Source of the DNA: Lachnospiraceae bacterium
GTDB lineage: Bacteria; Bacillota; Clostridia; Lachnospirales; Lachnospiraceae
DNA length: 64,000 nucleotides
Direction: 5' to 3'
Assembly (NCBI GenBank): GCA_017623675.1
Contig: JAGAOO010000056.1
Span: 1 to 64,000 of the forward strand
In this document: positions 1 through 64,000 of the stretch, in pieces
Layout of the letters: each line of letters opens with the position of its first letter
Numbering within the stretch: position 1 is the first letter of the stretch
Notes under the pieces: model-generated
Told to the model about the DNA's origin: nothing
Seen by the model: only the letters and a program-made list of their open reading frames with translations
Databases searched by the model: none
Program-made: the position numbers and the translations under genes

Positions 1-1
1 A

Positions 2-226
2 TGGACTGTGGAAGGTAATACAGTAAAGGTTTCTGTTGGTTCAGTAGAGCATCCAATGGTAGAAGCTCATTATATTGAATGGGTATCTTTACAGACAAAA
101 TCCGGAAATCAAAGAAAGGTGTTAAAGCCAGGTGATGCACCGGAAGTATGCTTTGCCATTTCTGAAGGTGATGAAGTAGAAGCTGTATATGCATACTGCA
201 ACCTTCATGGATTATGGAAATCATAA
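2..226 (+). CDS. Desulfoferrodoxin (superoxide reductase), C-terminal part
   Basis: The reading frame is open from the window edge, so the 5' part lies outside. The 74 visible residues are the C-terminal superoxide reductase domain, which reduces superoxide to peroxide in the cytoplasm of anaerobes. HPM, then AHYIEW, and finally CNLHGLWK near the end supply the His and Cys ligands expected for the pentacoordinate Fe(His)4Cys centre II. Whether the N-terminal rubredoxin-like centre I is present cannot be seen. The GTG at position 8 is internal to the domain and is not a credible start. No terminator with a T-run follows; a GAGAC-rich hairpin lies about 105 bases downstream. Confidence 0.9.
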   Translation, partial: WTVEGNTVKVSVGSVEHPMVEAHYIEWVSLQTKSGNQRKVLKPGDAPEVCFAISEGDEVEAVYAYCNLHGLWKS

Positions 227-332
227 TTGATATGCCTTGCTTGATACGTAAATGGCTACAGCTTATATGTTGTGACCGTTTTGTGTATAAATAAAAGAGA
301 ATTGATAAGATAAAAGCAAATAGAACTAATAA

Positions 333-374
333 TAGTCTCACTAGTCTCAAATTACTATGAGACTGGTGAGACCA
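333..374. repeat. GAGAC-rich inverted repeat
   Basis: A 17-base arm at 333-349 pairs with 358-374 with two mismatches and an 8-base loop. The arms are built of the pentamer GAGAC or its complement, and a further copy follows at 379-383. There is no T-run on the plus strand, so it is a weak terminator for the desulfoferrodoxin gene at best. It sits between that gene and the minus-strand small gene, at the edge of the accessory patch. Confidence 0.6.
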
Positions 375-420
375 ATATGAGACTGACTAAAGCAAAATAT
401 TTCCTCAACTTGGGGAACAA

Positions 421-672
421 TTAATTAAATTCATTCATCGCATCCACATAATCTTGTAAGCCGTTTTCTTTCAATGCCAGTTTGGCATATAGCAGAGGTG
501 ATTCCTCTGCCAGCCTGTACAGATATACAATATCAGTCGGATTATCAAAGATAACAGAGGAATTACATTCCTTGCAACAGATAACAAGAATGGAGTTCTC
601 TCCGGTATTGACGATAATGGAGTCTGTGGTGGGTTCATACATACCGAAGTGAAAATTAAGATTGTTGTTCAT
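421..672 (-). CDS. Small hypothetical protein (83 aa)
   Basis: I do not recognise this gene with certainty. The start at 672 was chosen over an upstream in-frame ATG because a GGGAGGG ribosome site lies a few bases before it. The protein is acidic and has two adjacent cysteines and another nearby (ICCKECN). Its end (SPLLYAKLALKENGLQDYV) resembles the ending of the DUF6061 small proteins often carried on Clostridial mobile elements; that resemblance is from memory and weak. It overlaps by 17 bases the end of a small broken reading frame just upstream, which suggests a two-gene unit. It lies in the accessory patch with HicAB and a truncated repressor. Confidence 0.5.
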   Translation of the reverse strand: MNNNLNFHFGMYEPTTDSIIVNTGENSILVICCKECNSSVIFDNPTDIVYLYRLAEESPLLYAKLALKENGLQDYVDAMNEFN

Positions 673-828
673 GGCAGTCTCCCTCCCACAGATATTTTGC
701 ACCATCCAGTAGGTCAATAATAGCTGTTAGCATATTGGTGTATTCAGTTTGTAATTCTCTTATGTCTTCCGAAGAAGGAAATGTATCTTGAATGTCACCA
801 GTTATTTTAATTTTGCTTTATTTATCAT
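656..828 (-). pseudogene. Frameshifted small reading frame upstream of the 83-aa gene
   Basis: An ATG at 828 opens an eight-codon frame that stops after MINKAKLK. A one-base shift at the A-rich stretch continues directly into an open frame, starting ITGDIQDTFPSSEDI and running to a stop at 656-658. The joined product would be about 57 residues, acidic and helical, with no start codon of its own in the second frame. Its end overlaps the start of the next gene, as in a translationally coupled pair. It may be a recent frameshift, a programmed shift or chance. Confidence 0.35.
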
Positions 829-924
829 AGGTATAGCCTTAAGGAAGAGAAAAAATTGAGAGTACCTGCCTGTTTTCTTTATATTCTCATTATTCTGTTT
901 TCTGAAAAGCAGTAGTGTTAATTG

Positions 925-1173
925 CTACTGTTCCTCTATGATTCTTTGGCAATATGATAATAGGCGTTTTTTCATTTCTGAATCAGAATTCCTATATTGC
1001 TGAATTAAGAAAAATAACTCGGGCGCAGTCTCAGATTTTATTAAATAGCTATTCGGATTTGGATTATTTGTTTTTCCGATAAGGTAAGCAGTTGATGTGG
1101 CAAGTATATCTGCCATAATTTGAATGACATGAATGGATGGGGTGCGCTCACCGGATTCATATCTCAAATAAGC
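925..1173 (-). pseudogene. 5'-truncated XRE-family repressor remnant
   Basis: The stretch AYLRYESGERTPSIHVIQ followed by MADILATSTAYLIGKT is the second half of an XRE helix-turn-helix domain (recognition helix, then the helices before the linker), with a C-terminal helical tail. The first two helices of the domain are missing: the residues encoded upstream, towards 1230, do not fit the family and run into an AT-rich promoter-like region. The gene has therefore lost its 5' end, and the remaining ORF uses a fortuitous start. Without helices 1-2 it should not bind DNA normally. Confidence 0.6.
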
Positions 1174-1258
1174 AAATTGTATCACATTTTTATTGAATAT
1201 ACCATTGAAATAGTATAATATATATATCAATAGTATATATAAAAAGGGGATGTATTGT

Positions 1259-1855
1259 ATGGGACTGGACCAAACTTTAAATTGGATAGGTGAGCCATCT
1301 AAGAGTCAAATTGAAAGGCTTAAACATAAGAACCTGTCAGAGTTTAATTACACAACAGGAATGAGTTACATATCAGAAGAAGATTATCATGATGGACGGT
1401 ATCAATATATACGTAAGTACATGATTCCAGAGGAAGTATACTTGAAAGATTTGGATTGGATGTTGCTTAAATCAGACTGCGGAATGCCGGTTGATGCACA
1501 TATTTGTGGGTTGGGACCCAATAGTATTAAGTTTGGAGAGGCTGTAAATGTAGGAGATGTAAAGGAATTCCACATTAACGTATATGATGAAAGATATTGG
1601 AAACCGGTACTGAGTACTCAGTATTTCTTTTTATGTGATGAAGTGTATGAATGGAGAAATAATTATAGTATTCAAGAATTATTTGATACTGCATTCCCGG
1701 ATGAATGGTGCGAGTACAAGAAGAAATATAGTGCTTTTAACTGTGGATATTATCCGATAGTAGACTTATTGGGTAATATGCATAAGGCGGATCCTGATTT
1801 CGCGAAAAAATATCACGAGGGAATCGACAATATATTTTATAAAGGTTATTGGTGA
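1259..1855 (+). CDS. Hypothetical protein (198 aa)
   Basis: I do not recognise a domain. The ATG at 1259 is preferred over the in-frame ATG at 1250 because AAAAAGGGGA ends 9 bases before it. The protein begins MGLDQTLNWIG and is rich in Tyr, Trp and Asp; there is no signal peptide and no membrane segment. A TATAAT box at 1214-1219 lies at a suitable distance upstream. It sits next to the truncated repressor and HicAB, so it may be element cargo; small phage and plasmid proteins often begin in a similar MGLD way, but I infer no function from that. Confidence 0.6.
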   Translation: MGLDQTLNWIGEPSKSQIERLKHKNLSEFNYTTGMSYISEEDYHDGRYQYIRKYMIPEEVYLKDLDWMLLKSDCGMPVDAHICGLGPNSIKFGEAVNVGDVKEFHINVYDERYWKPVLSTQYFFLCDEVYEWRNNYSIQELFDTAFPDEWCEYKKKYSAFNCGYYPIVDLLGNMHKADPDFAKKYHEGIDNIFYKGYW

Positions 1856-1878
1856 GATGAAAAAGAAATCAGAATTTG

Positions 1879-1907
1879 TTGACACCATATATGGCACCAC
1901 GTATAAT
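1879..1907 (+). promoter_or_regulatory. Consensus sigma-A promoter of hicAB with internal palindrome
   Basis: TTGACA at 1879-1884 and TATAAT at 1902-1907 are both perfect, with a 17-base spacer. The spacer contains the 10-base palindrome CCATATATGG at 1885-1894, directly after the -35 box. HicAB operons are normally repressed by the HicB C-terminal DNA-binding domain, so the palindrome is a candidate operator; that part is inference. Confidence 0.8.
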
Positions 1908-1926
1908 ATAGACAGGAGGCATGAAA

Positions 1927-2184
1927 ATGTCGAAATGGGATAAACTAATAGTGCGTATATGCAATTTGTCGAATGATCTTCGCTTCGATGAATTGAAAAA
2001 AGTATTGGAGAGTTACGGATATGAGATGTACGCTCCAAGAAGTGGCAGTAGTCATTATACATTTAGAAAACAGGGTTGCCAGCCTATTACAATTCCAAAA
2101 CATGAACCAATAAAAAAGATATATGTAGAGATGGTAAAGCAAATTGTAGAAAGTGAGGCGGATCATGATGAAGACACTAAATGA
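1927..2184 (+). CDS. hicA: HicA-type mRNA interferase toxin
   Basis: This small basic protein (85 aa) has the HicA double-stranded-RNA-binding-like fold signature: FDELKKVLESYGYE, then the conserved glycine-serine-histidine in SGSSHYTFRK, and ITIPKHEPIK. The histidine in GSSH is the family catalytic residue. HicA toxins cleave mRNA until neutralised by HicB. The ATG at 1927 is chosen because AGGAGG at 1914-1919 is 7 bases upstream; the ATG at 1921 is too close. The gene overlaps hicB by about 20 bases, typical of a coupled toxin-antitoxin operon behind a perfect promoter. Confidence 0.88.
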   Translation: MSKWDKLIVRICNLSNDLRFDELKKVLESYGYEMYAPRSGSSHYTFRKQGCQPITIPKHEPIKKIYVEMVKQIVESEADHDEDTK

Positions 2185-2551
2185 TTATATATCAATGTCC
2201 TACCGTATGGAGATTGTGGAAGATAAGGATGAAGGTGGTTTTGTGGTTTCTTATCCGGATCTTCCTGGATGCATTACTTGTGGTGAAACGATTGAAAGTG
2301 CAGTGGAAAATGCATTAGATGCCAAAAGAGCATGGCTTGAAGCAGCGATTGAGGAAGGAATTGAAATTCATGAACCAGATAGTCTTGAAGATTATTCTGG
2401 GCAATTTAAACTGAGAATACCACGCAGCTTACACAGAGCATTGGCTGAGCATTCACAGAGAGAGGGCGTTAGCATGAATCAATATTGTGTATATCTTCTT
2501 TCGAAGAATGATGCGATACATGCAAAATCCGGAACTTGCAAAGCTCATTGA
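2165..2551 (+). CDS. hicB: HicB-family antitoxin
   Basis: Two domains are visible in 128 residues. The N-terminal HicB-like RNase H-related fold is marked by GGFVVSYPDLPGCITCGET. The C-terminal ribbon-helix-helix type segment, FKLRIPRSLHRALAEHSQRE followed by VSMNQYCVYLLS, should bind the operon promoter. HicB neutralises HicA and autoregulates. GAGG at 2155-2158 gives suitable spacing to ATG 2165 or ATG 2168; the upstream in-frame GTG at 2153 has no ribosome site. The length is usual for the family, so the module looks intact. Confidence 0.88.
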   Translation: MMKTLNDYISMSYRMEIVEDKDEGGFVVSYPDLPGCITCGETIESAVENALDAKRAWLEAAIEEGIEIHEPDSLEDYSGQFKLRIPRSLHRALAEHSQREGVSMNQYCVYLLSKNDAIHAKSGTCKAH

Positions 2552-2639
2552 AATTAGTGATATCTTTGCTTGCAAGCTTGATATGCTTAAGTAGGAAGTC
2601 CTTCTGTGGGATGACCGTCATGTTCCCTGGCTGAGTTTC

Positions 2640-2667
2640 TTGACATGATTTGCCCCAAAGTGATAAA
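2640..2667 (+). promoter_or_regulatory. Candidate promoter for the EAL protein
   Basis: TTGACA at 2640-2645 is followed after 16 bases by GATAAA at 2662-2667. It lies about 80 bases before the ATG at 2747. The -10 match is only moderate. Confidence 0.5.
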
Positions 2668-2746
2668 ATTTGGTTTATAAGTAGTTCATTAGTATCTTAG
2701 TAGTTTTCTAAACGACATGACACCTACAATAAGGAGATGAAGCCAA

Positions 2747-4684
2747 ATGACATTTAATGTGACCGCAGAATGTATTGCTATGTACATATCCCTGATAATA
2801 GGTATCTCCGTTTCGCTCAGCGTAGCTAAGTGGAACAGCGAAAAAAGAGTGTTCGTAGCCTGTGCCTTTTCGATTTCACTAAGTTCATTTTGTAATATAC
2901 TTTCCGCGTTTTTTATAAATAATTACGGTATAGTGCCTGTTTGGGTAAATTATACCGTGACTATGCTGTATTTTGCACTCCTGTTTATCACTCTTGCTAT
3001 ATTTTTCGTGTATTTCCTAATTATCATTGAACGGGAGGACTCCGTTTGGAAAAATCGTTATACAAAGGCAGTTGTTATTCCACTGTGCGTGGCTCTTGCA
3101 ATAGTATTTACCACACCCTTTACAAAGCTTCTGTTCAGCTTTGATGAAAGCGGCTATGTGCGTGGAAAGCTTAGCAAAATAACCTACGCAGTTATGTTAT
3201 ATATGGCTTGTCTGATTGCTTACGTCGCTTTGAAAAACGGTAAAAAAAGTACCTTTAGAGTAAAAATACTTGTATCATTTTTTCCAATCCTTGCCGGAAT
3301 GGTAATGTTGGTGCAGCTTTATGCAAGCAACATACTTCTTACCGGAACTGCTGCTCTCGGTCCGCTTATTATGATGTTTTTGTTTCTGGGTACCGATATC
3401 GTGAACATCGACAGCAGTACGGGCTTTTTCGGAAGCAGGAGCTTTTCTGAAGCTGTAGCCAAACGGCTTCAGAAGAATTGCAGTTTCTTCTGTGTGCTGC
3501 TGAACGTGAATAACTCTCAGGAACTTAAAGAAGCCTTAGGCAGACAAAAGCATAGGCAGCTTATCACTCTTGCTGCAGTTAAATTAGAGGATGTCATGCC
3601 CAGAGTGCCTTCATTCCGATATTCTGAGAACAAATTTGCTTTTATTTTCGATAATATGTCTTCGGAGGATATAGAAGAGATAATTTCCGCTATGAAAAAA
3701 GCGCTTGAGCAGGAATTCACTTTCGACAACACAGTTATCAGATACAGTGTAAGCATAGCGGCTGTCAGTTATCCCGATCAGGCTGAAACCACCGAACAGC
3801 TCACCGAGCTTCTGGAATACTGTGCTCTTCAGGCAAAGAAGAGCAGGACCTCGAATATCTGTTACTGTGACGACAGAATTCTTGCAAACATACGCCGCAA
3901 AAAAGAGATAACCGATATACTCAAACGAGAGCTGAACTCAGATGAGAATAACTTCGAACTGTTCTATCAGCCTATTTACGAGGTTGCAAGCGGAAGATTC
4001 CGCACAGCGGAGGCTCTTGTCCGTCTGAATAAAACGGAAATAGGTCCTATATATCCTGATGAATTTATACCGATAGCCGAAGAAATGGGACTGATAGTAC
4101 GTCTGGGAGAAATAGTGCTGGAAAAAGCCTGCTGCTTTATCTCAGAGCTGATTAAGGAAAATATCGACTTTGAAGCCATTTCCGTCAATTTTTCCGTTCA
4201 GCAGATAATGTGCAATGATATTGTTGAAAAAGTCGTCAATACGGTACATAAGTATGATATTCCCCCCGAAAAGCTGCGGATAGAAATCACCGAAAGCGTT
4301 ATCATAGATAATTTCAGCTATGTCAAAAGGATGATGAACGAACTTGGAAACATCGGCATTAAATTCTATATGGACGATTTCGGCACAGGCTATTCCAATC
4401 TTTCCAATATGATAGAGCTTCCTTTTGAATATCTGAAAATAGACAAATCCCTTGTCTACAGTGCTGAAAAATCCGACAAGGCATTCTTTATCCTCACATT
4501 CATTTCGCAGGCTTTCGTCAAGCAGAACGTAAAGGTACTTACCGAAGGCGTAGAGACCGAAAATCAGGAAAAGATAGTGGACACTATTGGTGCTTCCTAC
4601 ATTCAGGGCTTCCGTTTTGCAAGACCTGTGAACGGAGATATTGCAAAGGAGTATTTCCTCGGCATAAGAAATGACGCAAAATAA
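2747..4684 (+). CDS. Membrane GGDEF-EAL protein, likely c-di-GMP phosphodiesterase
   Basis: The first 220 residues hold about seven hydrophobic segments, an N-terminal membrane sensor. A GGDEF-like domain follows (225-385), but the signature position reads YSENKFAF, so it should not make c-di-GMP. The EAL domain (395-640) is intact in the motifs I can read: EALVRL near 421, IEITES, DDFGTGYSNL near 543, KIDKSLV and EGVET near 601. The expected role is c-di-GMP hydrolysis to pGpG at the membrane. Codon and base use differ visibly from neighbouring genes (more C- and G-ending codons, such as CCC, CTG and CGC), which suggests transfer from another Clostridial lineage. It is followed closely by a terminator. 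Confidence 0.85.
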   Translation: MTFNVTAECIAMYISLIIGISVSLSVAKWNSEKRVFVACAFSISLSSFCNILSAFFINNYGIVPVWVNYTVTMLYFALLFITLAIFFVYFLIIIEREDSVWKNRYTKAVVIPLCVALAIVFTTPFTKLLFSFDESGYVRGKLSKITYAVMLYMACLIAYVALKNGKKSTFRVKILVSFFPILAGMVMLVQLYASNILLTGTAALGPLIMMFLFLGTDIVNIDSSTGFFGSRSFSEAVAKRLQKNCSFFCVLLNVNNSQELKEALGRQKHRQLITLAAVKLEDVMPRVPSFRYSENKFAFIFDNMSSEDIEEIISAMKKALEQEFTFDNTVIRYSVSIAAVSYPDQAETTEQLTELLEYCALQAKKSRTSNICYCDDRILANIRRKKEITDILKRELNSDENNFELFYQPIYEVASGRFRTAEALVRLNKTEIGPIYPDEFIPIAEEMGLIVRLGEIVLEKACCFISELIKENIDFEAISVNFSVQQIMCNDIVEKVVNTVHKYDIPPEKLRIEITESVIIDNFSYVKRMMNELGNIGIKFYMDDFGTGYSNLSNMIELPFEYLKIDKSLVYSAEKSDKAFFILTFISQAFVKQNVKVLTEGVETENQEKIVDTIGASYIQGFRFARPVNGDIAKEYFLGIRNDAK

Positions 4685-4701
4685 TGACTAAATGAAGAAA
4701 A

Positions 4702-4744
4702 AAAGACCTTGAAATGCGTACGATTCGCACTTCAAGGTCTTTCA
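4702..4744 (+). terminator. Intrinsic terminator after the EAL gene
   Basis: AAGACCTTGAA at 4703-4713 pairs with TTCAAGGTCTT at 4731-4741, with further pairing (GCG/CGC) in the apical part, and TTTC follows. On the other strand a T-run (TTTTTTCTTC) follows the stem, so it may also end the convergent symporter transcript. Confidence 0.75.
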
Positions 4745-4803
4745 TTATGGGCGCCTTACGACGCACGTTTTTCAAAGATAATATGATATGTATTGTTTCA
4801 TCC

Positions 4804-6333
4804 TTATTCAGCTTCTTCTTCTGACGTGGCCTTTGCGATTGCTTCTGCCTGCATTTTCTGAATGTCAGGGAATACAGAAAGCATAGGTTCCTCCTTTGAA
4901 CCGTGGAAATGACGAGCGATGTAATTCTTGGTTGTCTTTGCAACCTGTGGCGAAAGTACCAGTACACCAATAAGGTTAGGAAGCATCATAAGACCATTAA
5001 AGGTATCGGAAATATCCCATGCAAGCTGAGCTGTCATAACAGAACCGGCAAGAACAATGATTACAAACAGTATTCTGTAAGGCAGTACCGCTTTGTCACC
5101 GAATAGATAACGGCATGCGGTTGCTCCATAATGACTCCAACCAAGTACTGTTGAGTATGCAAAAAGTAAAATAGCAATTGCAATAAAGCCGCGGCCAACA
5201 TCACCGAATACCTGACCAAATGCATAACTCATAAGATTTGAGGAACCACCGATTGAATTAAGTATTTCCTCGTTTGCAAGACCTGTTGTTAAATCAATTG
5301 CACCGGATCCAAGTAAAACGAGAGCTGTAAGCGTACATACAATAATAGTGTCTGCAAATACTTCAAAAATACCCCACATACCCTGGCGTACAGGCTCCTT
5401 AACGTTTGAACTGGAGTGAACCATAACGGATGAACCAAGACCGGCTTCATTGGAGAATACACCACGTTTGAAGCCCATCTTCATTGCAAGTGCAAGACCG
5501 GCACCAAAGCCACCACCTGCAACTGCTTTGAGTGAAAATGCACCCTTAAAGATTGCAGCAAAGATAGCGGGTACGGAAGTGATATTCATGCAGATGATAA
5601 CGATAGCACCAACGAAATAGAGAATTACCATGAAAGGAACAATCTTCTCAGTAATGGTAGCAACTCTTTTTAATCCTCCAATGATTACGATACCGATTGC
5701 GAGCACAAGGAAAATACCAATAGCGATTTTAGGTATGCCAAAAGCACCATTCACATTTGATACCATAGAGTTAACCTGACTCATGTTACCAATACCAAAG
5801 GAAGCAAGTAAACAAAACAGAGAGAACAGCCATGCAAGAACGGCACCGATTTGCTTACAATGCCTCTTTGCACCGAGTCCGTCGCGAAGGTAATACATGG
5901 CACCACCATGCCATTCTCCATTCTGGTCTTTTTTTCGATAGAGAATACCAAGAACATTTTCAGAAAAGTTAGTCATCATGCCAAAGAAGGCGATAACCCA
6001 CATCCAAAATACTGCGCCGGGACCTCCGGTTGCAATTGCGCCGGCTACACCTACAATGTTACCGGTTCCGACTGTAGCAGCGAGAGCGGTACACAAGGAT
6101 TGGAATTGTGATATGGATTTGTCTTTTGTATGACCTGTAACGTGCTTATCCTTTACAATGGCACCAAGTGTGTTCTTAAACCAATGTGGCAAGTGTGTAA
6201 CTTGGAAGAATTTGGTTACAAAGGTCATAATAATCCCGGTTAATCCCAAAAGAATCAGAGCGGGCCATCCCCAGACGACATTGTTAATGACGCCGTTTAC
6301 TTTTGTTACTACTTCTACTATCGTTTCAATCAT
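4804..6333 (-). CDS. Sodium:alanine/glycine symporter (AGCS family)
   Basis: This 509-residue integral membrane protein has the AGCS hallmarks: GTGNIVGVAGAIATGGPGAV (roughly residues 90-110), WMWVIAFFGMMTNFSE, and NEAGLGSS further on. The family couples Na+ (or H+) influx to uptake of alanine, glycine or sometimes glutamine. The ATG at 6333 is preferred over the long upstream frame because GGGAGG lies 7 bases before it, and the family normally begins near the first membrane segment (VVWGWPALILLGL). It is a single-gene unit preceded by a 150-base structured leader with its own promoter and terminator, so expression is probably controlled by attenuation. Substrate identity within the family is not resolved. 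Confidence 0.9.
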   Translation of the reverse strand: MIETIVEVVTKVNGVINNVVWGWPALILLGLTGIIMTFVTKFFQVTHLPHWFKNTLGAIVKDKHVTGHTKDKSISQFQSLCTALAATVGTGNIVGVAGAIATGGPGAVFWMWVIAFFGMMTNFSENVLGILYRKKDQNGEWHGGAMYYLRDGLGAKRHCKQIGAVLAWLFSLFCLLASFGIGNMSQVNSMVSNVNGAFGIPKIAIGIFLVLAIGIVIIGGLKRVATITEKIVPFMVILYFVGAIVIICMNITSVPAIFAAIFKGAFSLKAVAGGGFGAGLALAMKMGFKRGVFSNEAGLGSSVMVHSSSNVKEPVRQGMWGIFEVFADTIIVCTLTALVLLGSGAIDLTTGLANEEILNSIGGSSNLMSYAFGQVFGDVGRGFIAIAILLFAYSTVLGWSHYGATACRYLFGDKAVLPYRILFVIIVLAGSVMTAQLAWDISDTFNGLMMLPNLIGVLVLSPQVAKTTKNYIARHFHGSKEEPMLSVFPDIQKMQAEAIAKATSEEEAE

Positions 6334-6482
6334 AAAGTGTCCTCCCTTTTTCTCTCTAAGTACTCTTTTGTAAATGAACAAAAAAGAAGAATCCCAATAG
6401 ATGAGATTCTTCGTCTTAGACTTAGATAAATGCATCTACTTGTTCCACGTCTTTGTGGATTTCTCAAGTAATATGAAACTGC
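6334..6482 (-). ncRNA. Structured attenuator leader (riboswitch candidate) of the symporter
   Basis: Reading the minus strand, the leader starts near 6482. TACTTG (6470-6465) pairs with CAAGTA (6442-6437), enclosing a hairpin CCAC-AAAGAC-GTGG. The 3' arm and adjacent bases, AGTAGATG at 6440-6433, can instead pair with CATCTATT at 6403-6396 in the terminator loop with one G-U, which would break the terminator. This mutually exclusive layout is typical of riboswitches. I cannot assign it to a known class; no glycine-riboswitch or T-box signature is evident. Confidence 0.5.
6380..6412 (-). terminator. Intrinsic terminator inside the symporter leader
   Basis: On the minus strand GAAGAATC (6412-6405) pairs with GATTCTTC (6393-6386), followed by six T residues at 6385-6380. 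It lies upstream of the symporter start and downstream of its promoter, so it is an attenuator rather than the end of a gene. Confidence 0.8.
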
Positions 6483-6488
6483 AATGCA

Positions 6489-6517
6489 ATTATACAACAT
6501 TTTGCATTTTTTGAAAA
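6489..6517 (-). promoter_or_regulatory. Promoter of the symporter leader
   Basis: On the minus strand TTTTCA (6517-6512), a 17-base spacer and TATAAT (6494-6489) form a good sigma-A promoter. Transcription should start near 6482, giving a leader of about 150 bases before the ATG. Confidence 0.7.
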
Positions 6518-6638
6518 GTCCCTTTTTGTAAAATTTTGCGGAACTTTTGTAAAAATGTTTTGGAAAATATCATTTCGTGTTAAAATGAAGGAGATAATTG
6601 AACCAATATTTATTATTATAGAAACGAGGACATACAAT

Positions 6639-7004
6639 ATGAAATTCCAAATGTATCACGAGAATTACAACGTATCCAATCTGGAGAAGTCTTTAGCGTT
6701 CTACGAGAAAGCACTTGGGCTTCATGAAAAGCGACGAATTAATGGCGATGGCTTTATCATTGTCTATGTGGGAAACGATGAAACTGCATTTGAACTGGAA
6801 CTGACCTGGCTGGAAGAACATCCACAGCCGTACAATCTGGGCGAATGTGAATTCCATCTTGCCTTTCATACCGATGACTACGAAGCTGCCCATAAGCTTC
6901 ATGAAGAAATGGGCTGTATCTGCTTTGAAAATCCCGCTATGGGAATTTATTTCATTACAGATCCGGACGGATACTGGCTGGAAATCGTACCGGATAAGAA
7001 ATAG
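6639..7004 (+). CDS. Glyoxalase-fold (VOC family) protein, lactoylglutathione-lyase-like
   Basis: The 121 residues span one vicinal-oxygen-chelate domain pair: a first beta-alpha-beta unit (HENYNVSNLEKSLAFYEKAL), then EFHLAFHTDDYEAAHKLHEEM and ITDPDGYWLEIVPDKK. Candidate metal ligands are the early His in HENY, the Glu in FELEL, the His in EFHL and the Glu in WLEIV, the glyoxalase I arrangement. The likely role is isomerising methylglyoxal-thiol adducts, although the thiol is unknown in this group. The ATG at 6639 follows GAGGAC; the ORF upstream of it is non-coding in character. The neighbour downstream (7046) is 41 bases away and may be co-transcribed. Confidence 0.82.
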   Translation: MKFQMYHENYNVSNLEKSLAFYEKALGLHEKRRINGDGFIIVYVGNDETAFELELTWLEEHPQPYNLGECEFHLAFHTDDYEAAHKLHEEMGCICFENPAMGIYFITDPDGYWLEIVPDKK

Positions 7005-7045
7005 ACTTTTTACAAAAGTTTGCTGACGGAATAGGAAGTGTAAAC

Positions 7046-8008
7046 ATGATTGAGAAAATTACGTTAATCGGCTTAGGAGCAATGGGATGCTTTTTTGCAC
7101 CCAGATTGTATGAATGCTATGGTGAGAATTTTCGGGTTCTGGCAAATGGAGAACGGAAGAAACGTCTGGAAACAGAAGGTGTCTGGGTCAATGGAATCCG
7201 GTACATATTTCCGGTTATGGATACAGATGTGAAAGACCCGGCGGATTTGATTATCATTGCTACCAAGGATACCGGGTTGGAACAGGCATTGGCTGATATT
7301 AAGAATCAGGTGGGAGAACATACCATAATTATGGCGGTTCTGAATGGAGTGGAATCGGAAGAAAAAGTAGCTGCAGTCTATGGATGGGAGCATGTGATTT
7401 ATTCCCTTATGCGGGTATCCATTGTTATGAAACAGGGACATGCCGATTTTGACCCGGCAAGTGGCAAGGTACATTTTGGTGATAAAGAAGGACAGGGAAC
7501 CGGTGCAGAATTTGTTCCGGGAAGGCGGGTGGCATCCGTTGCGAAGGTATTTCAGAAGGCTCAGATTCCATATGTAATCGAGGAAGATGTCTTATATTCT
7601 ATGTGGTGGAAATTCATGGCGAATATAGGCGAGAATATGACCTGTGCTTTGCTTGGTATACCGTTTGGTGGCTTTCGATACAGCGAGGATGCTAACTGGA
7701 TGCGGCACGAAGGCATGAAAGAAGTGGCTGCCATTGCCAATGCTAGGGGAATCATGATTGGCGAGAAGGAAATGCAGATACAGGATGAAATTGTGATAAA
7801 CATTCCTCCGCATAATAAGCCATCTACCTTACAAGATATTGAGAATAAGCGAAAAACAGAAATCGAAATGTTTGCCGGAACGGTTTGCAGAATGGGACGG
7901 GAACTTGGTATTCCCACCCCGATAAATGACATGTTCTACCATGGTATAAAAGCATTGGAAAACAAGTATTTGAAATATGATGAGTGGACATTGATACAGG
8001 AGGCATAA
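7046..8008 (+). CDS. Ketopantoate reductase family protein (ApbA/PanE-like)
   Basis: The N-terminus GLGAMGCFFAPRL is a Rossmann NADP-binding loop. The middle segment VLNGVESEEKVAAVYGWEHV and the lysine-containing WWKFMANIGENMTCALLG match the ApbA domain order, and a helical C-terminal domain ends TPINDMFYHGIKALE. The family reduces 2-dehydropantoate to pantoate with NADPH. However, many genomes carry paralogues of unknown substrate, and no other pantothenate gene lies nearby, so I name only the family. Length (320 aa) is usual. AGGAAG precedes the ATG. Confidence 0.82.
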   Translation: MIEKITLIGLGAMGCFFAPRLYECYGENFRVLANGERKKRLETEGVWVNGIRYIFPVMDTDVKDPADLIIIATKDTGLEQALADIKNQVGEHTIIMAVLNGVESEEKVAAVYGWEHVIYSLMRVSIVMKQGHADFDPASGKVHFGDKEGQGTGAEFVPGRRVASVAKVFQKAQIPYVIEEDVLYSMWWKFMANIGENMTCALLGIPFGGFRYSEDANWMRHEGMKEVAAIANARGIMIGEKEMQIQDEIVINIPPHNKPSTLQDIENKRKTEIEMFAGTVCRMGRELGIPTPINDMFYHGIKALENKYLKYDEWTLIQEA

Positions 8009-8060
8009 AAACAGTGGCGATACTTGAAGTTTCCTTCGTAGAGGATTATACTTAATGTAG

Positions 8061-8156
8061 TTTGCGAATGTTGTCGAAAAGATGGTAAAAGCAAAGGATA
8101 AGGAAAAGCCGCTGAAGCTCCCCAATTATGCTGGCGGCTATATAGGAGGGAAATAG
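8061..8156 (+). pseudogene. Possible C-terminal gene remnant
   Basis: Between two genes, 31 sense codons read FANVVEKMVKAKDKEKPLKL then PNYAGGYIGGK and stop at 8154-8156, overlapping the ribosome site of the next gene. The composition is protein-like (amphipathic helix, then Gly-rich end), but the frame has a stop just upstream at 8058-8060 and only an internal ATG. It could be the tail of a deleted gene, or chance. Confidence 0.25.
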
Positions 8157-8157
8157 C

Positions 8158-8583
8158 ATGAATATTATAGTTGATTTGATAATGGTTTTACTTTTTTTAT
8201 TTATTTCAGTTGGGTTGTTTGTAGTATCATGTATTGTAAAACACAATATTAAAAAGGGTTGCTCGGTGCAAATAGAAGCTGTAATAGAAGATCATAGTAA
8301 GCACCATAGTTATAGGTCTAATCATGGCTATCATATGAGCGTGTTTGGTTTTAACTACAATGGAATGCATTATTCTGTTTCGGCAAAAAGCAGATGGGGC
8401 GAAAGTAAAATTGGAAGTCAGCAGGTGATTTTCATAGATCCAAATAATCCACAGCATTACTATCGAAAAGAAGATTTATTAATTCCGAGAATTTTATTTT
8501 GGGTTAGTATAGGTATGACTTGCATTTCTATGATTAATGTACTTCGATTTATAATAGGTACACTTCTTAGCTTTTTGGGATAA
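8158..8583 (+). CDS. Two-helix membrane protein, DUF3592-like
   Basis: A hydrophobic segment at residues 5-27 and another at 112-138 flank an 80-residue polar domain with the pattern FNYNGMHYSVS, then IGSQQVIFIDPNNPQHYY. That middle domain resembles DUF3592-type proteins, which carry a small extracytoplasmic beta domain of unknown function. AGGAGGGAAATAGC gives a strong ribosome site for ATG 8158. The gene ends 33 bases before the double-receiver regulator but shows no functional link to it. Function unknown. Confidence 0.6.
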   Translation: MNIIVDLIMVLLFLFISVGLFVVSCIVKHNIKKGCSVQIEAVIEDHSKHHSYRSNHGYHMSVFGFNYNGMHYSVSAKSRWGESKIGSQQVIFIDPNNPQHYYRKEDLLIPRILFWVSIGMTCISMINVLRFIIGTLLSFLG

Positions 8584-8616
8584 ATTGCAATGAAAAGAAA
8601 AGGGGGTACATATTAT

Positions 8617-9360
8617 ATGAATATTCTTATAATCGATGATGATTTGGAGACGCTTGATACCTTAAAGCTTTATCTGACAGGAACCGGCAATGTAACCGCC
8701 GTATGCAATGGCAGACAAGCTTTACAACAGGCACGTATGCAACGATTTGATGTAATTTTACTGGATATTGAAATGCCTGTTATGAACGGATTTCAGACCT
8801 TGGATCAGCTTCGCAATTTGGAAGAATGTATTAATACTCCGGTTATCATGATTACCGGAAAAAGAGATAGATACTCTGTCATGAATTCTATTTCCATGGG
8901 AATTGACGGATATCTTCTAAAACCAATACGCAAGGATGAATTGATTCAGAAGATTACAGAGGTGTATCAAAAGAAACAGCAACACAATAACAAAAAGACA
9001 ATACTGGCAATTGATGATGATATGTCTTATTTAAAGCAATTGAATAGTTTTCTTCAGGAACATTATAATGTTATCATGATTAATTCTACAAAACTGGCAT
9101 TGGATTATTTGGCGAATCATGTGCCGGACCTTATATTATTGGACTATCAGATGCCTCTTTATAATGGAGTGGCACTTCTTAGTATTCTTCGGCAGAATGG
9201 TAATTGTCGGAATATTCCTTTTATTATTTTGTCCGGTACGCTGGATAAGAAGGCACTTTTGGAATTTTATCCTTATGAACCGTTCGCCTATTTAGCAAAA
9301 CCTGTCAATAAGGATGCTCTGCTGGAGAACGTTGAACGTGTATTGAATCAAAATGATTAG
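8617..9360 (+). CDS. Double-receiver response regulator without output domain
   Basis: Two CheY-like receiver domains are joined in tandem in 247 residues. The first has the acidic pocket IIDDD, phosphoacceptor Asp50 in LLDIEMP and Lys102 in LLKPI. The second has AIDDD, Asp176 in LLDYQMP and LAKPVNK. There is no DNA-binding or enzymatic output. GGGGGT ends 11 bases before ATG 8617; the alternative ATG at 8590 has no ribosome site. The hybrid kinase starts 12 bases downstream and has its own receiver and HPt, so this protein probably acts as a phosphate shuttle or sink in the same phosphorelay. Confidence 0.85.
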   Translation: MNILIIDDDLETLDTLKLYLTGTGNVTAVCNGRQALQQARMQRFDVILLDIEMPVMNGFQTLDQLRNLEECINTPVIMITGKRDRYSVMNSISMGIDGYLLKPIRKDELIQKITEVYQKKQQHNNKKTILAIDDDMSYLKQLNSFLQEHYNVIMINSTKLALDYLANHVPDLILLDYQMPLYNGVALLSILRQNGNCRNIPFIILSGTLDKKALLEFYPYEPFAYLAKPVNKDALLENVERVLNQND

Positions 9361-9371
9361 AAAGGCGTTGA

Positions 9372-12275
9372 ATGATGAAGCTGTTTTTTCCATATCTTTT
9401 ATTTACTTGTTTCATTGGTGCCTTGTACTTATCCATCGTGATGTATAAGAAGGAAGGAATCCAATACCATGAAAACCGTCTTTTTTCACTTTTGTGTTTC
9501 TTTAGTGCACTTTGGAGTCTGGGATTCTGGGGAGTGAATATTCAGACGGAACCCAACCATGCTTATTTTTTTCGTGCCATAGGGATGATTGGTGTTTTTG
9601 CATACCTGATATTGGCACAATTGCTTGTATGTCAATTTTCCGGAACCACAAAAAAATTTCGGATTCCGATTATCATTGTTTCGTTATTGGGATTTACTAT
9701 TTGTTTTTTTATTATCCAAAAGGAGCAGGTTACTTATCAATTAACAGAAATAGGTATGACCTATCGGTTTAACCCGGGCTTTTGGAACAATGCTTATCTA
9801 GTTTATTCCATCGCAATTGCAATCAATATGCTGTTCAGCATTATTTACATGTTAATTCGGGCACGTCGGAAACGTGTACGAGTATTGGCAAAGAAGTTTT
9901 TATTTGTAGAGGCTATTGTTATTTTTGGTATGGTGTTTGATACGGTATTTCCTCTACTTGGTAAACCGGCAATTCCAGGCAGTACCATTGGTCAGTTTAT
10001 TGCGTTGATTGCGTTGTATGAGGCAATTTGTTTTGTTAATCGTTCCCGTATTACTATTGATAATATGTCTACATATGTGTATTCATCTCTTGCCACCCCT
10101 GTTCTGGTATATGATTACAACTATCATCTGCAAATATTAAATGATGTGGCTTATGACTTTATTGGTGTGTTGCCGCAAGAAATAGGAAGTGTGGGTATTA
10201 GTTCTCTATTTGATATTCAGGATGATGAGGTTTTTCATTTTAACGGGAAGCAAAAGGATGTGGATGCACAATGCCGTCATAATCATTTGCAATGCAATCT
10301 TTCTATCAGTAAAATTCATGATGATTATGCGGATGTCATTGGATATATTATTACTGTTACAGATTTGTCTGAACGAATAGAAGATGTAAAGAAGTTAGAA
10401 CAGGCAATCAAGGAAGCGAAGAACGCCAATGAAGCAAAAACAACCTTTCTTGCCAATATGTCTCATGAGATTCGAACTCCAATGAATGCAATTATAGGCT
10501 TTTCAGAGCTTGCTCTGAAGAAAAAAATCAGTCCTGAAGTCCGGGAGTATATAGACGGAATTCATCTTGCTTCCCGGAATTTGTTAGCAATTATTAATGA
10601 TATTCTGGATATTACTAAAATTGAATCGGGTAAAATGGAAATTATACCTGATTATTACTATATTGCAGACCTGCTGGATGATGTGTCCCTTATTATTTCA
10701 CAGCAAGCAAAGCAAAAAGGATTGGAATTTGTAATGAAAACAGATGAAAATGTTCCAACCAAGCTGCTGGGAGACAAAGTACGACTTCGGGGCGTATTGA
10801 TTAACATTCTAAACAATGCAGTGAAATATACAAAAGAAGGAACGGTTTCCTTTGAAACAAAAATCTTATCACAAACGGAAGACACTATAAAGCTTGCATT
10901 TATCATTAGTGATACAGGAATTGGGATTCGTCCAAAGGATCAGAAAAAACTATTCCAAAGCTTTGAACGTTTTGATCAACAAATGCATTATGGAGTAGAA
11001 GGTTCCGGTTTGGGACTTGCCATTGCCAAGGGGTATATTACCTTAATGGGTGGTGATATTCAGGTTGAGAGTGTATATGGAAAAGGTTCTGTATTTACTA
11101 TAAGTGTAGATCAAAAGGTAATTGACAGCACACCATTACAGCATCAATTTACCATTGACAAAGTAAAGGAGGATAGCTCTGCAACCTGCCAGTTGTTAAT
11201 TCATGATACAAACGTTCTGTTGGTAGATGATAATCATATTAACCTAATGGTTGCGAAAGGATTGTTAAGTTCCTATGGTTTATCTGTAGATATCGCTTCC
11301 GGTGGAAAAGAAGCTGTCGAGGCATGTGGAAAGAACCATTATGCAATTGTGTTTATGGATCAAATGATGCCGGAAATGGATGGAATTGAGGCCATGCAGA
11401 AAATTCGTGAAATTGATCCCTACTATGCCTTTGGTGGTGAAGGAAAAATCATTGTACTGACAGCAGATGCAATTCGTGGTGCCAGAGAAAAATTAATTGC
11501 AAAGGGATTTGATGAATATCTTGGAAAACCGATGAATTTAAAACAGCTGGAGCGACTTTTAGTGCTCTATATCCCGGAAGAAAAGCTTGAAATGATTATG
11601 CCTGATACAGACAGCATGGAAGAGGAGCAGATGTCTGAGGAAGAGACAGAATCGGAAACCGATTATTTGAAAGCAACGCTGTCTGATGTAGACGTTGACT
11701 TCGGGCTGGAGAACTGTGGTGGAAAAGTCTCAGATTATTTGAGTATATTAAAAATCAATTTCACATATGGAGATAAGAATCTGGAAGAGCTGGAAAGCTT
11801 GTTGAAAGAGAAGGATTATGAGAATTATACGATTAAAGTGCATTCTGTGAAAAGCACTACAAGAGGAATGGGTGCCTTGAAGGTTTCTGAAATAGCCTTA
11901 AAGCAGGAAGAAGCAGGACGTGCAGGAAAAAATGATTATATAGATGTTCATTTTACGGAATTGCAGAAGGAATACAAACAACTGCTTCAGAATCTGGAAC
12001 TGGTGCTTCAACATTTTCGTATGTTGGAGGAACAAGGTACAGAGGTGAAAGGGGAATTGCTTGACAAAGAGATGATTTCCAGTGTGCTGACTAACATAAG
12101 AAATCATGTAAATGCATTTGAATTTGCTCAGGTGTTTGAAATACTGGAAGATGTGAAAGGATATCAATTGCCGGAGGAATATCAAAAGCTGTTTTCCAGA
12201 CTGGAAGGGCTGATGGACAATTTGGCAGTGGATGATATTCAAAAACTGTTGGAAGATGCAATATCTAATAATTAA
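9372..12275 (+). CDS. Hybrid sensor histidine kinase with receiver and HPt domains
   Basis: The 967 residues contain a seven-helix membrane sensor (about 1-225), a PAS-like segment (about 230-340), HisKA with His365 in MSHEIRTP, an ATPase domain (NILNNAVKYT, DTGIGI, GSGLGLAI), a receiver with Asp663 in FMDQMMPEMDG, and an HPt domain with His824 in VHSVKST. The expected phosphate flow is His-Asp-His, then to an Asp on a separate regulator, plausibly the adjacent double receiver. The ligand of the membrane sensor is unknown. Both ATG 9372 and ATG 9375 are possible. A strong terminator follows at once, so the two genes form one unit. Confidence 0.9.
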   Translation: MMKLFFPYLLFTCFIGALYLSIVMYKKEGIQYHENRLFSLLCFFSALWSLGFWGVNIQTEPNHAYFFRAIGMIGVFAYLILAQLLVCQFSGTTKKFRIPIIIVSLLGFTICFFIIQKEQVTYQLTEIGMTYRFNPGFWNNAYLVYSIAIAINMLFSIIYMLIRARRKRVRVLAKKFLFVEAIVIFGMVFDTVFPLLGKPAIPGSTIGQFIALIALYEAICFVNRSRITIDNMSTYVYSSLATPVLVYDYNYHLQILNDVAYDFIGVLPQEIGSVGISSLFDIQDDEVFHFNGKQKDVDAQCRHNHLQCNLSISKIHDDYADVIGYIITVTDLSERIEDVKKLEQAIKEAKNANEAKTTFLANMSHEIRTPMNAIIGFSELALKKKISPEVREYIDGIHLASRNLLAIINDILDITKIESGKMEIIPDYYYIADLLDDVSLIISQQAKQKGLEFVMKTDENVPTKLLGDKVRLRGVLINILNNAVKYTKEGTVSFETKILSQTEDTIKLAFIISDTGIGIRPKDQKKLFQSFERFDQQMHYGVEGSGLGLAIAKGYITLMGGDIQVESVYGKGSVFTISVDQKVIDSTPLQHQFTIDKVKEDSSATCQLLIHDTNVLLVDDNHINLMVAKGLLSSYGLSVDIASGGKEAVEACGKNHYAIVFMDQMMPEMDGIEAMQKIREIDPYYAFGGEGKIIVLTADAIRGAREKLIAKGFDEYLGKPMNLKQLERLLVLYIPEEKLEMIMPDTDSMEEEQMSEEETESETDYLKATLSDVDVDFGLENCGGKVSDYLSILKINFTYGDKNLEELESLLKEKDYENYTIKVHSVKSTTRGMGALKVSEIALKQEEAGRAGKNDYIDVHFTELQKEYKQLLQNLELVLQHFRMLEEQGTEVKGELLDKEMISSVLTNIRNHVNAFEFAQVFEILEDVKGYQLPEEYQKLFSRLEGLMDNLAVDDIQKLLEDAISNN

Positions 12276-12288
12276 AAAATGATAATAG

Positions 12289-12336
12289 AAATAAGTCTTA
12301 CATGGGAAGGAAAGTTCCTATGTAGGACTTATTTTA
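12289..12336 (+). terminator. Intrinsic terminator of the phosphorelay operon
   Basis: AATAAGTCTTACAT pairs with ATGTAGGACTTATT across a short GGAA/TTCC extension and a 5-base loop. TTTATTTT follows. Confidence 0.85.
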
Positions 12337-12337
12337 T

Positions 12338-12396
12338 TTTACATAGATTTGACATTAATACGACATTGATTTTACTTTCATGCATTATCCTATAAC
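12338..12396 (+). promoter_or_regulatory. Four 11-bp-spaced PhoP-type boxes and -10 element
   Basis: TTTACA (12338), TTGACA (12349), ACGACA (12360) and TTTACT (12371) recur at exactly 11-bp steps. A -10-like TATAAC follows at 12391-12396. In Bacillus, PhoP binds TTAACA-like hexamers spaced by about 5 bases in this position upstream of a -10 box. The genes that follow are a PstS-like protein and a Na+/Pi transporter, so phosphate-starvation control fits. Confidence 0.75.
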
Positions 12397-12448
12397 TGCG
12401 TAATCAAATGAACACTGAATTTGATTGCAGAGGATTGGAGGCAATGGT

Positions 12449-13336
12449 ATGAACGCAAAAAGGAAATGGAACGCCTTGCTTATGGTGGTTCTATTGGTTG
12501 GACTTGTGGGTTGTAATAAGAATCAAGCAACGTCTTCTCCTGTAGCAGTGGAGGGATTGAATGATTTAGGAGTGATAGAGGTTGTTTCCCGGGAGGAAGG
12601 CTCCGGTACCAGAAGTACATTTGCTGCATTGGCAGATTTTGAGCAGAAGCAGGAAGGACAGACACAACCGGATTTAACAAGAGAGGATGCACGAATTGTA
12701 AATAATGCGGAGGAAGTGATAGAGGCAGTGAAGGCAAATCCTTCCGCCATCGGCTATGTATCCGGTGGAGCATTGCAGGATGTGGAAGGAGTGAAAAGCT
12801 TAAGTGTGAATGGAATTTCCACAGAGGCACAGGAAGGTGCCTATCCGCTAAGCAGAAATTTTTACCTGGCATACTGCGGAAAACTAAATGATTTAGAGCA
12901 GGATTTTCTGACTTATATACATAGCGAAGGACAGGAAATCGTAGGTGAGGCTTATATTCCCGTAGCGAAGAGTAATACCTTCTTATCAAATCAGGCAGAG
13001 GGAACCATTCGAATTACCGGTTCTACTTCAATCGCACCGCTGATGGAACAGTTGGCACAGGCTTACATGGAAATAAATCCCCATGCTGTAATCGAAGTAA
13101 ATGCAACAGATTCTACAGATGGATTGACACAGGCAATGTCCGGTTCCTGTGATTTTGGTATGTCCTCAAGAGCATTAAAGGATTACGAAATGGAACTGTT
13201 GGATTATGAAATGATTGCAGAAGACAACATTGCAGTAATTGTAAATGAAGAAAATCCCATAGAAGATATCAGCTTGACAGACTTAAGGAGCATTTATGTA
13301 GGTGATATTGAAACATGGCAGGAATTGAATCCATAA
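12449..13336 (+). CDS. PstS-like phosphate-binding lipoprotein with permuted halves
   Basis: A lipoprotein signal peptide ends in the lipobox LVGC, so the 295-residue protein is anchored outside the membrane. Normal PstS runs from the segment GTIRITGSTSIAPLMEQLA to the segment VVSREEGSGTR ... IGYVSGG ... YPLSRNFYL ... YIPV. Here the second half comes first (about residues 45-185), and the canonical N-terminal half (about 190-290) comes last, ending at WQEL just where the normal linker to the second half would begin. One complete domain set is present in circularly permuted order. The ATG at 12449 has TTGGAGG 7 bases upstream. Only 29 bases separate it from the Na+/Pi cotransporter; no pstCAB is near. 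Confidence 0.85.
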   Translation: MNAKRKWNALLMVVLLVGLVGCNKNQATSSPVAVEGLNDLGVIEVVSREEGSGTRSTFAALADFEQKQEGQTQPDLTREDARIVNNAEEVIEAVKANPSAIGYVSGGALQDVEGVKSLSVNGISTEAQEGAYPLSRNFYLAYCGKLNDLEQDFLTYIHSEGQEIVGEAYIPVAKSNTFLSNQAEGTIRITGSTSIAPLMEQLAQAYMEINPHAVIEVNATDSTDGLTQAMSGSCDFGMSSRALKDYEMELLDYEMIAEDNIAVIVNEENPIEDISLTDLRSIYVGDIETWQELNP

Positions 13337-13365
13337 AAAGTAATTGACGAACGAGGAGAAAAGAA

Positions 13366-15087
13366 ATGAAAGAAACGATGCAAATTATATTTGGGCTGGT
13401 TGGTGGTCTGGCAATTTTCATTTTCGGTATGAACATGATGAGTGAGTGTCTGCAGAAGGTTGCCGGAGACAAGATGAAGAAGATATTAGGATTGTTGACT
13501 AAGAATCCGTTGATGGGTGCCATTGCAGGAGCTTTGGTTACAGCAGTATTGCAGAGCAGTAGTGCTACCACTGTCATGGCAATTGGTTTCGTAAGTGCCG
13601 GCTTAATGGGTCTTCCACAGGCAATTTCCATTATTATTGGTGCCAATATCGGTACTACCATTACTGCCCAGATTATCGCATTTAAAATCAGTGATTACAT
13701 TTATCTCTTTATTTTCCTTGGATTTATTGTAGCCTTTGTTGCAAAAAATGAGAAAATAAAATATATCGGACAGACAGTATTTGCATTTGGACTTCTGTTT
13801 TTGGGTATCGAAACTATGGGTGATGTGATGAAACCATTAGCTGCCAGTCCAATATTTACAACTATGATTGGTAAAGTAGCAGATATTCCGATACTTGGTG
13901 TAGCAGTTGGTACACTGATGACCGTTGTGGTTCAGAGTAGCAGTGCCACCATTGCAGTGTTACAGAATTTTGCTTCTCAGGCAGGACCGGATGAAGTTAG
14001 CAGTATTATTGGATTAGCAGGTGCCATTCCGATTTTGTTAGGTGATAATATTGGTACTACAATTACGGCATTACTGGCATGTATCGGACAATCTAAGGAT
14101 GCTAAGCGAACGGCAGTGGCTCATTGTATTTTTAATATTTCCGGCTCGTTGTTGTTTATTTGGTTCGTGAAACCATATGCAAGTCTGATTCAGTGGATTT
14201 CGCCAAAGGGACCGGAGGTAGAGGTGATTTCCAGACAGATAGCAAATGCTCATACCGGATTTAATCTGACCATGACAATCATCTGGATTCCTCTGGTATG
14301 GTTAATGGTAAAAATTGTTATGAAGATTATTCCGGAAAGCAACAAGAAGATGGTTGATACCTCCGGCGTCTTATATTTGGATAATAAATTACTGGCACAG
14401 CCGGCAGCTGCATTGAATCTGGTAGCAAAGGAAATTATTCATTGCAGTGAGATAGTAAGGGAAATGCTTCAAAATACGGCTAAGCTGGCAAAGAAAGAAG
14501 ATAAGGAATTATTGAAAATCATAACAGAACAGGCAGAAAAGGAACAAAAATTAAATGTGAGAATTACAGAATATCTGGCAGAACTGTTTGCCGGTGGTGG
14601 TCTGACGGAGGAGCAGGCAACTCAGACAGCGGGAATCATGTATGTGTTAAGTGATATTGACCGTATGGCTTCCCTGTGTGTAGATGTTATGCATTCGATT
14701 CAGGATAAAATGGAGAAGAAATACAAGTATTCCAAAGAAGCAATGAAGGAACTGGAAAAGAGTCTGTCCTTGATGGAAGGAATGTTTTCTGAGGCAATCA
14801 CCATTATGAGTACCGGTAATACAGAGAATGCAAAGAAGATTATTAAGAAGAAGGATACAGTGCTGGATTTAGATATTAAAATGCGTAAGGCACACATGGA
14901 ACGGGTTGCCAAGGGAAAATGCGCCGGAGATTTGACGGCTCCATTTAACGGAATTTTGCACAGCATTGACCGTATGGGTAACAGTTGTGTGAATATTGCA
15001 GATGCGGCATTGGGCTGTGTAGACTTTAAGTATTTCATCAGTTTGGATGATGTGGCAGCTACAGAAGAAGTAGAGGAAAAGAAATAA
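13366..15087 (+). CDS. Na+/phosphate cotransporter (NptA/PNaS family) with PhoU-like tail
   Basis: Two inverted-topology repeats carry the family motif: VLQSSSATTVMAIGF (about residues 62-76) and VVQSSSATIAVLQNF (about 188-202), together with IGANIGTTITA and LGDNIGTTITALL. The last 220 residues are helical and PhoU-like (VREMLQNTAKLAKKEDKELL, DRMASLCVDV, IDRMGNSCVNIADA). The protein imports inorganic phosphate with Na+, and the PhoU-like tail probably tunes transport. It lies 29 bases behind the permuted PstS-like gene and shares its PhoP-type promoter. Length (573 aa) is usual for the fused form. Confidence 0.92.
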   Translation: MKETMQIIFGLVGGLAIFIFGMNMMSECLQKVAGDKMKKILGLLTKNPLMGAIAGALVTAVLQSSSATTVMAIGFVSAGLMGLPQAISIIIGANIGTTITAQIIAFKISDYIYLFIFLGFIVAFVAKNEKIKYIGQTVFAFGLLFLGIETMGDVMKPLAASPIFTTMIGKVADIPILGVAVGTLMTVVVQSSSATIAVLQNFASQAGPDEVSSIIGLAGAIPILLGDNIGTTITALLACIGQSKDAKRTAVAHCIFNISGSLLFIWFVKPYASLIQWISPKGPEVEVISRQIANAHTGFNLTMTIIWIPLVWLMVKIVMKIIPESNKKMVDTSGVLYLDNKLLAQPAAALNLVAKEIIHCSEIVREMLQNTAKLAKKEDKELLKIITEQAEKEQKLNVRITEYLAELFAGGGLTEEQATQTAGIMYVLSDIDRMASLCVDVMHSIQDKMEKKYKYSKEAMKELEKSLSLMEGMFSEAITIMSTGNTENAKKIIKKKDTVLDLDIKMRKAHMERVAKGKCAGDLTAPFNGILHSIDRMGNSCVNIADAALGCVDFKYFISLDDVAATEEVEEKK

Positions 15088-15178
15088 AAATATGCAATGA
15101 TAATACAAAAGAGGTTTCTCATCAGGAAACATTTATGAAATAAGTTGCATAATATTCCATTGATAAAGGGAGAAAGGG

Positions 15179-15216
15179 ACAGTAAACTAGAGTTAGATAG
15201 TTTACTGTTCTTTTTT
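15179..15216 (+). terminator. Intrinsic terminator of the phosphate operon
   Basis: A perfect 11-bp stem, ACAGTAAACTA (15179-15189) with TAGTTTACTGT (15198-15208), is followed by TCTTTTTT. Confidence 0.92.
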
Positions 15217-15232
15217 GATAGGAGATGATGCA

Positions 15233-16378
15233 ATGGGTGTAGAAAGTATTGGAACAAATATTTTGAAACTAAGAAGAAAAAAAGGAGTGACCCAGGAGGC
15301 GTTGGCTGAATTCATTGGGGTGACGAAAACCTCTGTTTCTAAATGGGAAACAGGGACAACCTTGCCGGATATTCAGATATTACCATTTCTTGCTTCGTAT
15401 TTTGAAGTATCCATAGATGATTTGCTTGCCTATACTCCAATGTTAAGCAGGGAACAGATTCAGTTCCAGTATCATCGTCTTGCAAAGGAGTTTTCCGAAA
15501 AGCCCTTTCCGGAGGTAATGGAAGAATGTGAGAAGATGATTAAAAAGTATTATGCCTGCTATGACTTCTTGCAGCAGATGGTAGTTTTGTTGATTAATCA
15601 TATGGGATTGGCGACATTAGAGCAGGAGAAGGAGCATACGAAAAAAATTGCCTATGATTTGTGTGAGCATATCATAACCGATTGTCAGGATGTGGGAATC
15701 TGTAATAATGTCATTGCCTTACGGGAAATGCTACTTCTTCAATGTGGCAGGCCGGATTTGGTGATTGAAGAAATAGAAGACGAAACCTTGAATGTCAATC
15801 GGATAGAGGACAAAGGAACCCTTTTAACGTTGGCATATCTTATGACAGGGAAATTGGAGCAGGCACAAAAGACAGCACAGGTAGGGATGTACCGAAACCT
15901 TATGGATTTGCTGGGATATGGAGAGCATTTGTTACAGGCAAAGGGGAAGGATGTAAAGTACGGCCTTTGGATTCTGGAACGGTTAGATAAAGTGATTGAA
16001 GGCTTTTCACTGATGAAATTAAATCCGAATTCTGTTGCCGGTTATGAATATCAAGCGGCAATATACATAGCCGGACAAGGGATGCAGGCAGCAGAAATTT
16101 GGACCAGGGAAGAAGCAGAAGAACAGGTATTAGAACGATTGGAACGGTTTATTGCAGCCGGTAAACAGCTTTTTGCTGACGGGATTCAGCTTCATGGAGA
16201 TGATTTTTTTAACCATTTAGATGAATGGTTTCAGGACTTGGAGCTTGGACTTTCCGGTGTACGAAACGAAGGACTGGTACGGGATAGTGTAATACAAGGG
16301 TTGCAACATCCGTTGTTTGCACAACTGAACAATCAGGAGCGATTACAACAATTAAGGGAGGAAATAGAACATGCTTGA
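15233..16378 (+). CDS. XRE-family regulator with long helical C-terminal domain
   Basis: Residues 6-60 form an XRE helix-turn-helix (ILKLRRKKGVTQEALAEFIG, then KTSVSKWETGTTLPD). The remaining 320 residues are helical repeats resembling TPR-type sensor domains of Clostridial XRE regulators. ATG 15233 lies 8 bases after AGGAG; the upstream ATG frame overlaps the preceding terminator. The gene overlaps the ABC ATPase by 8 bases, so it probably controls that transporter operon directly. The ligand is unknown. Confidence 0.85.
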   Translation: MGVESIGTNILKLRRKKGVTQEALAEFIGVTKTSVSKWETGTTLPDIQILPFLASYFEVSIDDLLAYTPMLSREQIQFQYHRLAKEFSEKPFPEVMEECEKMIKKYYACYDFLQQMVVLLINHMGLATLEQEKEHTKKIAYDLCEHIITDCQDVGICNNVIALREMLLLQCGRPDLVIEEIEDETLNVNRIEDKGTLLTLAYLMTGKLEQAQKTAQVGMYRNLMDLLGYGEHLLQAKGKDVKYGLWILERLDKVIEGFSLMKLNPNSVAGYEYQAAIYIAGQGMQAAEIWTREEAEEQVLERLERFIAAGKQLFADGIQLHGDDFFNHLDEWFQDLELGLSGVRNEGLVRDSVIQGLQHPLFAQLNNQERLQQLREEIEHA

Positions 16379-17105
16379 GATTAAGAATCTGACGAAAACG
16401 TATAAAGGAGGAACTCCGGCGGTGAAGGATTTAACACTGACTGTACATGTCGGAGATATCTATGGTTTTATCGGTCATAACGGAGCAGGTAAAACCACTA
16501 CAATTAAGAGTATTGTAGGAATTCATGAATTCGAACAGGGAGAAATTCTGGTTGACGGAAAGAATGTGGAGAAGGAGCCGCTTGCCTGTAAGCAGATTAT
16601 GGCATATATTCCTGACAACCCGGATATTTATGAGTACCTGACCGGAATTCAATATCTGAATTTCATTGCTGATGTATATGGAATTTCCAAGGAAGAGAGA
16701 GAAGAACGAATTCAAAAAGAGGCAGAGGATTTTGGGATCCTTTCTGCTTTGGGAGATTTAATCTCTACCTATTCCCATGGTATGAAACAGAAGCTTGCCA
16801 TTATTGGTGCTTTGATTCATGAACCGAAGCTGCTAATTTTGGATGAGCCTTTTGTAGGACTTGACCCGGAAGCTTCTCTGATATTGAAAGAGAAGATGCA
16901 TACACTCTGTGAGAAGGGAAGTGCTATTTTCTTTTCCACACATGTATTAGAGGTGGCAGAAAAACTGTGCAACCGCATAGCTGTCATTTCCAAAGGAAAG
17001 TTGATGGTAGAGGGGGATACCAAGACTCTGACGAAAGACAAATCCTTAGAGGAGGTATTCATGGAGGTGATTGGACATGATAAAGCAAATTCGACTATTA
17101 ACTAG
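16371..17105 (+). CDS. ABC transporter ATP-binding protein
   Basis: Walker A is GHNGAGKTT (about residue 35), the signature is YSHGMKQKL, Walker B is LLILDEPFVGLDP, and the switch histidine is in FFSTHVLE. The variant signature and 244-residue length fit the CcmA-like export ATPases paired with large integral membrane proteins. Its start overlaps the XRE gene and its end overlaps the permease gene, so all three are translationally coupled. The substrate is not known; antimicrobial peptide or lipid export would be usual for this arrangement, but nothing in the sequence decides it. Confidence 0.9.
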   Translation: MLEIKNLTKTYKGGTPAVKDLTLTVHVGDIYGFIGHNGAGKTTTIKSIVGIHEFEQGEILVDGKNVEKEPLACKQIMAYIPDNPDIYEYLTGIQYLNFIADVYGISKEEREERIQKEAEDFGILSALGDLISTYSHGMKQKLAIIGALIHEPKLLILDEPFVGLDPEASLILKEKMHTLCEKGSAIFFSTHVLEVAEKLCNRIAVISKGKLMVEGDTKTLTKDKSLEEVFMEVIGHDKANSTIN

Positions 17106-18642
17106 GGTTTCCCTTTGTAACTTGTTTGGAATAAATGAATTTCGATATACCAAGGATACCAAGAAAAAGAATCGGTATTATTTGATGAGTATCCTATGGT
17201 GTTTCTTAATTGCAATGCTTGTTTTTTATGTAGGTGCCTTGAGTTATGGGCTTTGCCATCTGCACATGGGGCATGTGTTACCCGGAGTATTAGCAATGAC
17301 CATGTCCATGATCGTTTTTCTGTTTACCATGTTCAAGGCAGGACCGGTCCTATTTGATCGAAAAGCCTTTGAACGTCAGATCACCCTTCCGGTTACGGTG
17401 CCTGCGGTTATCATCAGTCGATTTCTCACCATGTATATTACCAATATGTGTCTTGGATTGTTGGTTATGGTACCTGGTATGGTTGTGTATGGGGTGATGG
17501 AACAGCCGGAGCTTTTCTTTTACCTGTATGGCTTACTTGGAAGTATTTTTCTCCCGCTGCTTCCCCTTACAATAGCATCTGTGATAGGTGCGCTGATTAC
17601 AGGAATCAGCAGCAGATGGAAAAGAAAGAATCTGGTTGCAATTGTGCTTTCTATGCTTGTGGTCTGCATCATTATGTTTGGAAGTATCAGTATGTCCAGA
17701 ATGGATGAAGCTCAAATGACAGACCTGTTGCTTCATATGGCAGAACGATTGGAAGAACAGATTCATGCAATTTATCCGCCTGCAGTCTGGCTGACAGAAG
17801 CTATGATTCAAGGAAACGTTGGTATGCTGCTTTTATTTCTTGGAGTCTCTTTGGGATGCTTTCTGGTATTTTTAGAGATATTACGGCATGTATATGAAAA
17901 AATTTGCAGTCTGCTCAGCGCCAATGAGGCAGAAGGTAATTATAAAATGAAAGAACTGACTTCCAAATCCATCATGCGCAGTATGGTGGAACGGGAATTG
18001 CGGCATTATTTTTCCTCTACAGTATATGTAACAAATACGTTGGTAGGCTATGTGTTAATGGTAGTAACGGCAATTGCTGTATTGGTTATGGGAAAGGAAT
18101 CCATTGAGAATATGATGGGAATTCCCGGAATATTGGAACGAGCTTTGCCCGTTGCTTTAGGTGCTTTGGCGGTTATGATGCCAACCACTGCCTGTTCCAT
18201 TTCGATGGAAGGAAAGCATTGGTGGCTGATGCAGACCTTGCCGGTGCGAAAAAAAGATATCCTTGGCAGTAAGGTATGGGCAAATCTACTGGTGGTCTTT
18301 CCTTTTTATCTGATATCGGAAATTATTTTAATGATAGCTTTAAAACCGGAACCCGTTAGTATGATATGCCTGTTACTTGTGCCGGCAGTCTATATTGTAT
18401 TTGGTGCAAATATGGGAATCTGGATTAATGGAAAGTTCCCTGTCTTTGATTGGGAAAATGAAACCAGAGTGGTAAAGCAGAGTGCTGCCGGGTTCCTGAT
18501 GATTTTAGTGGGTGCAGTGGTAGGAATTGTGCCGATTGGATTGTTGATTTTCTTTCGTGAGGCATCTGCTGTTTTGGTTGATATAGGATTAGCCGTGCTT
18601 TTAACAGGTATAACAGTCTGTTTGAGGATTAGAGAAAAGTGA
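17077..18642 (+). CDS. ABC transporter membrane protein (ABC-2-like)
   Basis: The 521-residue protein has roughly 12 hydrophobic segments and a large loop around residues 280-320. ATG 17077 is preferred because GGAGG lies 8 bases before it, whereas the TTG at 17071 is too close. It overlaps the ATPase gene by 29 bases and completes the transporter. It resembles the large Clostridial ABC permeases of unknown substrate that accompany CcmA-like ATPases. No terminator with a clear T-run follows. Confidence 0.82.
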   Translation: MIKQIRLLTRVSLCNLFGINEFRYTKDTKKKNRYYLMSILWCFLIAMLVFYVGALSYGLCHLHMGHVLPGVLAMTMSMIVFLFTMFKAGPVLFDRKAFERQITLPVTVPAVIISRFLTMYITNMCLGLLVMVPGMVVYGVMEQPELFFYLYGLLGSIFLPLLPLTIASVIGALITGISSRWKRKNLVAIVLSMLVVCIIMFGSISMSRMDEAQMTDLLLHMAERLEEQIHAIYPPAVWLTEAMIQGNVGMLLLFLGVSLGCFLVFLEILRHVYEKICSLLSANEAEGNYKMKELTSKSIMRSMVERELRHYFSSTVYVTNTLVGYVLMVVTAIAVLVMGKESIENMMGIPGILERALPVALGALAVMMPTTACSISMEGKHWWLMQTLPVRKKDILGSKVWANLLVVFPFYLISEIILMIALKPEPVSMICLLLVPAVYIVFGANMGIWINGKFPVFDWENETRVVKQSAAGFLMILVGAVVGIVPIGLLIFFREASAVLVDIGLAVLLTGITVCLRIREK

Positions 18643-18798
18643 TTCTGAAACAGATATATAAGATTATATATATCACATATTCTTGAATTATATATTCATT
18701 TTTACAAACTTGTGGTATGATATGGATGCTATATGAAAATGAATATAGAAGAGTTGGATAAGCACAAACCATAGATGAATAGGCAAGGATGTGGATGT

Positions 18799-19737
18799 AT
18801 GAACACGCTATATTTCAAATATGCATTGGAGGTAGAACAGGCTGGTTCCATTAGTCAGGCGGCACAGAACCTGTATATGGCACAGCCGAATCTTAGCAAG
18901 GCAATTAAGGATTTGGAACAGGAATTGGGATATACCATATTCAATAGGAATTCCAATGGAATCAAGGTGACAGAAAAAGGCGATGAATTTCTTTATCATG
19001 CTAAAAAAATGATGGAACAATTGGCGGAAATGGAAAAAATTGCCGGAAGGAAAAGTGATGAGAATCACAGATACAAGATTTCCATTCCCCGAGGGAGTTA
19101 CATTGCAAATGGATTTACGGCATTTGTGTCTGAACTTAATATGTCACGTGGTATGGAAATAACCATTAATGAGACCAATGCACTCAAGACGATTTCTAAT
19201 GTGACAGATCGAGGCTACAATATGGGCATAATCCGATATCAGGTTTCAGATGAAGATTTTTTCAATACCTGTTTAAGAAATAACCATTTAGAGCAGGAGA
19301 CTATCTGGGAATTTGAATATGTTCTGGTCATGTCTAAGCAACATCCTTTGGCAGACAAGCCGGATTTGAGCGTGGAGGATTTAAGAAATTATGTGAAAAT
19401 CACCCATGGTGATATTGATATTCCCCATGCCAGAAATGTGGAGCATTTGATAAATCAACATACCTTTATGCCACGAAAAACTATATATGTATACGAACGG
19501 GGAAGTCAGTTTGATTTGTTGGCAAATGTACCGGATACATATATGTGGGTATCGCCGATTCCTAATACATATTTAGAAAAGAATTGTCTGGTACAGAGGG
19601 CATGTACAGCAGAAAATAACCGATATAGGGATGTGCTGATATATAGACAGGATTATGAGCTTGGAGAATATGACAAGCTGTTTCAGAAAAAAATATATGA
19701 ATCAAAGGTAGAGGTTGCTTCTGCAAAATATCATTAA
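18799..19737 (+). CDS. LysR-family transcriptional regulator
   Basis: The winged helix-turn-helix is at residues 1-60 (YFKYALEVEQAGSISQAAQN, then LSKAIKDLEQELGYTIFNR), and the two-lobed effector domain fills the rest (KISIPRGSYIANGFTAFVSE ... HPLADKPDLSVEDLRNY). ATG 18799 begins the canonical LysR start; an upstream in-frame ATG at 18775 would add eight atypical residues. It precedes the FNT channel gene in the same direction by 163 bases and may regulate it, although LysR targets are more often divergent. The effector is unknown. Confidence 0.85.
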   Translation: MNTLYFKYALEVEQAGSISQAAQNLYMAQPNLSKAIKDLEQELGYTIFNRNSNGIKVTEKGDEFLYHAKKMMEQLAEMEKIAGRKSDENHRYKISIPRGSYIANGFTAFVSELNMSRGMEITINETNALKTISNVTDRGYNMGIIRYQVSDEDFFNTCLRNNHLEQETIWEFEYVLVMSKQHPLADKPDLSVEDLRNYVKITHGDIDIPHARNVEHLINQHTFMPRKTIYVYERGSQFDLLANVPDTYMWVSPIPNTYLEKNCLVQRACTAENNRYRDVLIYRQDYELGEYDKLFQKKIYESKVEVASAKYH

Positions 19738-19900
19738 GATTTCGGAGAAAAACAACAGAGATATTATATGTAAAACCATATAGTATCCCTGTTTTTTTAT
19801 ATTTCACAGGGGAAATATGAGTTGCTATGATAATAAAAAGAAAATTATGAAATATGTAATAAGTTAGATATCAATACAAAGAAGAAGTGGAGATGAACAG

Positions 19901-20809
19901 GTGAACGGATTTTATTCGATAAAAGAGGTTATAGATCAATATATAGCAGGTTGTAAAACCAAAGTTGAACAATCCATGGAACGCATTTTGGGAAAAGCAA
20001 TCCTGGCAGGTGCGATGATTGGCATGGGTGCAGCAACCAGCAGTGTTGCTGCACATATGATTCCTAATGTAGGATTGGCAAGATTGGTGGCAGGCTTGGT
20101 GTTCCCGGTAGGACTCATGATGGTAATTCTGCTTGGAGCAGAATTGTTTACCGGTGATTGTTTAATGGCGATGAGCTTGACAGCGGGCAAGCAGAGAACA
20201 ATAGATGTTCTGCGAGTATTGATTACCGTTTATCTGGGAAATGCTATAGGTGCAGTTGGGTTGGCAGGATTGATAAGTATGAGTGGACAACTGAATTATT
20301 CTGATGGCATGCTTGGAGCTTATACCATAAAGGTTGCCTTAGGAAAGGTAAATTTATCTGCTACGGAATGTCTGGTATCCGGTATCTTATGTAATATTTT
20401 AGTTTGTGCAGCGGTTTTGATGGCTATGTGTGCCAAGGATATTACAGGAAAACTGGTGGCAATATTCTTTACGATTCTGTTATTTGTTACTGCAGGCTTC
20501 GAACACTGTGTAGCAAATATGTATTACCTGACAGCCGGGCTCATTGCTAAACAGAATCCGGCATTTCTGTCACAGGCAATGGAACAATACGGATATACAG
20601 AAAAACAGTTACAGGCATTGAACATTGGAAATGCAGTAGTAGCTAATTTAATTCCGGTAACAATTGGTAATATTCTGGGAGGTATTTTTTTCCTGGGAAT
20701 ACCACTTTACTATTTACATAAACAAGAAGTTAGAAGAAACATTAAAACAAAGGAGGAACGAAATCATGATGGAGTTTATTCAAGAGATATTCCAGGTACT
20801 ATCCATTGA
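19901..20809 (+). CDS. Formate/nitrite transporter (FNT) family channel
   Basis: Six hydrophobic segments and the family patterns GAAxSSVAAH, GAELFTGDCL, GNAIGAVG, GILCNILVC and AGFEHCVANMYYL are present; the last is the conserved pore segment with the central His. FNT pentamers conduct formate, nitrite, lactate or hydrosulfide; the substrate cannot be read from the sequence. The start is GTG with a weak GGAG site 11-14 bases upstream; the nearby ATG is out of frame. The last 14 codons overlap a separate small gene in another frame. No pyruvate formate-lyase gene is adjacent. Confidence 0.88.
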   Translation: MNGFYSIKEVIDQYIAGCKTKVEQSMERILGKAILAGAMIGMGAATSSVAAHMIPNVGLARLVAGLVFPVGLMMVILLGAELFTGDCLMAMSLTAGKQRTIDVLRVLITVYLGNAIGAVGLAGLISMSGQLNYSDGMLGAYTIKVALGKVNLSATECLVSGILCNILVCAAVLMAMCAKDITGKLVAIFFTILLFVTAGFEHCVANMYYLTAGLIAKQNPAFLSQAMEQYGYTEKQLQALNIGNAVVANLIPVTIGNILGGIFFLGIPLYYLHKQEVRRNIKTKEERNHDGVYSRDIPGTIH

Positions 20810-20888
20810 GTTAGTTGGAGTAGCAGCAACAGCCTTCGTGTTATACATTTATTGGAAGGGTATGACCCGGAAACATCACAATAACTAG
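20766..20888 (+). CDS. 40-aa membrane microprotein overlapping the FNT gene
   Basis: AAAGGAGG at 20749-20756 sits 9 bases before ATG 20766, a far stronger ribosome site than that of the FNT gene itself. The frame overlaps the last 44 bases of the FNT gene. The product starts MMEFIQEIFQVLSIELVGVA, has one hydrophobic helix (about residues 10-29) and a basic tail (KGMTRKHHNN). A strong terminator follows 42 bases later, so the transcript includes it. It may be a small partner or regulator of the channel; that is inference from position only. Confidence 0.6.
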   Translation: MMEFIQEIFQVLSIELVGVAATAFVLYIYWKGMTRKHHNN

Positions 20889-20930
20889 GCTTGACTCCGA
20901 AAAGGATTGCAATTAGATATTGTGAATCAA

Positions 20931-20978
20931 AAAGAACTACAACTCTTACGATTAGGTAAGAATTGTAGTTCTTTTTTA
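20931..20978. terminator. Bidirectional intrinsic terminator
   Basis: AAAGAACTACAACTCTTAC pairs with GTAAGAATTGTAGTTCTTT (one mismatch) with a 6-base loop and a T-run on the plus strand. An A-run at the 5' foot gives a short T-run on the minus strand, so it can serve both the FNT unit and the convergent lipoprotein gene. Confidence 0.9.
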
Positions 20979-20997
20979 TGCACTCAGAAATGTGCGT

Positions 20998-21399
20998 TTA
21001 GTTGCTAAAAGTCTTATTATAAATCTCTGTACCATCATTATTATAATAGATGTACTGAATACTAACTCCGGTAATTCCGGTTTCTTCTTCTATATCTGTA
21101 ATGCTTGGGGCAACTGCTTCGTTCGTAAGATTAGCATCAAGGCTGGACTTAAGAGCATTTACATCTTCAACCTGTACAGCATAGGTATATGAATAAGTTA
21201 ATGTGTTATCGGATACAGACCAATCAATGTCAGAGTAAGTGCTTGCATAGGTTTCCTCATAGGAAGCAATCTGTGAATCCATTGCTTCTGTATACAATGG
21301 TTTGGAATAAAAATCTTCCAGTGTAGATGCCTTGCCGCATGCAACAAGACCAAGTGCTAATAATGCTGCTGTTAATAATAAGAGTAACTTCTTTTTCAT
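20998..21399 (-). CDS. Small lipoprotein, DUF4854-like
   Basis: A signal peptide MKKKLLLLLTAALLALG ends in the lipobox LVAC, so the mature 115-residue protein is membrane-anchored outside the cell. The body has the pattern TLEDFYSKPLYTEAMDSQI, then DNTLTYSYTYAVQVED, which resembles the DUF4854 lipoproteins common in Lachnospiraceae; function unknown. The start at 21399 was chosen because it begins the signal peptide and has an upstream GGGAG; the longer frame runs into the promoter. It is a single-gene unit with a perfect promoter. Confidence 0.78.
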   Translation of the reverse strand: MKKKLLLLLTAALLALGLVACGKASTLEDFYSKPLYTEAMDSQIASYEETYASTYSDIDWSVSDNTLTYSYTYAVQVEDVNALKSSLDANLTNEAVAPSITDIEEETGITGVSIQYIYYNNDGTEIYNKTFSN

Positions 21400-21435
21400 T
21401 TTTTTTCTCCCTTGTAAAATTAATATTTCATGGGC

Positions 21436-21464
21436 ATTATAGCACTTGAAAAATAGGCTGTCAA
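21436..21464 (-). promoter_or_regulatory. Perfect sigma-A promoter of the small lipoprotein
   Basis: On the minus strand TTGACA (21464-21459), a 17-base spacer and TATAAT (21441-21436) are all consensus. The ATG lies 37 bases downstream. Confidence 0.88.
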
Positions 21465-21609
21465 TTTGCACCAAATAATGTTAAGAAATTCGTAAAGTTT
21501 GCATGAAAAAGGGATTGTGATTGCAGAACTTATCATGTAAACTGAAGTCAGATAGCAGTCATTTGGCTGTAATACAGTTAAAAATACAGTTAAGGTCAGA
21601 GGGAGTCTT

Positions 21610-22746
21610 ATGAAGTTTATTCATTTGTCAGATTTACATATAGGTAAGCGAGTCAATGAGTTTTCCATGCTGGAAGACCAGAAGTACATTTTAACCCAAA
21701 TTATACAGATTGTTGAGGAAGAAGCACCGGACGGAGTATTGATTGCCGGTGATATTTATGATAAATCCGTACCCTCCGCAGAGGCAGTGCAGTTGTTTGA
21801 TGATTTTTTGTGTCAGTTAGCGAAGCAGAAGCGGCAGGTATTTGTCATCAGTGGCAACCATGATTCACCGGAACGTATTGCCTTTGGTTCCCGGTTAATG
21901 GATGCAAGTGGGATTCATTTATCTCCCGTATTTCAGGGAGAAATCACACCGATTTCTTTAGAAGATTCATATGGCAAGGTGGATATTTTCATGTTGCCCT
22001 TTTTGAAGCCGGCTCATGTGCGGAGGTTCTATGAGGAGGAAGAGATAGAATCCTATACCGATGCACTTCGGGTGGTGATAGAGCATATGAAGTTACAGCC
22101 GGAGCATCGAAGCATCTTGCTGACGCATCAGTTTGTGACCGGTGCCAGTCGGTCCGAATCCGAGGAACTCTCGGTTGGAGGGGCTGATAATGTGGATGCT
22201 TCTGTTTTTGATTCCTTTGATTATGTGGCATTGGGGCATATTCATGGACCACAGTCCATTGGAAGAGAAACTCTGCGCTATTGCGGAACACCGCTAAAAT
22301 ATTCCTTTTCGGAAGCCGGCCATAAAAAGAGTGTCACTGTTGTAGAACTATTGGAAAAGGGAACGTGCAGGATAGAAACCATTCCATTAATACCAAGGCG
22401 GGATTTAAGAGAGTTAAAAGGTACTTATATGGAACTGACGGAGAAAAAGAATTATGAGGGAACGAACACAGAGGATTATATTCATATTACGCTGACAGAT
22501 GAAGAAGATATACCTGATGCCATTGGAAAATTACGGGTGATTTATCCAAATCTTATGAAGCTGGATTATGATAATCGGCGTACCCACAGCCATGGGGATT
22601 TTAGTGACTTGGAACAGATAGAAGAGAAAACACCATTGGAGTTATTTTCGGAATTCTATGAGAAGCAGAACAATCAGCCGATGAATCAGGAACAAAGGGA
22701 ATTTATCAAGGAATTAATGGAACGAATCTGGGAGGAAACGCTATGA
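21610..22746 (+). CDS. sbcD: Exonuclease SbcD (Mre11-like nuclease subunit)
   Basis: The calcineurin-like phosphoesterase motifs appear in order: DLHIG (residues 8-12), GDIYD, GNHDSPER, LLTHQF and ALGHIHGP. Together they bind the two metal ions. The 378-residue protein forms the SbcCD complex, which opens DNA hairpins and trims protein-blocked ends. The C-terminal region (about 290-378) matches the SbcD capping domain position. It overlaps sbcC by four bases (ATGA), so translation is coupled. GAGGGAG precedes the ATG. Confidence 0.95.
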   Translation: MKFIHLSDLHIGKRVNEFSMLEDQKYILTQIIQIVEEEAPDGVLIAGDIYDKSVPSAEAVQLFDDFLCQLAKQKRQVFVISGNHDSPERIAFGSRLMDASGIHLSPVFQGEITPISLEDSYGKVDIFMLPFLKPAHVRRFYEEEEIESYTDALRVVIEHMKLQPEHRSILLTHQFVTGASRSESEELSVGGADNVDASVFDSFDYVALGHIHGPQSIGRETLRYCGTPLKYSFSEAGHKKSVTVVELLEKGTCRIETIPLIPRRDLRELKGTYMELTEKKNYEGTNTEDYIHITLTDEEDIPDAIGKLRVIYPNLMKLDYDNRRTHSHGDFSDLEQIEEKTPLELFSEFYEKQNNQPMNQEQREFIKELMERIWEETL

Positions 22747-25580
22747 GACCAATGAATTTAATCGTTACCGGATTTGGTCCTTATGCAGACCGAACCGAAA
22801 TACCAATGGACAAGTTAGGAAGAAGTGGCTTATACCTGATTACCGGTGATACAGGAGCAGGAAAGACTACCATTTTTGATGCCATTACGTTTGCCTTATA
22901 TGGTGAGGCAAGTGGGGAAAATCGGGAACCCAATATGTTGCGTTCCAAGTATGCCAAGCCGGAAACACCTACGGAGGTAGAATTAACATTTTCCTACGGC
23001 GATAAAGTATATAAGATAAAACGGAATCCCGAATATGAGCGTCCGGCATTACGGGGAAGTGGTATGACCAGGCAGATGGCAAATGCAGAATTGACCTATC
23101 CCGACGGAAGAGTCCTTACAAAGCGGACAGAGGTAAATGCTGCCATAAAGGAAATCATTGGCGTGGACAGAAAGCAGTTTGCCCAGATTGCCATGATTGC
23201 CCAAGGTGATTTCCGGAAGCTGTTATTTGCAGATACGAAGGAACGACAGGGAATCTTTCGGGAAATCTTTCATACAAAGAATTTTCAGTCCTTACAGGAA
23301 CGGTTAAAAGAAGAATCCGGGAAATTAAGCAGACAATGCGAACTGTCACGTAATAGTGTGAAACAGTATGTGGAAGGCCTGCAGTGGGAAGATTCGGATA
23401 TGATGTCATTAGAGGTAGAGAAGGCAAAGGGAAATCAATTACCAATCAAAGAGGTAGTGGAATTAGTGGAAAAACTGTTGCAGCAGGATGGTCAAAAAGA
23501 ACAGCAAATGAATGACAGGATTCGGGCAATGGAAGAACAATTAACTGTTATAAATGAAAGGATAGGAAAGGCAGAAGAATATGAGAAAGCCAGAGAAGGC
23601 TTACGAAAGGCTCAGATAGAAAAGGAACAACTGCTTCCAAGAAAAGCACAATTGGAAGAGGCAGTAAAGAAAGAACAGGAACGCAAGCCAAAGCTGGAGA
23701 GTCTGAAACGCCAACTGGTACTGTTGGAAGAACAGTTTGATTTGTATGATGAATTCGAACAAAAGCAACAGGAATTCAAACATGCAGACCGGCAGTTAGT
23801 AGGTGGCAATGCAGAACTTAATCAGAATACAGAAGCCATACAGGAATTAGCGGAAAAAATTACAGCTTTGACCGAGGAATATCAATCCTATGAACAGGCA
23901 GGAGTCCAAAAGGAACGATTGAATCGGGAACTTGAAAAGGCAGACGAGTATAAAAATGTATTAAAACAACTTCAAACCACGCTGATTCAATATGAAACTG
24001 CAGGCAGAGAGTTAGAAAAAGCACAGGCAAACTATGTACAGGCAGTTCATGATTCCAAGGAGAAGAAGCAGATATATGAAAGCTTAAATCAAGCCTATCT
24101 GGATGAACAGGCAGGCTTGCTGGCAGAGCATTTGACGGAAGGAATGCCATGTCCGGTATGTGGCTCCAGTACCCACCCGGCTCCGGCACAGAAGTCTACA
24201 CAGGCACCGAACACTGCACAGTTAAAAACGGCAAAGCAGGAAGCAGAACTGGCAGAACGAAAAGCCACGCAAGCAAGCAGTGCCGCAGGAAGTAAAAAAG
24301 GTGTGGTGCAAACGCAATGGGAAAATATTGAAAAGCAGATATTAGAATTTGTGGAAGAATCTCAGATAAGAAAAGCATTTCACCGGATTGCTTCTCATGA
24401 TGATAGTTCCAAGAAGGAATTACGGTTATATGAGATATCTTCTTTGAAAGAGACAGTGCTTTTGGAAATGAAGCAGCAAGATTCTGTTTTAGAGGACTGG
24501 AAGCAGCAACTGAAGGAAGCAGATAAGAAAATAGAACGTAGAGCTTTGCTGGAAACGATGCTTCAGGAGTGCAGAAAGCAGCAGGAAGCATTTAGGCAAC
24601 GTTGTGATACAGTAAAGGAAACCTTGACTGTCGCAACGGTACGCAAGCAGGAATTAGGAGAGCAGATAACTAAAATTAAGGAAAAACTGAAATATGAAAC
24701 CAAGTCCATGGCAGAAACAGAGAAGAAAAAGCTGGAGCAGGCAAAACAGTCGATGGAACAGGCCATGGAGCAGGCAAATTCGGCATTGGCAGATTGCGAA
24801 AAAACACTCACTCAATGGGAAACTAGAATCCAGCAATGGAAGCAACAGTTGGAATCTGCGCTTCAAGTTGATGTGGAGCAGGAAAAGGAACAGAGAACCA
24901 TACTGACAGAGCAGAAGCAGGCTGTGACAGAGCGTATGAAGGAGATACACGCCCGAAGGGCAAATAATGCAGATGTATTAAAGAATATACAGTCAAAATC
25001 TAAGGAGTTGGAGAAACAGGAAGAAACATGGAAATGGGTAAGTGCATTATCCAATACTGCCAACGGTAATATTTCCGGTAAAGAAAAGGTTATGCTGGAA
25101 ACCTACATCCAGATGACCTATTTTGAACGAATCATTGCCCGTGCCAACACAAGACTTATGATTATGTCTCAAGGGCAGTATGAATTGAAGCGGCGTGTGG
25201 TAACGGACAATAATCAAAGGCAGAGTGGTCTGGAATTAAATGTAATCGACCACTATAATGGGACAGAACGAAGTGTAAAGACCCTTTCCGGTGGGGAAGC
25301 CTTTCAGGCATCCCTATCTCTGGCACTTGGATTGTCTGATGAGGTACAGTCCAGTGCAGGAGGAATTCGTTTTGATACCATGTTTGTAGATGAAGGCTTT
25401 GGTTCTTTGGATGAAGAATCCTTAAGACAGGCAATACGGGCATTAGCAGAGTTGACGGACGGGAATCGCTTAGTTGGTATTATCTCTCATGTGGCAGAGT
25501 TGAAGGAACGAATCGACAAGCAGATAGTGGTAACAAAAGAGAAGTCCGGTGGCAGCCGGATAGAAATGACAGGTATTTAG
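22743..25580 (+). CDS. sbcC: Exonuclease SbcC (Rad50-like ATPase subunit)
   Basis: Walker A is GDTGAGKTT (about residue 35). Two long coiled-coil arms (about 180-450 and 500-760, rich in Glu, Gln and Lys) flank the zinc-hook CPVCG near residue 470. The C-terminal half-ATPase carries the signature KTLSGGEAFQASLSLALGL and Walker B MFVDEGFGSLDE. The length of 945 aa is usual for Firmicutes SbcC. It partners SbcD, whose gene it overlaps, in ATP-driven DNA end processing. A small gene follows 21 bases downstream. Confidence 0.95.
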   Translation: MRPMNLIVTGFGPYADRTEIPMDKLGRSGLYLITGDTGAGKTTIFDAITFALYGEASGENREPNMLRSKYAKPETPTEVELTFSYGDKVYKIKRNPEYERPALRGSGMTRQMANAELTYPDGRVLTKRTEVNAAIKEIIGVDRKQFAQIAMIAQGDFRKLLFADTKERQGIFREIFHTKNFQSLQERLKEESGKLSRQCELSRNSVKQYVEGLQWEDSDMMSLEVEKAKGNQLPIKEVVELVEKLLQQDGQKEQQMNDRIRAMEEQLTVINERIGKAEEYEKAREGLRKAQIEKEQLLPRKAQLEEAVKKEQERKPKLESLKRQLVLLEEQFDLYDEFEQKQQEFKHADRQLVGGNAELNQNTEAIQELAEKITALTEEYQSYEQAGVQKERLNRELEKADEYKNVLKQLQTTLIQYETAGRELEKAQANYVQAVHDSKEKKQIYESLNQAYLDEQAGLLAEHLTEGMPCPVCGSSTHPAPAQKSTQAPNTAQLKTAKQEAELAERKATQASSAAGSKKGVVQTQWENIEKQILEFVEESQIRKAFHRIASHDDSSKKELRLYEISSLKETVLLEMKQQDSVLEDWKQQLKEADKKIERRALLETMLQECRKQQEAFRQRCDTVKETLTVATVRKQELGEQITKIKEKLKYETKSMAETEKKKLEQAKQSMEQAMEQANSALADCEKTLTQWETRIQQWKQQLESALQVDVEQEKEQRTILTEQKQAVTERMKEIHARRANNADVLKNIQSKSKELEKQEETWKWVSALSNTANGNISGKEKVMLETYIQMTYFERIIARANTRLMIMSQGQYELKRRVVTDNNQRQSGLELNVIDHYNGTERSVKTLSGGEAFQASLSLALGLSDEVQSSAGGIRFDTMFVDEGFGSLDEESLRQAIRALAELTDGNRLVGIISHVAELKERIDKQIVVTKEKSGGSRIEMTGI

Positions 25581-25601
25581 AGAGAATCAGGAGGATAGGA
25601 T

Positions 25602-25772
25602 ATGGAAACATGGTATTATGAAGTAGTCAGCATTGATGGTGACTATGCAAATCTAAAGCGGACAGATATAGAAAATGAGGAAATGAAATTGGTGGCAAGA
25701 GCCTTACTGCCGGAGGGAATTGCAGAAGGCAGTCAATTAAAATACGAATTATTACAATATGAATTATTGTAA
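25602..25772 (+). CDS. Small DUF3006-like protein (56 aa)
   Basis: ATG 25602 follows the ribosome site AGGAGGATAGG, and the frame is short and clean. The sequence (starting METWYYEVVSIDGDYANLKR, with LLPEGIAEGSQLKYE later) has the pattern of DUF3006 proteins: a short beta strand ending ...DGDYAxL, then a hydrophobic LPEGxxEGxxL turn. Their function is unknown. It lies 21 bases behind sbcC and is probably co-transcribed. The assignment to DUF3006 is from pattern memory only. Confidence 0.6.
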   Translation: METWYYEVVSIDGDYANLKRTDIENEEMKLVARALLPEGIAEGSQLKYELLQYELL

Positions 25773-25872
25773 TGTCCTTTGGTTTCGAGTATAATATGTC
25801 AATGTATTCCTAGAAAAATGCTATGGAATATGGTGAAGTATATTAAGATAATGACAGGGAATGGAGAAAAGT

Positions 25873-26784
25873 ATGACACTCACACAATTAAACTATGCCA
25901 TCACAGTTGCAAATGCGAATTCAATGAATGAAGCAGCCCGAAATTTATTTATTTCCCAGCCCAGTTTATCTGCTTCTATTAAGGATTTAGAAGAAGAAAT
26001 TGGTGTGGAATTGTTTCGGAGAACCAATCGGGGTATTTCGCTTACACCGGAAGGAGAAGAATTCATTGGATATGCCAGACAGGTGGTGGAACAGTATCAA
26101 TTAATTGAGGCAAAATATATAGAAAAGGAACAGGAAAAAAAGAAATTCAGTGTTTCTATGCAGCATTATACCTTTGCAGTTAATGCCTTTGTAGAAATGG
26201 TAAAGCAGTTTGGAATGGATAAATATGAATTTGCTGTTCATGAAACGAAAACTTATGACGTGATTGCAGATGTGAAGGATTATAAAAGTGAAATCGGTAT
26301 TTTGTATATTAATGACTTTAACCAACAAGTATTAACAAAACTGTTTCATGAATATAATCTTGAATTTCATCCGCTTTTGGAATGTAGAATTTATGTTTAC
26401 ATGTGGAAAGGACATCCTTTAGCAGACCGGGAGGAAATTGCCTTGGAGGACTTGGAAGAGTATCCATGTCTTTCCTTTGAACAGGGGAATTATAATTCCT
26501 TTTACTTTGCAGAAGAGGTGTTAAGTACCTATGAATATAAACGCCTGATTAAGGCAAATGACAGGGCAACTCTGTTGAATCTCATGGTGGGATTAAATGG
26601 ATATACCCTATGCTCCGGTATTATTTGTGAGGATTTGAATGGCTCCGATTACTGTGCGGTAAAACTGAAATCCGATGAAGTTATGACTATCGGATATCTG
26701 GTGCGGAAAGGCGCTACTCTCAGTAAACTGGGAAAGAAATATTTGGAAGAAATTTCAAAATATAAGGATAAGGCATTGGACTAA
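25873..26784 (+). CDS. LysR-family regulator, CysR/CmbR-like (sulfur metabolism)
   Basis: The DNA-binding domain is TLTQLNYAITVANANSMNEA followed by LSASIKDLEEEIGVELFRR. The effector domain opens with SVSMQHYTFAVNAFVEMVKQ, followed by SEIGILYINDFNQQ, YMWKGHPLADREE and NDRATLLNLMVGLNGY. This combination, especially QHYxF and DRATL, resembles the CysR/CmbR regulators of cysteine and methionine supply in streptococci and lactococci as I recall them. ATG 25873 follows GGAGAA; ATG 25861 is an alternative. Its position one gene upstream of a sulfur-transport operon makes it the likely binder of the TATAGG-N5-CCTA boxes at 27638 and 37779. That link is inference. Confidence 0.8.
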   Translation: MTLTQLNYAITVANANSMNEAARNLFISQPSLSASIKDLEEEIGVELFRRTNRGISLTPEGEEFIGYARQVVEQYQLIEAKYIEKEQEKKKFSVSMQHYTFAVNAFVEMVKQFGMDKYEFAVHETKTYDVIADVKDYKSEIGILYINDFNQQVLTKLFHEYNLEFHPLLECRIYVYMWKGHPLADREEIALEDLEEYPCLSFEQGNYNSFYFAEEVLSTYEYKRLIKANDRATLLNLMVGLNGYTLCSGIICEDLNGSDYCAVKLKSDEVMTIGYLVRKGATLSKLGKKYLEEISKYKDKALD

Positions 26785-26819
26785 TACTAGCTTAGAACGA
26801 GATGGAAAGGGTTTCAACG

Positions 26820-27575
26820 ATGTTAAATCAATTTTCAAGAACGGAATTATTGTTTGGTAAGGATGCCATGGAACGCTTAGAGCAGTCCAGAGTGGCTGTA
26901 TTTGGAATTGGCGGTGTGGGAGGATACACCGTAGAAGCGTTGGTTCGAAGTGGTATCGGTGCTATCGATATCATTGATGATGATAAGGTCTGTCTGACAA
27001 ATTTGAACCGGCAGATTATTGCAACCAGAAGTACCATTGGAAAATATAAAGTAGATGTAATGAAAGAGCGAATTCTGGATATTAATCCTAATTGTAAGGT
27101 GGAAGCATATAAGTGCTTTTATCTGCCGGAAACGAAAGATGATTTTGATTTCTCCCGGTATTCCTATGTTGTTGATGCAGTGGATACAGTGACTGCTAAG
27201 ATACAACTGGTGATGGAAGCAAAGGAAAAGAATGTGCCAATTATCAGCAGTATGGGTGCCGGAAATAAACTGAATCCGGCAGAATTTGAGGTGGCAGATA
27301 TCTATAAAACCTCCGTTTGTCCGTTGGCAAAGGTCATGCGAAGAGAATTGAAAAAGCGTGGAGTGAAGGACCTAAAAGTAGTATATTCCAAGGAACAGCC
27401 GACCCGTCCCATTGAGGATATGGCAATCAGCTGTAGAGCGAACTGCGTCTGTCCACCGGGGACAGAACATAAATGTACGGAGCGCCGGGATATTCCCGGT
27501 TCGAATGCCTTTGTACCATCGGTAGTGGGATTGATTATTGCTTCCGAAGTGATAAAAGATCTGGTGAAAGAGTAA
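26820..27575 (+). CDS. tcdA: tRNA threonylcarbamoyladenosine dehydratase
   Basis: The ThiF/E1-like fold is clear: GIGGVGGYTVEALVRSG is the ATP-binding loop, followed by IDDDKVCLTNLNRQI and DAVDTVTAKIQLV. The subfamily is shown by the short 251-residue length and the SSMGAGNKLNP and PGSNAFVPSVVGLIIASEVI segments. TcdA cyclises t6A37 of tRNA to ct6A using ATP. A cysteine-rich stretch (SCRANCVCPPGTEHKC) near residue 210 is typical of Clostridial copies. ATG 26820 fits the AAAGGG site; an upstream ATG at 26802 is possible. A terminator follows. Confidence 0.88.
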   Translation: MLNQFSRTELLFGKDAMERLEQSRVAVFGIGGVGGYTVEALVRSGIGAIDIIDDDKVCLTNLNRQIIATRSTIGKYKVDVMKERILDINPNCKVEAYKCFYLPETKDDFDFSRYSYVVDAVDTVTAKIQLVMEAKEKNVPIISSMGAGNKLNPAEFEVADIYKTSVCPLAKVMRRELKKRGVKDLKVVYSKEQPTRPIEDMAISCRANCVCPPGTEHKCTERRDIPGSNAFVPSVVGLIIASEVIKDLVKE

Positions 27576-27603
27576 AGAAAATAGAATGATTTTTAAATAT
27601 CAG

Positions 27604-27636
27604 AGTATCCAAGTGAAGTGCTTGGATACTTTTTTG
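27604..27636 (+). terminator. Intrinsic terminator after tcdA
   Basis: AGTATCCAAG (27604-27613) pairs perfectly with CTTGGATACT (27621-27630), followed by TTTTT. It separates tcdA from the next promoter module, which begins two bases later. Confidence 0.92.
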
Positions 27637-27637
27637 T

Positions 27638-27705
27638 TATAGGAAAAACCTAATATCAGTTCAAGAATTTACATATTAACACTTTTCCTATGGGAATGGT
27701 ATGAT
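27638..27705 (+). promoter_or_regulatory. LysR-type promoter module of the sulfur ABC operon
   Basis: The elements are TATAGG (27638-27643), N5, CCTA (27649-27652), N15, TTTACATATTA (27668-27678), N21 and the -10 box TATGAT (27700-27705); TTAACA at 27676-27681 is a possible -35 box. The same elements with the same spacings precede the O-acetylhomoserine sulfhydrylase gene at 37779-37846. An inverted TATAGG/CCTA about 60 bases upstream of the start, plus a second site next to -35, is the classical arrangement for a LysR activator. Confidence 0.75.
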
Positions 27706-27791
27706 AACTGCATGTCAAGGAAATGACAAAAAGAAAACAATCAAATCTATAAGGAGATTGTAAATTACACATGCGAAAGGAGAAAAAGTGT

Positions 27792-27872
27792 ATGTTAAGT
27801 AAACTACAAAACAAAAGAATAAAGAAAAGGGAAAGCTGTTGTTGCATGTGTTGCTGTCGAATGTGTGATTAG
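27792..27872 (+). CDS. Cysteine-codon leader peptide 1 (26 aa)
   Basis: ATG 27792 has AAAGGAG 9 bases upstream. The 26-residue product is lysine-rich and then ends CCCMCCCRMCD: seven of the last eleven codons are cysteine. An in-frame ATG at 27771 would add seven residues, with AAGGAG 14 bases before it. It lies between the LysR-type promoter and the first gene of the sulfur ABC operon, 77 bases before that ATG, with no other gene between. The likely role is to sense Cys-tRNA supply by ribosome stalling. I see no intrinsic terminator downstream, so control may act on translation or on another termination step. Confidence 0.7.
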   Translation: MLSKLQNKRIKKRESCCCMCCCRMCD

Positions 27873-27949
27873 AAGACGAAAAGCAGTATAAAGAGAAAAA
27901 GAAAATCAAAATAAAGCAAACAACAGAAAAATATTTGGAGGATAGAATT

Positions 27950-29113
27950 ATGAGATTAAAAAGATTTGTAAAAAGAGCAGTGGCATTGACATTGTCAGCC
28001 ACATTATTAACTGCCGGCCTGGTAGCCTGTGGCACTACTGAGGCACCGAATGATGCGTCAAGCGATGTACCGGATGCCAGTGTAAGTGATGAACCTGCCG
28101 GAGACGTTGATACGAAAGAAGACGAGGTTGCCTTTGATTCGGAAGAAAACACCATCCGCTTTGCCATTCAGGCAGGTACCATTCGTACAGCTGTTGTAAT
28201 TCTGGCAGATGAGTTGGGATATTACGAAGAAGAAGGCGTAAATGTGGAATTGATTGATAGTAATGATCCGACAGCAACGCTTACTTCCATTAGTTCGGGA
28301 AAAACAGATGTAGATGTATATGGACAGGGAATTGTTCCGGATCTTACCTTTATTGCAAATGGTTCTGACTTAGTTATCTTTGAGGGAACTGCTGCGGAAG
28401 GTGGTGCAATTGTATCCAGACCGGAAGATGTAGAAAAGTTTAAGGACTTGGCAAACTACGAGGGCGTTACTGCAGCAATGGTACGAAATGAATCAGGCTG
28501 GATTGTTACCAGACAGGCATTATTAGATGCCGGCTATGATGTGGATTCTATTACTTTATTGGAAGTGGATAGTCAGGCAAATGCGGCACAGGCTGTTTCC
28601 AAGGGAGAGGCAGATATTGCATTCTTCCCGGAAGAATTTGTTGACAGATTTTCAGATTTGAATATTGAAGAAGTAATGCCGGTAGGTGAGATTTCACCAA
28701 TGTACGTATGCTGCCGTCAGGTAACATCTTCTGAGAGATTGGAACAGAAGCATGATGCCTTTGTGAAGTTTACGAAAGCAAATCTTCGTGCATTTAAGTA
28801 TTTCAGTGACGAAGCAAATCGGGAAGAAATTATTCGGATTCTGGCTGAGTTTTCAGGACAGACAGAGGAATTCGTAAACAACTATTTCTTTGTAAACAGT
28901 ACCACATTGACACTGGATCCAAACAAGAGTGGTATCGAAACTTATTATCAGGCGTTGATAAATTCCGGTTACTTTGAAGATGATACAGATGTTAATATTT
29001 CTGACCATATCAATACAGAGATTTATAAGACAGCATTAGATGAGATTATTGAAGAGTATCCGGATGACGAGTTCTATCAGGAACAGTTGGAAATCTTCAA
29101 CGAATATAACTAG
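27950..29113 (+). CDS. Sulfonate-type ABC transporter substrate-binding lipoprotein
   Basis: A signal peptide with lipobox AGLVAC anchors the 387-residue protein outside the membrane; an acidic Ser/Asp linker follows. The body has the NMT1/SsuA-type solute-binding pattern: ADELGYYEEEGVNVELI, SGKTDVDVYGQG, VRNESGWIVTRQALLDAGYD and SKGEADIAFFPEEFVDRF. The family binds sulfonates, taurine, nitrate or thiamine precursors. The cysteine synthase and thiol genes downstream favour a sulfur source. ATG 27950 follows GGAGG. A strong hairpin separates it from the ATPase gene, which would favour higher expression of this subunit. Confidence 0.85.
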   Translation: MRLKRFVKRAVALTLSATLLTAGLVACGTTEAPNDASSDVPDASVSDEPAGDVDTKEDEVAFDSEENTIRFAIQAGTIRTAVVILADELGYYEEEGVNVELIDSNDPTATLTSISSGKTDVDVYGQGIVPDLTFIANGSDLVIFEGTAAEGGAIVSRPEDVEKFKDLANYEGVTAAMVRNESGWIVTRQALLDAGYDVDSITLLEVDSQANAAQAVSKGEADIAFFPEEFVDRFSDLNIEEVMPVGEISPMYVCCRQVTSSERLEQKHDAFVKFTKANLRAFKYFSDEANREEIIRILAEFSGQTEEFVNNYFFVNSTTLTLDPNKSGIETYYQALINSGYFEDDTDVNISDHINTEIYKTALDEIIEEYPDDEFYQEQLEIFNEYN

Positions 29114-29122
29114 AACAAAGAA

Positions 29123-29161
29123 AATTGCCCGTTTCAGAACGATAACGGGAAACGGGCAATT
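29123..29161 (+). other. Intra-operon RNA hairpin between binding protein and ATPase genes
   Basis: AATTGCCCGTTTC (29123-29135) pairs perfectly with GAAACGGGCAATT (29149-29161) over 13 bp with a 13-base loop. No T-run follows (the next bases are GATAG), so it is unlikely to terminate all transcription. Its position after the binding-protein gene suits mRNA stabilisation, giving more binding protein than membrane parts. Confidence 0.7.
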
Positions 29162-29203
29162 GATAGAATCTGCAAAGGAAGAATTCAGACGGAAGGAGAT
29201 AGT

Positions 29204-29998
29204 ATGAGCAAGATTGAAATCAGACATTTATCATTCGGTTATGAAGAGAATAAGAATCATACGCCAATATTAAAGGATATTAATCTTTCAATTGAAGAAG
29301 GAGAATTTATTTGTATCTTGGGTCCGTCTGGATGTGGAAAGAGTACATTATTAAGCTTACTTGAGGGCTTGAATGTAAGCTCGGAAGGCGGAATTTATAT
29401 TGATGGAAATGAAATCAAGGGACCTGGTACAGACCGGGCTGTTGTATTCCAACATTACTCCCTCTTTCCTTGGTTAAGTGCCAAGAAAAACATTATTTTT
29501 GGAATTAAGCAGGGAAATAAGAAATATTCCAAAGCACAACGGGATGAGCTGGCTGACGAATATTTGAAAAATGTGGGTTTGGAAGAAGCTGGTGACAAGT
29601 ATCCGGCACAGTTATCCGGTGGTATGCAACAGCGGGTAGCCATAGCAAGAGCCTTGGCAATGGAAGCAGATATTTTGTTAATGGATGAGCCTTTTGGTGC
29701 TATTGATCCCAAGCTGAGGCAGGAATTGCAGGAGCTTTTCAGTCGCTTAAGTAAGGAAAAGGGTAAAACAGTAGTATTTGTTACCCATGATATTGATGAG
29801 GCTATTTTACTGGCAGACCGGATTGTGGTGATGGAACCGGGAAGGATTCGTGCAGAGATTCCGGTTACCATTCCAAATCCAAGAAAACGGGATGAACTGG
29901 CAGGCACCGAGGAATTCCAGAAGCTACATAGAAAATTGATTTCTTTGTTCTATGAACGGGTAGCACAGGAAATCGGAAATGAGGAGGTAGTGTTATGA
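29204..29998 (+). CDS. Sulfonate-type ABC transporter ATPase
   Basis: Walker A GPSGCGKST (about residue 42), Q-loop VFQHYSLFPWLSAKKNI, signature LSGGMQQRVAIARALAM, Walker B LLMDEPFGAID and switch VFVTHDIDEA are all intact. FPWL after the Q-loop is typical of the SsuB/TauB/NrtD family. At 264 residues it has no extra regulatory domain. It overlaps the permease gene by four bases (ATGA) and energises uptake by the lipoprotein and permease. AAGGAGATAGT gives a strong ribosome site. Confidence 0.9.
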   Translation: MSKIEIRHLSFGYEENKNHTPILKDINLSIEEGEFICILGPSGCGKSTLLSLLEGLNVSSEGGIYIDGNEIKGPGTDRAVVFQHYSLFPWLSAKKNIIFGIKQGNKKYSKAQRDELADEYLKNVGLEEAGDKYPAQLSGGMQQRVAIARALAMEADILLMDEPFGAIDPKLRQELQELFSRLSKEKGKTVVFVTHDIDEAILLADRIVVMEPGRIRAEIPVTIPNPRKRDELAGTEEFQKLHRKLISLFYERVAQEIGNEEVVL

Positions 29999-30897
29999 AG
30001 AAATTATTGCTTAATCGTGCCAATCTTGTATTTATAATCGATTTGTTATTGATTTTCTTCATGCCTACATCTCAGGATATCGATGCTCCCTGGGCGTTTG
30101 TAGTGGTGTTGATTTTGGCAGAAACCCTGTTTTTGGTTCAGTATGGAAGAAGTGGAAAAAAGAGTGCGGTTGATGTGGCGTTCATTGCCTTTCTGTTCTT
30201 AGGACTTTGGGAAGCCTTGAAAAAGCTGGGGCTGATGCATCCGGTTTTAGTACCGCCACCGGAAAATGTATTTAACGTATTTGTTACACAACGGGAATTG
30301 ATTCTACAAGGAATTGGAAGCTCTTTGCTTTTGCTTTTGTATGGTGTAGGTATTGCTTTGATACTTGGTGTTGTATTTGGGTTGTTGGTTGGCTGGATTC
30401 CAAGATTACGGGAAGCAGTAATGCCAATTGCCAATGTTATCAGTCCAATTCCGCCATTAGTTTACACCCCATATGTTGTGGCAGTTATGCCAACGTTCAA
30501 ATTGGCATCCATATTTGTCATTTTTTCTGCAGTATTCTGGCCAACCTTTCAGCAGATGGTGGGACGGGTCAGTAGCATGGATCAAAAGATTATTCAGTCG
30601 GCAAAGGTGATGAATGTTTCCACACCGACCATGTTGTTTAAGGTTATTTTGCCATATTGTTTACCGGGTATTATTACCGGACTATCCGGTTCCATGCGTG
30701 CAGCGTTCCTCTGCCTAACCGGTGCAGAGCTGTTAGGTGCCAGCTCAGGTCTTGGGTTCTTCGTTAAGAAGTTTTCGGATTATGCAGATTATACAAAGGT
30801 AATTACCGGTATTATTGTCATGGGTATTGTGGTAACGGTAATTGAGATATCGATTAAGGTATTAGAGAAAAAATGTATTAAGTGGAAATATAATTAA
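29995..30897 (+). CDS. Sulfonate-type ABC transporter permease
   Basis: About seven hydrophobic segments fill 300 residues. The binding-protein-dependent permease pattern is visible: LHPVLVPPPENVF before the core, GVGIALILGVVFGLLVGWIP, and an EAA-like loop at AKVMNVSTPTMLFKVILPYC followed by LPGIITGLSGSMRAAF. This matches SsuC/TauC-type permeases, with two extra N-terminal membrane segments. The start overlaps the ATPase gene, so synthesis of the two is coupled. The substrate is probably an organosulfur compound, judged from operon content only. Confidence 0.88.
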   Translation: MKKLLLNRANLVFIIDLLLIFFMPTSQDIDAPWAFVVVLILAETLFLVQYGRSGKKSAVDVAFIAFLFLGLWEALKKLGLMHPVLVPPPENVFNVFVTQRELILQGIGSSLLLLLYGVGIALILGVVFGLLVGWIPRLREAVMPIANVISPIPPLVYTPYVVAVMPTFKLASIFVIFSAVFWPTFQQMVGRVSSMDQKIIQSAKVMNVSTPTMLFKVILPYCLPGIITGLSGSMRAAFLCLTGAELLGASSGLGFFVKKFSDYADYTKVITGIIVMGIVVTVIEISIKVLEKKCIKWKYN

Positions 30898-30940
30898 AAA
30901 GATTTAATGGTTACCGGATTTGATAAAAGGAGTGATTTGG

Positions 30941-31375
30941 ATGGAAGCTATCAGGGCAACGGAAACCTGGTCTAGGGCTGGCGTTTATTTTGTTCGAACA
31001 GATGCAATGGTGAATGGTTTCAATATTCCTCTTCAGGGAGAGTTTGATGCTGATACACCGGAGAGTCAATACATATTAGTGTTAGATGGTGTGCATCCGG
31101 TAGGTACCTGCAGACTACATTTCCTACCGGAGGAACAGATTGCAAAGATTGAACGGGTAGCGGTGATTGAAAGCTATCGTGGCAAAGGTGTTGGCAGACT
31201 TGCAATTACAGCAGCCGAAGAATGGATTCGGGAAGAAGGATATAAGAAAATTGTGATAACCAGTCGTGACGAAGCAGTTGGTTTCTATCAGGCATTGGGA
31301 TATACAGCCGATTTTAGCAGGACAGAAGATGGCGGCGTATTTACAATTGTTTATACAGAGAAAGTGTTAGAGTGA
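30941..31375 (+). CDS. GNAT-family N-acetyltransferase
   Basis: The acetyl-CoA-binding motif is IERVAVIESYRGKGVGRLAI, with the pyrophosphate loop RGKGVGR, followed by ITSRDEAVGFYQALGY as the C-terminal motif. The 144-residue length suits a single GNAT domain. ATG 30941 has AAAGGAG 8 bases upstream; an earlier TTG at 30920 is less likely. Its position between a sulfonate-type transporter and cysteine synthase recalls the Bacillus ytmI-type operons, where a GNAT acetylates S-alkylcysteines during sulfur salvage. The substrate here is unknown. Confidence 0.82.
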   Translation: MEAIRATETWSRAGVYFVRTDAMVNGFNIPLQGEFDADTPESQYILVLDGVHPVGTCRLHFLPEEQIAKIERVAVIESYRGKGVGRLAITAAEEWIREEGYKKIVITSRDEAVGFYQALGYTADFSRTEDGGVFTIVYTEKVLE

Positions 31376-31393
31376 CGAAAGGAAAGGGAAAAT

Positions 31394-32323
31394 ATGGGAA
31401 AGATTTATCATAGCATTTTAGAATTAATTGGACATACACCGTTGGTAGAACTGCATCGATTCGAGGAGGCAGAAGGTGCGGAAGCGCATATTTTAGCCAA
31501 ATTGGAATTTTTTAATCCGGCTGGAAGTGTTAAGGACCGGATTGCATGGAATATGGTACAGGCAGCAGAAGAGGAAGGCAAGCTGAAACCTGGTGGAACC
31601 ATTATTGAAGGAACCTCAGGAAATACCGGAATTGGCCTGGCAGCTGTTGGTGCGGCAAAGGGCTATAAGGTAAAAATCTGTATGCCGGATAACGTATCAA
31701 AAGAACGTCGGGTGCTGTTAAAATCTTACGGTGCAGAACTTTATCTGACTCCCGGTGAGAAAAGTATGGCAGGTGCCGGAGAAAAGACGCAGGAATTACT
31801 GGCTCAGACTGAAAATGCAATTGTAATTGGTCAGGGTGCCAACCCGAATAATCCGGGGGCACACTATAAGACCACCGGACCGGAAATCTGGGAGGATACC
31901 GGTGGAACGGTTGATATTTTAGTTGCTGCATCAGGAACCGGTGGAACTATTAGCGGAACCGGAAAGTATTTACGGGAAAAGAACCCGAATATTCAGATTA
32001 TTGCTGTGGAACCGCTGGGAAGCCCGGTACTAAACGGTGGTGAACACGGACCTCACAAGATTCAGGGCATTGGTGGCGGACCGACACCTCCGGTTACGGA
32101 TGAGTCTTTATTCAATGAGGTAATTGATGTCAGTGATGAGGATGCATATGCATATGCAAATAAATTGCCAAAGATAGAAGGAATTTCCATCGGCATCTCT
32201 GCCGGTGCGGCGTTATGGGCAGCAACGCAAGTGGCAAAACGGCCGGAAAACAGGGGAAAGAATCTTGTTGTAATATTCCCGGATAATGGAGACCATTATT
32301 TATCCGGTGACTTATATGAGTAG
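31394..32323 (+). CDS. Cysteine synthase (O-acetylserine sulfhydrylase), copy 1
   Basis: The fold-type II PLP enzyme signature is complete: NPAGSVKDR with Lys47 as PLP lysine, [11 protein letters not shown] as the substrate loop, GTGGTISGTG as the phosphate loop and ISAGAALWAA near the end. It condenses O-acetylserine with sulfide to cysteine in the cytoplasm. The loop reads EGTSGNTG rather than EPTSGNTG as in copy 2 at 34418, a small difference that could reflect a different acceptor or donor. It is in the ABC operon, 18 bases behind the GNAT gene, so it is probably the last step in using the imported sulfur. Confidence 0.88.
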   Translation: MGKIYHSILELIGHTPLVELHRFEEAEGAEAHILAKLEFFNPAGSVKDRIAWNMVQAAEEEGKLKPGGTIIEGTSGNTGIGLAAVGAAKGYKVKICMPDNVSKERRVLLKSYGAELYLTPGEKSMAGAGEKTQELLAQTENAIVIGQGANPNNPGAHYKTTGPEIWEDTGGTVDILVAASGTGGTISGTGKYLREKNPNIQIIAVEPLGSPVLNGGEHGPHKIQGIGGGPTPPVTDESLFNEVIDVSDEDAYAYANKLPKIEGISIGISAGAALWAATQVAKRPENRGKNLVVIFPDNGDHYLSGDLYE

Positions 32324-32396
32324 GAAGAATCGAACAATATCAAATAATGGAAACAGTAATACATTTGTTTATGGTAATGATAAGGAGGAAATATAT

Positions 32397-33506
32397 ATGG
32401 GGAATTTTGGATGTTGCGGAGGACCGATAACTCCGGTAGAGGAGCATACGGTTGGACAGTTGATAAATTGGAGTGATGAAGAGGCTGAGCAGGATGCAAA
32501 GGAACGAGGTGTTTTGCCTAGACCGAAGGAAATCAAGGATGAAATTGATGAACGGGGAGCATTTGTACGCCAACCAAATCATTTCCGTACTCCTTTTGGT
32601 GACGGCGAAGGAGAATTAAAGGCAGAAGCAGGGCGGTATCGCCTGTTTTGGGCAAAAGGCTGTCATTGGTCGAACCGGGCTGCAATTGTCAGAGAATTAT
32701 TAGGCTTGCAGGATGCTATTAGTATCAACCTGGTAAGCCATTCCGGTGAGACGAATCAATACGGCTGGGGATTCCCGGATGAACCGAATCATGAGGATCC
32801 GGTATTGGGAATCAAATTTTTAAGCGAGGTTTATAAAAATGCAGACCCGGATTATAGGGGACGGTGTACGGTACCGGCATTTGTAGATGTAACCACAAAG
32901 AAAGTAGTCAATAATGATTATCATCGATTAACCAATTATCTGGAGGTAGCCTTCCGTCCGTGGCAGGCAGAGGATGCACCGGATTTATATCCGGAGGAGC
33001 TTCGTAAGGAGATAGATGATTTTAATGACTGGCTGTTTCCGAATATCAATAACGCCCATTATCGTATGGCATTTTGCCAGTCCTTGGAGGCATATCAGGA
33101 AGCATTTGAAGACTTTTATAATGCCATGGATTTGTTGGAAGAACGATTATCTAAGAATCGGTTTTTATTCGGTGATTATGTAACAGACAGTGATGTACGG
33201 TTCTTTGTAACATTGGCCCGATTTGATACGCATTATTACCGGAATTTGGGACCGATTAAACATCGGGTTGTAGATTATGAGAATATCTGGGCTTATTGCA
33301 GGGACTTATATGAAATACCGGCATTTAAGAACAATACTTATTTTAAGGATTTCTCCAGAGAAAGTGGAAAGAATCAGTTATTTGCTTCCTTTAATGCCCG
33401 CTTTGCAGACCAGATTGATTATGAGGCATTTTGGTCTACTCCACAGAACCGGAAGGCATTAAGCAAGACGCCGGAGGAGAAATTCCTGCGACACAACAGG
33501 AAATAG
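32397..33506 (+). CDS. ECM4/YqjG-like glutathione-transferase-family protein
   Basis: The 369 residues match glutathionyl-hydroquinone reductases in layout: FRTPFGDGEGELKAEAGRYR, then the thioredoxin-fold active site FWAKGCHWSNRAAIVRELLG, VPAFVDVTTKKVVNNDYHRL, and a helical C-terminal domain (FLFGDYVTDSDVRFFVTLAR, YYRNLGPIKHRVVDYENIW). The active site reads Cys-His-Trp-Ser where family members usually have Cys-Pro-Trp-Ala. The nucleophilic Cys is kept. An extra GCCGG lies at the N-terminus. ATG 32397 follows AAGGAGGA. The thiol cofactor is uncertain, since most Clostridia lack glutathione; remnants of a glutamate-cysteine ligase-like gene follow. Confidence 0.82.
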   Translation: MGNFGCCGGPITPVEEHTVGQLINWSDEEAEQDAKERGVLPRPKEIKDEIDERGAFVRQPNHFRTPFGDGEGELKAEAGRYRLFWAKGCHWSNRAAIVRELLGLQDAISINLVSHSGETNQYGWGFPDEPNHEDPVLGIKFLSEVYKNADPDYRGRCTVPAFVDVTTKKVVNNDYHRLTNYLEVAFRPWQAEDAPDLYPEELRKEIDDFNDWLFPNINNAHYRMAFCQSLEAYQEAFEDFYNAMDLLEERLSKNRFLFGDYVTDSDVRFFVTLARFDTHYYRNLGPIKHRVVDYENIWAYCRDLYEIPAFKNNTYFKDFSRESGKNQLFASFNARFADQIDYEAFWSTPQNRKALSKTPEEKFLRHNRK

Positions 33507-33678
33507 CAGTTGGTCTGAAAATGGCATATTACTAAATCAATATCTGAATACCTTTTACCAACGCAGTGATAAGCATCCACATGGCTGGGGGCTGGCTTGC
33601 ATGCGTGGTGAGAGTGTAGTTATTGAGAAAGAAGCAGTCCAGGCATCGGATGTTGTTTCATCATTTGCATTCTTATAA
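33496..33678 (+). pseudogene. Fragment of a class-II glutamine amidotransferase
   Basis: In the frame beginning at 33511 the sequence reads SENGILLNQYLNTFYQRSDK, then HPHGWGLACMRGESVVIEKE. That is the region just after the N-terminal nucleophile Cys in class-II (YafJ/EgtC-like) amidotransferases. The expected start (MCELFG type) with the catalytic Cys is missing, and the frame stops at 33676-33678. The piece overlaps in another frame with the ligase-like fragment. An internal deletion has probably fused the remains of two genes. Confidence 0.5.
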
Positions 33679-34267
33679 GAACTATCATCTGCCAATGTAC
33701 TTTCATGAATATCCGGGATATGGCACATTCTGTAGTGCCTCTCAGGTACAATTGCAGGAAACTGTTACTGGAGAATATTATACCGATGACGGATATCAGA
33801 CCATAGAAGTCCATCCTGAGTTGGAGGATATAAAATATCTGCGAACATTTAAATTCGAAGATTTAACCTTCCGGGGTACCATTGAATTTCGAAGTGTTTG
33901 TTGTCAGCCAATCAAAGACAGCATAACGGTAGCCGCATTTCATGTGGGTTTGAAAGAACAGCTTCATGCATTGACAGAATTGCTGGAACAGGACTATGTA
34001 CTTTATCATCATGGCTACACTGCCACAGAACTGCGGAAGATATTTGTACAGCAGAATCCTCCGGGATTTGTGAAGGAAGAGGATTTATATGCTCTTGCGA
34101 AGGATAGCTTCAATTGGATAAAAGAAAGAGGGCTTGGAGAAGAAATAATGTTACAACCCTTATATGAACGGGTGAAGGAACACACCAATCCTGCACGAAA
34201 ACTGCTGGCTCTTCGGGGGCAAGGAGTAGAACTGGAGGATATCATTCTGGAGTATGCAACGATATGA
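33662..34267 (+). pseudogene. C-terminal fragment of a glutamate-cysteine ligase-like gene
   Basis: The open part reads MYFHEYPGYGTFCSASQVQL, then YLRTFKFEDLTFRGTIEFRS and VCCQPIKDSITVAAFHVGLK, with a helical tail. The pattern RxxxFxxRGTIEFRSxCxQP resembles the end of the ATP-grasp-like catalytic domain of GCS2/GshA glutamate-cysteine ligases. The first half of such an enzyme (ATP and glutamate sites) is absent. No good ribosome site precedes any start, although ATGs exist at 33650 and 33695. It directly follows the amidotransferase fragment. I infer a decayed thiol-synthesis module. The alternative, a small intact protein of unknown role, is less likely. Confidence 0.5.
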
Positions 34268-34325
34268 TAATAGGGGGATAGAAAGGTAACAATTGAACAA
34301 TATTAAAAATATTTCAAAAAATGTA

Positions 34326-34354
34326 TTGACATATGAATGAAAATCAAGTAGTAT
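34326..34354 (+). promoter_or_regulatory. Promoter of the second cysteine synthase
   Basis: TTGACA at 34326-34331, a 17-base spacer and TAGTAT at 34349-34354 place the transcription start near 34361. Confidence 0.65.
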
Positions 34355-34367
34355 GTATCCTATAAAA

Positions 34368-34384
34368 CCTACTAATCAGATAGG
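34368..34384 (+). promoter_or_regulatory. CCTA-N9-TAGG operator candidate at cysK
   Basis: CCTA (34368-34371), nine bases, and TAGG (34381-34384) lie just downstream of the predicted transcription start, a repressing position. The same spaced inverted repeat overlaps the iscS promoter at 35953-35969. The Rrf2 regulator encoded 1.1 kb downstream is the likely binder. Confidence 0.55.
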
Positions 34385-34417
34385 AAAAAGGGAATACATA
34401 AAATGGAGGTAAATAAA

Positions 34418-35353
34418 ATGGCAGAGATTAAAGAAAGTGCATTGGAATTAATTGGAAACACACCGCTCTTGAAATTGAATCGTTATAGTGCAAAAGCAGG
34501 TGTTGAGGGAGCAACAATACTTGCTAAGCTGGAGTATTTGAATCCGGCAGGTTCCGTAAAGGATCGTATTGCATTAGCTATGATTGAGGATGCAGAGCAG
34601 AAGGGATTATTGAAGCCGGGTGCAACAATTATTGAGCCTACCTCAGGAAATACCGGTATTGGTCTGGCGGCAGTTGCAACTGCGAAAGGATATAAGGCAA
34701 TTTTAACTTTGCCGGATACCATGAGCGTAGAGAGAAGAAACTTATTGAAGGCTTATGGCGCTGAGTTAGTATTAACAGAGGGTGCAAAGGGCATGAAGGG
34801 AGCCATTGCTAAGGCAGAGGAGTTGCGTGATTCCATTCCTGGTGCATTAATTCTTGGTCAGTTCGTAAATCCTGCCAATCCAAAAGTTCATAAGGAAACA
34901 ACCGGTCCTGAAATCTGGAAGCAGACCGATGGTAAAGTAGATATCTTTATTGCCGGGGTTGGTACCGGTGGTACAGTTACCGGTGTTGGTGAATACTTAA
35001 AGTCTCAGAATCCAAATGTGAAGGTAATAGCAGTAGAGCCGGAAACCAGTCCTGTTTTATCCGGTGGTGCTCCCGGACCACATAAGATTCAGGGTATTGG
35101 TGCAGGTTTTGTACCGGATGTATTGAATACAAAGGTTTATGATGAGGTACTTCCAATTGCAAATGAAGATGCATTTGCAGAAGGAAAAGCATTTGCGGTT
35201 AGTGAAGGTATTCTGGTTGGTATTTCCTCCGGTGCTGCATTAAAGGCAGCAAGTATTGTAGCTGCCCGTCCGGAAAACAAAGGAAAAACCATTGTAGTTT
35301 TGTTGCCGGATTCTGGTGACAGATACTTATCTACACCTTTATTTGCTAACTAA
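34418..35353 (+). CDS. cysK: Cysteine synthase (O-acetylserine sulfhydrylase), copy 2
   Basis: PLP Lys48 lies in NPAGSVKDR, and the substrate loop is [12 protein letters not shown], the phosphate loop [10 protein letters not shown] and the C-terminal [10 protein letters not shown]. All are canonical for CysK, which makes cysteine from O-acetylserine and sulfide. ATG 34418 has GGAGGT 8 bases upstream. It is a single-gene unit with its own promoter, a CCTA-N9-TAGG operator candidate and a terminator, unlike copy 1, which is in the ABC operon. It is probably the housekeeping enzyme, repressed when cysteine is sufficient. Confidence 0.92.
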
Positions 35354-35393
35354 GGTGGGAGTAAGAAACGGATTCGTCCTGTGATAAATGTAG

Positions 35394-35437
35394 AAAACGG
35401 AGTTGACCGGAATTCATGGTAGCTCCGTTTTTTTTAA
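35394..35437 (+). terminator. Intrinsic terminator after cysK
   Basis: AAAACGGAG pairs with CTCCGTTTT across a loop with some inner pairing, followed by an uninterrupted T-run. Confidence 0.85.
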
Positions 35438-35500
35438 GAGAAATGTGACCGAAGAATAGGTGATTTATTTAGAAAATGTGAAAAATCATTGGAGGAAATT

Positions 35501-35935
35501 ATGAAGATATCAACAAAAGGAAGATATGCATTACAGTTAATGTTGGATTTGGCAGTCTACAATACCGGCGAACCGGTGAGTATAAAAGACATTTCGAAGA
35601 GACAGGGGATTTCTGAAAAATATTTGGAGCAAATTATATCCATATTAAATAAAGCAGGATATGTAAGAAGTATACGTGGACCTCAGGGAGGATATTTCTT
35701 AAGCAAGAAGCCGGAGGAATACACCGTAGGTATGATTTTACGACAAACAGAAGGAGATTTGGCACCGGTTAGCTGTGTTGGAACTGAGAATCCCGGATGT
35801 GAGCGACAGGAAGAATGTGTTACGGTTAAAATCTGGCAGCAGATTAATGATGCAGTGAATGGAGTTATCGACAATATTACATTAGCCAATTTAGTGGAGT
35901 GGCAGGCAGAAAAAGCGAATAATTATGTGATTTAA
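35501..35935 (+). CDS. Rrf2-family regulator (IscR/CymR-like)
   Basis: The 144-residue protein begins MKISTKGRYALQLMLDLAVY, the canonical Rrf2 winged-helix start, and contains ISEKYLEQIISILNKAGYV and SIRGPQGGYFLS. Near residue 95-110 it has three cysteines (SCVGTENPGCERQEEC), the spacing class that in IscR-type members can ligate an iron-sulfur cluster; Bacillus CymR lacks them. ATG 35501 follows GGAGGA. It directly precedes iscS-iscU, so it probably senses cluster or cysteine status and controls iscS and cysK through CCTA-N9-TAGG sites. Confidence 0.88.
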   Translation: MKISTKGRYALQLMLDLAVYNTGEPVSIKDISKRQGISEKYLEQIISILNKAGYVRSIRGPQGGYFLSKKPEEYTVGMILRQTEGDLAPVSCVGTENPGCERQEECVTVKIWQQINDAVNGVIDNITLANLVEWQAEKANNYVI

Positions 35936-35952
35936 TTAAAAACTTTATTATT

Positions 35953-35986
35953 CCTATCTTGACAATAGGAAATAATGACGTATAAT
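35953..35986 (+). promoter_or_regulatory. iscS promoter overlapped by a CCTA-N9-TAGG operator
   Basis: TTGACA (35959-35964), a 16-base spacer and TATAAT (35981-35986) are both consensus. The palindrome TTCCTAT-N7-ATAGGAA (35951-35971, containing CCTA-N9-TAGG) has the -35 box in its centre, so a bound repressor would block RNA polymerase. Confidence 0.8.
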
Positions 35987-36035
35987 TATTAATCATAGTG
36001 AAACACTAGGAAATAAATAAGAAGAGGTATACGTG

Positions 36036-37220
36036 ATGAGTCAGTTAATTTATTTAGATAACGCAGCTACAACACAGGTTTATCCCGAAGTAGTAGAGGC
36101 GATGATACCATTTTTCACAGAACATTATGGAAACCCATCTGCAATTTACAGTTTTGCCGGTGAGGCAAAAAAGGCTGTAGATGAGGCAAGAAGGATTCTG
36201 GCAAAGGGAATCAACGGCAAGCCGGAAGAAATATATTTCACCGGAGGTGGCAGTGAGTCCGATAATTGGGCATTAAAGGCGACTGCGGAGGCTTATGCTG
36301 ATAAAGGAAAGCACATTATTACTACGAAGATTGAGCACCATGCCATCCTTCACACGGCTGAGTATTTAGAAAAGAAGGGATTTGAAATAACTTATGTGAA
36401 TGTGGATGAAAATGGTATGGTTAAGTTGGATGAACTGGAGGCTGCCATTCGTCCCGACACTATATTGATTTCTGTCATGGCTGCAAATAATGAAATCGGA
36501 ACGATTCAGCCCCTGGAGGAAATCGGCAGAATTGCAAAGGAGCATGGAGTATTATTCCATACAGATGCGGTACAGGCATATGGACACATTCCCATTGATG
36601 TAGAAAATATGAATATTGATATGCTTTCTGCAAGCGGTCATAAGCTGAATGGTCCCAAAGGAATCGGTATCCTGTATATTCGTAAGGGTGTTAAAATCCG
36701 TTCCTTTATCCATGGAGGTGCACAGGAACGAAACCGGAGAGCCGGTACCCATAATGTGCCGGGAATTGTTGGATTTGGAAAGGCAGCAGAGTTGGCTTTT
36801 AACAGTATGAATGAACGGATTGCCTATGAAACTAAGTTGAGAGATTATTTGATTGAGCGTATTACGAATGAGATTCCATATACCAGATTAAATGGTGACC
36901 CTGTCAAACGTTTGCCAAATAATGCAAATTTCTGTTTTCGTTTTATTGAGGGAGAATCTATGCTGATTCTTTTAGATCAGCAGGGTATTTGTGGCTCCAG
37001 TGGTTCGGCGTGTACTTCTGGTTCCCTGGACCCTTCCCATGTATTATTGGCAATCGGACTGCCTCATGAGATTGCACATGGTTCGCTGCGATTGACCTTG
37101 TCGGAAAAGACAACAAAGGAAGACATCGATTTTACTGTGGACCAGTTGAAGAAAATTATCGAACGGCTGCGCAGTATGTCACCGTTGTATGAAGATTTCG
37201 TAAAGAAGCAGGGAAATTAG
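36036..37220 (+). CDS. iscS: Cysteine desulfurase (IscS/NifS family)
   Basis: The 394-residue fold-type I PLP enzyme starts LIYLDNAATTQVYPEVVEAM and has GGGSESDNWALK, the PLP lysine Lys203 in SGHKLNGPKG, and the catalytic Cys326 in GSSGSACTSGSLDPSH. The extended SACTSG loop is of the IscS/NifS (group I) type. It moves sulfur from cysteine to the scaffold encoded next door. ATG 36036 is preferred over GTG 36033 for spacing to AGAGG. It lies between the Rrf2 regulator and iscU, with its own repressible promoter. Confidence 0.93.
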   Translation: MSQLIYLDNAATTQVYPEVVEAMIPFFTEHYGNPSAIYSFAGEAKKAVDEARRILAKGINGKPEEIYFTGGGSESDNWALKATAEAYADKGKHIITTKIEHHAILHTAEYLEKKGFEITYVNVDENGMVKLDELEAAIRPDTILISVMAANNEIGTIQPLEEIGRIAKEHGVLFHTDAVQAYGHIPIDVENMNIDMLSASGHKLNGPKGIGILYIRKGVKIRSFIHGGAQERNRRAGTHNVPGIVGFGKAAELAFNSMNERIAYETKLRDYLIERITNEIPYTRLNGDPVKRLPNNANFCFRFIEGESMLILLDQQGICGSSGSACTSGSLDPSHVLLAIGLPHEIAHGSLRLTLSEKTTKEDIDFTVDQLKKIIERLRSMSPLYEDFVKKQGN

Positions 37221-37263
37221 CTGATGAAAGACTAGATGATAGATAGGAAAGGCGGTAACACAT

Positions 37264-37701
37264 ATGTATAGCGAGAAAGTGATGGATCATTTCAGTAATC
37301 CAAGAAATGTTGGAGAAATTGAAAATCCCAGCGGTGTTGGAACAGTAGGAAATGCAAAATGCGGTGACATTATGCGTATGTATCTGAATATTGATGAAAA
37401 TGGTGTGATTCAGGAGGCAAAGTTTAAAACCTTCGGCTGTGGAGCTGCAGTAGCTACCAGCAGCATGGCAACAGAATTGGTAAAAGGAAAGACGGTACAG
37501 GAAGCACTAGAAGTAACAAATAAAGCGGTTATGGAGGCGTTAGATGGACTTCCACCTGTGAAAGTGCACTGTTCTTTGCTGGCAGAGGAAGCGATTCACG
37601 CCGCATTATGGGATTATGCAGAGAAAAATGGAATTAAAATTGAAGGACTGGAAAAACCGGTGAATGATATTGAAGAAAAAATCGATGATGAAGATTATTA
37701 A
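37264..37701 (+). CDS. iscU: Iron-sulfur cluster scaffold (IscU/NifU N-domain)
   Basis: The three conserved cysteines of the scaffold appear as NAKCGDIM (about residue 37), FKTFGCGAA (about 60) and VKVHCSLLAE (about 104), with the adjacent Asp. Length is 145 residues, a single-domain scaffold. It builds [2Fe-2S] or [4Fe-4S] clusters with sulfur from the neighbouring desulfurase. The 43-base gap to iscS and the shared terminator make a two-gene operon. No HscA/HscB chaperone genes are nearby, which is usual in Clostridia. Confidence 0.93.
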   Translation: MYSEKVMDHFSNPRNVGEIENPSGVGTVGNAKCGDIMRMYLNIDENGVIQEAKFKTFGCGAAVATSSMATELVKGKTVQEALEVTNKAVMEALDGLPPVKVHCSLLAEEAIHAALWDYAEKNGIKIEGLEKPVNDIEEKIDDEDY

Positions 37702-37727
37702 AAACATTATAAGCAGATAGGGAATGC

Positions 37728-37776
37728 AAAAGCAGGCAGAAACAGGCAGAAAGTGCTTGAAACGGCCTGCTTTTTT
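37728..37776 (+). terminator. Intrinsic terminator of the isc operon
   Basis: AAAAGCAGGC (37728-37737) pairs with GCCTGCTTTT (37765-37774) across a 27-base loop, and the T-run continues to 37776. The next promoter module begins three bases later. Confidence 0.8.
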
Positions 37777-37778
37777 GC

Positions 37779-37846
37779 TATAGGGTATTCCTATAACTAA
37801 TTCATAGTTTTACATATTAGACAAGCCAGAGGTGAAATGATATTAT
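37779..37846 (+). promoter_or_regulatory. LysR-type promoter module of the O-acetylhomoserine sulfhydrylase gene
   Basis: The elements are TATAGG (37779-37784), N5, CCTATA (37790-37795), TTTACATATTA (37809-37819) and the -10 box TATTAT (37841-37846), with TAGACA (37818-37823) as -35 and a 17-base spacer. The distances between elements are identical to the module at 27638-27705, and the intervening bases differ. That pattern is expected of conserved protein-binding sites rather than recent duplication. Confidence 0.78.
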
Positions 37847-37897
37847 TACCTTGTAAACAGGTAGGAATTACATGAATAAGAAAAGGGGTTGATGCTA

Positions 37898-37960
37898 ATG
37901 AGACTTATATTCATTCAAAAAGGAGCAGCTATTTTCGACCGAATGTGTTGCTGCTTATAG
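37898..37960 (+). CDS. Cysteine-codon leader peptide 2 (20 aa)
   Basis: ATG 37898 follows AAAAGGGG by 9 bases. The 20-residue product starts MRLIFIQKGAA and ends DRMCCCL: three consecutive cysteine codons, five codons before the stop at the latest. It lies between the LysR-type promoter and the O-acetylhomoserine sulfhydrylase gene, 113 bases before that ATG. Its N-terminal part differs wholly from leader peptide 1; only Arg-Met and the Cys cluster are shared, which points to selection on codons rather than on the protein. Confidence 0.65.
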   Translation: MRLIFIQKGAAIFDRMCCCL

Positions 37961-38043
37961 ATAATTTGAAGAAACCAAAGTGTGTGTTAGTTGAACGGTA
38001 ATAAAACGAAAAAATAAGAACGTAAATAGACATAAAATAAATT

Positions 38044-38058
38044 GCAGGAAGAACCTGC
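38044..38058 (+). other. Small hairpin before the ribosome site of the sulfhydrylase gene
   Basis: GCAGG (38044-38048) pairs with CCTGC (38054-38058) across AAGAA, ending a few bases before the AAAGAGG ribosome site. It may modulate initiation downstream of leader peptide 2, or be chance. Confidence 0.35.
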
Positions 38059-38073
38059 GGAAAGAGGTTAGTT

Positions 38074-39381
38074 ATGAGTAAGAAAACATATGCAGAAAGA
38101 AATTTGAAATTTGAAACATTACAGTTACATGTTGGACAGGAAAAGCCGGACCCGGTTACAGATGCAAGAGCAGTGCCAATTTACCAGACTTCTTCCTATG
38201 TATTCCGAAACAGTGAACATGCGGCAGCCAGATTTGGTTTAACAGATGCAGGTAATATCTACGGAAGATTAACCAACCCAACCGAGGATGTATTTGAACA
38301 GAGAATTGCAGCGTTAGAGGGCGGTGTTGCAGCGTTAGCAGTAGCTTCCGGTGCAGCAGCCATTACATATACCTTTGAAAATCTGGCACAGAATGGCGAT
38401 CATATTGTATCTGCAAAGAATATTTATGGTGGTACTTATAATCTATTAGCACATACGCTGCCACAGTACGGTATTAACACCACCTTTGTAGACCCATTTA
38501 ACTATGATGAACTGGAAGCAGCCATTCAGGATAATACCAAGGCAGTCTTTATTGAAACCTTAGGAAATCCGAATTCCGATGTAGTAGATATTGAAAAAAT
38601 AGCAGGCATCGCACATGCTCACAAGATACCGTTGGTGATTGATAATACATTTGCAACTCCTTATCTGGTTCGTCCGATTGAGTATGGTGCAGATATTGTA
38701 GTTCATTCTGCTACGAAGTTTATTGGTGGACATGGTACAACTATTGGTGGTGTGATTGTAGACAGTGGTAAGTTTGATTGGGAAGCAAGTGGTAAGTTCC
38801 CATCACTGACTGAGCCAAACCCAAGCTATCATGGTATCAGTTTTACGAAAGCAGTTGGTGCAGCCGCATTTGTAACAAAGATTCGTGCAATTTTGCTTCG
38901 GGATACCGGTGCTACATTGTCGCCATTCCATGCATTCTTCTTTTTACAGGGATTAGAAACCTTGTCATTAAGAGTAGAACGTCATGTGGAGAATTCTTTG
39001 AAGGTTGTTGATTACCTGAAGAATCATCCACAGGTTGAAGCAGTACATCATCCGGCTGTTTCAGAGGACCCGGAACAACAGGCATTGTACAAGAAGTATT
39101 TCCCGAATGGCGGTGGTTCTATCTTTACCTTCGAAATCAAGGGTGATGCACAAAAGGCAAAGGATTTCATTGATAATCTGGAATTATTCTCCTTACTTGC
39201 GAATGTTGCAGATGTGAAATCATTAGTCATTCATCCGGCTTCTACCACACATTCTCAGTTAAATGAGGAGGAATTATTAGACCAGGGTATCAAGCCAAAT
39301 ACTATCCGTTTGTCCATCGGTACTGAGAATATTGATGATATTATTGAAGACCTTGAAGAAGCATTTAAGGCAGTGCAGTAA
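38074..39381 (+). CDS. O-acetylhomoserine sulfhydrylase (aminocarboxypropyltransferase)
   Basis: The 435-residue Cys/Met-metabolism PLP enzyme has FETLQLHVGQEKPDPVTDAR at the start, SGAAAITYTFENLAQNGDHI, LGNPNSDVVDIEKIA, and the PLP lysine in VVHSATKFIGGHGT. The long insertion and overall length are those of MetY-type enzymes rather than cystathionine synthases. It makes homocysteine from O-acetylhomoserine and sulfide, or methionine from methanethiol, or acts in cysteine-homocysteine balance. Regulation appears double: a LysR-type promoter and a Cys-codon leader. It is a single-gene unit with a hairpin after it. Confidence 0.92.
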   Translation: MSKKTYAERNLKFETLQLHVGQEKPDPVTDARAVPIYQTSSYVFRNSEHAAARFGLTDAGNIYGRLTNPTEDVFEQRIAALEGGVAALAVASGAAAITYTFENLAQNGDHIVSAKNIYGGTYNLLAHTLPQYGINTTFVDPFNYDELEAAIQDNTKAVFIETLGNPNSDVVDIEKIAGIAHAHKIPLVIDNTFATPYLVRPIEYGADIVVHSATKFIGGHGTTIGGVIVDSGKFDWEASGKFPSLTEPNPSYHGISFTKAVGAAAFVTKIRAILLRDTGATLSPFHAFFFLQGLETLSLRVERHVENSLKVVDYLKNHPQVEAVHHPAVSEDPEQQALYKKYFPNGGGSIFTFEIKGDAQKAKDFIDNLELFSLLANVADVKSLVIHPASTTHSQLNEEELLDQGIKPNTIRLSIGTENIDDIIEDLEEAFKAVQ

Positions 39382-39427
39382 ACAGGGATTTATAAATAGA
39401 ATACCATAAACGTAGAAAGAATTTATG

Positions 39428-39467
39428 TGGGGAGTTTTCTGAAAACATTCAGAAGATTCCCCATTGT
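39428..39467 (+). terminator. Probable terminator after the sulfhydrylase gene
   Basis: TGGGGAGTTTTCTGAA (39428-39443) pairs with TTCAGAAGATTCCCCA (39448-39463), apart from small mismatches. Only TTGTT follows, so the U-tract is weak. Confidence 0.6.
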
Positions 39468-39541
39468 TATGTAAGAATGAAAAGGAAGTGGGGTTGTTAT
39501 AATATGTCATTTTTGGATGATTATGAATAGAAATCCGTTTA

Positions 39542-39576
39542 AGATTCGAAAAAATGAGAACACTAAAATCGAATCT
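39542..39576 (+). repeat. Inverted repeat before the Rieske oxidoreductase gene
   Basis: AGATTCGA (39542-39549) and TCGAATCT (39569-39576) are perfect inverted copies 19 bases apart. They lie just before the ribosome site and downstream of a TATAAT at 39498-39503. They may be an operator or a hairpin in the 5' untranslated RNA. Confidence 0.45.
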
Positions 39577-39596
39577 AGTTTAGATGGGAGACGGAC

Positions 39597-41036
39597 ATGA
39601 AATCAATATGGAAAAATGAGATTGCAATGCCGGATAAGAAAACCTTATCTACCGATAGGGAAGTGGATATTGCAGTAATTGGGGCAGGAATGACGGGAAT
39701 TCTGACAGCATACCTTTTGCAGCAGCAGGGAAGAGAGGTTATCGTATTAGAGGGGGACCGAATTGCAAGTGGACAGACCGGAAATACAACTGCGAAGATT
39801 ACCAGTCAGCATGGCTTAAAATATGATACCTTGATTCGGACATATGGGAAGAACAGAGCAAGATTATATGCAAAAGCAAATGAAGAAGCCATACGCATGT
39901 ACCAGAAAATAGTGGCAGAACAAGGAATCGAGTGTGACTTTGAACGGCTTTCTGCCTTTCTGTATTCCACACAGAATAAAGAAGCACTGCTTCAGGAAGC
40001 AAAAGCAGCAGTACAATTAGGACTTCCGGCATCCTTCGTAGAGCAGGTATCTCTGCCATTTGAAACGGTAGGAGCGGTTGAATTTGAGAATCAGGCACAG
40101 TTTCATCCGGTGAAATTCATACAGCATTTGGCAGGACAATTAGAAATCTATGAAAAAACCATGGTGCATACAGTGAAAGGACATACGATCATTACCAGTC
40201 GTGGGAATGTGAAAGCCAATCATATAGTATTTGCTGTTCATTATCCTTTTACGATTCTGACGGGCGCATATTTTCTACGGCAGCATCAGGAGAGAAGTTA
40301 TGTAGTTGCTTATAAGGATGCAGGAAATCTTCATGGAATGTATTACAGCATAGAGGAAGATGGATTGTCATTTCGAAATTATAAGGATTATTTGCTCATT
40401 GGCGGAGGCAAGCATCGTACCGGAAGAAAAGAAGAAGGTGGCAGTTATGCTGCGATTCGTCAGAAGGCAGAGCATTACTTTCCGGAGAGCAGAGAGATTG
40501 CAAACTGGTCTGCACAGGATTGTATGACTCATGATAAGCTTCCGTTGATAGGAACCTATTCTGTGTTTCGACCATATTGGTATGTGGCAACCGGATTTCA
40601 AAAATGGGGGATGACCAATGCCATGATTTCTGCTATGATAATTCGAGATGGAATTTGTGGCGTGAAGAATCCATATGAGGATTTATTCTCACCGAAACGA
40701 TGGCATCCTCTTGCATCGGCAGGGAATTTTTTAACCGATATAGGAGTCAGTGTGAAAGGGCTTCTAACCGGCTATCATTTCTTTACTGAAAAAAAAGAAG
40801 AAGATTTGGAATGTGGGCATGGAGGAATTGTGCGAAAAGGATTACGACGATATGGCTGTTATCGGGATGAAGAAGGGAAATTACACCGGGTGGATATTCG
40901 ATGTACCCATATGGGCTGTGAACTGCTATGGAATTCCGAGGAACGAACCTGGGATTGTCCCTGCCATGGTTCCCGATTTGACTATGATGGGAATTTGATT
41001 GATAATCCTGCTAAAAGGAGCAAGGGAAAGGAGTAA
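39597..41036 (+). CDS. FAD-dependent oxidoreductase with C-terminal Rieske domain (YhfW-like)
   Basis: The N-terminal DAO-type FAD domain opens with DIAVIGAGMTGILTAYLLQQ and SGQTGNTTAKITSQHGL. The last 60 residues are a Rieske [2Fe-2S] domain: CTHMGC ... CPCHGSRFDYDGN supplies the Cys-His and Cys-His ligands. This two-domain order matches the YhfW-type oxidoreductases of Firmicutes, whose substrate is unknown. GGGAGACGG precedes ATG 39597. It is alone between the sulfhydrylase and an XRE gene; no redox partner is adjacent. Confidence 0.88.
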   Translation: MKSIWKNEIAMPDKKTLSTDREVDIAVIGAGMTGILTAYLLQQQGREVIVLEGDRIASGQTGNTTAKITSQHGLKYDTLIRTYGKNRARLYAKANEEAIRMYQKIVAEQGIECDFERLSAFLYSTQNKEALLQEAKAAVQLGLPASFVEQVSLPFETVGAVEFENQAQFHPVKFIQHLAGQLEIYEKTMVHTVKGHTIITSRGNVKANHIVFAVHYPFTILTGAYFLRQHQERSYVVAYKDAGNLHGMYYSIEEDGLSFRNYKDYLLIGGGKHRTGRKEEGGSYAAIRQKAEHYFPESREIANWSAQDCMTHDKLPLIGTYSVFRPYWYVATGFQKWGMTNAMISAMIIRDGICGVKNPYEDLFSPKRWHPLASAGNFLTDIGVSVKGLLTGYHFFTEKKEEDLECGHGGIVRKGLRRYGCYRDEEGKLHRVDIRCTHMGCELLWNSEERTWDCPCHGSRFDYDGNLIDNPAKRSKGKE

Positions 41037-41247
41037 TGTCATTTCTATAAATGGAAGGTAGAATTGCTAGTATTTTCAAGGTCTGCAACTGCCGGTTGAC
41101 AAATTGACGGGTTGAATTTCTAGTCTGCAACGATTGCAAATGATAGGCTAAGACTACCGGAAACGAAGGTCATATTTGAGAACATCATTTAACGGGAATG
41201 TGACAAATTCGAAACGGAAAGAATAGAATAAAGTGGAGGAAACAAAT

Positions 41248-42243
41248 ATGATTTTAGCAGACAAGATTATCGCATTGCGAAAGAAAAACGGTTGGTCCCA
41301 GGAGGAGCTGGCAGAAAAACTAAATGTAACTCGTCAGTCCGTATCCAAGTGGGAGGGAGCTCAGTCAGTACCGGATTTAGACCGGATTCTACAGATGAGT
41401 CGTATATTTGGTGTGAGTACGGATTATTTATTAAGAGACGAATTAGAGGAAGAAGAGTATTCCGAAGAGAGCGTAGATATAGAAGGGTTATCGCTGCACA
41501 AGGTCAGTATGGAGGAAGCAAATGCATTTTTGACAGTGAAAAAAGAAACTGCCGGTTATGTAGCCTTTGCAACATTTTTATGTATGCTGTCACCAATTGC
41601 TTTATTGTTATTGGCAGCAGCACAGGAAACAGGGATGATAGGCATCACAGAAAATGCAGCGGGAGGAATTGGCATGTGTGTACTGCTGATTTTCATTGCA
41701 GTAGCAGTAGTGATTTTTATTCTCTCTGGCATGAAGACGAGAGAATTTGAATATTTAGACTCAGAGGTTATTGAAACGGAATATGGTGTGACCGGAATGG
41801 TAAAGGAACGGAAGAAGCAGTATGAGTCAACTTATATTCGAAACAATGTGTTGGGTGCTGCCTTTTGTATCTTATCGGTACTGCCTTTATTTATTGGTGT
41901 TATCTTTACGGAAAATGATTTTATTTTAGTAGAAATGTTATGCTTGCTGTTGGTTCTTGCCGGAATTGGGGTAATGTTCTTTATTAAAGGAGGTATCAAT
42001 CATGCCAGCATGCAGAAGCTTTTGCAGGAAGGGGATTACAGTAAAAAGAAAAAGCAAGAAGATACCAATCCGATTGCAGCTATTTATTGGCCGGTGGTTA
42101 CTGCTGTTTTCTTAGGATATAGCTTTATTACCAATGACTGGGGCAGAAGCTGGATTATTTGGCCGGTTGCCGGTGTGCTGTTTGGAGCTGTTATGGCTAT
42201 TTACAATGCGGTAAAACGCAATGGCTCACAAAAGAACAACTAA
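41248..42243 (+). CDS. XRE-family regulator with membrane domain
   Basis: Residues 5-60 are the XRE helix-turn-helix (KIIALRKKNGWSQEELAEKL, RQSVSKWEGAQSVPDLDRIL). After an acidic linker (EEEEYSEESVD) come about five to six hydrophobic segments (for example PIALLLLAAAQETG, GIGMCVLLIFIAVAVVIFIL, WPVAGVLFGAVMAIYNAV). Membrane-tethered XRE regulators of this type are common in Lachnospiraceae. ATG 41248 follows GGAGGA. The MATE exporter gene begins 24 bases downstream and is a likely target or partner. The 210 bases upstream hold no gene. Confidence 0.82.
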   Translation: MILADKIIALRKKNGWSQEELAEKLNVTRQSVSKWEGAQSVPDLDRILQMSRIFGVSTDYLLRDELEEEEYSEESVDIEGLSLHKVSMEEANAFLTVKKETAGYVAFATFLCMLSPIALLLLAAAQETGMIGITENAAGGIGMCVLLIFIAVAVVIFILSGMKTREFEYLDSEVIETEYGVTGMVKERKKQYESTYIRNNVLGAAFCILSVLPLFIGVIFTENDFILVEMLCLLLVLAGIGVMFFIKGGINHASMQKLLQEGDYSKKKKQEDTNPIAAIYWPVVTAVFLGYSFITNDWGRSWIIWPVAGVLFGAVMAIYNAVKRNGSQKNN

Positions 42244-42267
42244 TAGAATTTTGAAAGTGTGATTGAA

Positions 42268-43608
42268 ATGAAGAACGAATACCTGATTCAGGAAAAACCA
42301 TTAAAAGCAATTATTATTTTTACCATACCTATGATGATTGGGAATCTGTTTCAACAGTTTTATTCTATGGTGGATTCTGTTGTAGTAGGCAGGTATGTAA
42401 ATGAAGATGCTCTGGCGGCGGTCGGAGCATCTTATTCATTGACAACTGTGTTTATTTCCATTGCAATTGGGGGAGGAATGGGAGCGTCCGTCATTACCAG
42501 CCGGTATTTTGGCGCCAGAGAATATAAGCATATGAAGATATCCGTACGGACGGCATTGATTACCTTTCTTTGCCTGAGTATGATACTGGGAGCTGTGGGC
42601 TTGCTATGCTCCAGAGAGATTATGATTTTGCTGAATACACCCGAAAATGTACTGAATCAGGCAACGGAATATTTGAATATTTACTTTATTGGACTTCCTT
42701 TTCTTTTTATGTATAATGTGCTGGCAGCTATGTTTAATGCACTGGGACGGTCAAAAATACCGTTATTTCTTTTGATTTTTTCATCCGTTTTCAATATAGG
42801 CTTGGATATTTATCTGGTGTGTCAGATGAAGATGGGTGTGGCAGGTGTAGCATGGGCAACTCTGATAGCACAAGGAATTTCAGCAACCTTGGCATTTATT
42901 TTATTTCTACGGGAGATGAAAAAGTATCAAGTAGAGGGTGGCTGTTCCTGGTTTGACAGAAAAGAATTAGGTAAAATGGCAAAGGTAGCATTACCGTCAG
43001 TTTTGCAACAGTCTACGGTATCCATTGGTATGATGTTAGTACAATCCGTGGTAAACAGCTTTGGGTCAGAGATGCTGGCCGGATATTCTGCGGCTTCCCG
43101 GGTGGAGAGTATCTGCATCGTGCCATTGGCAGCTATGGGTAATGCGATTTCATCTTATACAGCACAGAATCTTGGAGCAAAGCAGTATGACAGAGTAAAA
43201 CAGGGTTACCATATTGGATATGGAATTGTGTTTGGTGTTGCAGCAGTAATCTGTCTTGTACTGGAAATGGCACATCAACCATTGATACTAATGTTTCTGG
43301 GCGAGGAGGGAACAGAGCTGGCATTACAGACGGGAAGTAACTGTTTGCAATTCCTCGGATGGTTTTTCGTGTTAATTGGTATGAAAATGATAACCGATGG
43401 CTTGCTGCGGGGAGCCGGAGATATGAAAATGTTTACGGTTGCAAATCTGGTAAATCTGGGAATTCGGGTAATTGTTGCATTTGGGCTGGCACCGATTTAT
43501 GGTATCTCTATGGTATGGGTCGCTGTACCAATTGGATGGCTGGCAAATTATGTGATTTCCTTTGCAGAGTACCGGACCGGGAAGTGGAAGGAGAAGATAA
43601 CAGTATAG
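42268..43608 (+). CDS. MATE-family efflux transporter
   Basis: Twelve hydrophobic segments fill 446 residues. The MATE pattern is clear: IPMMIGNLFQQFYSMVDSVV then GRYVNEDALAAVGASY in the first repeat, and LPSVLQQSTVSIGMMLVQSV then SAASRVESICIVPLAAMGNA in the second. The protein should export cationic drugs or metabolites in exchange for Na+ or H+. ATG 42268 is chosen by family start, although its ribosome site is weak and GTG 42259 is possible. It probably shares the transcript of the preceding XRE gene. Confidence 0.9.
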   Translation: MKNEYLIQEKPLKAIIIFTIPMMIGNLFQQFYSMVDSVVVGRYVNEDALAAVGASYSLTTVFISIAIGGGMGASVITSRYFGAREYKHMKISVRTALITFLCLSMILGAVGLLCSREIMILLNTPENVLNQATEYLNIYFIGLPFLFMYNVLAAMFNALGRSKIPLFLLIFSSVFNIGLDIYLVCQMKMGVAGVAWATLIAQGISATLAFILFLREMKKYQVEGGCSWFDRKELGKMAKVALPSVLQQSTVSIGMMLVQSVVNSFGSEMLAGYSAASRVESICIVPLAAMGNAISSYTAQNLGAKQYDRVKQGYHIGYGIVFGVAAVICLVLEMAHQPLILMFLGEEGTELALQTGSNCLQFLGWFFVLIGMKMITDGLLRGAGDMKMFTVANLVNLGIRVIVAFGLAPIYGISMVWVAVPIGWLANYVISFAEYRTGKWKEKITV

Positions 43609-43684
43609 TTAATCACAGAAATCTGGTATGAAAAGAATTTTAAATTTAAAAGATTAAAATACTTTAGTATCTTGATTATTTGTA

Positions 43685-43713
43685 TTGACTTATATGTATC
43701 GAAAATATATAAT
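43685..43713 (+). promoter_or_regulatory. Promoter of the Rpn-family gene
   Basis: TTGACT (43685-43690), a 17-base spacer and TATAAT (43708-43713) form a near-consensus sigma-A promoter. The ATG is 55 bases further on. Confidence 0.75.
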
Positions 43714-43768
43714 TAGTATACGGACAGAATATATTCACAATGTGTCATAAACATTCACAGGAGGTTAT

Positions 43769-44647
43769 ATGGCACAAAAGAAATTGTGGAAAGACTTAAA
43801 TTTAAGCAATGCTTTTCTGTTCTCTGCAGCCTTAGAGGATCCGGAAACATGCAAGCTTGTATTAGAGCTTATTTTGGAGGAATCCGTAGGAACTGTAAAT
43901 GTGAAAGCAGAACGAAGTATATTATTTAGTTCCGATTTTCGCTGTGTTCGTTTGGACATATTTGCCAGTAATGAATTTAATATTGGTTATAATATGGAGA
44001 TGCAGAATAAGGACGAAAAGAATCTGCCAAAGCGAAGCAGATATCATCAAGCTGAAATGGATTTGGCTTCATTGAAGCCGGGGCAGGATTTTAATGATTT
44101 AAAACCCAGCGTTATTTTGTTTATCTGTACCTTTGATCCGTTTCAAAAAGGAAAATATCGTTACACATTTCAACAAAGATGCTTGGAAGAAGATTTTCCT
44201 TTAGGAGATGAAACGAAGCGAGTCTTTTTAAGTACAAAAGGAAAGAATGCAGAAGAAATTTCCAAAGAGTTACTTCATTTTCTGGAATATGTAGAAAATT
44301 CTACAGATTCCTATGTGGAAAATGTACAGGATCCAATTATAACTAAGCTTCATGAAAAGATTAGTATTCTTAAGAAGAGCCGTGAACTGGAGGGACGCTA
44401 TATGATGTTTGAAGAATTATTGCAAAGAGAATTAAAGGAAGGCTTTTCAAGAGGACATGCAGAAGGTTTGGAACAGGGAATTGCAGAGGGAATCGAACAA
44501 GGAATCGAACAAGGAATCGAACAAGGTTCTCAACGACTGCTCAATTTAATTTCAAAAATGAGTGAGAATGGTGAAGCGGATTTGATTCCACGTCTAAGCA
44601 AAGATGAAGTGTTTTATAAAAAAATGTTAGAAAAGTATAATCTATAA
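43769..44647 (+). CDS. Rpn-family PD-(D/E)XK nuclease
   Basis: The 292-residue protein starts KKLWKDLNLSNAFLFSAALE, and the nuclease core has RCVRLDIFASN then GYNMEMQNKDE, giving the Asp ... Glu-x-Gln catalytic set of Rpn/YhgA-like proteins. RSRYHQAEMD, KPSVILFICTFDPF and TKGKNAEEISKELLHFLEYV also fit the family. Rpn proteins are DNA endonucleases linked to RecA-independent recombination and, in recent work, phage defence. The C-terminus contains the in-frame repeat GIEQ-GIEQ-GIEQ encoded by a 12-base tandem repeat. Its role in the cell is not settled. Confidence 0.85.
   Translation: MAQKKLWKDLNLSNAFLFSAALEDPETCKLVLELILEESVGTVNVKAERSILFSSDFRCVRLDIFASNEFNIGYNMEMQNKDEKNLPKRSRYHQAEMDLASLKPGQDFNDLKPSVILFICTFDPFQKGKYRYTFQQRCLEEDFPLGDETKRVFLSTKGKNAEEISKELLHFLEYVENSTDSYVENVQDPIITKLHEKISILKKSRELEGRYMMFEELLQRELKEGFSRGHAEGLEQGIAEGIEQGIEQGIEQGSQRLLNLISKMSENGEADLIPRLSKDEVFYKKMLEKYNL
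44489..44524 (+). repeat. Three perfect 12-bp tandem repeats in the Rpn gene
   Basis: GGAATCGAACAA occurs three times in a row at 44489, 44501 and 44513, with degenerate relatives just upstream. Each unit adds four residues (GIEQ), so slippage would change length without breaking the frame. Confidence 0.9.
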
Positions 44648-44858
44648 TTCAAAAATTCTGTGAATGGTATCCAGGGGCGGATGTCATTCATTCGGAGTAA
44701 TTTCGTAACTAAAAATCATCACAAATTATGACACAATTGAATATATTCTGTTCTTGGAGTCTTATTGTTGTAGGAAGCAGTTTTCGCCTGCCTATTGTTT
44801 GTAACACACAAAAGTTGTATAATCAATTCAAAATCATTTTGAATTGGAGGACGACGCC

Positions 44859-45206
44859 ATGTTATTTATCTGCTATCCCAAATGTACAACCTGCCAAAAG
44901 GCAAAAAAATGGTTAGATGACAAAAAGATTTCATATGAGCTTCGGGATATCAAGCTTTCCAATCCGACATATGAAGAATTAAAAGAATGGCATGAGAAAA
45001 GTGGATTGGATATTAAGAAATTTTTCAATACCAGTGGTCTGCTTTATAAGAGTATGCAGTTAAAGGATAAGCTGCCGGGAATGACATTGGAAGAAAAGTA
45101 CAAATTGTTGGCTTCTGACGGAATGCTTGTGAAACGTCCGATTCTGATTACAGAGGATCAGGTAGTATTAGGTTTCAAGGAAACGGCATATGAAGAAGTA
45201 TTATAA
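44859..45206 (+). CDS. ArsC/Spx-family thioredoxin-fold protein
   Basis: The 115-residue protein starts MLFICYPKCTTCQKAKKWLD: a Cys-x-x-Cys at residues 9-12 at the top of a thioredoxin fold. ELRDIKLSNPTYEELKEWHE, FFNTSGLLYKSMQLKDKLPG and VKRPILITEDQVVLGF follow, matching the YffB/Spx/ArsC-like family (Arsenate reductase-like clade). Its partner or substrate is unknown. An arsenate or general disulfide reductase role is possible, and no ars genes are near. ATG 44859 has GGAGG 8 bases upstream. It overlaps the EamA gene by 17 bases. Confidence 0.85.
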   Translation: MLFICYPKCTTCQKAKKWLDDKKISYELRDIKLSNPTYEELKEWHEKSGLDIKKFFNTSGLLYKSMQLKDKLPGMTLEEKYKLLASDGMLVKRPILITEDQVVLGFKETAYEEVL

Positions 45207-46089
45207 ATCTGATTCAACGAAGCCGCATCTGATGGGAATAGTCTGCATCATTGCATCGGCATTTTTCTTCTCTTTAATGAGTTTGTTTATCCGTTTATCC
45301 GGTGATGTACCGGTTATACAAAAATGCTTTTTCCGAAATGCAGTTGCATTATTGATTGCTTTTTTTGCAATGGTTAAGGCAAAACAACCATTTCGAATCG
45401 GAAAAGGAAATACCAAATATCTGTTGATTCGTGCAGTCGGAGGCACGGTTGGCATGCTCTGCAATTTCTATGCAGTGGATCATTTGGCAATTTCCGATGC
45501 ATCTATTTTGAATAAATTATCACCTTTTTTTGCCATAATTTTTTCTGTAATCGTGTTAAAAGAGGTTGCAAATAAATTTGAGTGGCTGGCGGTAGCAGTG
45601 GCTTTTCTTGGAGCATTATTTGTGGTGAAACCCAGTTTTAATATGGAAGTGCTGCCTGCATTGGTAGGATTGCTTGGAGGCTGTGGAGCCGGGCTTGCAT
45701 ATACTTATGTGCGGAAGCTTGGGCAACGGGGAGAGAACGGTATGATGATTGTATTGTTTTTTTCGGGCTTTTCTACCTTATGTATGCTTCCGTATTTGAT
45801 TTTTAATTTTACAACCATGTCAATGAAACAATGGATTTACCTGTGGCTCACCGGAGCAACGGCAGCAGGCGGACAGGTTTTTATCACGAAAGCATATGCT
45901 TTTGCACCGGCAAAAGAGATTTCGGTATATGATTATTCCAATGTTATTTTTTCGGCAATCTGGGGATTTTGTTTTCTGGGGCAGATTCCGGACTGGCTAA
46001 GTATAGTAGGGTATGTAATTATTATTGGAACGGCTGTGTTCAAGTGGTATCACGATATACACATGCAAAAAACGGAAAGAGAATCATAA
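45190..46089 (+). CDS. EamA-family (DMT) transporter
   Basis: Ten hydrophobic segments in 299 residues form two EamA repeats: IASAFFFSLMSLFIRLSG ... LNKLSPFFAIIFSVIVLKE in the first half, and GLLGGCGAGLAYTYVRKLG ... YDYSNVIFSAIWGFCFLGQI in the second. The drug/metabolite superfamily exports or imports small metabolites; the substrate is unknown. The start overlaps the end of the ArsC/Spx-like gene, and dGTPase follows 15 bases downstream, so the three genes are probably one transcript. Confidence 0.87.
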   Translation: MKKYYKSDSTKPHLMGIVCIIASAFFFSLMSLFIRLSGDVPVIQKCFFRNAVALLIAFFAMVKAKQPFRIGKGNTKYLLIRAVGGTVGMLCNFYAVDHLAISDASILNKLSPFFAIIFSVIVLKEVANKFEWLAVAVAFLGALFVVKPSFNMEVLPALVGLLGGCGAGLAYTYVRKLGQRGENGMMIVLFFSGFSTLCMLPYLIFNFTTMSMKQWIYLWLTGATAAGGQVFITKAYAFAPAKEISVYDYSNVIFSAIWGFCFLGQIPDWLSIVGYVIIIGTAVFKWYHDIHMQKTERES

Positions 46090-46104
46090 TGGGGGAGGAC
46101 GCAT

Positions 46105-47316
46105 ATGTCACAATATCATAATCTGTCAGAAGAAGTTCAGAAGAGAATTATGGAAGACCGGAAGAAGCATGTAGTAAATCCGTATGCCTTTCGGGATGAA
46201 GATGTATTGCGGCGGGATATGAGTCATGATAAAGCCAACTTTTGGCGCCCGGCATTTGTACGGGATACGGAAAAAATCATGCATTTGCCTTACTATAACC
46301 GTTATGCAGATAAAACACAGGTATTTTCTCTCTATAAGAATGATGATATATCCAGACGTTCCCAGCATGTGCAGCTAGTTTCACGAATTGCACGAAATAT
46401 AGGTAGTCTCTTAGGGCTGAATGTAGATTTGATTGAAGCCATTTCCTTGGGACATGATATTGGACATACTCCGTTCGGTCATGCAGGAGAACGGATTTTG
46501 AATGATTTATATCATGGAGAAACGGGAAGATATTTTAATCATAATATTCATAGTGCAAGGGTGTTGGATAAGATATTTCCTTTGAATCTCAGTTTGCAAA
46601 CATTAGACGGAATTATTTGCCATAATGGAGAAATGGAGATGCAGAGGTATGAGCCAAAGCCGTATGCGGATTTCTCTGTTTTTGATAAGAAGATCGAAGG
46701 CTGTTATCGGAATCAGGAGGCAAACAAAAAGCTGATACCGGCAACCTTAGAAGCATGTGTTATGCGAGTATCGGATATTATTGCCTATCTTGGCAAGGAC
46801 AGACAGGATGCCATGAAGTTAAATTTGTTTGACAAAGAACCGAATTTTACAGTTGGGAAAATTGGCAGTACTAATGCGGAAATTATTAATAACATGATTG
46901 TAAACATTGTAGAGAATAGTTACGGAAAACCATATTTGAAAATGGATACAGATTATTTCAATGCTTTCTCTCAGGGGAAAAAGGAAAACTATAGGTTAAT
47001 ATATGGAAATGAAACCGTAGATAAGATATATAAAGAACAGATAAATCCGATGTTTGAAGCAATTTATTATAAACTGCTACAAGATGCAAAAAATCTGGAT
47101 AAAAATTCCATCCTCTATCGGCATCATATAGATTATATTGGTAAATTGACCCATTATTACCGTAATGAGAACCAAATACTGTATGAAGAAAGTGACCCCA
47201 ACGATATTGTAGTAGATTATATGGCAAGCATGACAGATGACTATTTTGTGGATTTATATAAGGAATTATTCCCCGACGGGAAATATGAAGTAAAGTACAT
47301 AGGATACTTTGAATAA
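46105..47316 (+). CDS. Deoxyguanosinetriphosphate triphosphohydrolase-like HD protein
   Basis: HD-domain metal ligands are visible in RRSQHVQLVSRIARNIG and SLGHDIGHTPFGHAGERIL, with a later Asp in MRVSDIIAYLGKDRQDA. The SRRSQHV motif and the HDIGHTPFGH signature are typical of dGTPases, which hydrolyse dNTPs to the nucleoside and tripolyphosphate and help set dNTP pools. The 403-residue length suits the Gram-positive form. A strong GGGGGAGG ribosome site precedes the ATG. Confidence 0.9.
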   Translation: MSQYHNLSEEVQKRIMEDRKKHVVNPYAFRDEDVLRRDMSHDKANFWRPAFVRDTEKIMHLPYYNRYADKTQVFSLYKNDDISRRSQHVQLVSRIARNIGSLLGLNVDLIEAISLGHDIGHTPFGHAGERILNDLYHGETGRYFNHNIHSARVLDKIFPLNLSLQTLDGIICHNGEMEMQRYEPKPYADFSVFDKKIEGCYRNQEANKKLIPATLEACVMRVSDIIAYLGKDRQDAMKLNLFDKEPNFTVGKIGSTNAEIINNMIVNIVENSYGKPYLKMDTDYFNAFSQGKKENYRLIYGNETVDKIYKEQINPMFEAIYYKLLQDAKNLDKNSILYRHHIDYIGKLTHYYRNENQILYEESDPNDIVVDYMASMTDDYFVDLYKELFPDGKYEVKYIGYFE

Positions 47317-47355
47317 ACAGACGATTTGAATTATTTTTGATAAAAGGAGCAGACC

Positions 47356-48513
47356 ATGAAACCATTATCCAATCGAACCGGTACATTTAGTGATTCTGTC
47401 ATCCGTCGCATGACAAGAATTTCCGATGAATGCGGAGCTATTAATCTATCCCAGGGATTTCCGGATTTTGACCCGCCACAGGTTCTGACAGAGCGTTTGG
47501 CACAAGTGGCAAAAGAAGGACCTCATCAGTATGCAGTCACATGGGGAGCACAGAATTTCAGGGAAGCAGTGGCAAGGAAACAGGAGCATTTTTCCGGCAT
47601 GCCAATCAATCCCAACGAAGAGATTGTGGTGACCTGCGGAAGTACGGAAGCCATGATGGCAGCTATGATGTCTGTGGTAAATCCCGGTGACAAGGTAATT
47701 GTGTTTTCGCCATTTTATGAGAATTATGGAGCAGACGCAATTTTGTCAGGGGCAGAGCCTATTTATGTGCCATTAGTGCCACCGGAATTTCAGTTTGATC
47801 CGGAGGTGTTAGAGGAGGCATTTCGACAGGGAGCCAAGGCACTGATTTTATGTAATCCGTCCAATCCTTCCGGTAAGGTATTTACAAGAGAAGAACTGCA
47901 GTTGATTGCCGAACTGGCAATCCGGTATGATGCCTATGTCATTACGGATGAAGTGTATGAACATATTATATACGAACCGAATCGGCATACCTATCTGGCA
48001 ACACTACCGGGGATGAGAGAACGAACGATTATGTGTAATTCCTTGTCCAAGACCTATTCCATTACCGGCTGGCGGCTGGGATATGTAATTGCCAGTCCGG
48101 AGATTATTGACCGGGTACGGAAGGTACATGACTTTTTAACGGTTGGAGCAGCCGCTCCGTTAATGGAAGCAGCAGTAGCAGGTTTGGAACTGCCGGATAG
48201 CTATTATAAGGAACTGGCGGAGCATTATGCACATATGAAGGAAGTCTTTACCGGCGGATTGCGTCATATGGGAATGGAATTTACGAACCCTCAGGGAGCC
48301 TACTTTGTTTTAGTGAATATAGAACCTTACCTGCGGGCAGGAGAAAGTGATTATGATTTCTGTGTTCGTATGGTACAGGAGGTTGGAGTGGCGGCCGTAC
48401 CGGGTTCCAGCTTTTTCAGAGAAGATGTGAATTGTTATATGCGGTTGCATTTTGCTAAGTGTGATGCAGTATTATACGAAGCCTTGAACCGGTTGGAAGG
48501 TTTGAAAGGATAA
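47356..48513 (+). CDS. Class I/II aminotransferase (PLP-dependent)
   Basis: The fold-type I signature includes INLSQGFPDFDPP, QYAVTWGAQNFREAVARK, LCNPSNPSGKVFTREEL, DEVYEHIIYE and the PLP lysine in NSLSKTYSITGWRLGY. The 385-residue size and the QGFPDF start resemble kynurenine/methionine/aromatic aminotransferases of the AspC-like group. An aromatic substrate would fit the IorAB and phenylacetate-CoA ligase genes 4-6 kb downstream, but that link is inference. AAAAGGAG precedes the ATG. Confidence 0.88.
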   Translation: MKPLSNRTGTFSDSVIRRMTRISDECGAINLSQGFPDFDPPQVLTERLAQVAKEGPHQYAVTWGAQNFREAVARKQEHFSGMPINPNEEIVVTCGSTEAMMAAMMSVVNPGDKVIVFSPFYENYGADAILSGAEPIYVPLVPPEFQFDPEVLEEAFRQGAKALILCNPSNPSGKVFTREELQLIAELAIRYDAYVITDEVYEHIIYEPNRHTYLATLPGMRERTIMCNSLSKTYSITGWRLGYVIASPEIIDRVRKVHDFLTVGAAAPLMEAAVAGLELPDSYYKELAEHYAHMKEVFTGGLRHMGMEFTNPQGAYFVLVNIEPYLRAGESDYDFCVRMVQEVGVAAVPGSSFFREDVNCYMRLHFAKCDAVLYEALNRLEGLKG

Positions 48514-48676
48514 CAGGAATTTCGAAAATATACAAAAATATATATTGTTATTTGTAAAAGCTAATGATAAACTGTCATAGGAATATCATATCGTGCTGAA
48601 GTTATAAAAGGACTTTTAAAACTACAGATGTATTTGCAAAAGTGTAACAAAGTAACGAAGAAAGCGAGGGAATGAG

Positions 48677-49330
48677 ATGAAATTCTTTATCGACACAGCG
48701 AATGTAGAGGATATTCGAAAAGCGAATGAAATGGGCGTAATCTGCGGTGTTACTACCAATCCTTCTCTGATTGCGAAGGAAGGAAGAGATTTTAAGGAAG
48801 TAATCAAGGAAATCACAACAATTGTAGATGGACCAATCAGTGGCGAAGTAAAAGCAACTACCGTTGATGCAGAAGGTATGATTCGGGAAGGCAGGGAAAT
48901 AGCAGCCATCCATCCTAATATGGTAGTTAAGATTCCGATGACAGTGGAAGGATTGAAAGCAGTTAAGGTATTATCTGCCGAAGGAATTAAGACCAATGTT
49001 ACTTTGATTTTTACAGCGATGCAGGCATTGTTGGCGGCAAGAGCCGGAGCTACTTACGTATCTCCTTTCTTAGGAAGATTGGATGATATCAGTACACCGG
49101 GTATTACATTGATTCAGGATATTGTAACAATATTTGAAAATTATGGGTTAGAAACAGAGATAATTGCAGCATCTGTACGGAATCCGATTCATGTGCTGGA
49201 TTGTGCATTGGCAGGGGCGAATATTGCAACTGTACCATATTCTGTAATTGTTCAGATGACAAAGCATCCATTGACCGAACAGGGAATTGCAAAGTTCCAG
49301 GCTGACTATAAAGCAGTGTTTGGTGAGTAA
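48677..49330 (+). CDS. Transaldolase / fructose-6-phosphate aldolase-like protein
   Basis: The 217-residue beta-alpha barrel starts [20 protein letters not shown], then [15 protein letters not shown]; Lys85 in VVKIPMT is the Schiff-base lysine, followed by [19 protein letters not shown] and [12 protein letters not shown]. The size is that of the small TalC/FSA group. With transketolase genes immediately downstream (33 bases), the likely role is the transaldolase step of the non-oxidative pentose phosphate pathway. GAGGGAATGAG gives the ribosome site. The 163 bases upstream show no clear terminator or other gene. Confidence 0.9.
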
Positions 49331-49363
49331 TATATAGAAAGGAAATTCGCCGAAAGGACGAGT

Positions 49364-50206
49364 ATGGAGAAAAAAATGGACAAATTGAAGCTACAAAAAA
49401 CTGCGGTTGAAATTCGCAAGGGAATTATATCTTCGGTGCACAGTGCGAAAGCCGGACATCCGGGTGGCTCTCTTTCCGCAGCAGACATCTTTACCTATTT
49501 ATACTTTGAAGAAATGAACATTGACCCGGCCAATCCAAAGGATGAGAATCGTGACCGTTTTGTATTATCCAAGGGGCATACAGCACCGGGTCTATATGCT
49601 GCACTGGCACATCGTGGGTATTTTCCGGTAGAAGAGTTACAAACTCTGCGCCATATCGGTTCGATTTTACAGGGACATCCGGATATGAAGCACATTCCGG
49701 GTGTAGATATGTCCTCCGGTTCGTTAGGACAAGGATTGTCTACAGCAGTTGGAATGGCACTGGCAGCTAAGTTGTCCGGTAAGGAATATCGTACCTACTG
49801 TTTATGCGGTGACGGTGAGATTCAGGAAGGGCAGATTTGGGAAGCAGCTATGTTCGCCGGGCATCGGAAGTTAGATAATTTGTTAGTGATTGTTGACAAT
49901 AACAATCTTCAGATTGACGGAACCGTAGAAGAAGTATGTTCTCCATATCCGATAGATGAGAAATTCAAGGCATTTGGATTCCATGTAATGAATATTAATG
50001 GTAATGATTTTGATGAAATAGATGCAGCCTTTCGGGAAGCAAAGCAGACCAAGGGAATGCCGACAGCAATTATTGCCCATACCATAAAAGGAAAAGGAGT
50101 ATCCTTTATGGAAAATCAGGCAGGCTGGCATGGTAAGGCTCCGAATGATGAAGAGTGTGTAATTGCGTTGGAGGAGTTAAGAAAGGCAGGTGACGCATTA
50201 TGTTAG
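49364..50206 (+). CDS. Transketolase, N-terminal (TPP-binding) subunit
   Basis: The split transketolase begins KLQKTAVEIRKGIISSVHSA and has KAGHPGGSLSAADI, SKGHTAPGLYAALAHRG and the thiamine-diphosphate motif CGDGEIQEGQIWEAAM followed by VIVDNNNLQIDG. Together with the next gene it transfers two-carbon units between sugar phosphates. ATG 49364 follows AAAGGACG; ATG 49376 after GGAG is an alternative. It overlaps the C-terminal subunit gene by seven bases, giving coupled 1:1 synthesis. Confidence 0.93.
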   Translation: MEKKMDKLKLQKTAVEIRKGIISSVHSAKAGHPGGSLSAADIFTYLYFEEMNIDPANPKDENRDRFVLSKGHTAPGLYAALAHRGYFPVEELQTLRHIGSILQGHPDMKHIPGVDMSSGSLGQGLSTAVGMALAAKLSGKEYRTYCLCGDGEIQEGQIWEAAMFAGHRKLDNLLVIVDNNNLQIDGTVEEVCSPYPIDEKFKAFGFHVMNINGNDFDEIDAAFREAKQTKGMPTAIIAHTIKGKGVSFMENQAGWHGKAPNDEECVIALEELRKAGDALC

Positions 50207-51129
50207 GAGATAAGATTGCAACCAGAGATAGTTATGGTAATGCGTTAGTAGAACTTGGAAAAGAGCATGAGAATCTGGTGGTTTTGGATGCAGACTTAGC
50301 GGCTGCAACCAAGACAGGAATATTTAAGAAAGCATTTCCGGAGCGTCACATTGATTGTGGTATTGCGGAAAGTAATATGGCTGGTATTGCGGCAGGTATG
50401 TCTACCTGCGGTTATGTACCGTTTATGAGTTCCTTTGCCATGTTTGCAGCAGGACGGGCATATGAACAGATACGGAATTCCATTGGTTATCCACATTTGA
50501 ATGTAAAGATTGGAGCAACCCATGCAGGAATTTCGGTAGGAGAGGATGGAGCTACCCATCAGTGCAATGAAGATATAGCGTTAATGCGAACCATTCCGGG
50601 CATGGTAGTGATTAATCCATGTGATGATGTGGAAGCAAGAGCAGCCGTAAAAGCAGCATATGAATATGTGGGTCCTTGCTACTTACGCTTTGGCAGACTG
50701 GCAGTACCGGTTATAAATGATGAAGCAACCTATCACTTTGAAATTGGCAAGGGTGTAGAACTTCGGAAGGGTAAGGATTTAACCATTATTGCTACCGGAC
50801 TTTGTGTATCAGAAGCCTTAGAAGCTGCAAAGATGTTAGAGAAAGACGGAATTGATGCACAGGTTATTAACATTCATACCATTAAGCCTTTGGATGAGGA
50901 ACTTGTGATTGCAGCAGCAAAGCAGACCGGGCGGATTTATACCGTAGAAGAACACTCTATCATCGGAGGCTTAGGCAGTGCAGTTGCGGAAGTATTAGCT
51001 GAAAAATGTCCGACTCCGTTAACCAGAATCGGTGTCCGTGACAGATATGGTGAATCTGGTCCTGCAAAAGACCTGCTTCACAAGTATGAGCTGGATGCAG
51101 AAGGTATATATAACCAGATTCGGAAATAG
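50200..51129 (+). CDS. Transketolase, C-terminal subunit
   Basis: The 309-residue protein has the pyrimidine-binding domain (LVVLDADLAAATKTGIFKKA, CGIAESNMAGIAAGMSTCGY, GATHAGISVGEDGATHQCNE) and the transketolase C-terminal domain (IIATGLCVSEALEAAKMLEK, TVEEHSIIGGLGSAVAEVLA). It completes the enzyme with the upstream subunit, whose gene it overlaps. A promoter and inverted repeat follow, so the FSA-tkt unit ends here, although the terminator is not certain. Confidence 0.93.
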   Translation: MLGDKIATRDSYGNALVELGKEHENLVVLDADLAAATKTGIFKKAFPERHIDCGIAESNMAGIAAGMSTCGYVPFMSSFAMFAAGRAYEQIRNSIGYPHLNVKIGATHAGISVGEDGATHQCNEDIALMRTIPGMVVINPCDDVEARAAVKAAYEYVGPCYLRFGRLAVPVINDEATYHFEIGKGVELRKGKDLTIIATGLCVSEALEAAKMLEKDGIDAQVINIHTIKPLDEELVIAAAKQTGRIYTVEEHSIIGGLGSAVAEVLAEKCPTPLTRIGVRDRYGESGPAKDLLHKYELDAEGIYNQIRK

Positions 51130-51167
51130 ATTATAAAAAAGAAATTAGATAAGATTTCTATATGGTT

Positions 51168-51196
51168 TTGCAATTCTTAGATAACGCTGATATAAT
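51168..51196 (+). promoter_or_regulatory. Promoter of the iorAB operon
   Basis: TTGCAA (51168-51173), a 17-base spacer and TATAAT (51191-51196) form a good sigma-A promoter. Transcription should start near 51203, about 70 bases before the TTG start of iorA. Confidence 0.7.
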
Positions 51197-51245
51197 GATA
51201 TCGAATTGTCTTCATGATGATTTGATATCGCTGTATCGGCGTTAT
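51181..51245 (+). repeat. Long inverted repeat spanning the iorA promoter
   Basis: ATAACGCTGATA (51181-51192) pairs with TATCGGCGTTAT (51234-51245) with one wobble. Inside these arms a second pair of GATATC hexamers lies at 51197-51202 and 51224-51229. For read-through RNA from transketolase this would be a long terminator-like stem. For RNA starting at the promoter the left arm is absent, so at that level only a DNA operator role is possible. Confidence 0.6.
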
Positions 51246-51273
51246 TATTATATATAAGACAGGAGCGAGTAAG

Positions 51274-53124
51274 TTGATACAAAAGTTTTTAATGGGAAAT
51301 GAGGCCATTGCCTTGGGTGCTATACATGCAGGTGTAAATGTAGTTGCGGGCTATCCCGGAACCCCGTCTACAGAAGTGCTGGAAACAGTTGCAAAAGAAA
51401 ATGATGGAAGTATCTATGTAGAGTGGTCAGTGAATGAAAAGGCTGCATTGGAAGTGGCAGCAGGCGCAGCATATGCGGGTGCCAGAACCTTAGTAACTAT
51501 GAAGCAGGTTGGGTTGAACGTAGCATCCGATCCGTTGATGAGCCTGGCATATGTAGGAGTTAAGGGTGGAATGGTTATATTGAGTGCAGACGATCCGGGA
51601 CCGATTTCGTCTCAGACAGAGCAGGACACCAGACATTTTGCACAGTTTGCCAAGCTGCCGGTATTCGACCCATCGTCACCGGAGGAAGCCTATGAAATGA
51701 TGATAGATGCATTTGAATGCTCAGAAAAATGGGGAACACCGGTACTGTTTCGTCCAACGACTCGAGTTTGTCATGGCTGCGCATCAGTTCCGATAAGGGA
51801 GACCTATGAGAAGCATCCAATCGAAGGATTTGTGAAGGATACTATGCGTTGGGTGATTTTTCCGCGCACCTCCTTCTTAAATCATGAGAAAATAGAAAAG
51901 CGAAACCCACAGATGGGTGAAGAATTCTCTTCCTATCGCTTCAATACGTTGACAAGAGTGGGAGACGACGATTGCCGTAAAGGTATCTGTACCTCCGGTA
52001 TCAGTTATTCGTACGCCTGTGATGCATTGGAGTGTGGAACGAGTGAGTCCTATAAGATATTAAAGATTGCAACGGCGCATCCGTTTCCGGAGAAATTGGC
52101 GTTGGAATTCTTAGAAGGTTTGGATGAGGTTCTTTGCATCGAAGAACTGGATCCGGTGCTTGAAAAAGAATTGACCTACATATGTGGAAAGCATCATTTG
52201 AATATTACCATTCATGGAAAATTGGATGGCTGTATACAGGCAGCAGGAGAAAACAGTGTTGAATCGGTTAAAGTTGCGTTAAAACCATTTTTGAACTTAG
52301 AGTGGGATGAAGTGAGCTATACTGAGACACCGGAGCTTCCGGTTCGACCACCGGTATTGTGTGCCGGTTGTCCGCATCGTGCATCCTTCTATGCAGTGAA
52401 ACAGGCAATGAAGGGACAAAAGGCAGTGTTCAGTGGTGATATTGGCTGCTATACCTTAGGAAATGCAGCACCATTGGATATGGTAGATACTTGTCTTTGC
52501 ATGGGTGCCGATGTCACCATGGCACAGGGCTTACACCGGGCGGAGCCGGATGCAGTGAATTTCTCGTTCATCGGAGATTCAACCTTCTTTGCATCAGGTA
52601 TTACCGGAGTGGTAAATGCCGTATATAACGAGACAGATATAATATTGATTGTATTAGATAATTCAACAACAGCAATGACAGGACATCAGCCTCATCCGGG
52701 TACCGGAGTGCGAATGATGGAATTTGCGAAACATGCAGGAACGATTTCAAAACCGGAGGACATTTGTAATCGGGTAAGTATCGAAAAGATATTGCAGGCA
52801 ATTGGATTAACCTCCGTTGAAACTGTTGATCCATTGCAACTTTCTGAAGCTGTGGAAGCTGTAAAGCGTGCAAGTAAGCTTCCGGGTGTAAAGGCAATTA
52901 TTTTCAAGTCACCATGTATTGCTGTAATGAAACAGCAGACTCGGTATCAGATTACAGACACTTGTATCAATTGTAAGAAATGTATTCGGGAATTAGGCTG
53001 CCCGGCCATTGTATTGGAAGATGGAAAGCCAACCATTGAAAAGAGTCTTTGTACCGGTTGCTCCCTTTGTACACAGGTGTGTCCGTGTGGAGCCATTGTC
53101 AGAGAGGAGGCAGACCATGAATAA
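51274..53124 (+). CDS. iorA: Indolepyruvate:ferredoxin oxidoreductase, alpha subunit
   Basis: The 616 residues begin KFLMGNEAIALGAIHAGVNV and have VAGYPGTPSTEVLE, the TPP-binding segment GDIGCYTLGNAAPLDMVDTC and GDSTFFASGITGVVNAVYNE, and a C-terminal 2[4Fe-4S] ferredoxin domain (CINCKKCIRELGCP, CTGCSLCTQVCPCGA). The enzyme oxidatively decarboxylates aryl pyruvates from Trp, Phe and Tyr to aryl-acetyl-CoA and reduces ferredoxin. The start is TTG with AGGAG 9 bases upstream. It overlaps iorB by eight bases. Confidence 0.94.
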   Translation: MIQKFLMGNEAIALGAIHAGVNVVAGYPGTPSTEVLETVAKENDGSIYVEWSVNEKAALEVAAGAAYAGARTLVTMKQVGLNVASDPLMSLAYVGVKGGMVILSADDPGPISSQTEQDTRHFAQFAKLPVFDPSSPEEAYEMMIDAFECSEKWGTPVLFRPTTRVCHGCASVPIRETYEKHPIEGFVKDTMRWVIFPRTSFLNHEKIEKRNPQMGEEFSSYRFNTLTRVGDDDCRKGICTSGISYSYACDALECGTSESYKILKIATAHPFPEKLALEFLEGLDEVLCIEELDPVLEKELTYICGKHHLNITIHGKLDGCIQAAGENSVESVKVALKPFLNLEWDEVSYTETPELPVRPPVLCAGCPHRASFYAVKQAMKGQKAVFSGDIGCYTLGNAAPLDMVDTCLCMGADVTMAQGLHRAEPDAVNFSFIGDSTFFASGITGVVNAVYNETDIILIVLDNSTTAMTGHQPHPGTGVRMMEFAKHAGTISKPEDICNRVSIEKILQAIGLTSVETVDPLQLSEAVEAVKRASKLPGVKAIIFKSPCIAVMKQQTRYQITDTCINCKKCIRELGCPAIVLEDGKPTIEKSLCTGCSLCTQVCPCGAIVREEADHE

Positions 53125-53692
53125 TATATTACTTTGCGGTGTTGGTGGACAGGGTACGGTGCTTGCATCAAAGTTGATTGCTTTTGCAGCAATGGAAAAG
53201 GGTCTACAGGTACGAACTGCAGAAACCATCGGCATGGCACAGCGTGGCGGTAGTGTTGTCAGTCATGTGAGAATAGGAGAGGAAATACATTCTCCGTTGT
53301 TACCAAAGGGTTCTGCAGATGTGATTATAGCATTTGAACCGGCGGAGGCAGTTCGGTGTATTTCCTATTTGAAAAAAGGAGGTACAGTAATTGTAAATAA
53401 AAAGGCCGTTCGCCCGGTAACTGCGTCTTTACAGGGAACCTATCTTGACGGCGAGGACATGCTTCGGTACTTACAATCACAGGCCGGACATGTGGATGTA
53501 ATGGATGGTGAAGCGATATGTGAAGCATGCGGATCCTCTAAAATATTAAATATTGTATTGCTTGCGGCTGCAGCGAAATCAGGAGCTTTGGGAATTACAC
53601 CCGAGGAATTGGATTCTGCGATTGATAAGCGAATTTCCGAGAAATTCCGTGCGTTAAATAAGAAAGCAATTGCTATGGTTATGAATCAATAA
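53117..53692 (+). CDS. iorB: Indolepyruvate:ferredoxin oxidoreductase, beta subunit
   Basis: The 191-residue protein begins NNILLCGVGGQGTVLASKLI, the gamma-type domain of 2-oxoacid:ferredoxin oxidoreductases, with GLQVRTAETIGMAQRGGSVV and SHVRIGEEIHSPLLPKGSAD. ATG 53117 has GAGGAGG just before it; the longer upstream frame lies inside iorA. It forms the heterodimer with IorA. The phenylacetate-CoA ligase gene follows 83 bases later and belongs to the same pathway. Confidence 0.93.
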   Translation: MNNILLCGVGGQGTVLASKLIAFAAMEKGLQVRTAETIGMAQRGGSVVSHVRIGEEIHSPLLPKGSADVIIAFEPAEAVRCISYLKKGGTVIVNKKAVRPVTASLQGTYLDGEDMLRYLQSQAGHVDVMDGEAICEACGSSKILNIVLLAAAAKSGALGITPEELDSAIDKRISEKFRALNKKAIAMVMNQ

Positions 53693-53775
53693 GATGAGTA
53701 TTGGAAGCATCATGTTTTACATGATTGGATACGAAGAAACGTTGAGAAACGATTTTAGAAAGGAAACAGATTAAC

Positions 53776-55011
53776 ATGCAGATTTCAGAATTACAAATTA
53801 GTCAGGTAAATAGTCAGATTCAGGCTTTGATATCAGCGGAAAGCTTCTATGGTAAGAAACTGGAAGAAGCGGGGATCACCAGTATTGCAACACAGGAGGA
53901 CTTTGAACAACTACCATTTTCAGAGAAGAATGATTTGCGGGAAGCCTATCCTTTGGGCTTGATGACAGCACCGGAGGAAAACATCGTACGGATTCATTCC
54001 TCCTCCGGTACAACAGGTCTTCCGGTTATCATTCCCTACACTGCGAAAGATGTTGACGATTGGGCAATTATGTTCAAGCGTTGTTATGAAACTGCCGGTG
54101 TTACCAACATGGACCGGATTCAGATTACACCGGGCTATGGACTTTGGACGGCAGGAATCGGCTTTCAGAACGGTGCGGAGAAATTAGGAGCTATGGTAAT
54201 TCCAATGGGACCGGGTAATACGGAAAAGCAGCTCCAGATGATGATGGATATGAAGTCAACGGTGCTTTGTTCCACTTCGTCTTATGCTTTGTTGCTGGCA
54301 GAGGAAATTGAAAAACGGGGTATTAAGGATAAGATTCATCTCAAAAAGGGCGTGATTGGTTCTGAACGCTGGGGAGATAAGATGCGTCAAAGAATTTCCA
54401 AAGAACTGGGAATTGAATTGTATGATATCTACGGCTTAACGGAAATCTACGGACCGGGCATCGGTATTAACTGTCAGTATGATACGGGTATGCATTACTG
54501 GGATGATTACATTTATATTGAAATTATTGATCCTGTAACCTTAAAACCGGTTCCGGACGGTGAAATGGGAGAAATTGTGATTACCACCTTGGTAAAGGAA
54601 GGTGCCCCATTAATTCGTTACCGCACTCATGATTTATCTAAGATTATTCCGGGAGAATGTCCTTGTGGAAGCAAATATCCTCGTTTGGGAACCATTATGG
54701 GAAGAACCGATGATATGATGAAAATTAAGGGTGTAAATGTATTCCCAAGCCAGATTGAGGAGGTGCTTCGTGAGTTTCCGGAGCTTTCCAGTGAGTACCA
54801 GATTCGTATTTCTCATCTGGATGGAAAGGATACCATGCGTATTTATGTAGAGACCAACGGAAGTGTAGACTTTGTTGAACTTTCTGAGAAGGTTGCAGAG
54901 AAGGTAAAGAGCCGGATTGGCTTTACACCATTGGTTAAGGTGGTTGAAATTGGTGTACTTCCAAGAAGTGAAAAGAAGACCAAGCGTGTCATTGATGAAC
55001 GGTATAATTAA
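53776..55011 (+). CDS. paaK: Phenylacetate-CoA ligase
   Basis: The adenylate-forming enzyme has the P-loop HSSSGTTGLPVIIPYT, the A5 motif YDIYGLTEIYGPG, YRTHDLSKIIPGECPCGSKY and the C-terminal MKIKGVNVFPSQIEEVLRE. At 411 residues it is the short PaaK form. It interconverts aryl-acetate and aryl-acetyl-CoA. Next to IorAB it most likely runs towards the free acid, conserving energy as ATP from aryl-acetyl-CoA during amino acid fermentation, or the reverse for biosynthesis. A terminator follows. Confidence 0.92.
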   Translation: MQISELQISQVNSQIQALISAESFYGKKLEEAGITSIATQEDFEQLPFSEKNDLREAYPLGLMTAPEENIVRIHSSSGTTGLPVIIPYTAKDVDDWAIMFKRCYETAGVTNMDRIQITPGYGLWTAGIGFQNGAEKLGAMVIPMGPGNTEKQLQMMMDMKSTVLCSTSSYALLLAEEIEKRGIKDKIHLKKGVIGSERWGDKMRQRISKELGIELYDIYGLTEIYGPGIGINCQYDTGMHYWDDYIYIEIIDPVTLKPVPDGEMGEIVITTLVKEGAPLIRYRTHDLSKIIPGECPCGSKYPRLGTIMGRTDDMMKIKGVNVFPSQIEEVLREFPELSSEYQIRISHLDGKDTMRIYVETNGSVDFVELSEKVAEKVKSRIGFTPLVKVVEIGVLPRSEKKTKRVIDERYN

Positions 55012-55046
55012 TAACATAGATAATAAAATATGGTAATTGTATCATT

Positions 55047-55084
55047 GGAGCAGGATTGCTGTAACATGTCCTGCTCCAGTTTTG
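55047..55084 (+). terminator. Intrinsic terminator of the ior-paaK operon
   Basis: GGAGCAGGA (55047-55055) pairs perfectly with TCCTGCTCC (55069-55077), followed by AGTTTTGG. The T-run is short. Confidence 0.8.
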
Positions 55085-55196
55085 GATTTATGTGATAGGA
55101 AGAAGCAACTATTGAGAAAAAGAAATAGAATAACAGAAGCGGGTATACTATAATAAATAGAAAAGAATCTTTGCGATGCAAAAGAGAGGAGTAATT

Positions 55197-56255
55197 ATGA
55201 ATCGATTTCGTTTACCATATCACTTATTGGTGGAGGAGGGAATTTTCTCTCGTGTCAATGAAGTAATGTCGGACTGTGTACCGGGCATTGGAAATAAAAA
55301 AGTGGTGATTGTAACAGACCAAAATCTGCAAAAGCTGTTTCCGGAAACCCTGAAGGATTTGAGCCTGGACTTTCACAACAGTGAAATCTATTTGGTAGAA
55401 GACGGTTCTTTTGACCAGGCGGTTGATTTGGCAAAATATATCTGTATGCATGATTTTACTGTGGTAATCGGGTTTGGTGGTGGCATGGTGCTGGATTTGG
55501 CAAAATATGCTGCTTTTGTCAGCAAGGCAATTTTCTTATGTTTGCCTACCACCTTAAGTAATGACAGTCTGGCATCACCGGTAGCTGTTCTGGGTACAGA
55601 AGGATTAAAGAGGAAGACCTTCCGTTGTACCATACCAAGCAGTATTATTGTAGATGTGAATATTATTATGGGAGCACCGGAAGGACAATTGCTGGCAGGA
55701 GTTGGAGATACCATTAGTAAATATACAGCTTTAAATGACTGGAAACTGGATGCAGCTGTAACCGGTAATAAAATCGATGATTTTGCATACATGATTTCGA
55801 AGATGGCGTTTAATTCCATATGCTATCATGAAGAAAAGTCCATAAAAAGTAAGAGTTTTATAAAGGTGTTGACTCAGGCGTTGGTTATGGGTGGCCTGGC
55901 AATGGAAATTGCGGGAAATTCCAGACCAAGCAGTGGGGCAGAGCATTTATTTTGTCATTCCTTAGAGGAAAACTTTGCAGATGAGGTCTATGTGCCTCAC
56001 GGGATTGCTGTTGCTATGGGAAGTGTACCGGCATGTATCTTCCAAGGACGCAATATTGAGAAAATCAAGAGGATTCTTCATGAATACCGGATACCGGTAA
56101 AACCATCGGATTGGAAGGTGACCGAAGATATTTTCATTCAGGCATGGCAGCAGGCGGGCAGTACCCGTCCGGACCGTTATACGATTCTGAATCAAACAGA
56201 ACTTAGCGACGGCCGATTGTCAGAGATTTACAGGGAAATGGAAGAAGAATTTTAA
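55197..56255 (+). CDS. sn-Glycerol-1-phosphate dehydrogenase family protein (AraM/EgsA-like)
   Basis: The 352-residue iron-dependent alcohol dehydrogenase-fold protein has VVIGFGGGMVLDLAKYAAFV as the NAD-binding glycine loop, PTTLSNDSLASPVAVLG, and the metal ligands in GVGDTISKYTALND (Asp), SSGAEHLFCHSLEE (His) and VPHGIAVAMG (His). These fit the G1P dehydrogenase group, which reduces dihydroxyacetone phosphate with NAD(P)H to the archaeal-type enantiomer. ATG 55197 follows AGAGGAG. It stands alone; its product in bacteria such as this is usually unknown. Confidence 0.85.
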   Translation: MNRFRLPYHLLVEEGIFSRVNEVMSDCVPGIGNKKVVIVTDQNLQKLFPETLKDLSLDFHNSEIYLVEDGSFDQAVDLAKYICMHDFTVVIGFGGGMVLDLAKYAAFVSKAIFLCLPTTLSNDSLASPVAVLGTEGLKRKTFRCTIPSSIIVDVNIIMGAPEGQLLAGVGDTISKYTALNDWKLDAAVTGNKIDDFAYMISKMAFNSICYHEEKSIKSKSFIKVLTQALVMGGLAMEIAGNSRPSSGAEHLFCHSLEENFADEVYVPHGIAVAMGSVPACIFQGRNIEKIKRILHEYRIPVKPSDWKVTEDIFIQAWQQAGSTRPDRYTILNQTELSDGRLSEIYREMEEEF

Positions 56256-56301
56256 TGCACTCAGGATGCTATAGCAGCGAGTCCTTTGTGCATGAAGTTT
56301 C

Positions 56302-56329
56302 TTGACTTTCCTACGGGGAAGCATATAAT
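56302..56329 (+). promoter_or_regulatory. Promoter of proC
   Basis: TTGACT (56302-56307), a 16-base spacer and TATAAT (56324-56329) precede the ATG at 56375 by 45 bases. Confidence 0.78.
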
Positions 56330-56374
56330 GTATGTAGCGAACGTAACGGAATAGGATAGGATAAGGAGTCGAAA

Positions 56375-57157
56375 ATGAGCAGAATCGGTTTTATTGGAAT
56401 GGGAAATATGGCACAGGCAATCGCAGAAGGATTCTTTCGGTCTGGAAAGATAGAGAAGAAGGGTGTTTTTGCTTATGCACCACATAAAGATAAATTATAT
56501 GCAAATAGTGAACGGATAGGATTTGTGCCGGCAGATTCCTTAAACGAATTAGTTGAAAAGTCGGATATGGTAATCATGGCATGTAAGCCATATCAGATTG
56601 CAGAGGTGTTAGAAAAGATAAAAGAAAAACTGCAGGGAAAAGCCCTTCTTTCTATCGCCGCAGGCTGGGTATATGAAGATTATCATAAGATACTGGGTGA
56701 TACAGTACGAATTCAATGTATCATGCCAAATACACCGGCGATGGTAGGAGAGGGAGTTTTATTGTTTGAAGCCACCCATTCTTTGGAGAAGGAAGAACGT
56801 AGCTTTGTTTTGGATTTGTTTGCTTCTTTAGGCTTGGTGGAGGAATTGCCAACGAGTCTTATGGGCATTGGTGGCGCAGTATCCGGCTGTGGACCGGCAT
56901 TTATGGATTTAATTATGGAAGCTTATGCAGATGCGGCTGTAAAATATGGTATTCCGAGAGCAACTGCATACAAATTGATTTCGCAGACTATGCTTGGAAG
57001 TGCGAAACTACAGCAAATCACGGGGACTCATCCGGGGGTATTGAAGGATGCGGTATGTTCTCCAAATGGTACGACTATTCGAGGTGTGGATGCATTAGAG
57101 CATGGCGGCTTACGTGCAACCTGTATGGATTCCATTGATGCAGTTATGAATAAATAA
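56375..57157 (+). CDS. proC: Pyrroline-5-carboxylate reductase
   Basis: The 260-residue protein begins RIGFIGMGNMAQAIAEGFFR, the NADPH-binding fold, and has VIMACKPYQIAEVLEKIKE, MPNTPAMVGEGV, the SGCGPAFMDLIMEAYADAAV helix and the family signature near THPGVLKDAVCSPNGTTIRG. It reduces pyrroline-5-carboxylate to proline, the last step of proline synthesis. proA and proB are not in the window. ATAAGGAG precedes the ATG. The TPR gene follows 28 bases later. Confidence 0.93.
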   Translation: MSRIGFIGMGNMAQAIAEGFFRSGKIEKKGVFAYAPHKDKLYANSERIGFVPADSLNELVEKSDMVIMACKPYQIAEVLEKIKEKLQGKALLSIAAGWVYEDYHKILGDTVRIQCIMPNTPAMVGEGVLLFEATHSLEKEERSFVLDLFASLGLVEELPTSLMGIGGAVSGCGPAFMDLIMEAYADAAVKYGIPRATAYKLISQTMLGSAKLQQITGTHPGVLKDAVCSPNGTTIRGVDALEHGGLRATCMDSIDAVMNK

Positions 57158-57185
57158 AAGGTCTGACAGGCTTTAGGAGGCTTCT

Positions 57186-58007
57186 ATGAAACAAAAGGAA
57201 CATACCAAAGGGAAAAAACTCCTTCGATTATTGGTAACAGTAATTATTATGGCAGTTATTAGTGGAATTGGAGTTTTTATCATCCATATTTATAATAGTA
57301 TACAAGCAAAAAGTGAATATCGGGACTTGGGTATTATTGATTATGCCAACGGTAATTATGTACATGCAGTAGTTAATTTCCAGGCATCCTTGAAGGAAAA
57401 GACATTTTTTACGGAACCTTTGGACCGGGATACTCGTTTGTATCTTGCAGACTCCTATTTTTTGTTAAATCAATATCAGGAGGCAATTGAACAATATGAT
57501 ATTCTGTTAGAAACGGAAGAGGAGCAGATTGCATATTTGAATTTACAGAAGCAGATGGCACAGGGATTGATAGATTTTCAAAATGGTGACTTCGAAGCGG
57601 CTTTGCCGGCGTTTCAAGCTGCCATTGATGCCGGACATACAGAGTGTACGCTATATGCCGGTGTGTGCGCTGTGGAATTGGGTAGGGAAGCAGAAAGCGT
57701 TGCATATTTAACAACGTATTTGTCCTATAATCCGGATAGTGCATATGCCTGTACCCAACTGGCTGATTACTATTTACGACAGGGCTTGTATGATACCTGT
57801 TATCAGTATCTGCAGCAGGGCTTACAATCAACGGATCGTAGCTGTGACGAAGAATTATTATATGTTGAAATTGTTTATTATGAATATAAGCATGAGTTTA
57901 ATCGAGCATATGAATTAACGAAAGCATATATGGAAACATTCCCTGTAACAGAGAAGATTCAAAAAGAATATGATTTTCTTTATACCAGGCAGACGATAGA
58001 AGAATAG
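57186..58007 (+). CDS. Membrane-anchored TPR protein
   Basis: A basic N-terminus is followed by one hydrophobic segment (about residues 15-36, VTVIIMAVISGIGVFIIHIY), then repeated helix pairs of the tetratricopeptide type (for example LGIIDYANGNYVHAVVNFQA, YLADSYFLLNQYQEAIEQYD, GLIDFQNGDFEAALPAFQAA, ACTQLADYYLRQGLYDTCYQ). The TPR domain should face outward and bind a protein or peptide partner, unknown. It lies between proC and hflX (8 bases before hflX) and is probably co-transcribed with hflX and tgt. Confidence 0.82.
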   Translation: MKQKEHTKGKKLLRLLVTVIIMAVISGIGVFIIHIYNSIQAKSEYRDLGIIDYANGNYVHAVVNFQASLKEKTFFTEPLDRDTRLYLADSYFLLNQYQEAIEQYDILLETEEEQIAYLNLQKQMAQGLIDFQNGDFEAALPAFQAAIDAGHTECTLYAGVCAVELGREAESVAYLTTYLSYNPDSAYACTQLADYYLRQGLYDTCYQYLQQGLQSTDRSCDEELLYVEIVYYEYKHEFNRAYELTKAYMETFPVTEKIQKEYDFLYTRQTIEE

Positions 58008-58015
58008 GAGAATGA

Positions 58016-59257
58016 ATGGCAGAATTATATGAATTAAAGGAAGCAAAGGAACAGGTAATATTAGTAGCAGCTTCCCTAAATGATGAAGTATCGGCACAGG
58101 ATTCCCTGGATGAACTGGAAGAACTGGTGAAAACAGCGGGAGCTTTGACGGTAGGACGTTTTGTGCAGAATCGTCAAATGTTAGATGCAGCCACTTATAT
58201 CGGAAGTGGCAAGGTATTAGAACTGAAAGAAATGATACTGGAAATGGGAGCAACCGGTATTGTCTGTGATGATGAATTGACCCCATCCCAGATGAATAAT
58301 CTGGAACGGGAACTGAACACAAAGATTATGGACCGAACTATGGTAATTCTGGATATATTCGCAGCAAGAGCTTCTACCAGAGAGGGTAAAATTCAGGTAG
58401 AGCTTGCACAGTTACGGTATCGCTCTACCCATTTGATTGGATTGGGTAGCGTTATGTCCAGACAAGGTGGTGGAATTGGAACCAGAGGTCCGGGAGAAAA
58501 ACAGTTGGAGATGGACCGGCGTGTGATTCGGGAACGGATATCCAAGCTAAAGGCGGAATTGGAACAGGTGAAAATCAATCGAAGTACCCAACGGAAACGT
58601 CGGCTGGGTAATGGAATTCCGGTGGTTTGTATCGTAGGCTATACCAATGCAGGAAAATCCACATTACTAAATACATTAACGGATTCGGAAGTGTTATCAG
58701 AGGACAAGCTGTTTGCAACCCTTGACCCTACAACCCGGAGTCTGGAACTGCCGGATGGTCAGCAGGTATTGTTAACGGATACGGTTGGGTTTATCCGTAA
58801 ACTGCCACATCACTTAATACAGGCGTTTCGTTCTACATTAGAGGAAGCAAAATATTCCGATTATATCCTTCATGTTGTAGATGCTTCCAATCCCCAGATG
58901 GATATTCAAATGCATACGGTGTATGAAACCTTACGAGAACTCGGGGTGGAAGGACGGCCAATTATAACTGCATTTAATAAGGTGGATAAAGAGGCTGTAC
59001 CGGAAGTGTTAAAGGATTTTAAGGCAGATGAAACCTACCGGATTTCCGCAAGAACCGGATATGGTTTAGAACCCTTGCTGGAAGGAATCAGCAGACGGAT
59101 TCGGGAAAGCCGGATATATCTGGAGCATTTGTATCCATATAATGAAGCGGCAAAGATTGCTATGATTCGTAATAACGGACAGATTATAGAAGAAGAATAT
59201 CGGGAGGACGGAATCTTTATTCGTGCCTTCGTAGATCAAAGAGGTAATTATGTATAA
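58016..59257 (+). CDS. hflX: GTPase HflX (ribosome-associated)
   Basis: The N-terminal HflX domain has GAGTLTVGRFVQNR-like sequence, YIGSGKVLELKEMI and RTMVILDIFAARASTREGKI, then a glycine-rich RQGGGIGTRGPGEKQLEMDR, a coiled-coil, and the GTPase domain with G1 GYTNAGKST, G3 DTVGFIRKLPH and G4 NKVD. HflX splits or rescues stalled 70S ribosomes. The 413-residue length is usual. It overlaps tgt by eight bases. The start ATG 58016 has AGGAG 4-8 bases upstream. Confidence 0.93.
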   Translation: MAELYELKEAKEQVILVAASLNDEVSAQDSLDELEELVKTAGALTVGRFVQNRQMLDAATYIGSGKVLELKEMILEMGATGIVCDDELTPSQMNNLERELNTKIMDRTMVILDIFAARASTREGKIQVELAQLRYRSTHLIGLGSVMSRQGGGIGTRGPGEKQLEMDRRVIRERISKLKAELEQVKINRSTQRKRRLGNGIPVVCIVGYTNAGKSTLLNTLTDSEVLSEDKLFATLDPTTRSLELPDGQQVLLTDTVGFIRKLPHHLIQAFRSTLEEAKYSDYILHVVDASNPQMDIQMHTVYETLRELGVEGRPIITAFNKVDKEAVPEVLKDFKADETYRISARTGYGLEPLLEGISRRIRESRIYLEHLYPYNEAAKIAMIRNNGQIIEEEYREDGIFIRAFVDQRGNYV

Positions 59258-60380
59258 GATTATTGCAAAAGATGGAAAAGCAAAGCGGGCATCCTTCGAG
59301 ACTGTGCATGGAACCGTACAGACACCGGTTTTTATGAATGTAGGAACAGTGGCAGCGATTAAAGGAGCAGTAGCAACAGAGGATTTGCAACAGATTGGAA
59401 CTCAGATAGAACTTTCGAATACCTATCATCTTCATGTCAGACCGGGAGATGAAGTAATTCGGAAATTGGGAGGATTGCATAAATTCATGGTATGGGACAA
59501 ACCAATCCTTACCGATTCCGGTGGATTTCAGGTGTTTTCTCTGGCGGGGTTGCGGAAGATAAAAGAAGAAGGAGTATACTTTAACTCTCATGTAGATGGA
59601 AGGAAAATCTTCATGGGACCGGAGGAGAGTATGCAGATTCAGTCCAATCTGGCATCTACCATTGCAATGGCATTTGATGAATGTCCATCCAGTGTGGCAG
59701 AACGGAACTATGTAGAGCAGTCAGTTGCCAGAACGACTCGCTGGCTGGAACGGTGCAAAAACGAGATGGCAAGGTTGAACAGCCTGCCGGATACGATTAA
59801 TCCGCATCAGATGCTATTTGGTATTAATCAAGGGGCTGTTTTTGATGATATCCGAATTGCTCATGCAGATGCTATTTCCCAAATGGATTTGGATGGTTAT
59901 GCCATTGGTGGACTGGCAGTGGGAGAAAGTCATGAGGAAATGTATCATATCCTGGATGTGACAGTACCCCATTTGCCGGAGGATAAACCCACATATCTGA
60001 TGGGAGTTGGTACACCGGCAAATATTTTAGAGGCGGTAGACCGTGGTATAGATTTTTTTGACTGCGTCTATCCAACCCGAAACGGACGCCATGGACATCT
60101 GTATACTAACCATGGAAAGATTAATTTATTAAATGCAAAATTCGAATTAGACAGTCGTCCAATTGAAGAAGGCTGCCAATGTCCGGCATGCAGAACCTAT
60201 AGCCGGGCGTACATTCGTCATTTATTAAAAGCAAAAGAAATGTTAGGATATCGACTTTGTGTCTTGCATAATTTGTATTTTTATAATAAGATGATGGAGG
60301 AGATTCGAGGAGCCATAGAGAATGGCTGTTACAAGGAATACAAACAGGCAAAGCTTGCCGGGTTTGAAAATCATGAATAA
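59250..60380 (+). CDS. tgt: Queuine tRNA-ribosyltransferase (TGT)
   Basis: The TIM barrel has the substrate-binding ILTDSGGFQVFSLA, INQGAVFDD, GGLAVGESHEEM, the catalytic Asp in DFFDCVYPTRNGRHGH, and a zinc site CQCPACRTYSRAYIRHLL. It exchanges guanine at tRNA position 34 for preQ1 (or salvaged queuine in some Clostridia). At 376 residues it is the standard bacterial form. It overlaps hflX and precedes yajC by 14 bases, the common tgt-yajC gene order. Confidence 0.95.
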   Translation: MYKIIAKDGKAKRASFETVHGTVQTPVFMNVGTVAAIKGAVATEDLQQIGTQIELSNTYHLHVRPGDEVIRKLGGLHKFMVWDKPILTDSGGFQVFSLAGLRKIKEEGVYFNSHVDGRKIFMGPEESMQIQSNLASTIAMAFDECPSSVAERNYVEQSVARTTRWLERCKNEMARLNSLPDTINPHQMLFGINQGAVFDDIRIAHADAISQMDLDGYAIGGLAVGESHEEMYHILDVTVPHLPEDKPTYLMGVGTPANILEAVDRGIDFFDCVYPTRNGRHGHLYTNHGKINLLNAKFELDSRPIEEGCQCPACRTYSRAYIRHLLKAKEMLGYRLCVLHNLYFYNKMMEEIRGAIENGCYKEYKQAKLAGFENHE

Positions 60381-60394
60381 ATGGAGGACTTGAT

Positions 60395-60802
60395 ATGTTT
60401 TACACATTACTTGAGGCAACAGCAGGTGCGGCAGGCGGAGAAGGCGCAACAACCGGATTTGGAAATTGGACTATGATTATATCTATCTTGTTAATGGTTG
60501 CTGTTTTTTATTTTCTGTTAATTCGTCCGCAGAAAAAACAGCAAAAAGAACAGGAAGCTATGATGTCTGCATTAAAGCCGGGAGACAGCATCATGACTAC
60601 AAGTGGTTTTTATGGTGTTATTCTGGATATTGTAGATGATACAGTTATTGTTGAGTTTGGTAATAATAAGAATTGTCGTATTCCAATGAACAAGGCAGCA
60701 ATTGCTCAGGTGGATAAGCCGGAAGCAGAAGCCCCTGCGGAAGAAGTAGAAGACAAGAAAGAAAAGAAGAAGATGTCTTTAGGCAAGAAGAAGGAAGACT
60801 AA
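60395..60802 (+). CDS. yajC: Preprotein translocase subunit YajC
   Basis: One membrane helix (about residues 25-44, MIISILLMVAVFYFLLIRPQ) ends in the hallmark IRPQKKQQKE, followed by LKPGDSIMTTSGFYGVILDI and a charged Lys/Glu-rich tail. The extracytoplasmic N-terminus (ATAGAAGGEGATTGF) is Gly/Ala-rich. YajC associates with SecDF in the Sec translocase. At 135 residues it is slightly longer than E. coli YajC because of the acidic-basic tail. A terminator follows and ends the tgt-yajC unit. Confidence 0.93.
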   Translation: MFYTLLEATAGAAGGEGATTGFGNWTMIISILLMVAVFYFLLIRPQKKQQKEQEAMMSALKPGDSIMTTSGFYGVILDIVDDTVIVEFGNNKNCRIPMNKAAIAQVDKPEAEAPAEEVEDKKEKKKMSLGKKKED

Positions 60803-60806
60803 TAGG

Positions 60807-60834
60807 AAAGCAGGCATTTGCCTGCTTTTTCTTT
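60807..60834 (+). terminator. Intrinsic terminator after yajC
   Basis: AAAGCAGGC (60807-60815) pairs perfectly with GCCTGCTTT (60820-60828) across a four-base loop, followed by TTCTTTC. Confidence 0.92.
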
Positions 60835-60877
60835 CAGAGGAAAACGATATATGAGGAGAGCAAGAGGAGGAGCGATT

Positions 60878-61855
60878 ATGAAACGATGGAAAGTGGTAGT
60901 TACTGTAACGGCACTTAGTCTTATGGCACTGTTAGGAGGCTGTAAGAAAGAACCGGAGCAAGAAGGGAATGGTAATATAAAGGACAATATTCCGGCGGAC
61001 GAATCTGTCGAAGATATTTATTATGAATTTGTTGAAGATGAATTGGTACCTGAATTAGGAGTCGCCAATCTGTCAACGACATCTGTTACGATTCATGATG
61101 CCAATGAAAACTGGTTTTATTGTGATGGAATTCTGTCGGCATATATAGATGATTTAGACCATGATGGCATAGAAGATATGCTGTTACTCTTCATGGAGAA
61201 GACCGATTACGACAATGATTATATGGATGCAGATGCGGTATACCATATTGTTGCGAATGTATATACTTTAGAAAATGATACTCCGGTACTGAAGAGTGGA
61301 ACCTTATTAGCACGAACAGATGATGAAATGTTGTTCTATCCATCGATACAAGGAAATGATATTCATATGTATGTTTCGGCGGTTGAACAGGATGGTGCTA
61401 CGTATATCGTGTTCGAGGAAGGCGTATTTGCCAATACCTTTGCAGACGGAATGAACAGAAATTATTGGGCGTACACATATGAAAATGAAGATTTACATTT
61501 TGCATACCAGTTTGTTCAAGACGGTTTGGGAAGTGCAGGTATGACATACCATGCGAATGTGTATCAGAACGGTAAATTGACATCGTCTGATTTATTCTAT
61601 GAGATGGATAGTGATTCAACCTATGCTTCCTATGATGAAGCCGTAAAAGCATTTTTCAAGGAGCAAGGTCTAGAGGTTGCTTATCACAATTTTGAAAAGA
61701 GTATTTTTGCAGGCACAGGCCGGCAGAACGATATTTTGGAACTCCATATTCAAAATGAGGGAGTGGATTACGAAAACTTGAATTTCACCTTTGCCTTCTG
61801 GGGAGAGGATGGCACCGGATTACGTGACAAGATTACATGTCTTAAGAGCAACTAA
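60878..61855 (+). CDS. Hypothetical lipoprotein (325 aa)
   Basis: A signal peptide KRWKVVVTVTALSLMALLG ends in the lipobox LGGC, so the protein is anchored outside the cell. After an acidic linker comes a single globular region with no domain I recognise. One feature is an Asp-rich loop YIDDLDHDGIEDMLLL near residue 90, which has the DxDxDGxxD spacing of calcium-binding dockerin/EF-hand-like or FG-GAP-like loops. ATG 60878 follows AGAGGAGG. Its last 36 bases overlap, tail to tail, the PHP gene on the other strand. Confidence 0.7.
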   Translation: MKRWKVVVTVTALSLMALLGGCKKEPEQEGNGNIKDNIPADESVEDIYYEFVEDELVPELGVANLSTTSVTIHDANENWFYCDGILSAYIDDLDHDGIEDMLLLFMEKTDYDNDYMDADAVYHIVANVYTLENDTPVLKSGTLLARTDDEMLFYPSIQGNDIHMYVSAVEQDGATYIVFEEGVFANTFADGMNRNYWAYTYENEDLHFAYQFVQDGLGSAGMTYHANVYQNGKLTSSDLFYEMDSDSTYASYDEAVKAFFKEQGLEVAYHNFEKSIFAGTGRQNDILELHIQNEGVDYENLNFTFAFWGEDGTGLRDKITCLKSN

Positions 61856-62668
61856 TAGTTCTTCGGTCACACGTAAACCACCGCGACCTGTTCCAAGGTC
61901 GATATCCGGTTTATTTGCTCCATGGAAATCAGAACCGCCGGAAACTACAAGTTGATATTTTAAGGCAAGAGAACGAAGCTTATCACTCTGAGAAATGTTA
62001 TTGGAAGAGTGGTAGGCTTCGATTCCTTTTAAACCAAGAGGAATCAGATATTGAATCAGTTCCTCTATTTCCTGATAGCCGAATTTATAAAGCATAGGAT
62101 GGGCTAAGATAGGAATTCCCCCTGCCTTGACAATCAATGGGATGGCAAGCTCCGGTGTGACCTGCGGTTTTGGAAGATAATACGGACATCCTACGCCTAC
62201 ATAACGGTCGAATGCGGTATGCTTGTCCTTACAGATACCTTTCTCCACTAAAACTCTGGCAAAATGGGCTCTGGTAATCACGCTGTTTGGATTGCCTGCC
62301 AGTAAATCCTCTAACGTGATGTTAATACCGTCCTTTTGAAATAACGCAATCATATCCAGATTCCGTTTCAATCTTGCCTGCTCCAGTCTGTTAAGTTCAG
62401 CAAGAAAATTAGGATTCTTATAATCTACATATAGACCAAGTACATGTATTTCCACATTTTTATAATAGCAGGAAAGCTCTGTTGCAGGAATAACCTCCAA
62501 ATCCGAGCCCTCTGCGGCATGGATGGCTTCCTCTATTCCCTTTACAGTATCATGGTCGGAGAGGGCAATGGCTGCCAGATTCTTTTCAATTGCCAGATGA
62601 ACAACCTCCGTTGGCGTAAGTGTACCGTCAGAAGCATTGGAATGTACATGTAAATCAACGTATCGCAT
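61820..62668 (-). CDS. PHP-domain metal-dependent phosphoesterase (TrpH/YciV-like)
   Basis: The 282-residue polymerase-and-histidinol-phosphatase domain has its metal ligands in DLHVHSNASDG, SDHDTVKG, ATELSCYY, EIHVLGLYVD, RAHFARVLVEKG, LAHPM and GSDFHG. Such proteins hydrolyse 3',5'-nucleoside bisphosphates or trim 5' ends of small RNAs (RNase AM activity in E. coli TrpH/YciV). The start at 62668 is preceded by AAAGGA. It is a single-gene unit, convergent with the lipoprotein gene, and no terminator fits between them. Confidence 0.9.
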   Translation of the reverse strand: MRYVDLHVHSNASDGTLTPTEVVHLAIEKNLAAIALSDHDTVKGIEEAIHAAEGSDLEVIPATELSCYYKNVEIHVLGLYVDYKNPNFLAELNRLEQARLKRNLDMIALFQKDGINITLEDLLAGNPNSVITRAHFARVLVEKGICKDKHTAFDRYVGVGCPYYLPKPQVTPELAIPLIVKAGGIPILAHPMLYKFGYQEIEELIQYLIPLGLKGIEAYHSSNNISQSDKLRSLALKYQLVVSGGSDFHGANKPDIDLGTGRGGLRVTEELLVALKTCNLVT

Positions 62669-62843
62669 AGGAATGTCCTTTCATGTGTTATGATTATGAA
62701 ACAGTATAGCCTGTCACTGGGTTCATTATAACATAAGAAGTGTGTGGATGCACGCGCAGGTCATATTGAAATTGAATCTTGTATTTCCCTTTTCCTTATG
62801 TGATAATAATTTCATGATTTATATGTAAAGGAGAAAAATCATT

Positions 62844-63470
62844 ATGGAAGAAAATAACAAAAGACCGGCGATGGCGGTAATAGCATTGGTATTAGGTATT
62901 CTCTCAATCCTGTCCTCTTGTGCATTTGGAGCAGGTGCTTTGTTTGGTATCATTGCAATCATTCTGGCAATTGTTGCAAAGAAGAAAATGAATCGGAAGG
63001 ATGGTGTGTGTATCGGAGGATTGGTAACGGGTATAGTAGGAACGGTAATTTCGTTAATTATGCTTCTCTTTGTGGGAATTATGGGAGCTTCTATTTTACC
63101 AAGTGCTATGAGATATACATCAAAATCTGAGATGTCATCAGATATATCGACAGGTACAACGATTGCTTCTGCAATCAATGCCAGCCTGGCTGTGGAAGAA
63201 GTGTATAATGATATGCAGGCATATACGGATACAGTATATAGCTTATCAGATGATTATTATGATTTACCTGAGAGTTTTCGAAATGAAATGGACTATATGA
63301 TGGGTGAAAGATTGTGTGATTTAGAACCGGAATATACAAAGAATGGTGCCACCGGTTATGCATTTATGATTGATTCGTATTCCAATCAGGTACACGTATA
63401 CATTTCAAGTGGTAGCTGGTATACTGCATGGGAAATATATCCGAATGTTAGTGATGATTATATAGATTAA
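62844..63470 (+). CDS. DUF4190-type membrane protein
   Basis: The N-terminal 80 residues have the DUF4190 pattern: AMAVIALVLGILSILSSCAF and GALFGIIAIILAIVAKKKMN, then the basic turn, then CIGGLVTGIVGTVISLIML. The extracellular C-terminal part (about 85-208) is Ser/Asp/Tyr-rich, with no motif known to me (MDYMMGERLCDLEPEYTKNG). The ribosome site AAAGGAG precedes ATG 62844. Function unknown. It stands alone; a long non-coding stretch follows before the iron-sulfur scaffold gene. Confidence 0.72.
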   Translation: MEENNKRPAMAVIALVLGILSILSSCAFGAGALFGIIAIILAIVAKKKMNRKDGVCIGGLVTGIVGTVISLIMLLFVGIMGASILPSAMRYTSKSEMSSDISTGTTIASAINASLAVEEVYNDMQAYTDTVYSLSDDYYDLPESFRNEMDYMMGERLCDLEPEYTKNGATGYAFMIDSYSNQVHVYISSGSWYTAWEIYPNVSDDYID

Positions 63471-63570
63471 CGCTGGTGAAGTAGAAAAATAATAATCTAA
63501 GACTTTTTCCAGGATTTTATTTAAAAATAATCTAGACTATTTTGTCATTTTATGAGAAAATATATCCAAA

Positions 63571-63592
63571 TGGGTGTCTATAGACAACCCAG
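63571..63592. promoter_or_regulatory. Near-palindrome upstream of the scaffold-like gene
   Basis: TGGGT-GTCTATAGAC-A-ACCCA is an inverted repeat with a perfect ten-base palindrome in its core and a single unpaired A. It is about 60 bases before the end of the leader region and could be an operator or an RNA hairpin in the leader of the gene at 63653. Confidence 0.4.
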
Positions 63593-63652
63593 CAAGCGGG
63601 AGAATGTCAGAACCGTTTGTCTAATACTTTTATAATTGAAAGGAGTTTCAAC

Positions 63653-64000
63653 ATGATTTATTCACAGGAAGTAGAAAACATGTGTCCAGTTGCTCAGGGT
63701 GTTCATCATGGATGTGCACCAATTCCGGAAGAAGCAAAATGGGTACAGGCAAAAGAAGTTAAGGATATTTCCGGCTTAACACACGGTATTGGCTGGTGTG
63801 CACCACAGCAGGGTGCCTGCAAGCTGACCTTGAATGTTAAGGAAGGTATTATTCAGGAAGCATTGGTTGAAACAATTGGTTGCTCTGGTATGACTCATTC
63901 AGCAGCTATGGCTTCTGAAATCTTACCGGGATTAACAGTAATGGAAGCATTGAATACAGACTTAGTATGTGATGCAATTAATACTGCTATGAGAGAGTTA
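63653..64000 (+). CDS. Iron-sulfur cluster assembly scaffold-like protein (3' truncated by window)
   Basis: ATG 63653 follows AAAGGAG, and the frame is open for 116 codons to the window edge. The sequence (starting IYSQEVENMCPVAQGVHHGC, with IGWCAPQQGACKLTLNVKEG and ETIGCSGMTHSAAMASEILP) resembles the Clostridial scaffold-like proteins related to NifU/IscU, usually encoded beside a GGGtGRT-family protein. Several cysteines are conserved in NifU-like spacing (GCSGM replaces the FGCG of IscU). The partner gene would lie just outside the window. The function is inferred from family resemblance only. Confidence 0.75.
   Translation, partial: MIYSQEVENMCPVAQGVHHGCAPIPEEAKWVQAKEVKDISGLTHGIGWCAPQQGACKLTLNVKEGIIQEALVETIGCSGMTHSAAMASEILPGLTVMEALNTDLVCDAINTAMREL

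Follow-up and report, generated by a model that had tools for sequence, protein, structure and literature searches.

A probable cysteine-codon leader peptide before a clostridial sulfur ABC operon and its place in a family of CGA-AUG leaders

Upstream of a sulfur ABC operon in a Lachnospiraceae genome we found a 26-codon frame (leader 1) that has its own ribosome site, ends in a dense run of Cys codons and carries the hexamer CGA-ATG in frame. The same hexamer recurs in short frames before sulfur genes of other clostridia, with an invariant CGA codon and with Cys codons confined to the leader frame. Judged from these sequences, leader 1 is probably (at roughly 0.6) a cis-acting regulatory leader peptide of a clostridial CGA-AUG family, on which the ribosome would pause at the core under the control of cysteine supply. 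Members of this family share CGA-AUG (Arg-Met), mostly followed by Cys or stop, between a promoter and genes for OAHS, SsuA-type ABC transporters, MetQ or CysK. We regard a cis-acting leader as the likeliest explanation because of the position, the frame-specific Cys codons and the fixed core.

Results

A Cys-rich short frame and its surroundings

The window, by which we mean the whole 64,000-nt stretch analysed here, contains two leaders, each followed by sulfur genes (Table 1). The operon behind leader 1 encodes an SsuA/NMT1-type lipoprotein, an ABC ATPase, a permease, a GNAT acetyltransferase and CysK. NifS and NifU are also encoded in the window, among the second CysK, the Rrf2 regulator and OAHS; the CymR label of this regulator denotes a resemblance, because its score is below the CymR cut-off. 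A gene inside the sulfur cluster (32409-33503) encodes a GST-domain protein (Pfam GST_C_2) that looks YqjG/Xi-class-like by eye and has a GCC motif close to the N-terminus.

Table 1 Features of the window around the two leaders
Feature	Position	Strand	Remark
LysR gene	25861..26784		two genes upstream of leader 1
ThiF/TcdA-like gene	26802..27575		between LysR gene and leader 1
Promoter-like TTAACA-18-TATGAT 5' of leader 1	27676..27705	+	10/12 consensus letters
Palindrome TTCCTATGGGAA in promoter spacer	27685..27696	.	sequence
Leader 1 ribosome site AAAGGAG	27776..27782	+	9 bases 5' of ATG
Leader 1, MLSKLQNKRIKKRESCCCMCCCRMCD then stop	27792..27872	+	26-codon frame, translated from sequence
Leader 1 Cys-codon run	27837..27869	+	7 Cys in 11 codons
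Leader 1 CGA-ATG core, then TGT	27858..27863	+	sequence
SsuA/NMT1-type substrate-binding lipoprotein	27950..29113	+	first operon gene; Pfam NMT1 above, TIGR01728 below cut-off
ABC transporter ATPase, nitrate/taurine/sulfonate type	29204..29998	+	profile match
ABC transporter permease, TauC/SsuC-like	29995..30897	+	profile match
GNAT acetyltransferase	30944..31375	+	profile match
Cysteine synthase CysK	31394..32323	+	profile match
Second cysteine synthase CysK	34418..35353	+	profile match
Rrf2-family regulator, CymR/IscR-like	35504..35935	+	below CymR cut-off
Palindrome TATAGGGTATTCCTATA upstream of leader 2, TATAGG-N5-CCTATA, candidate regulator site	37779..37795	.	
Promoter-like TAGACA-17-TATTAT before leader 2	37818..37846	+	1 in scan, 1.3 expected by shuffling
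Leader 2, MRLIFIQKGAAIFDRMCCCL then stop, before OAHS	37898..37960	+	alternative ATG 37892
Leader 2 CGA-ATG core, then TGT TGC TGC	37940..37945	+	sequence
O-acetylhomoserine/O-acetylserine sulfhydrylase (OAHS)	38074..39381	+	TIGR01326 above cut-off

The first-pass annotation had described a 26-codon frame with AAAGGAG at 9 bases and seven Cys in the last eleven codons, and all of this was read again in the sequence. The Cys density was unmatched in 3000 dinucleotide-preserving shuffles of the region 27576-27949, in which the three plus-strand frames reached a maximum of 5 Cys per 11 codons, and the run is the densest Cys stretch of the 64-kb window on both strands. The leader 1 frame was confirmed to be real. 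An alternative in-frame ATG at 27771 would give a 33-residue peptide. The end of the predicted -10 box lies 86 bases before the ATG, and promoter-like sites near leader 1 numbered 2 in the scan against 1.7 expected by shuffling.

A peptide with a basic N-terminus and seven Cys could also be a functional micro-protein, binding metal or thiols or serving as a RiPP precursor. We consider this very improbable: the leader 1 peptide had no Pfam/NCBIfam match at E 0.001 (at E 10 there was one chance Pfam hit, at 1.7), no RiPP enzyme was found among the scanned neighbour genes, and the relatives described below share only R-M and position, some of them being free of Cys.

Two kinds of palindrome lie near the promoters. 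TTCCTATGGGAA may serve as operator for the Rrf2/CymR-type regulator whose gene starts at 35504, and the TATAGG-N5-CCTATA palindrome is possibly the site of the LysR regulator encoded at 25861. Separately, a degenerate TATAGG-N5-CCTATA was noticed 5' of leader 1 (about 27636-27658), TTTACATATTA follows the palindromes, and similar blocks were seen by eye before OAHS in locus L088 and before the binding-protein gene in genome G147.

A second leader and the extent of the family

When the leader 1 peptide itself was searched against 299 family genomes, it retrieved itself and 29 matches with E values of 0.04-0.97, and in the 14 contexts inspected among these 29 no sulfur gene was seen to have such a leader. 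Searching 397 genomes with a loose Cys pattern gave matches in 354, largely at CAG-repeat-like sites, and the pattern was dropped; the stricter 15-mer CGAATGTGYTGYTGY gave 6 matches in 99 genomes, of which 2 are leaders and 4 lie inside coding genes. The family emerged from orthologs of the binding protein. Two Oscillospiraceae whose binding protein is 57% identical (orthologous loci L038 and L039) have short frames of the NFRxGRM type at the same place, MRNDLIEMIRSNFRCGRMLDDRADRMAGRFQAPVDRMCM and MKHGFPALFRHNFRNGRMPGRVMVRCRVDATDTKPGISSKNL, each ending at a stop. A DNA search for NFRxGRM with any Arg codon in these two genomes gave four places, the two known ones and two new short frames just 5' of an OAHS-like gene (named by eye). 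These pointed to the OAHS gene of the window, before which leader 2 has the same CGAATG as leader 1.

Taken by itself, the Cys count of leader 2 is no more than chance would give, since 387 of 3000 shuffles reach its 3 Cys in 11 codons. A second OAHS gene of the same genome is preceded by the leader MGFYFEKLVRENFRFGRM and its stop. In locus L186, from the genus of the window, a leader containing IQKEAACFKRMCCQE ends in KRMCCQE before the stop; it clearly corresponds to leader 2.

For a wider sample we took the 70 best-scoring OAHS places from 245 class genomes, of which 117 have the gene at E<=1e-150. Within 270 bases before OAHS, CGAATG was present in 41 of these 70 places (39 genomes, 22 families), where it reads as Arg-Met in a short frame, and was missing from the other 29. 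Among 180 hexamers of the same composition the mean was 2.9 (CGAATG itself included), the next best reached 10 and the reverse complement 1. The leader frame was defined by the register of CGA-ATG, its beginning by whichever upstream start and ribosome site were best. With 15 further leaders the 41 made a compilation of 56, which are 10-45 residues long, have an SD core of at least 4 nt within 18 nt in 54 cases and lie at a median distance of 67 nt from the gene. Leader 1 fits the definition of the family (CGA-ATG in frame with Cys or stop next, an SD, and a sulfur gene downstream), its core being followed by Cys, and represents a Cys-run subtype (CCCRMCD) that is without RxN[FWY]RxGRM. Kept outside the 56 were the L083 leader, an L176 leader before OAHS and three leaders with VMC for RMC (L087, L212, L228); L260, with CGAATG in a 35-residue frame, and L203, where CGAATG is followed by G without a leader-like frame, were not counted. 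A second CGAATG in L107 was dropped for want of a start, and the weak L108 leader (GTG, no SD) was retained.

The pattern N-x-R-x-G-R(CGA)-M had 33 matches in 31 of the 245 class genomes, compared with 4 for the reversed pattern. Twenty-six matches lie before OAHS and 2 before MetQ/NlpA lipoproteins; behind the 5 located elsewhere no sulfur gene was seen. A scan of aligned leaders with Pfam/NCBIfam gave no model match (16 of 23 were long enough to scan).

Within the Lachnospiraceae, OAHS was present at E<=1e-210 in 176 of 299 family genomes, and besides that of the window we read 81 OAHS upstream regions (29 + 52 loci), in several of which the fetched stretch may stop short of the operon start. 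Eleven had a leader by reading: nine of the RM type (L186, L202, L204, L208, L213, L234, L235, L240, L258) and two with VMCC (L212, L228). In several other Lachnospiraceae, OAHS lies directly 3' of cysK, and the L204 leader precedes that cysK. The L208 leader, MTTIFKDLLRENYRNGRMCCCCM then stop, combines the peptide motif and a Cys run. As a side observation, a homolog of the LysR gene at 25861 (by eye) precedes OAHS in L226, L243 and L244.

Constraint on the core and the codon after it

The 41 OAHS leaders were identified without use of Cys. The codon 3' of CGA-ATG is Cys in 18, stop in 15 (TGA 12, TAA 3) and another codon in 8. As a control, the fetched loci contain, both strands taken together, 302 further CGAATG sites, and of these 13 are followed by TGY and 14 by TGA. 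Counted by frame in the 30 bases after CGAATG, TGY triplets numbered 50/3/3. These counts support the view that Cys codons are under selection at a fixed place. Of the 56 leaders, 12 lack Cys altogether, 18 stop immediately behind Met (15 of these at UGA), and 31 contain RxN[FWY]RxGRM.

The Arg before Met is fixed as a codon. In a codon-blind search with [NSHQ][FWY]RxGRM, the second Arg was CGA in 30 of 30 cases and the first was written with six codons, CGA in 4; this covers loci fetched without the CGA pattern, and CGA held throughout when all loci were included. For comparison, CGA makes up 20 of 133 Arg codons in ten genes of the window. Three close pairs with identical peptides (L091/L092, L103/L111, L116/L123) differ by 11 synonymous and 0 non-synonymous changes; between the remaining pairs non-synonymous change is common and the synonymous excess is weaker, with none in some, such as L097/L103.

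On a rival reading the family is an arrest-peptide system that would work like TnaC or SpeFL. Here R-x-N-[FWY]-R-x-G-R-M, as a nascent chain, would bind a sulfur metabolite in the tunnel and so block either release at UGA or transfer to Cys, with only a secondary part for the Cys codons. The conservation of the peptide under free synonymous change, the motif in 31/56, the 18/56 leaders ending right after Met (15 at UGA) and the 12/56 without Cys are all in its favour. We nevertheless judge it unlikely as the primary explanation, since a pure peptide model has no need for a second Arg fixed as a codon, and in leaders 1 and 2 and most Lachnospiraceae OAHS/cysK members nothing but R-M or V-M remains of the motif, usually together with a Cys run, the exceptions being L208 and the leader of the second OAHS in the genome of the window.

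CGAATG is followed by a pyrimidine in 56/56 (T 48, C 8), including all 11 leaders that continue with a codon other than Cys or stop. GAA-UGY is thereby constant in the +1 frame (56/56), which brought programmed +1 frameshifting into consideration; it was set aside as unlikely, since the leader frame itself bears the conserved peptide and the Cys codons.

The leader 1 locus in relatives

Few genomes encode the binding protein: it occurs in 2 of 8 genus genomes (E<=1e-20) and 3 of 397 family genomes (E<=1e-70), that of the window included in both counts. In the same-genus genome G301 the gene lies at a contig end, and the contig stops before the leader position. The ortholog in G147 (binding protein 75% identical) keeps the promoter TTAACACTTTTCCTATrGGAATGrTATGAT with two letters differing and the palindrome TTCCTATGGGAA with one change (L033), and its -10 box is about 80 bases from the gene start, compared with 244 in the window. 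No leader lies between promoter and gene in this closest readable ortholog (L036), and none was seen in L037 of G136, whose binding protein is 61% identical. Leader 1 therefore lacks conservation at its locus in the nearest relatives whose sequence can be read. Across the 17 loci of SBP relatives, 14 upstream regions were read: leaders were found in 2, L035 is cut off before the leader position, and no leader was seen in the other 11.

The first-pass annotation had named conservation in relatives beforehand as one of the tests that could refute its reading, and the absence of leader 1 from G147 and G136 goes in part against it. Its broader proposal of a cysteine-sensing leader in Clostridia survives in that Cys leader frames do precede sulfur genes (18/41 against 13/302; frames 50/3/3), but not as a conserved feature of this locus nor as a description of all members, 12/56 being without Cys.

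The SsuA-type operons of Oscillospiraceae (L038 4165-9270, L039 7207-13590, L042 12605-15500) include an enolase-superfamily-like gene, and those of L038 and L039 a molybdopterin-oxidoreductase-like gene too, all named by eye; the compound transported may therefore not be a simple sulfonate.

Terminators, pairing and folding

The first-pass annotation saw no intrinsic terminator after leader 1, and we agree: the plus strand has no terminator-like site between leader and gene, its only one (27602-27632) preceding the promoter. Transcription attenuation of the trp type was accordingly rejected for leader 1. No plus-strand terminator-like site follows leader 2 either. In the family, 3 of 56 leaders have such a site 3' of the core, compared with 0.7 expected by shuffling, by a scan that is not exhaustive, as it missed a hairpin in L038. 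This hairpin, recognized by eye 3' of the leader and listed by neither of two scans, is GC-rich, contains an inner loop and is accompanied by a U run.

The role of the leaders might be limited to ribosome loading or to maintaining translation at the 5' end, with no sensing role for the Cys codons. SD cores in 54/56, the median spacer of 67 nt and terminator-like sites in only 3/56 suit such a role, yet Cys after CGA-ATG (18/41) and the frame-specific Cys codons would be left unexplained, and we give it little credence.

The stall segment (30 bases around the core) pairs with the ribosome site of the gene more than expected (mean 4.7 against 2.0 pairs; Wilcoxon p=0.006, n=56), and removing the stretch that a stalled ribosome would cover opens this site beyond shuffles (0.115 against 0.049, p=0.003), both p-values being too optimistic because the leaders are related. 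Pairing of at least 5 pairs, reached by at most 2 of 20 shuffles, occurs in 15 of 56 leaders, with next to none in many others; it is 0.0 in leader 1 and 8.1 in leader 2 (2.5 expected; reached by 2 of 20 shuffles). The pairing of stall region and ribosome site in 15/56 may point to translational attenuation in part of the family.

Folding of the whole leader is unremarkable (z -1.5 for leader 1, -0.7 for leader 2) and in the family is on average near that of shuffled sequences (mean z -0.7, 12/56 below -2). At the gathering threshold no Rfam family was found on the window, and Rfam gave no T-box or S-box on the window, L082-L085, L036 or 40 OAHS loci. The sole Rfam match in those 40 loci was a c-di-GMP-II riboswitch (L087 1156-1238, minus strand) near the OAHS of G443.

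These results also bear on the idea that CGAAUGY is an RNA-level site, recognized by a protein, RNA or nuclease, that merely lies inside a short frame. The use of CGA in 30/30 despite six Arg codons and the pyrimidine in 56/56 could be read in this way. With Cys codons restricted to the leader frame (50/3/3), the peptide conserved under synonymous variation in the close pairs, folding near shuffled (mean z -0.7) and no relevant Rfam match in 40 OAHS loci, we hold it to be improbable.

Discussion

If leader 1 is a regulatory leader peptide of the CGA-AUG family, a ribosome on the leader would pause with Met in the P site at CGA-AUG followed by UGY or UGA. Under a shortage of Cys-tRNA the ribosome would be held at the core by the UGY codons, of which leader 1 has seven; in Cys-free members the pause may come from slow release at UGA or from nascent-chain arrest by RxN[FWY]RxGRM. 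As a result of the pause, the gene behind the leader would be expressed more strongly. In some members this probably works through the opening of a helix that the stall site forms with the ribosome site of the gene. For leader 1 our guess is that coupling would work by protection of the mRNA 5' end or by another route.

With 12/56 leaders free of Cys, a shortage of Cys-tRNA cannot by itself account for how the family works, and these Cys-free members together with the 18 leaders ending after Met give it a resemblance to an arrest peptide. Since both types share CGA-AUG and hybrids of peptide motif and Cys run exist, such as NYRNGRMCCCCM, our proposal is a single stall site that is served by either of two sensors. 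In its boldest form, which we put forward tentatively and at less than even odds, CGA-AUG-UGN would be a new stalling element with two interchangeable sensors, arrest at UGA responding to a sulfur metabolite and Cys codons responding to tRNA charging; lineages would slide between the two, and CGA would be part of the stall. CGA would be decoded slowly via inosine-adenine wobble.

A family of this kind would give clostridia of at least 22 families, in addition to transcriptional regulators, a control of sulfur assimilation that acts at the ribosome, and a class of small ORFs for which no Pfam or NCBIfam model was found would be accounted for. The invariant CGA and the swap of Cys and UGA at one position open to experiment the way in which codon, nascent chain and A-site substrate act together in a stall.

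Arrest peptides such as TnaC and SpeFL have a conserved C-terminal peptide in a short leader, often ending at the stall site before the stop. The clostridial leaders resemble them in their C-terminal peptide and often in a stop at the presumed stall site, and differ in the invariant CGA and in that about half have Cys codons where the stop would be.

Mycobacterial polycysteine short ORFs are reportedly leaderless, to judge from the title of work by Canestrari et al. in 2020, unlike the clostridial leaders with their SD and predicted 5' UTR. Leader 1 is like them in being a short frame with a Cys run near the stop before sulfur/cysteine genes. The clostridial family differs in conserving CGA-AUG, often with RxN[FWY]RxGRM, in that many members end in Met-UGA without Cys, and in phylum and genes (OAHS, SsuA-type ABC, MetQ). 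According to excerpts of the literature, the mycobacterial ORFs are cysteine-responsive attenuators acting on translation (PMC13236596), and stalling in the uORF unmasks the downstream ribosome site (PMC13236596, PMC4633059, PMC9094748). For the clostridial leaders a mechanism of this type would be the simplest one. Actinobacterial Cys-codon leader peptides had been proposed, with candidates lacking obvious terminators, in an excerpt of PMC1262725.

The uORFC-8-2 motif, before cysS in Rhodobacterales, is described in an excerpt of PMC8632094 as having conserved Cys codons in a uORF, the tandem Cys codons usually at positions 14-15, with two stems and an intrinsic terminator with a U run. The clostridial leaders share with it a uORF with Cys codons before a cysteine-related gene; unlike it, 53/56 have no terminator-like site by scan. 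In the open-licence PMC literature we found no description of a clostridial Cys-leader family. These leaders would extend the Cys-codon leaders described in Actinobacteria and Rhodobacterales, and there is a real chance that the Cys-free branch holds something newer.
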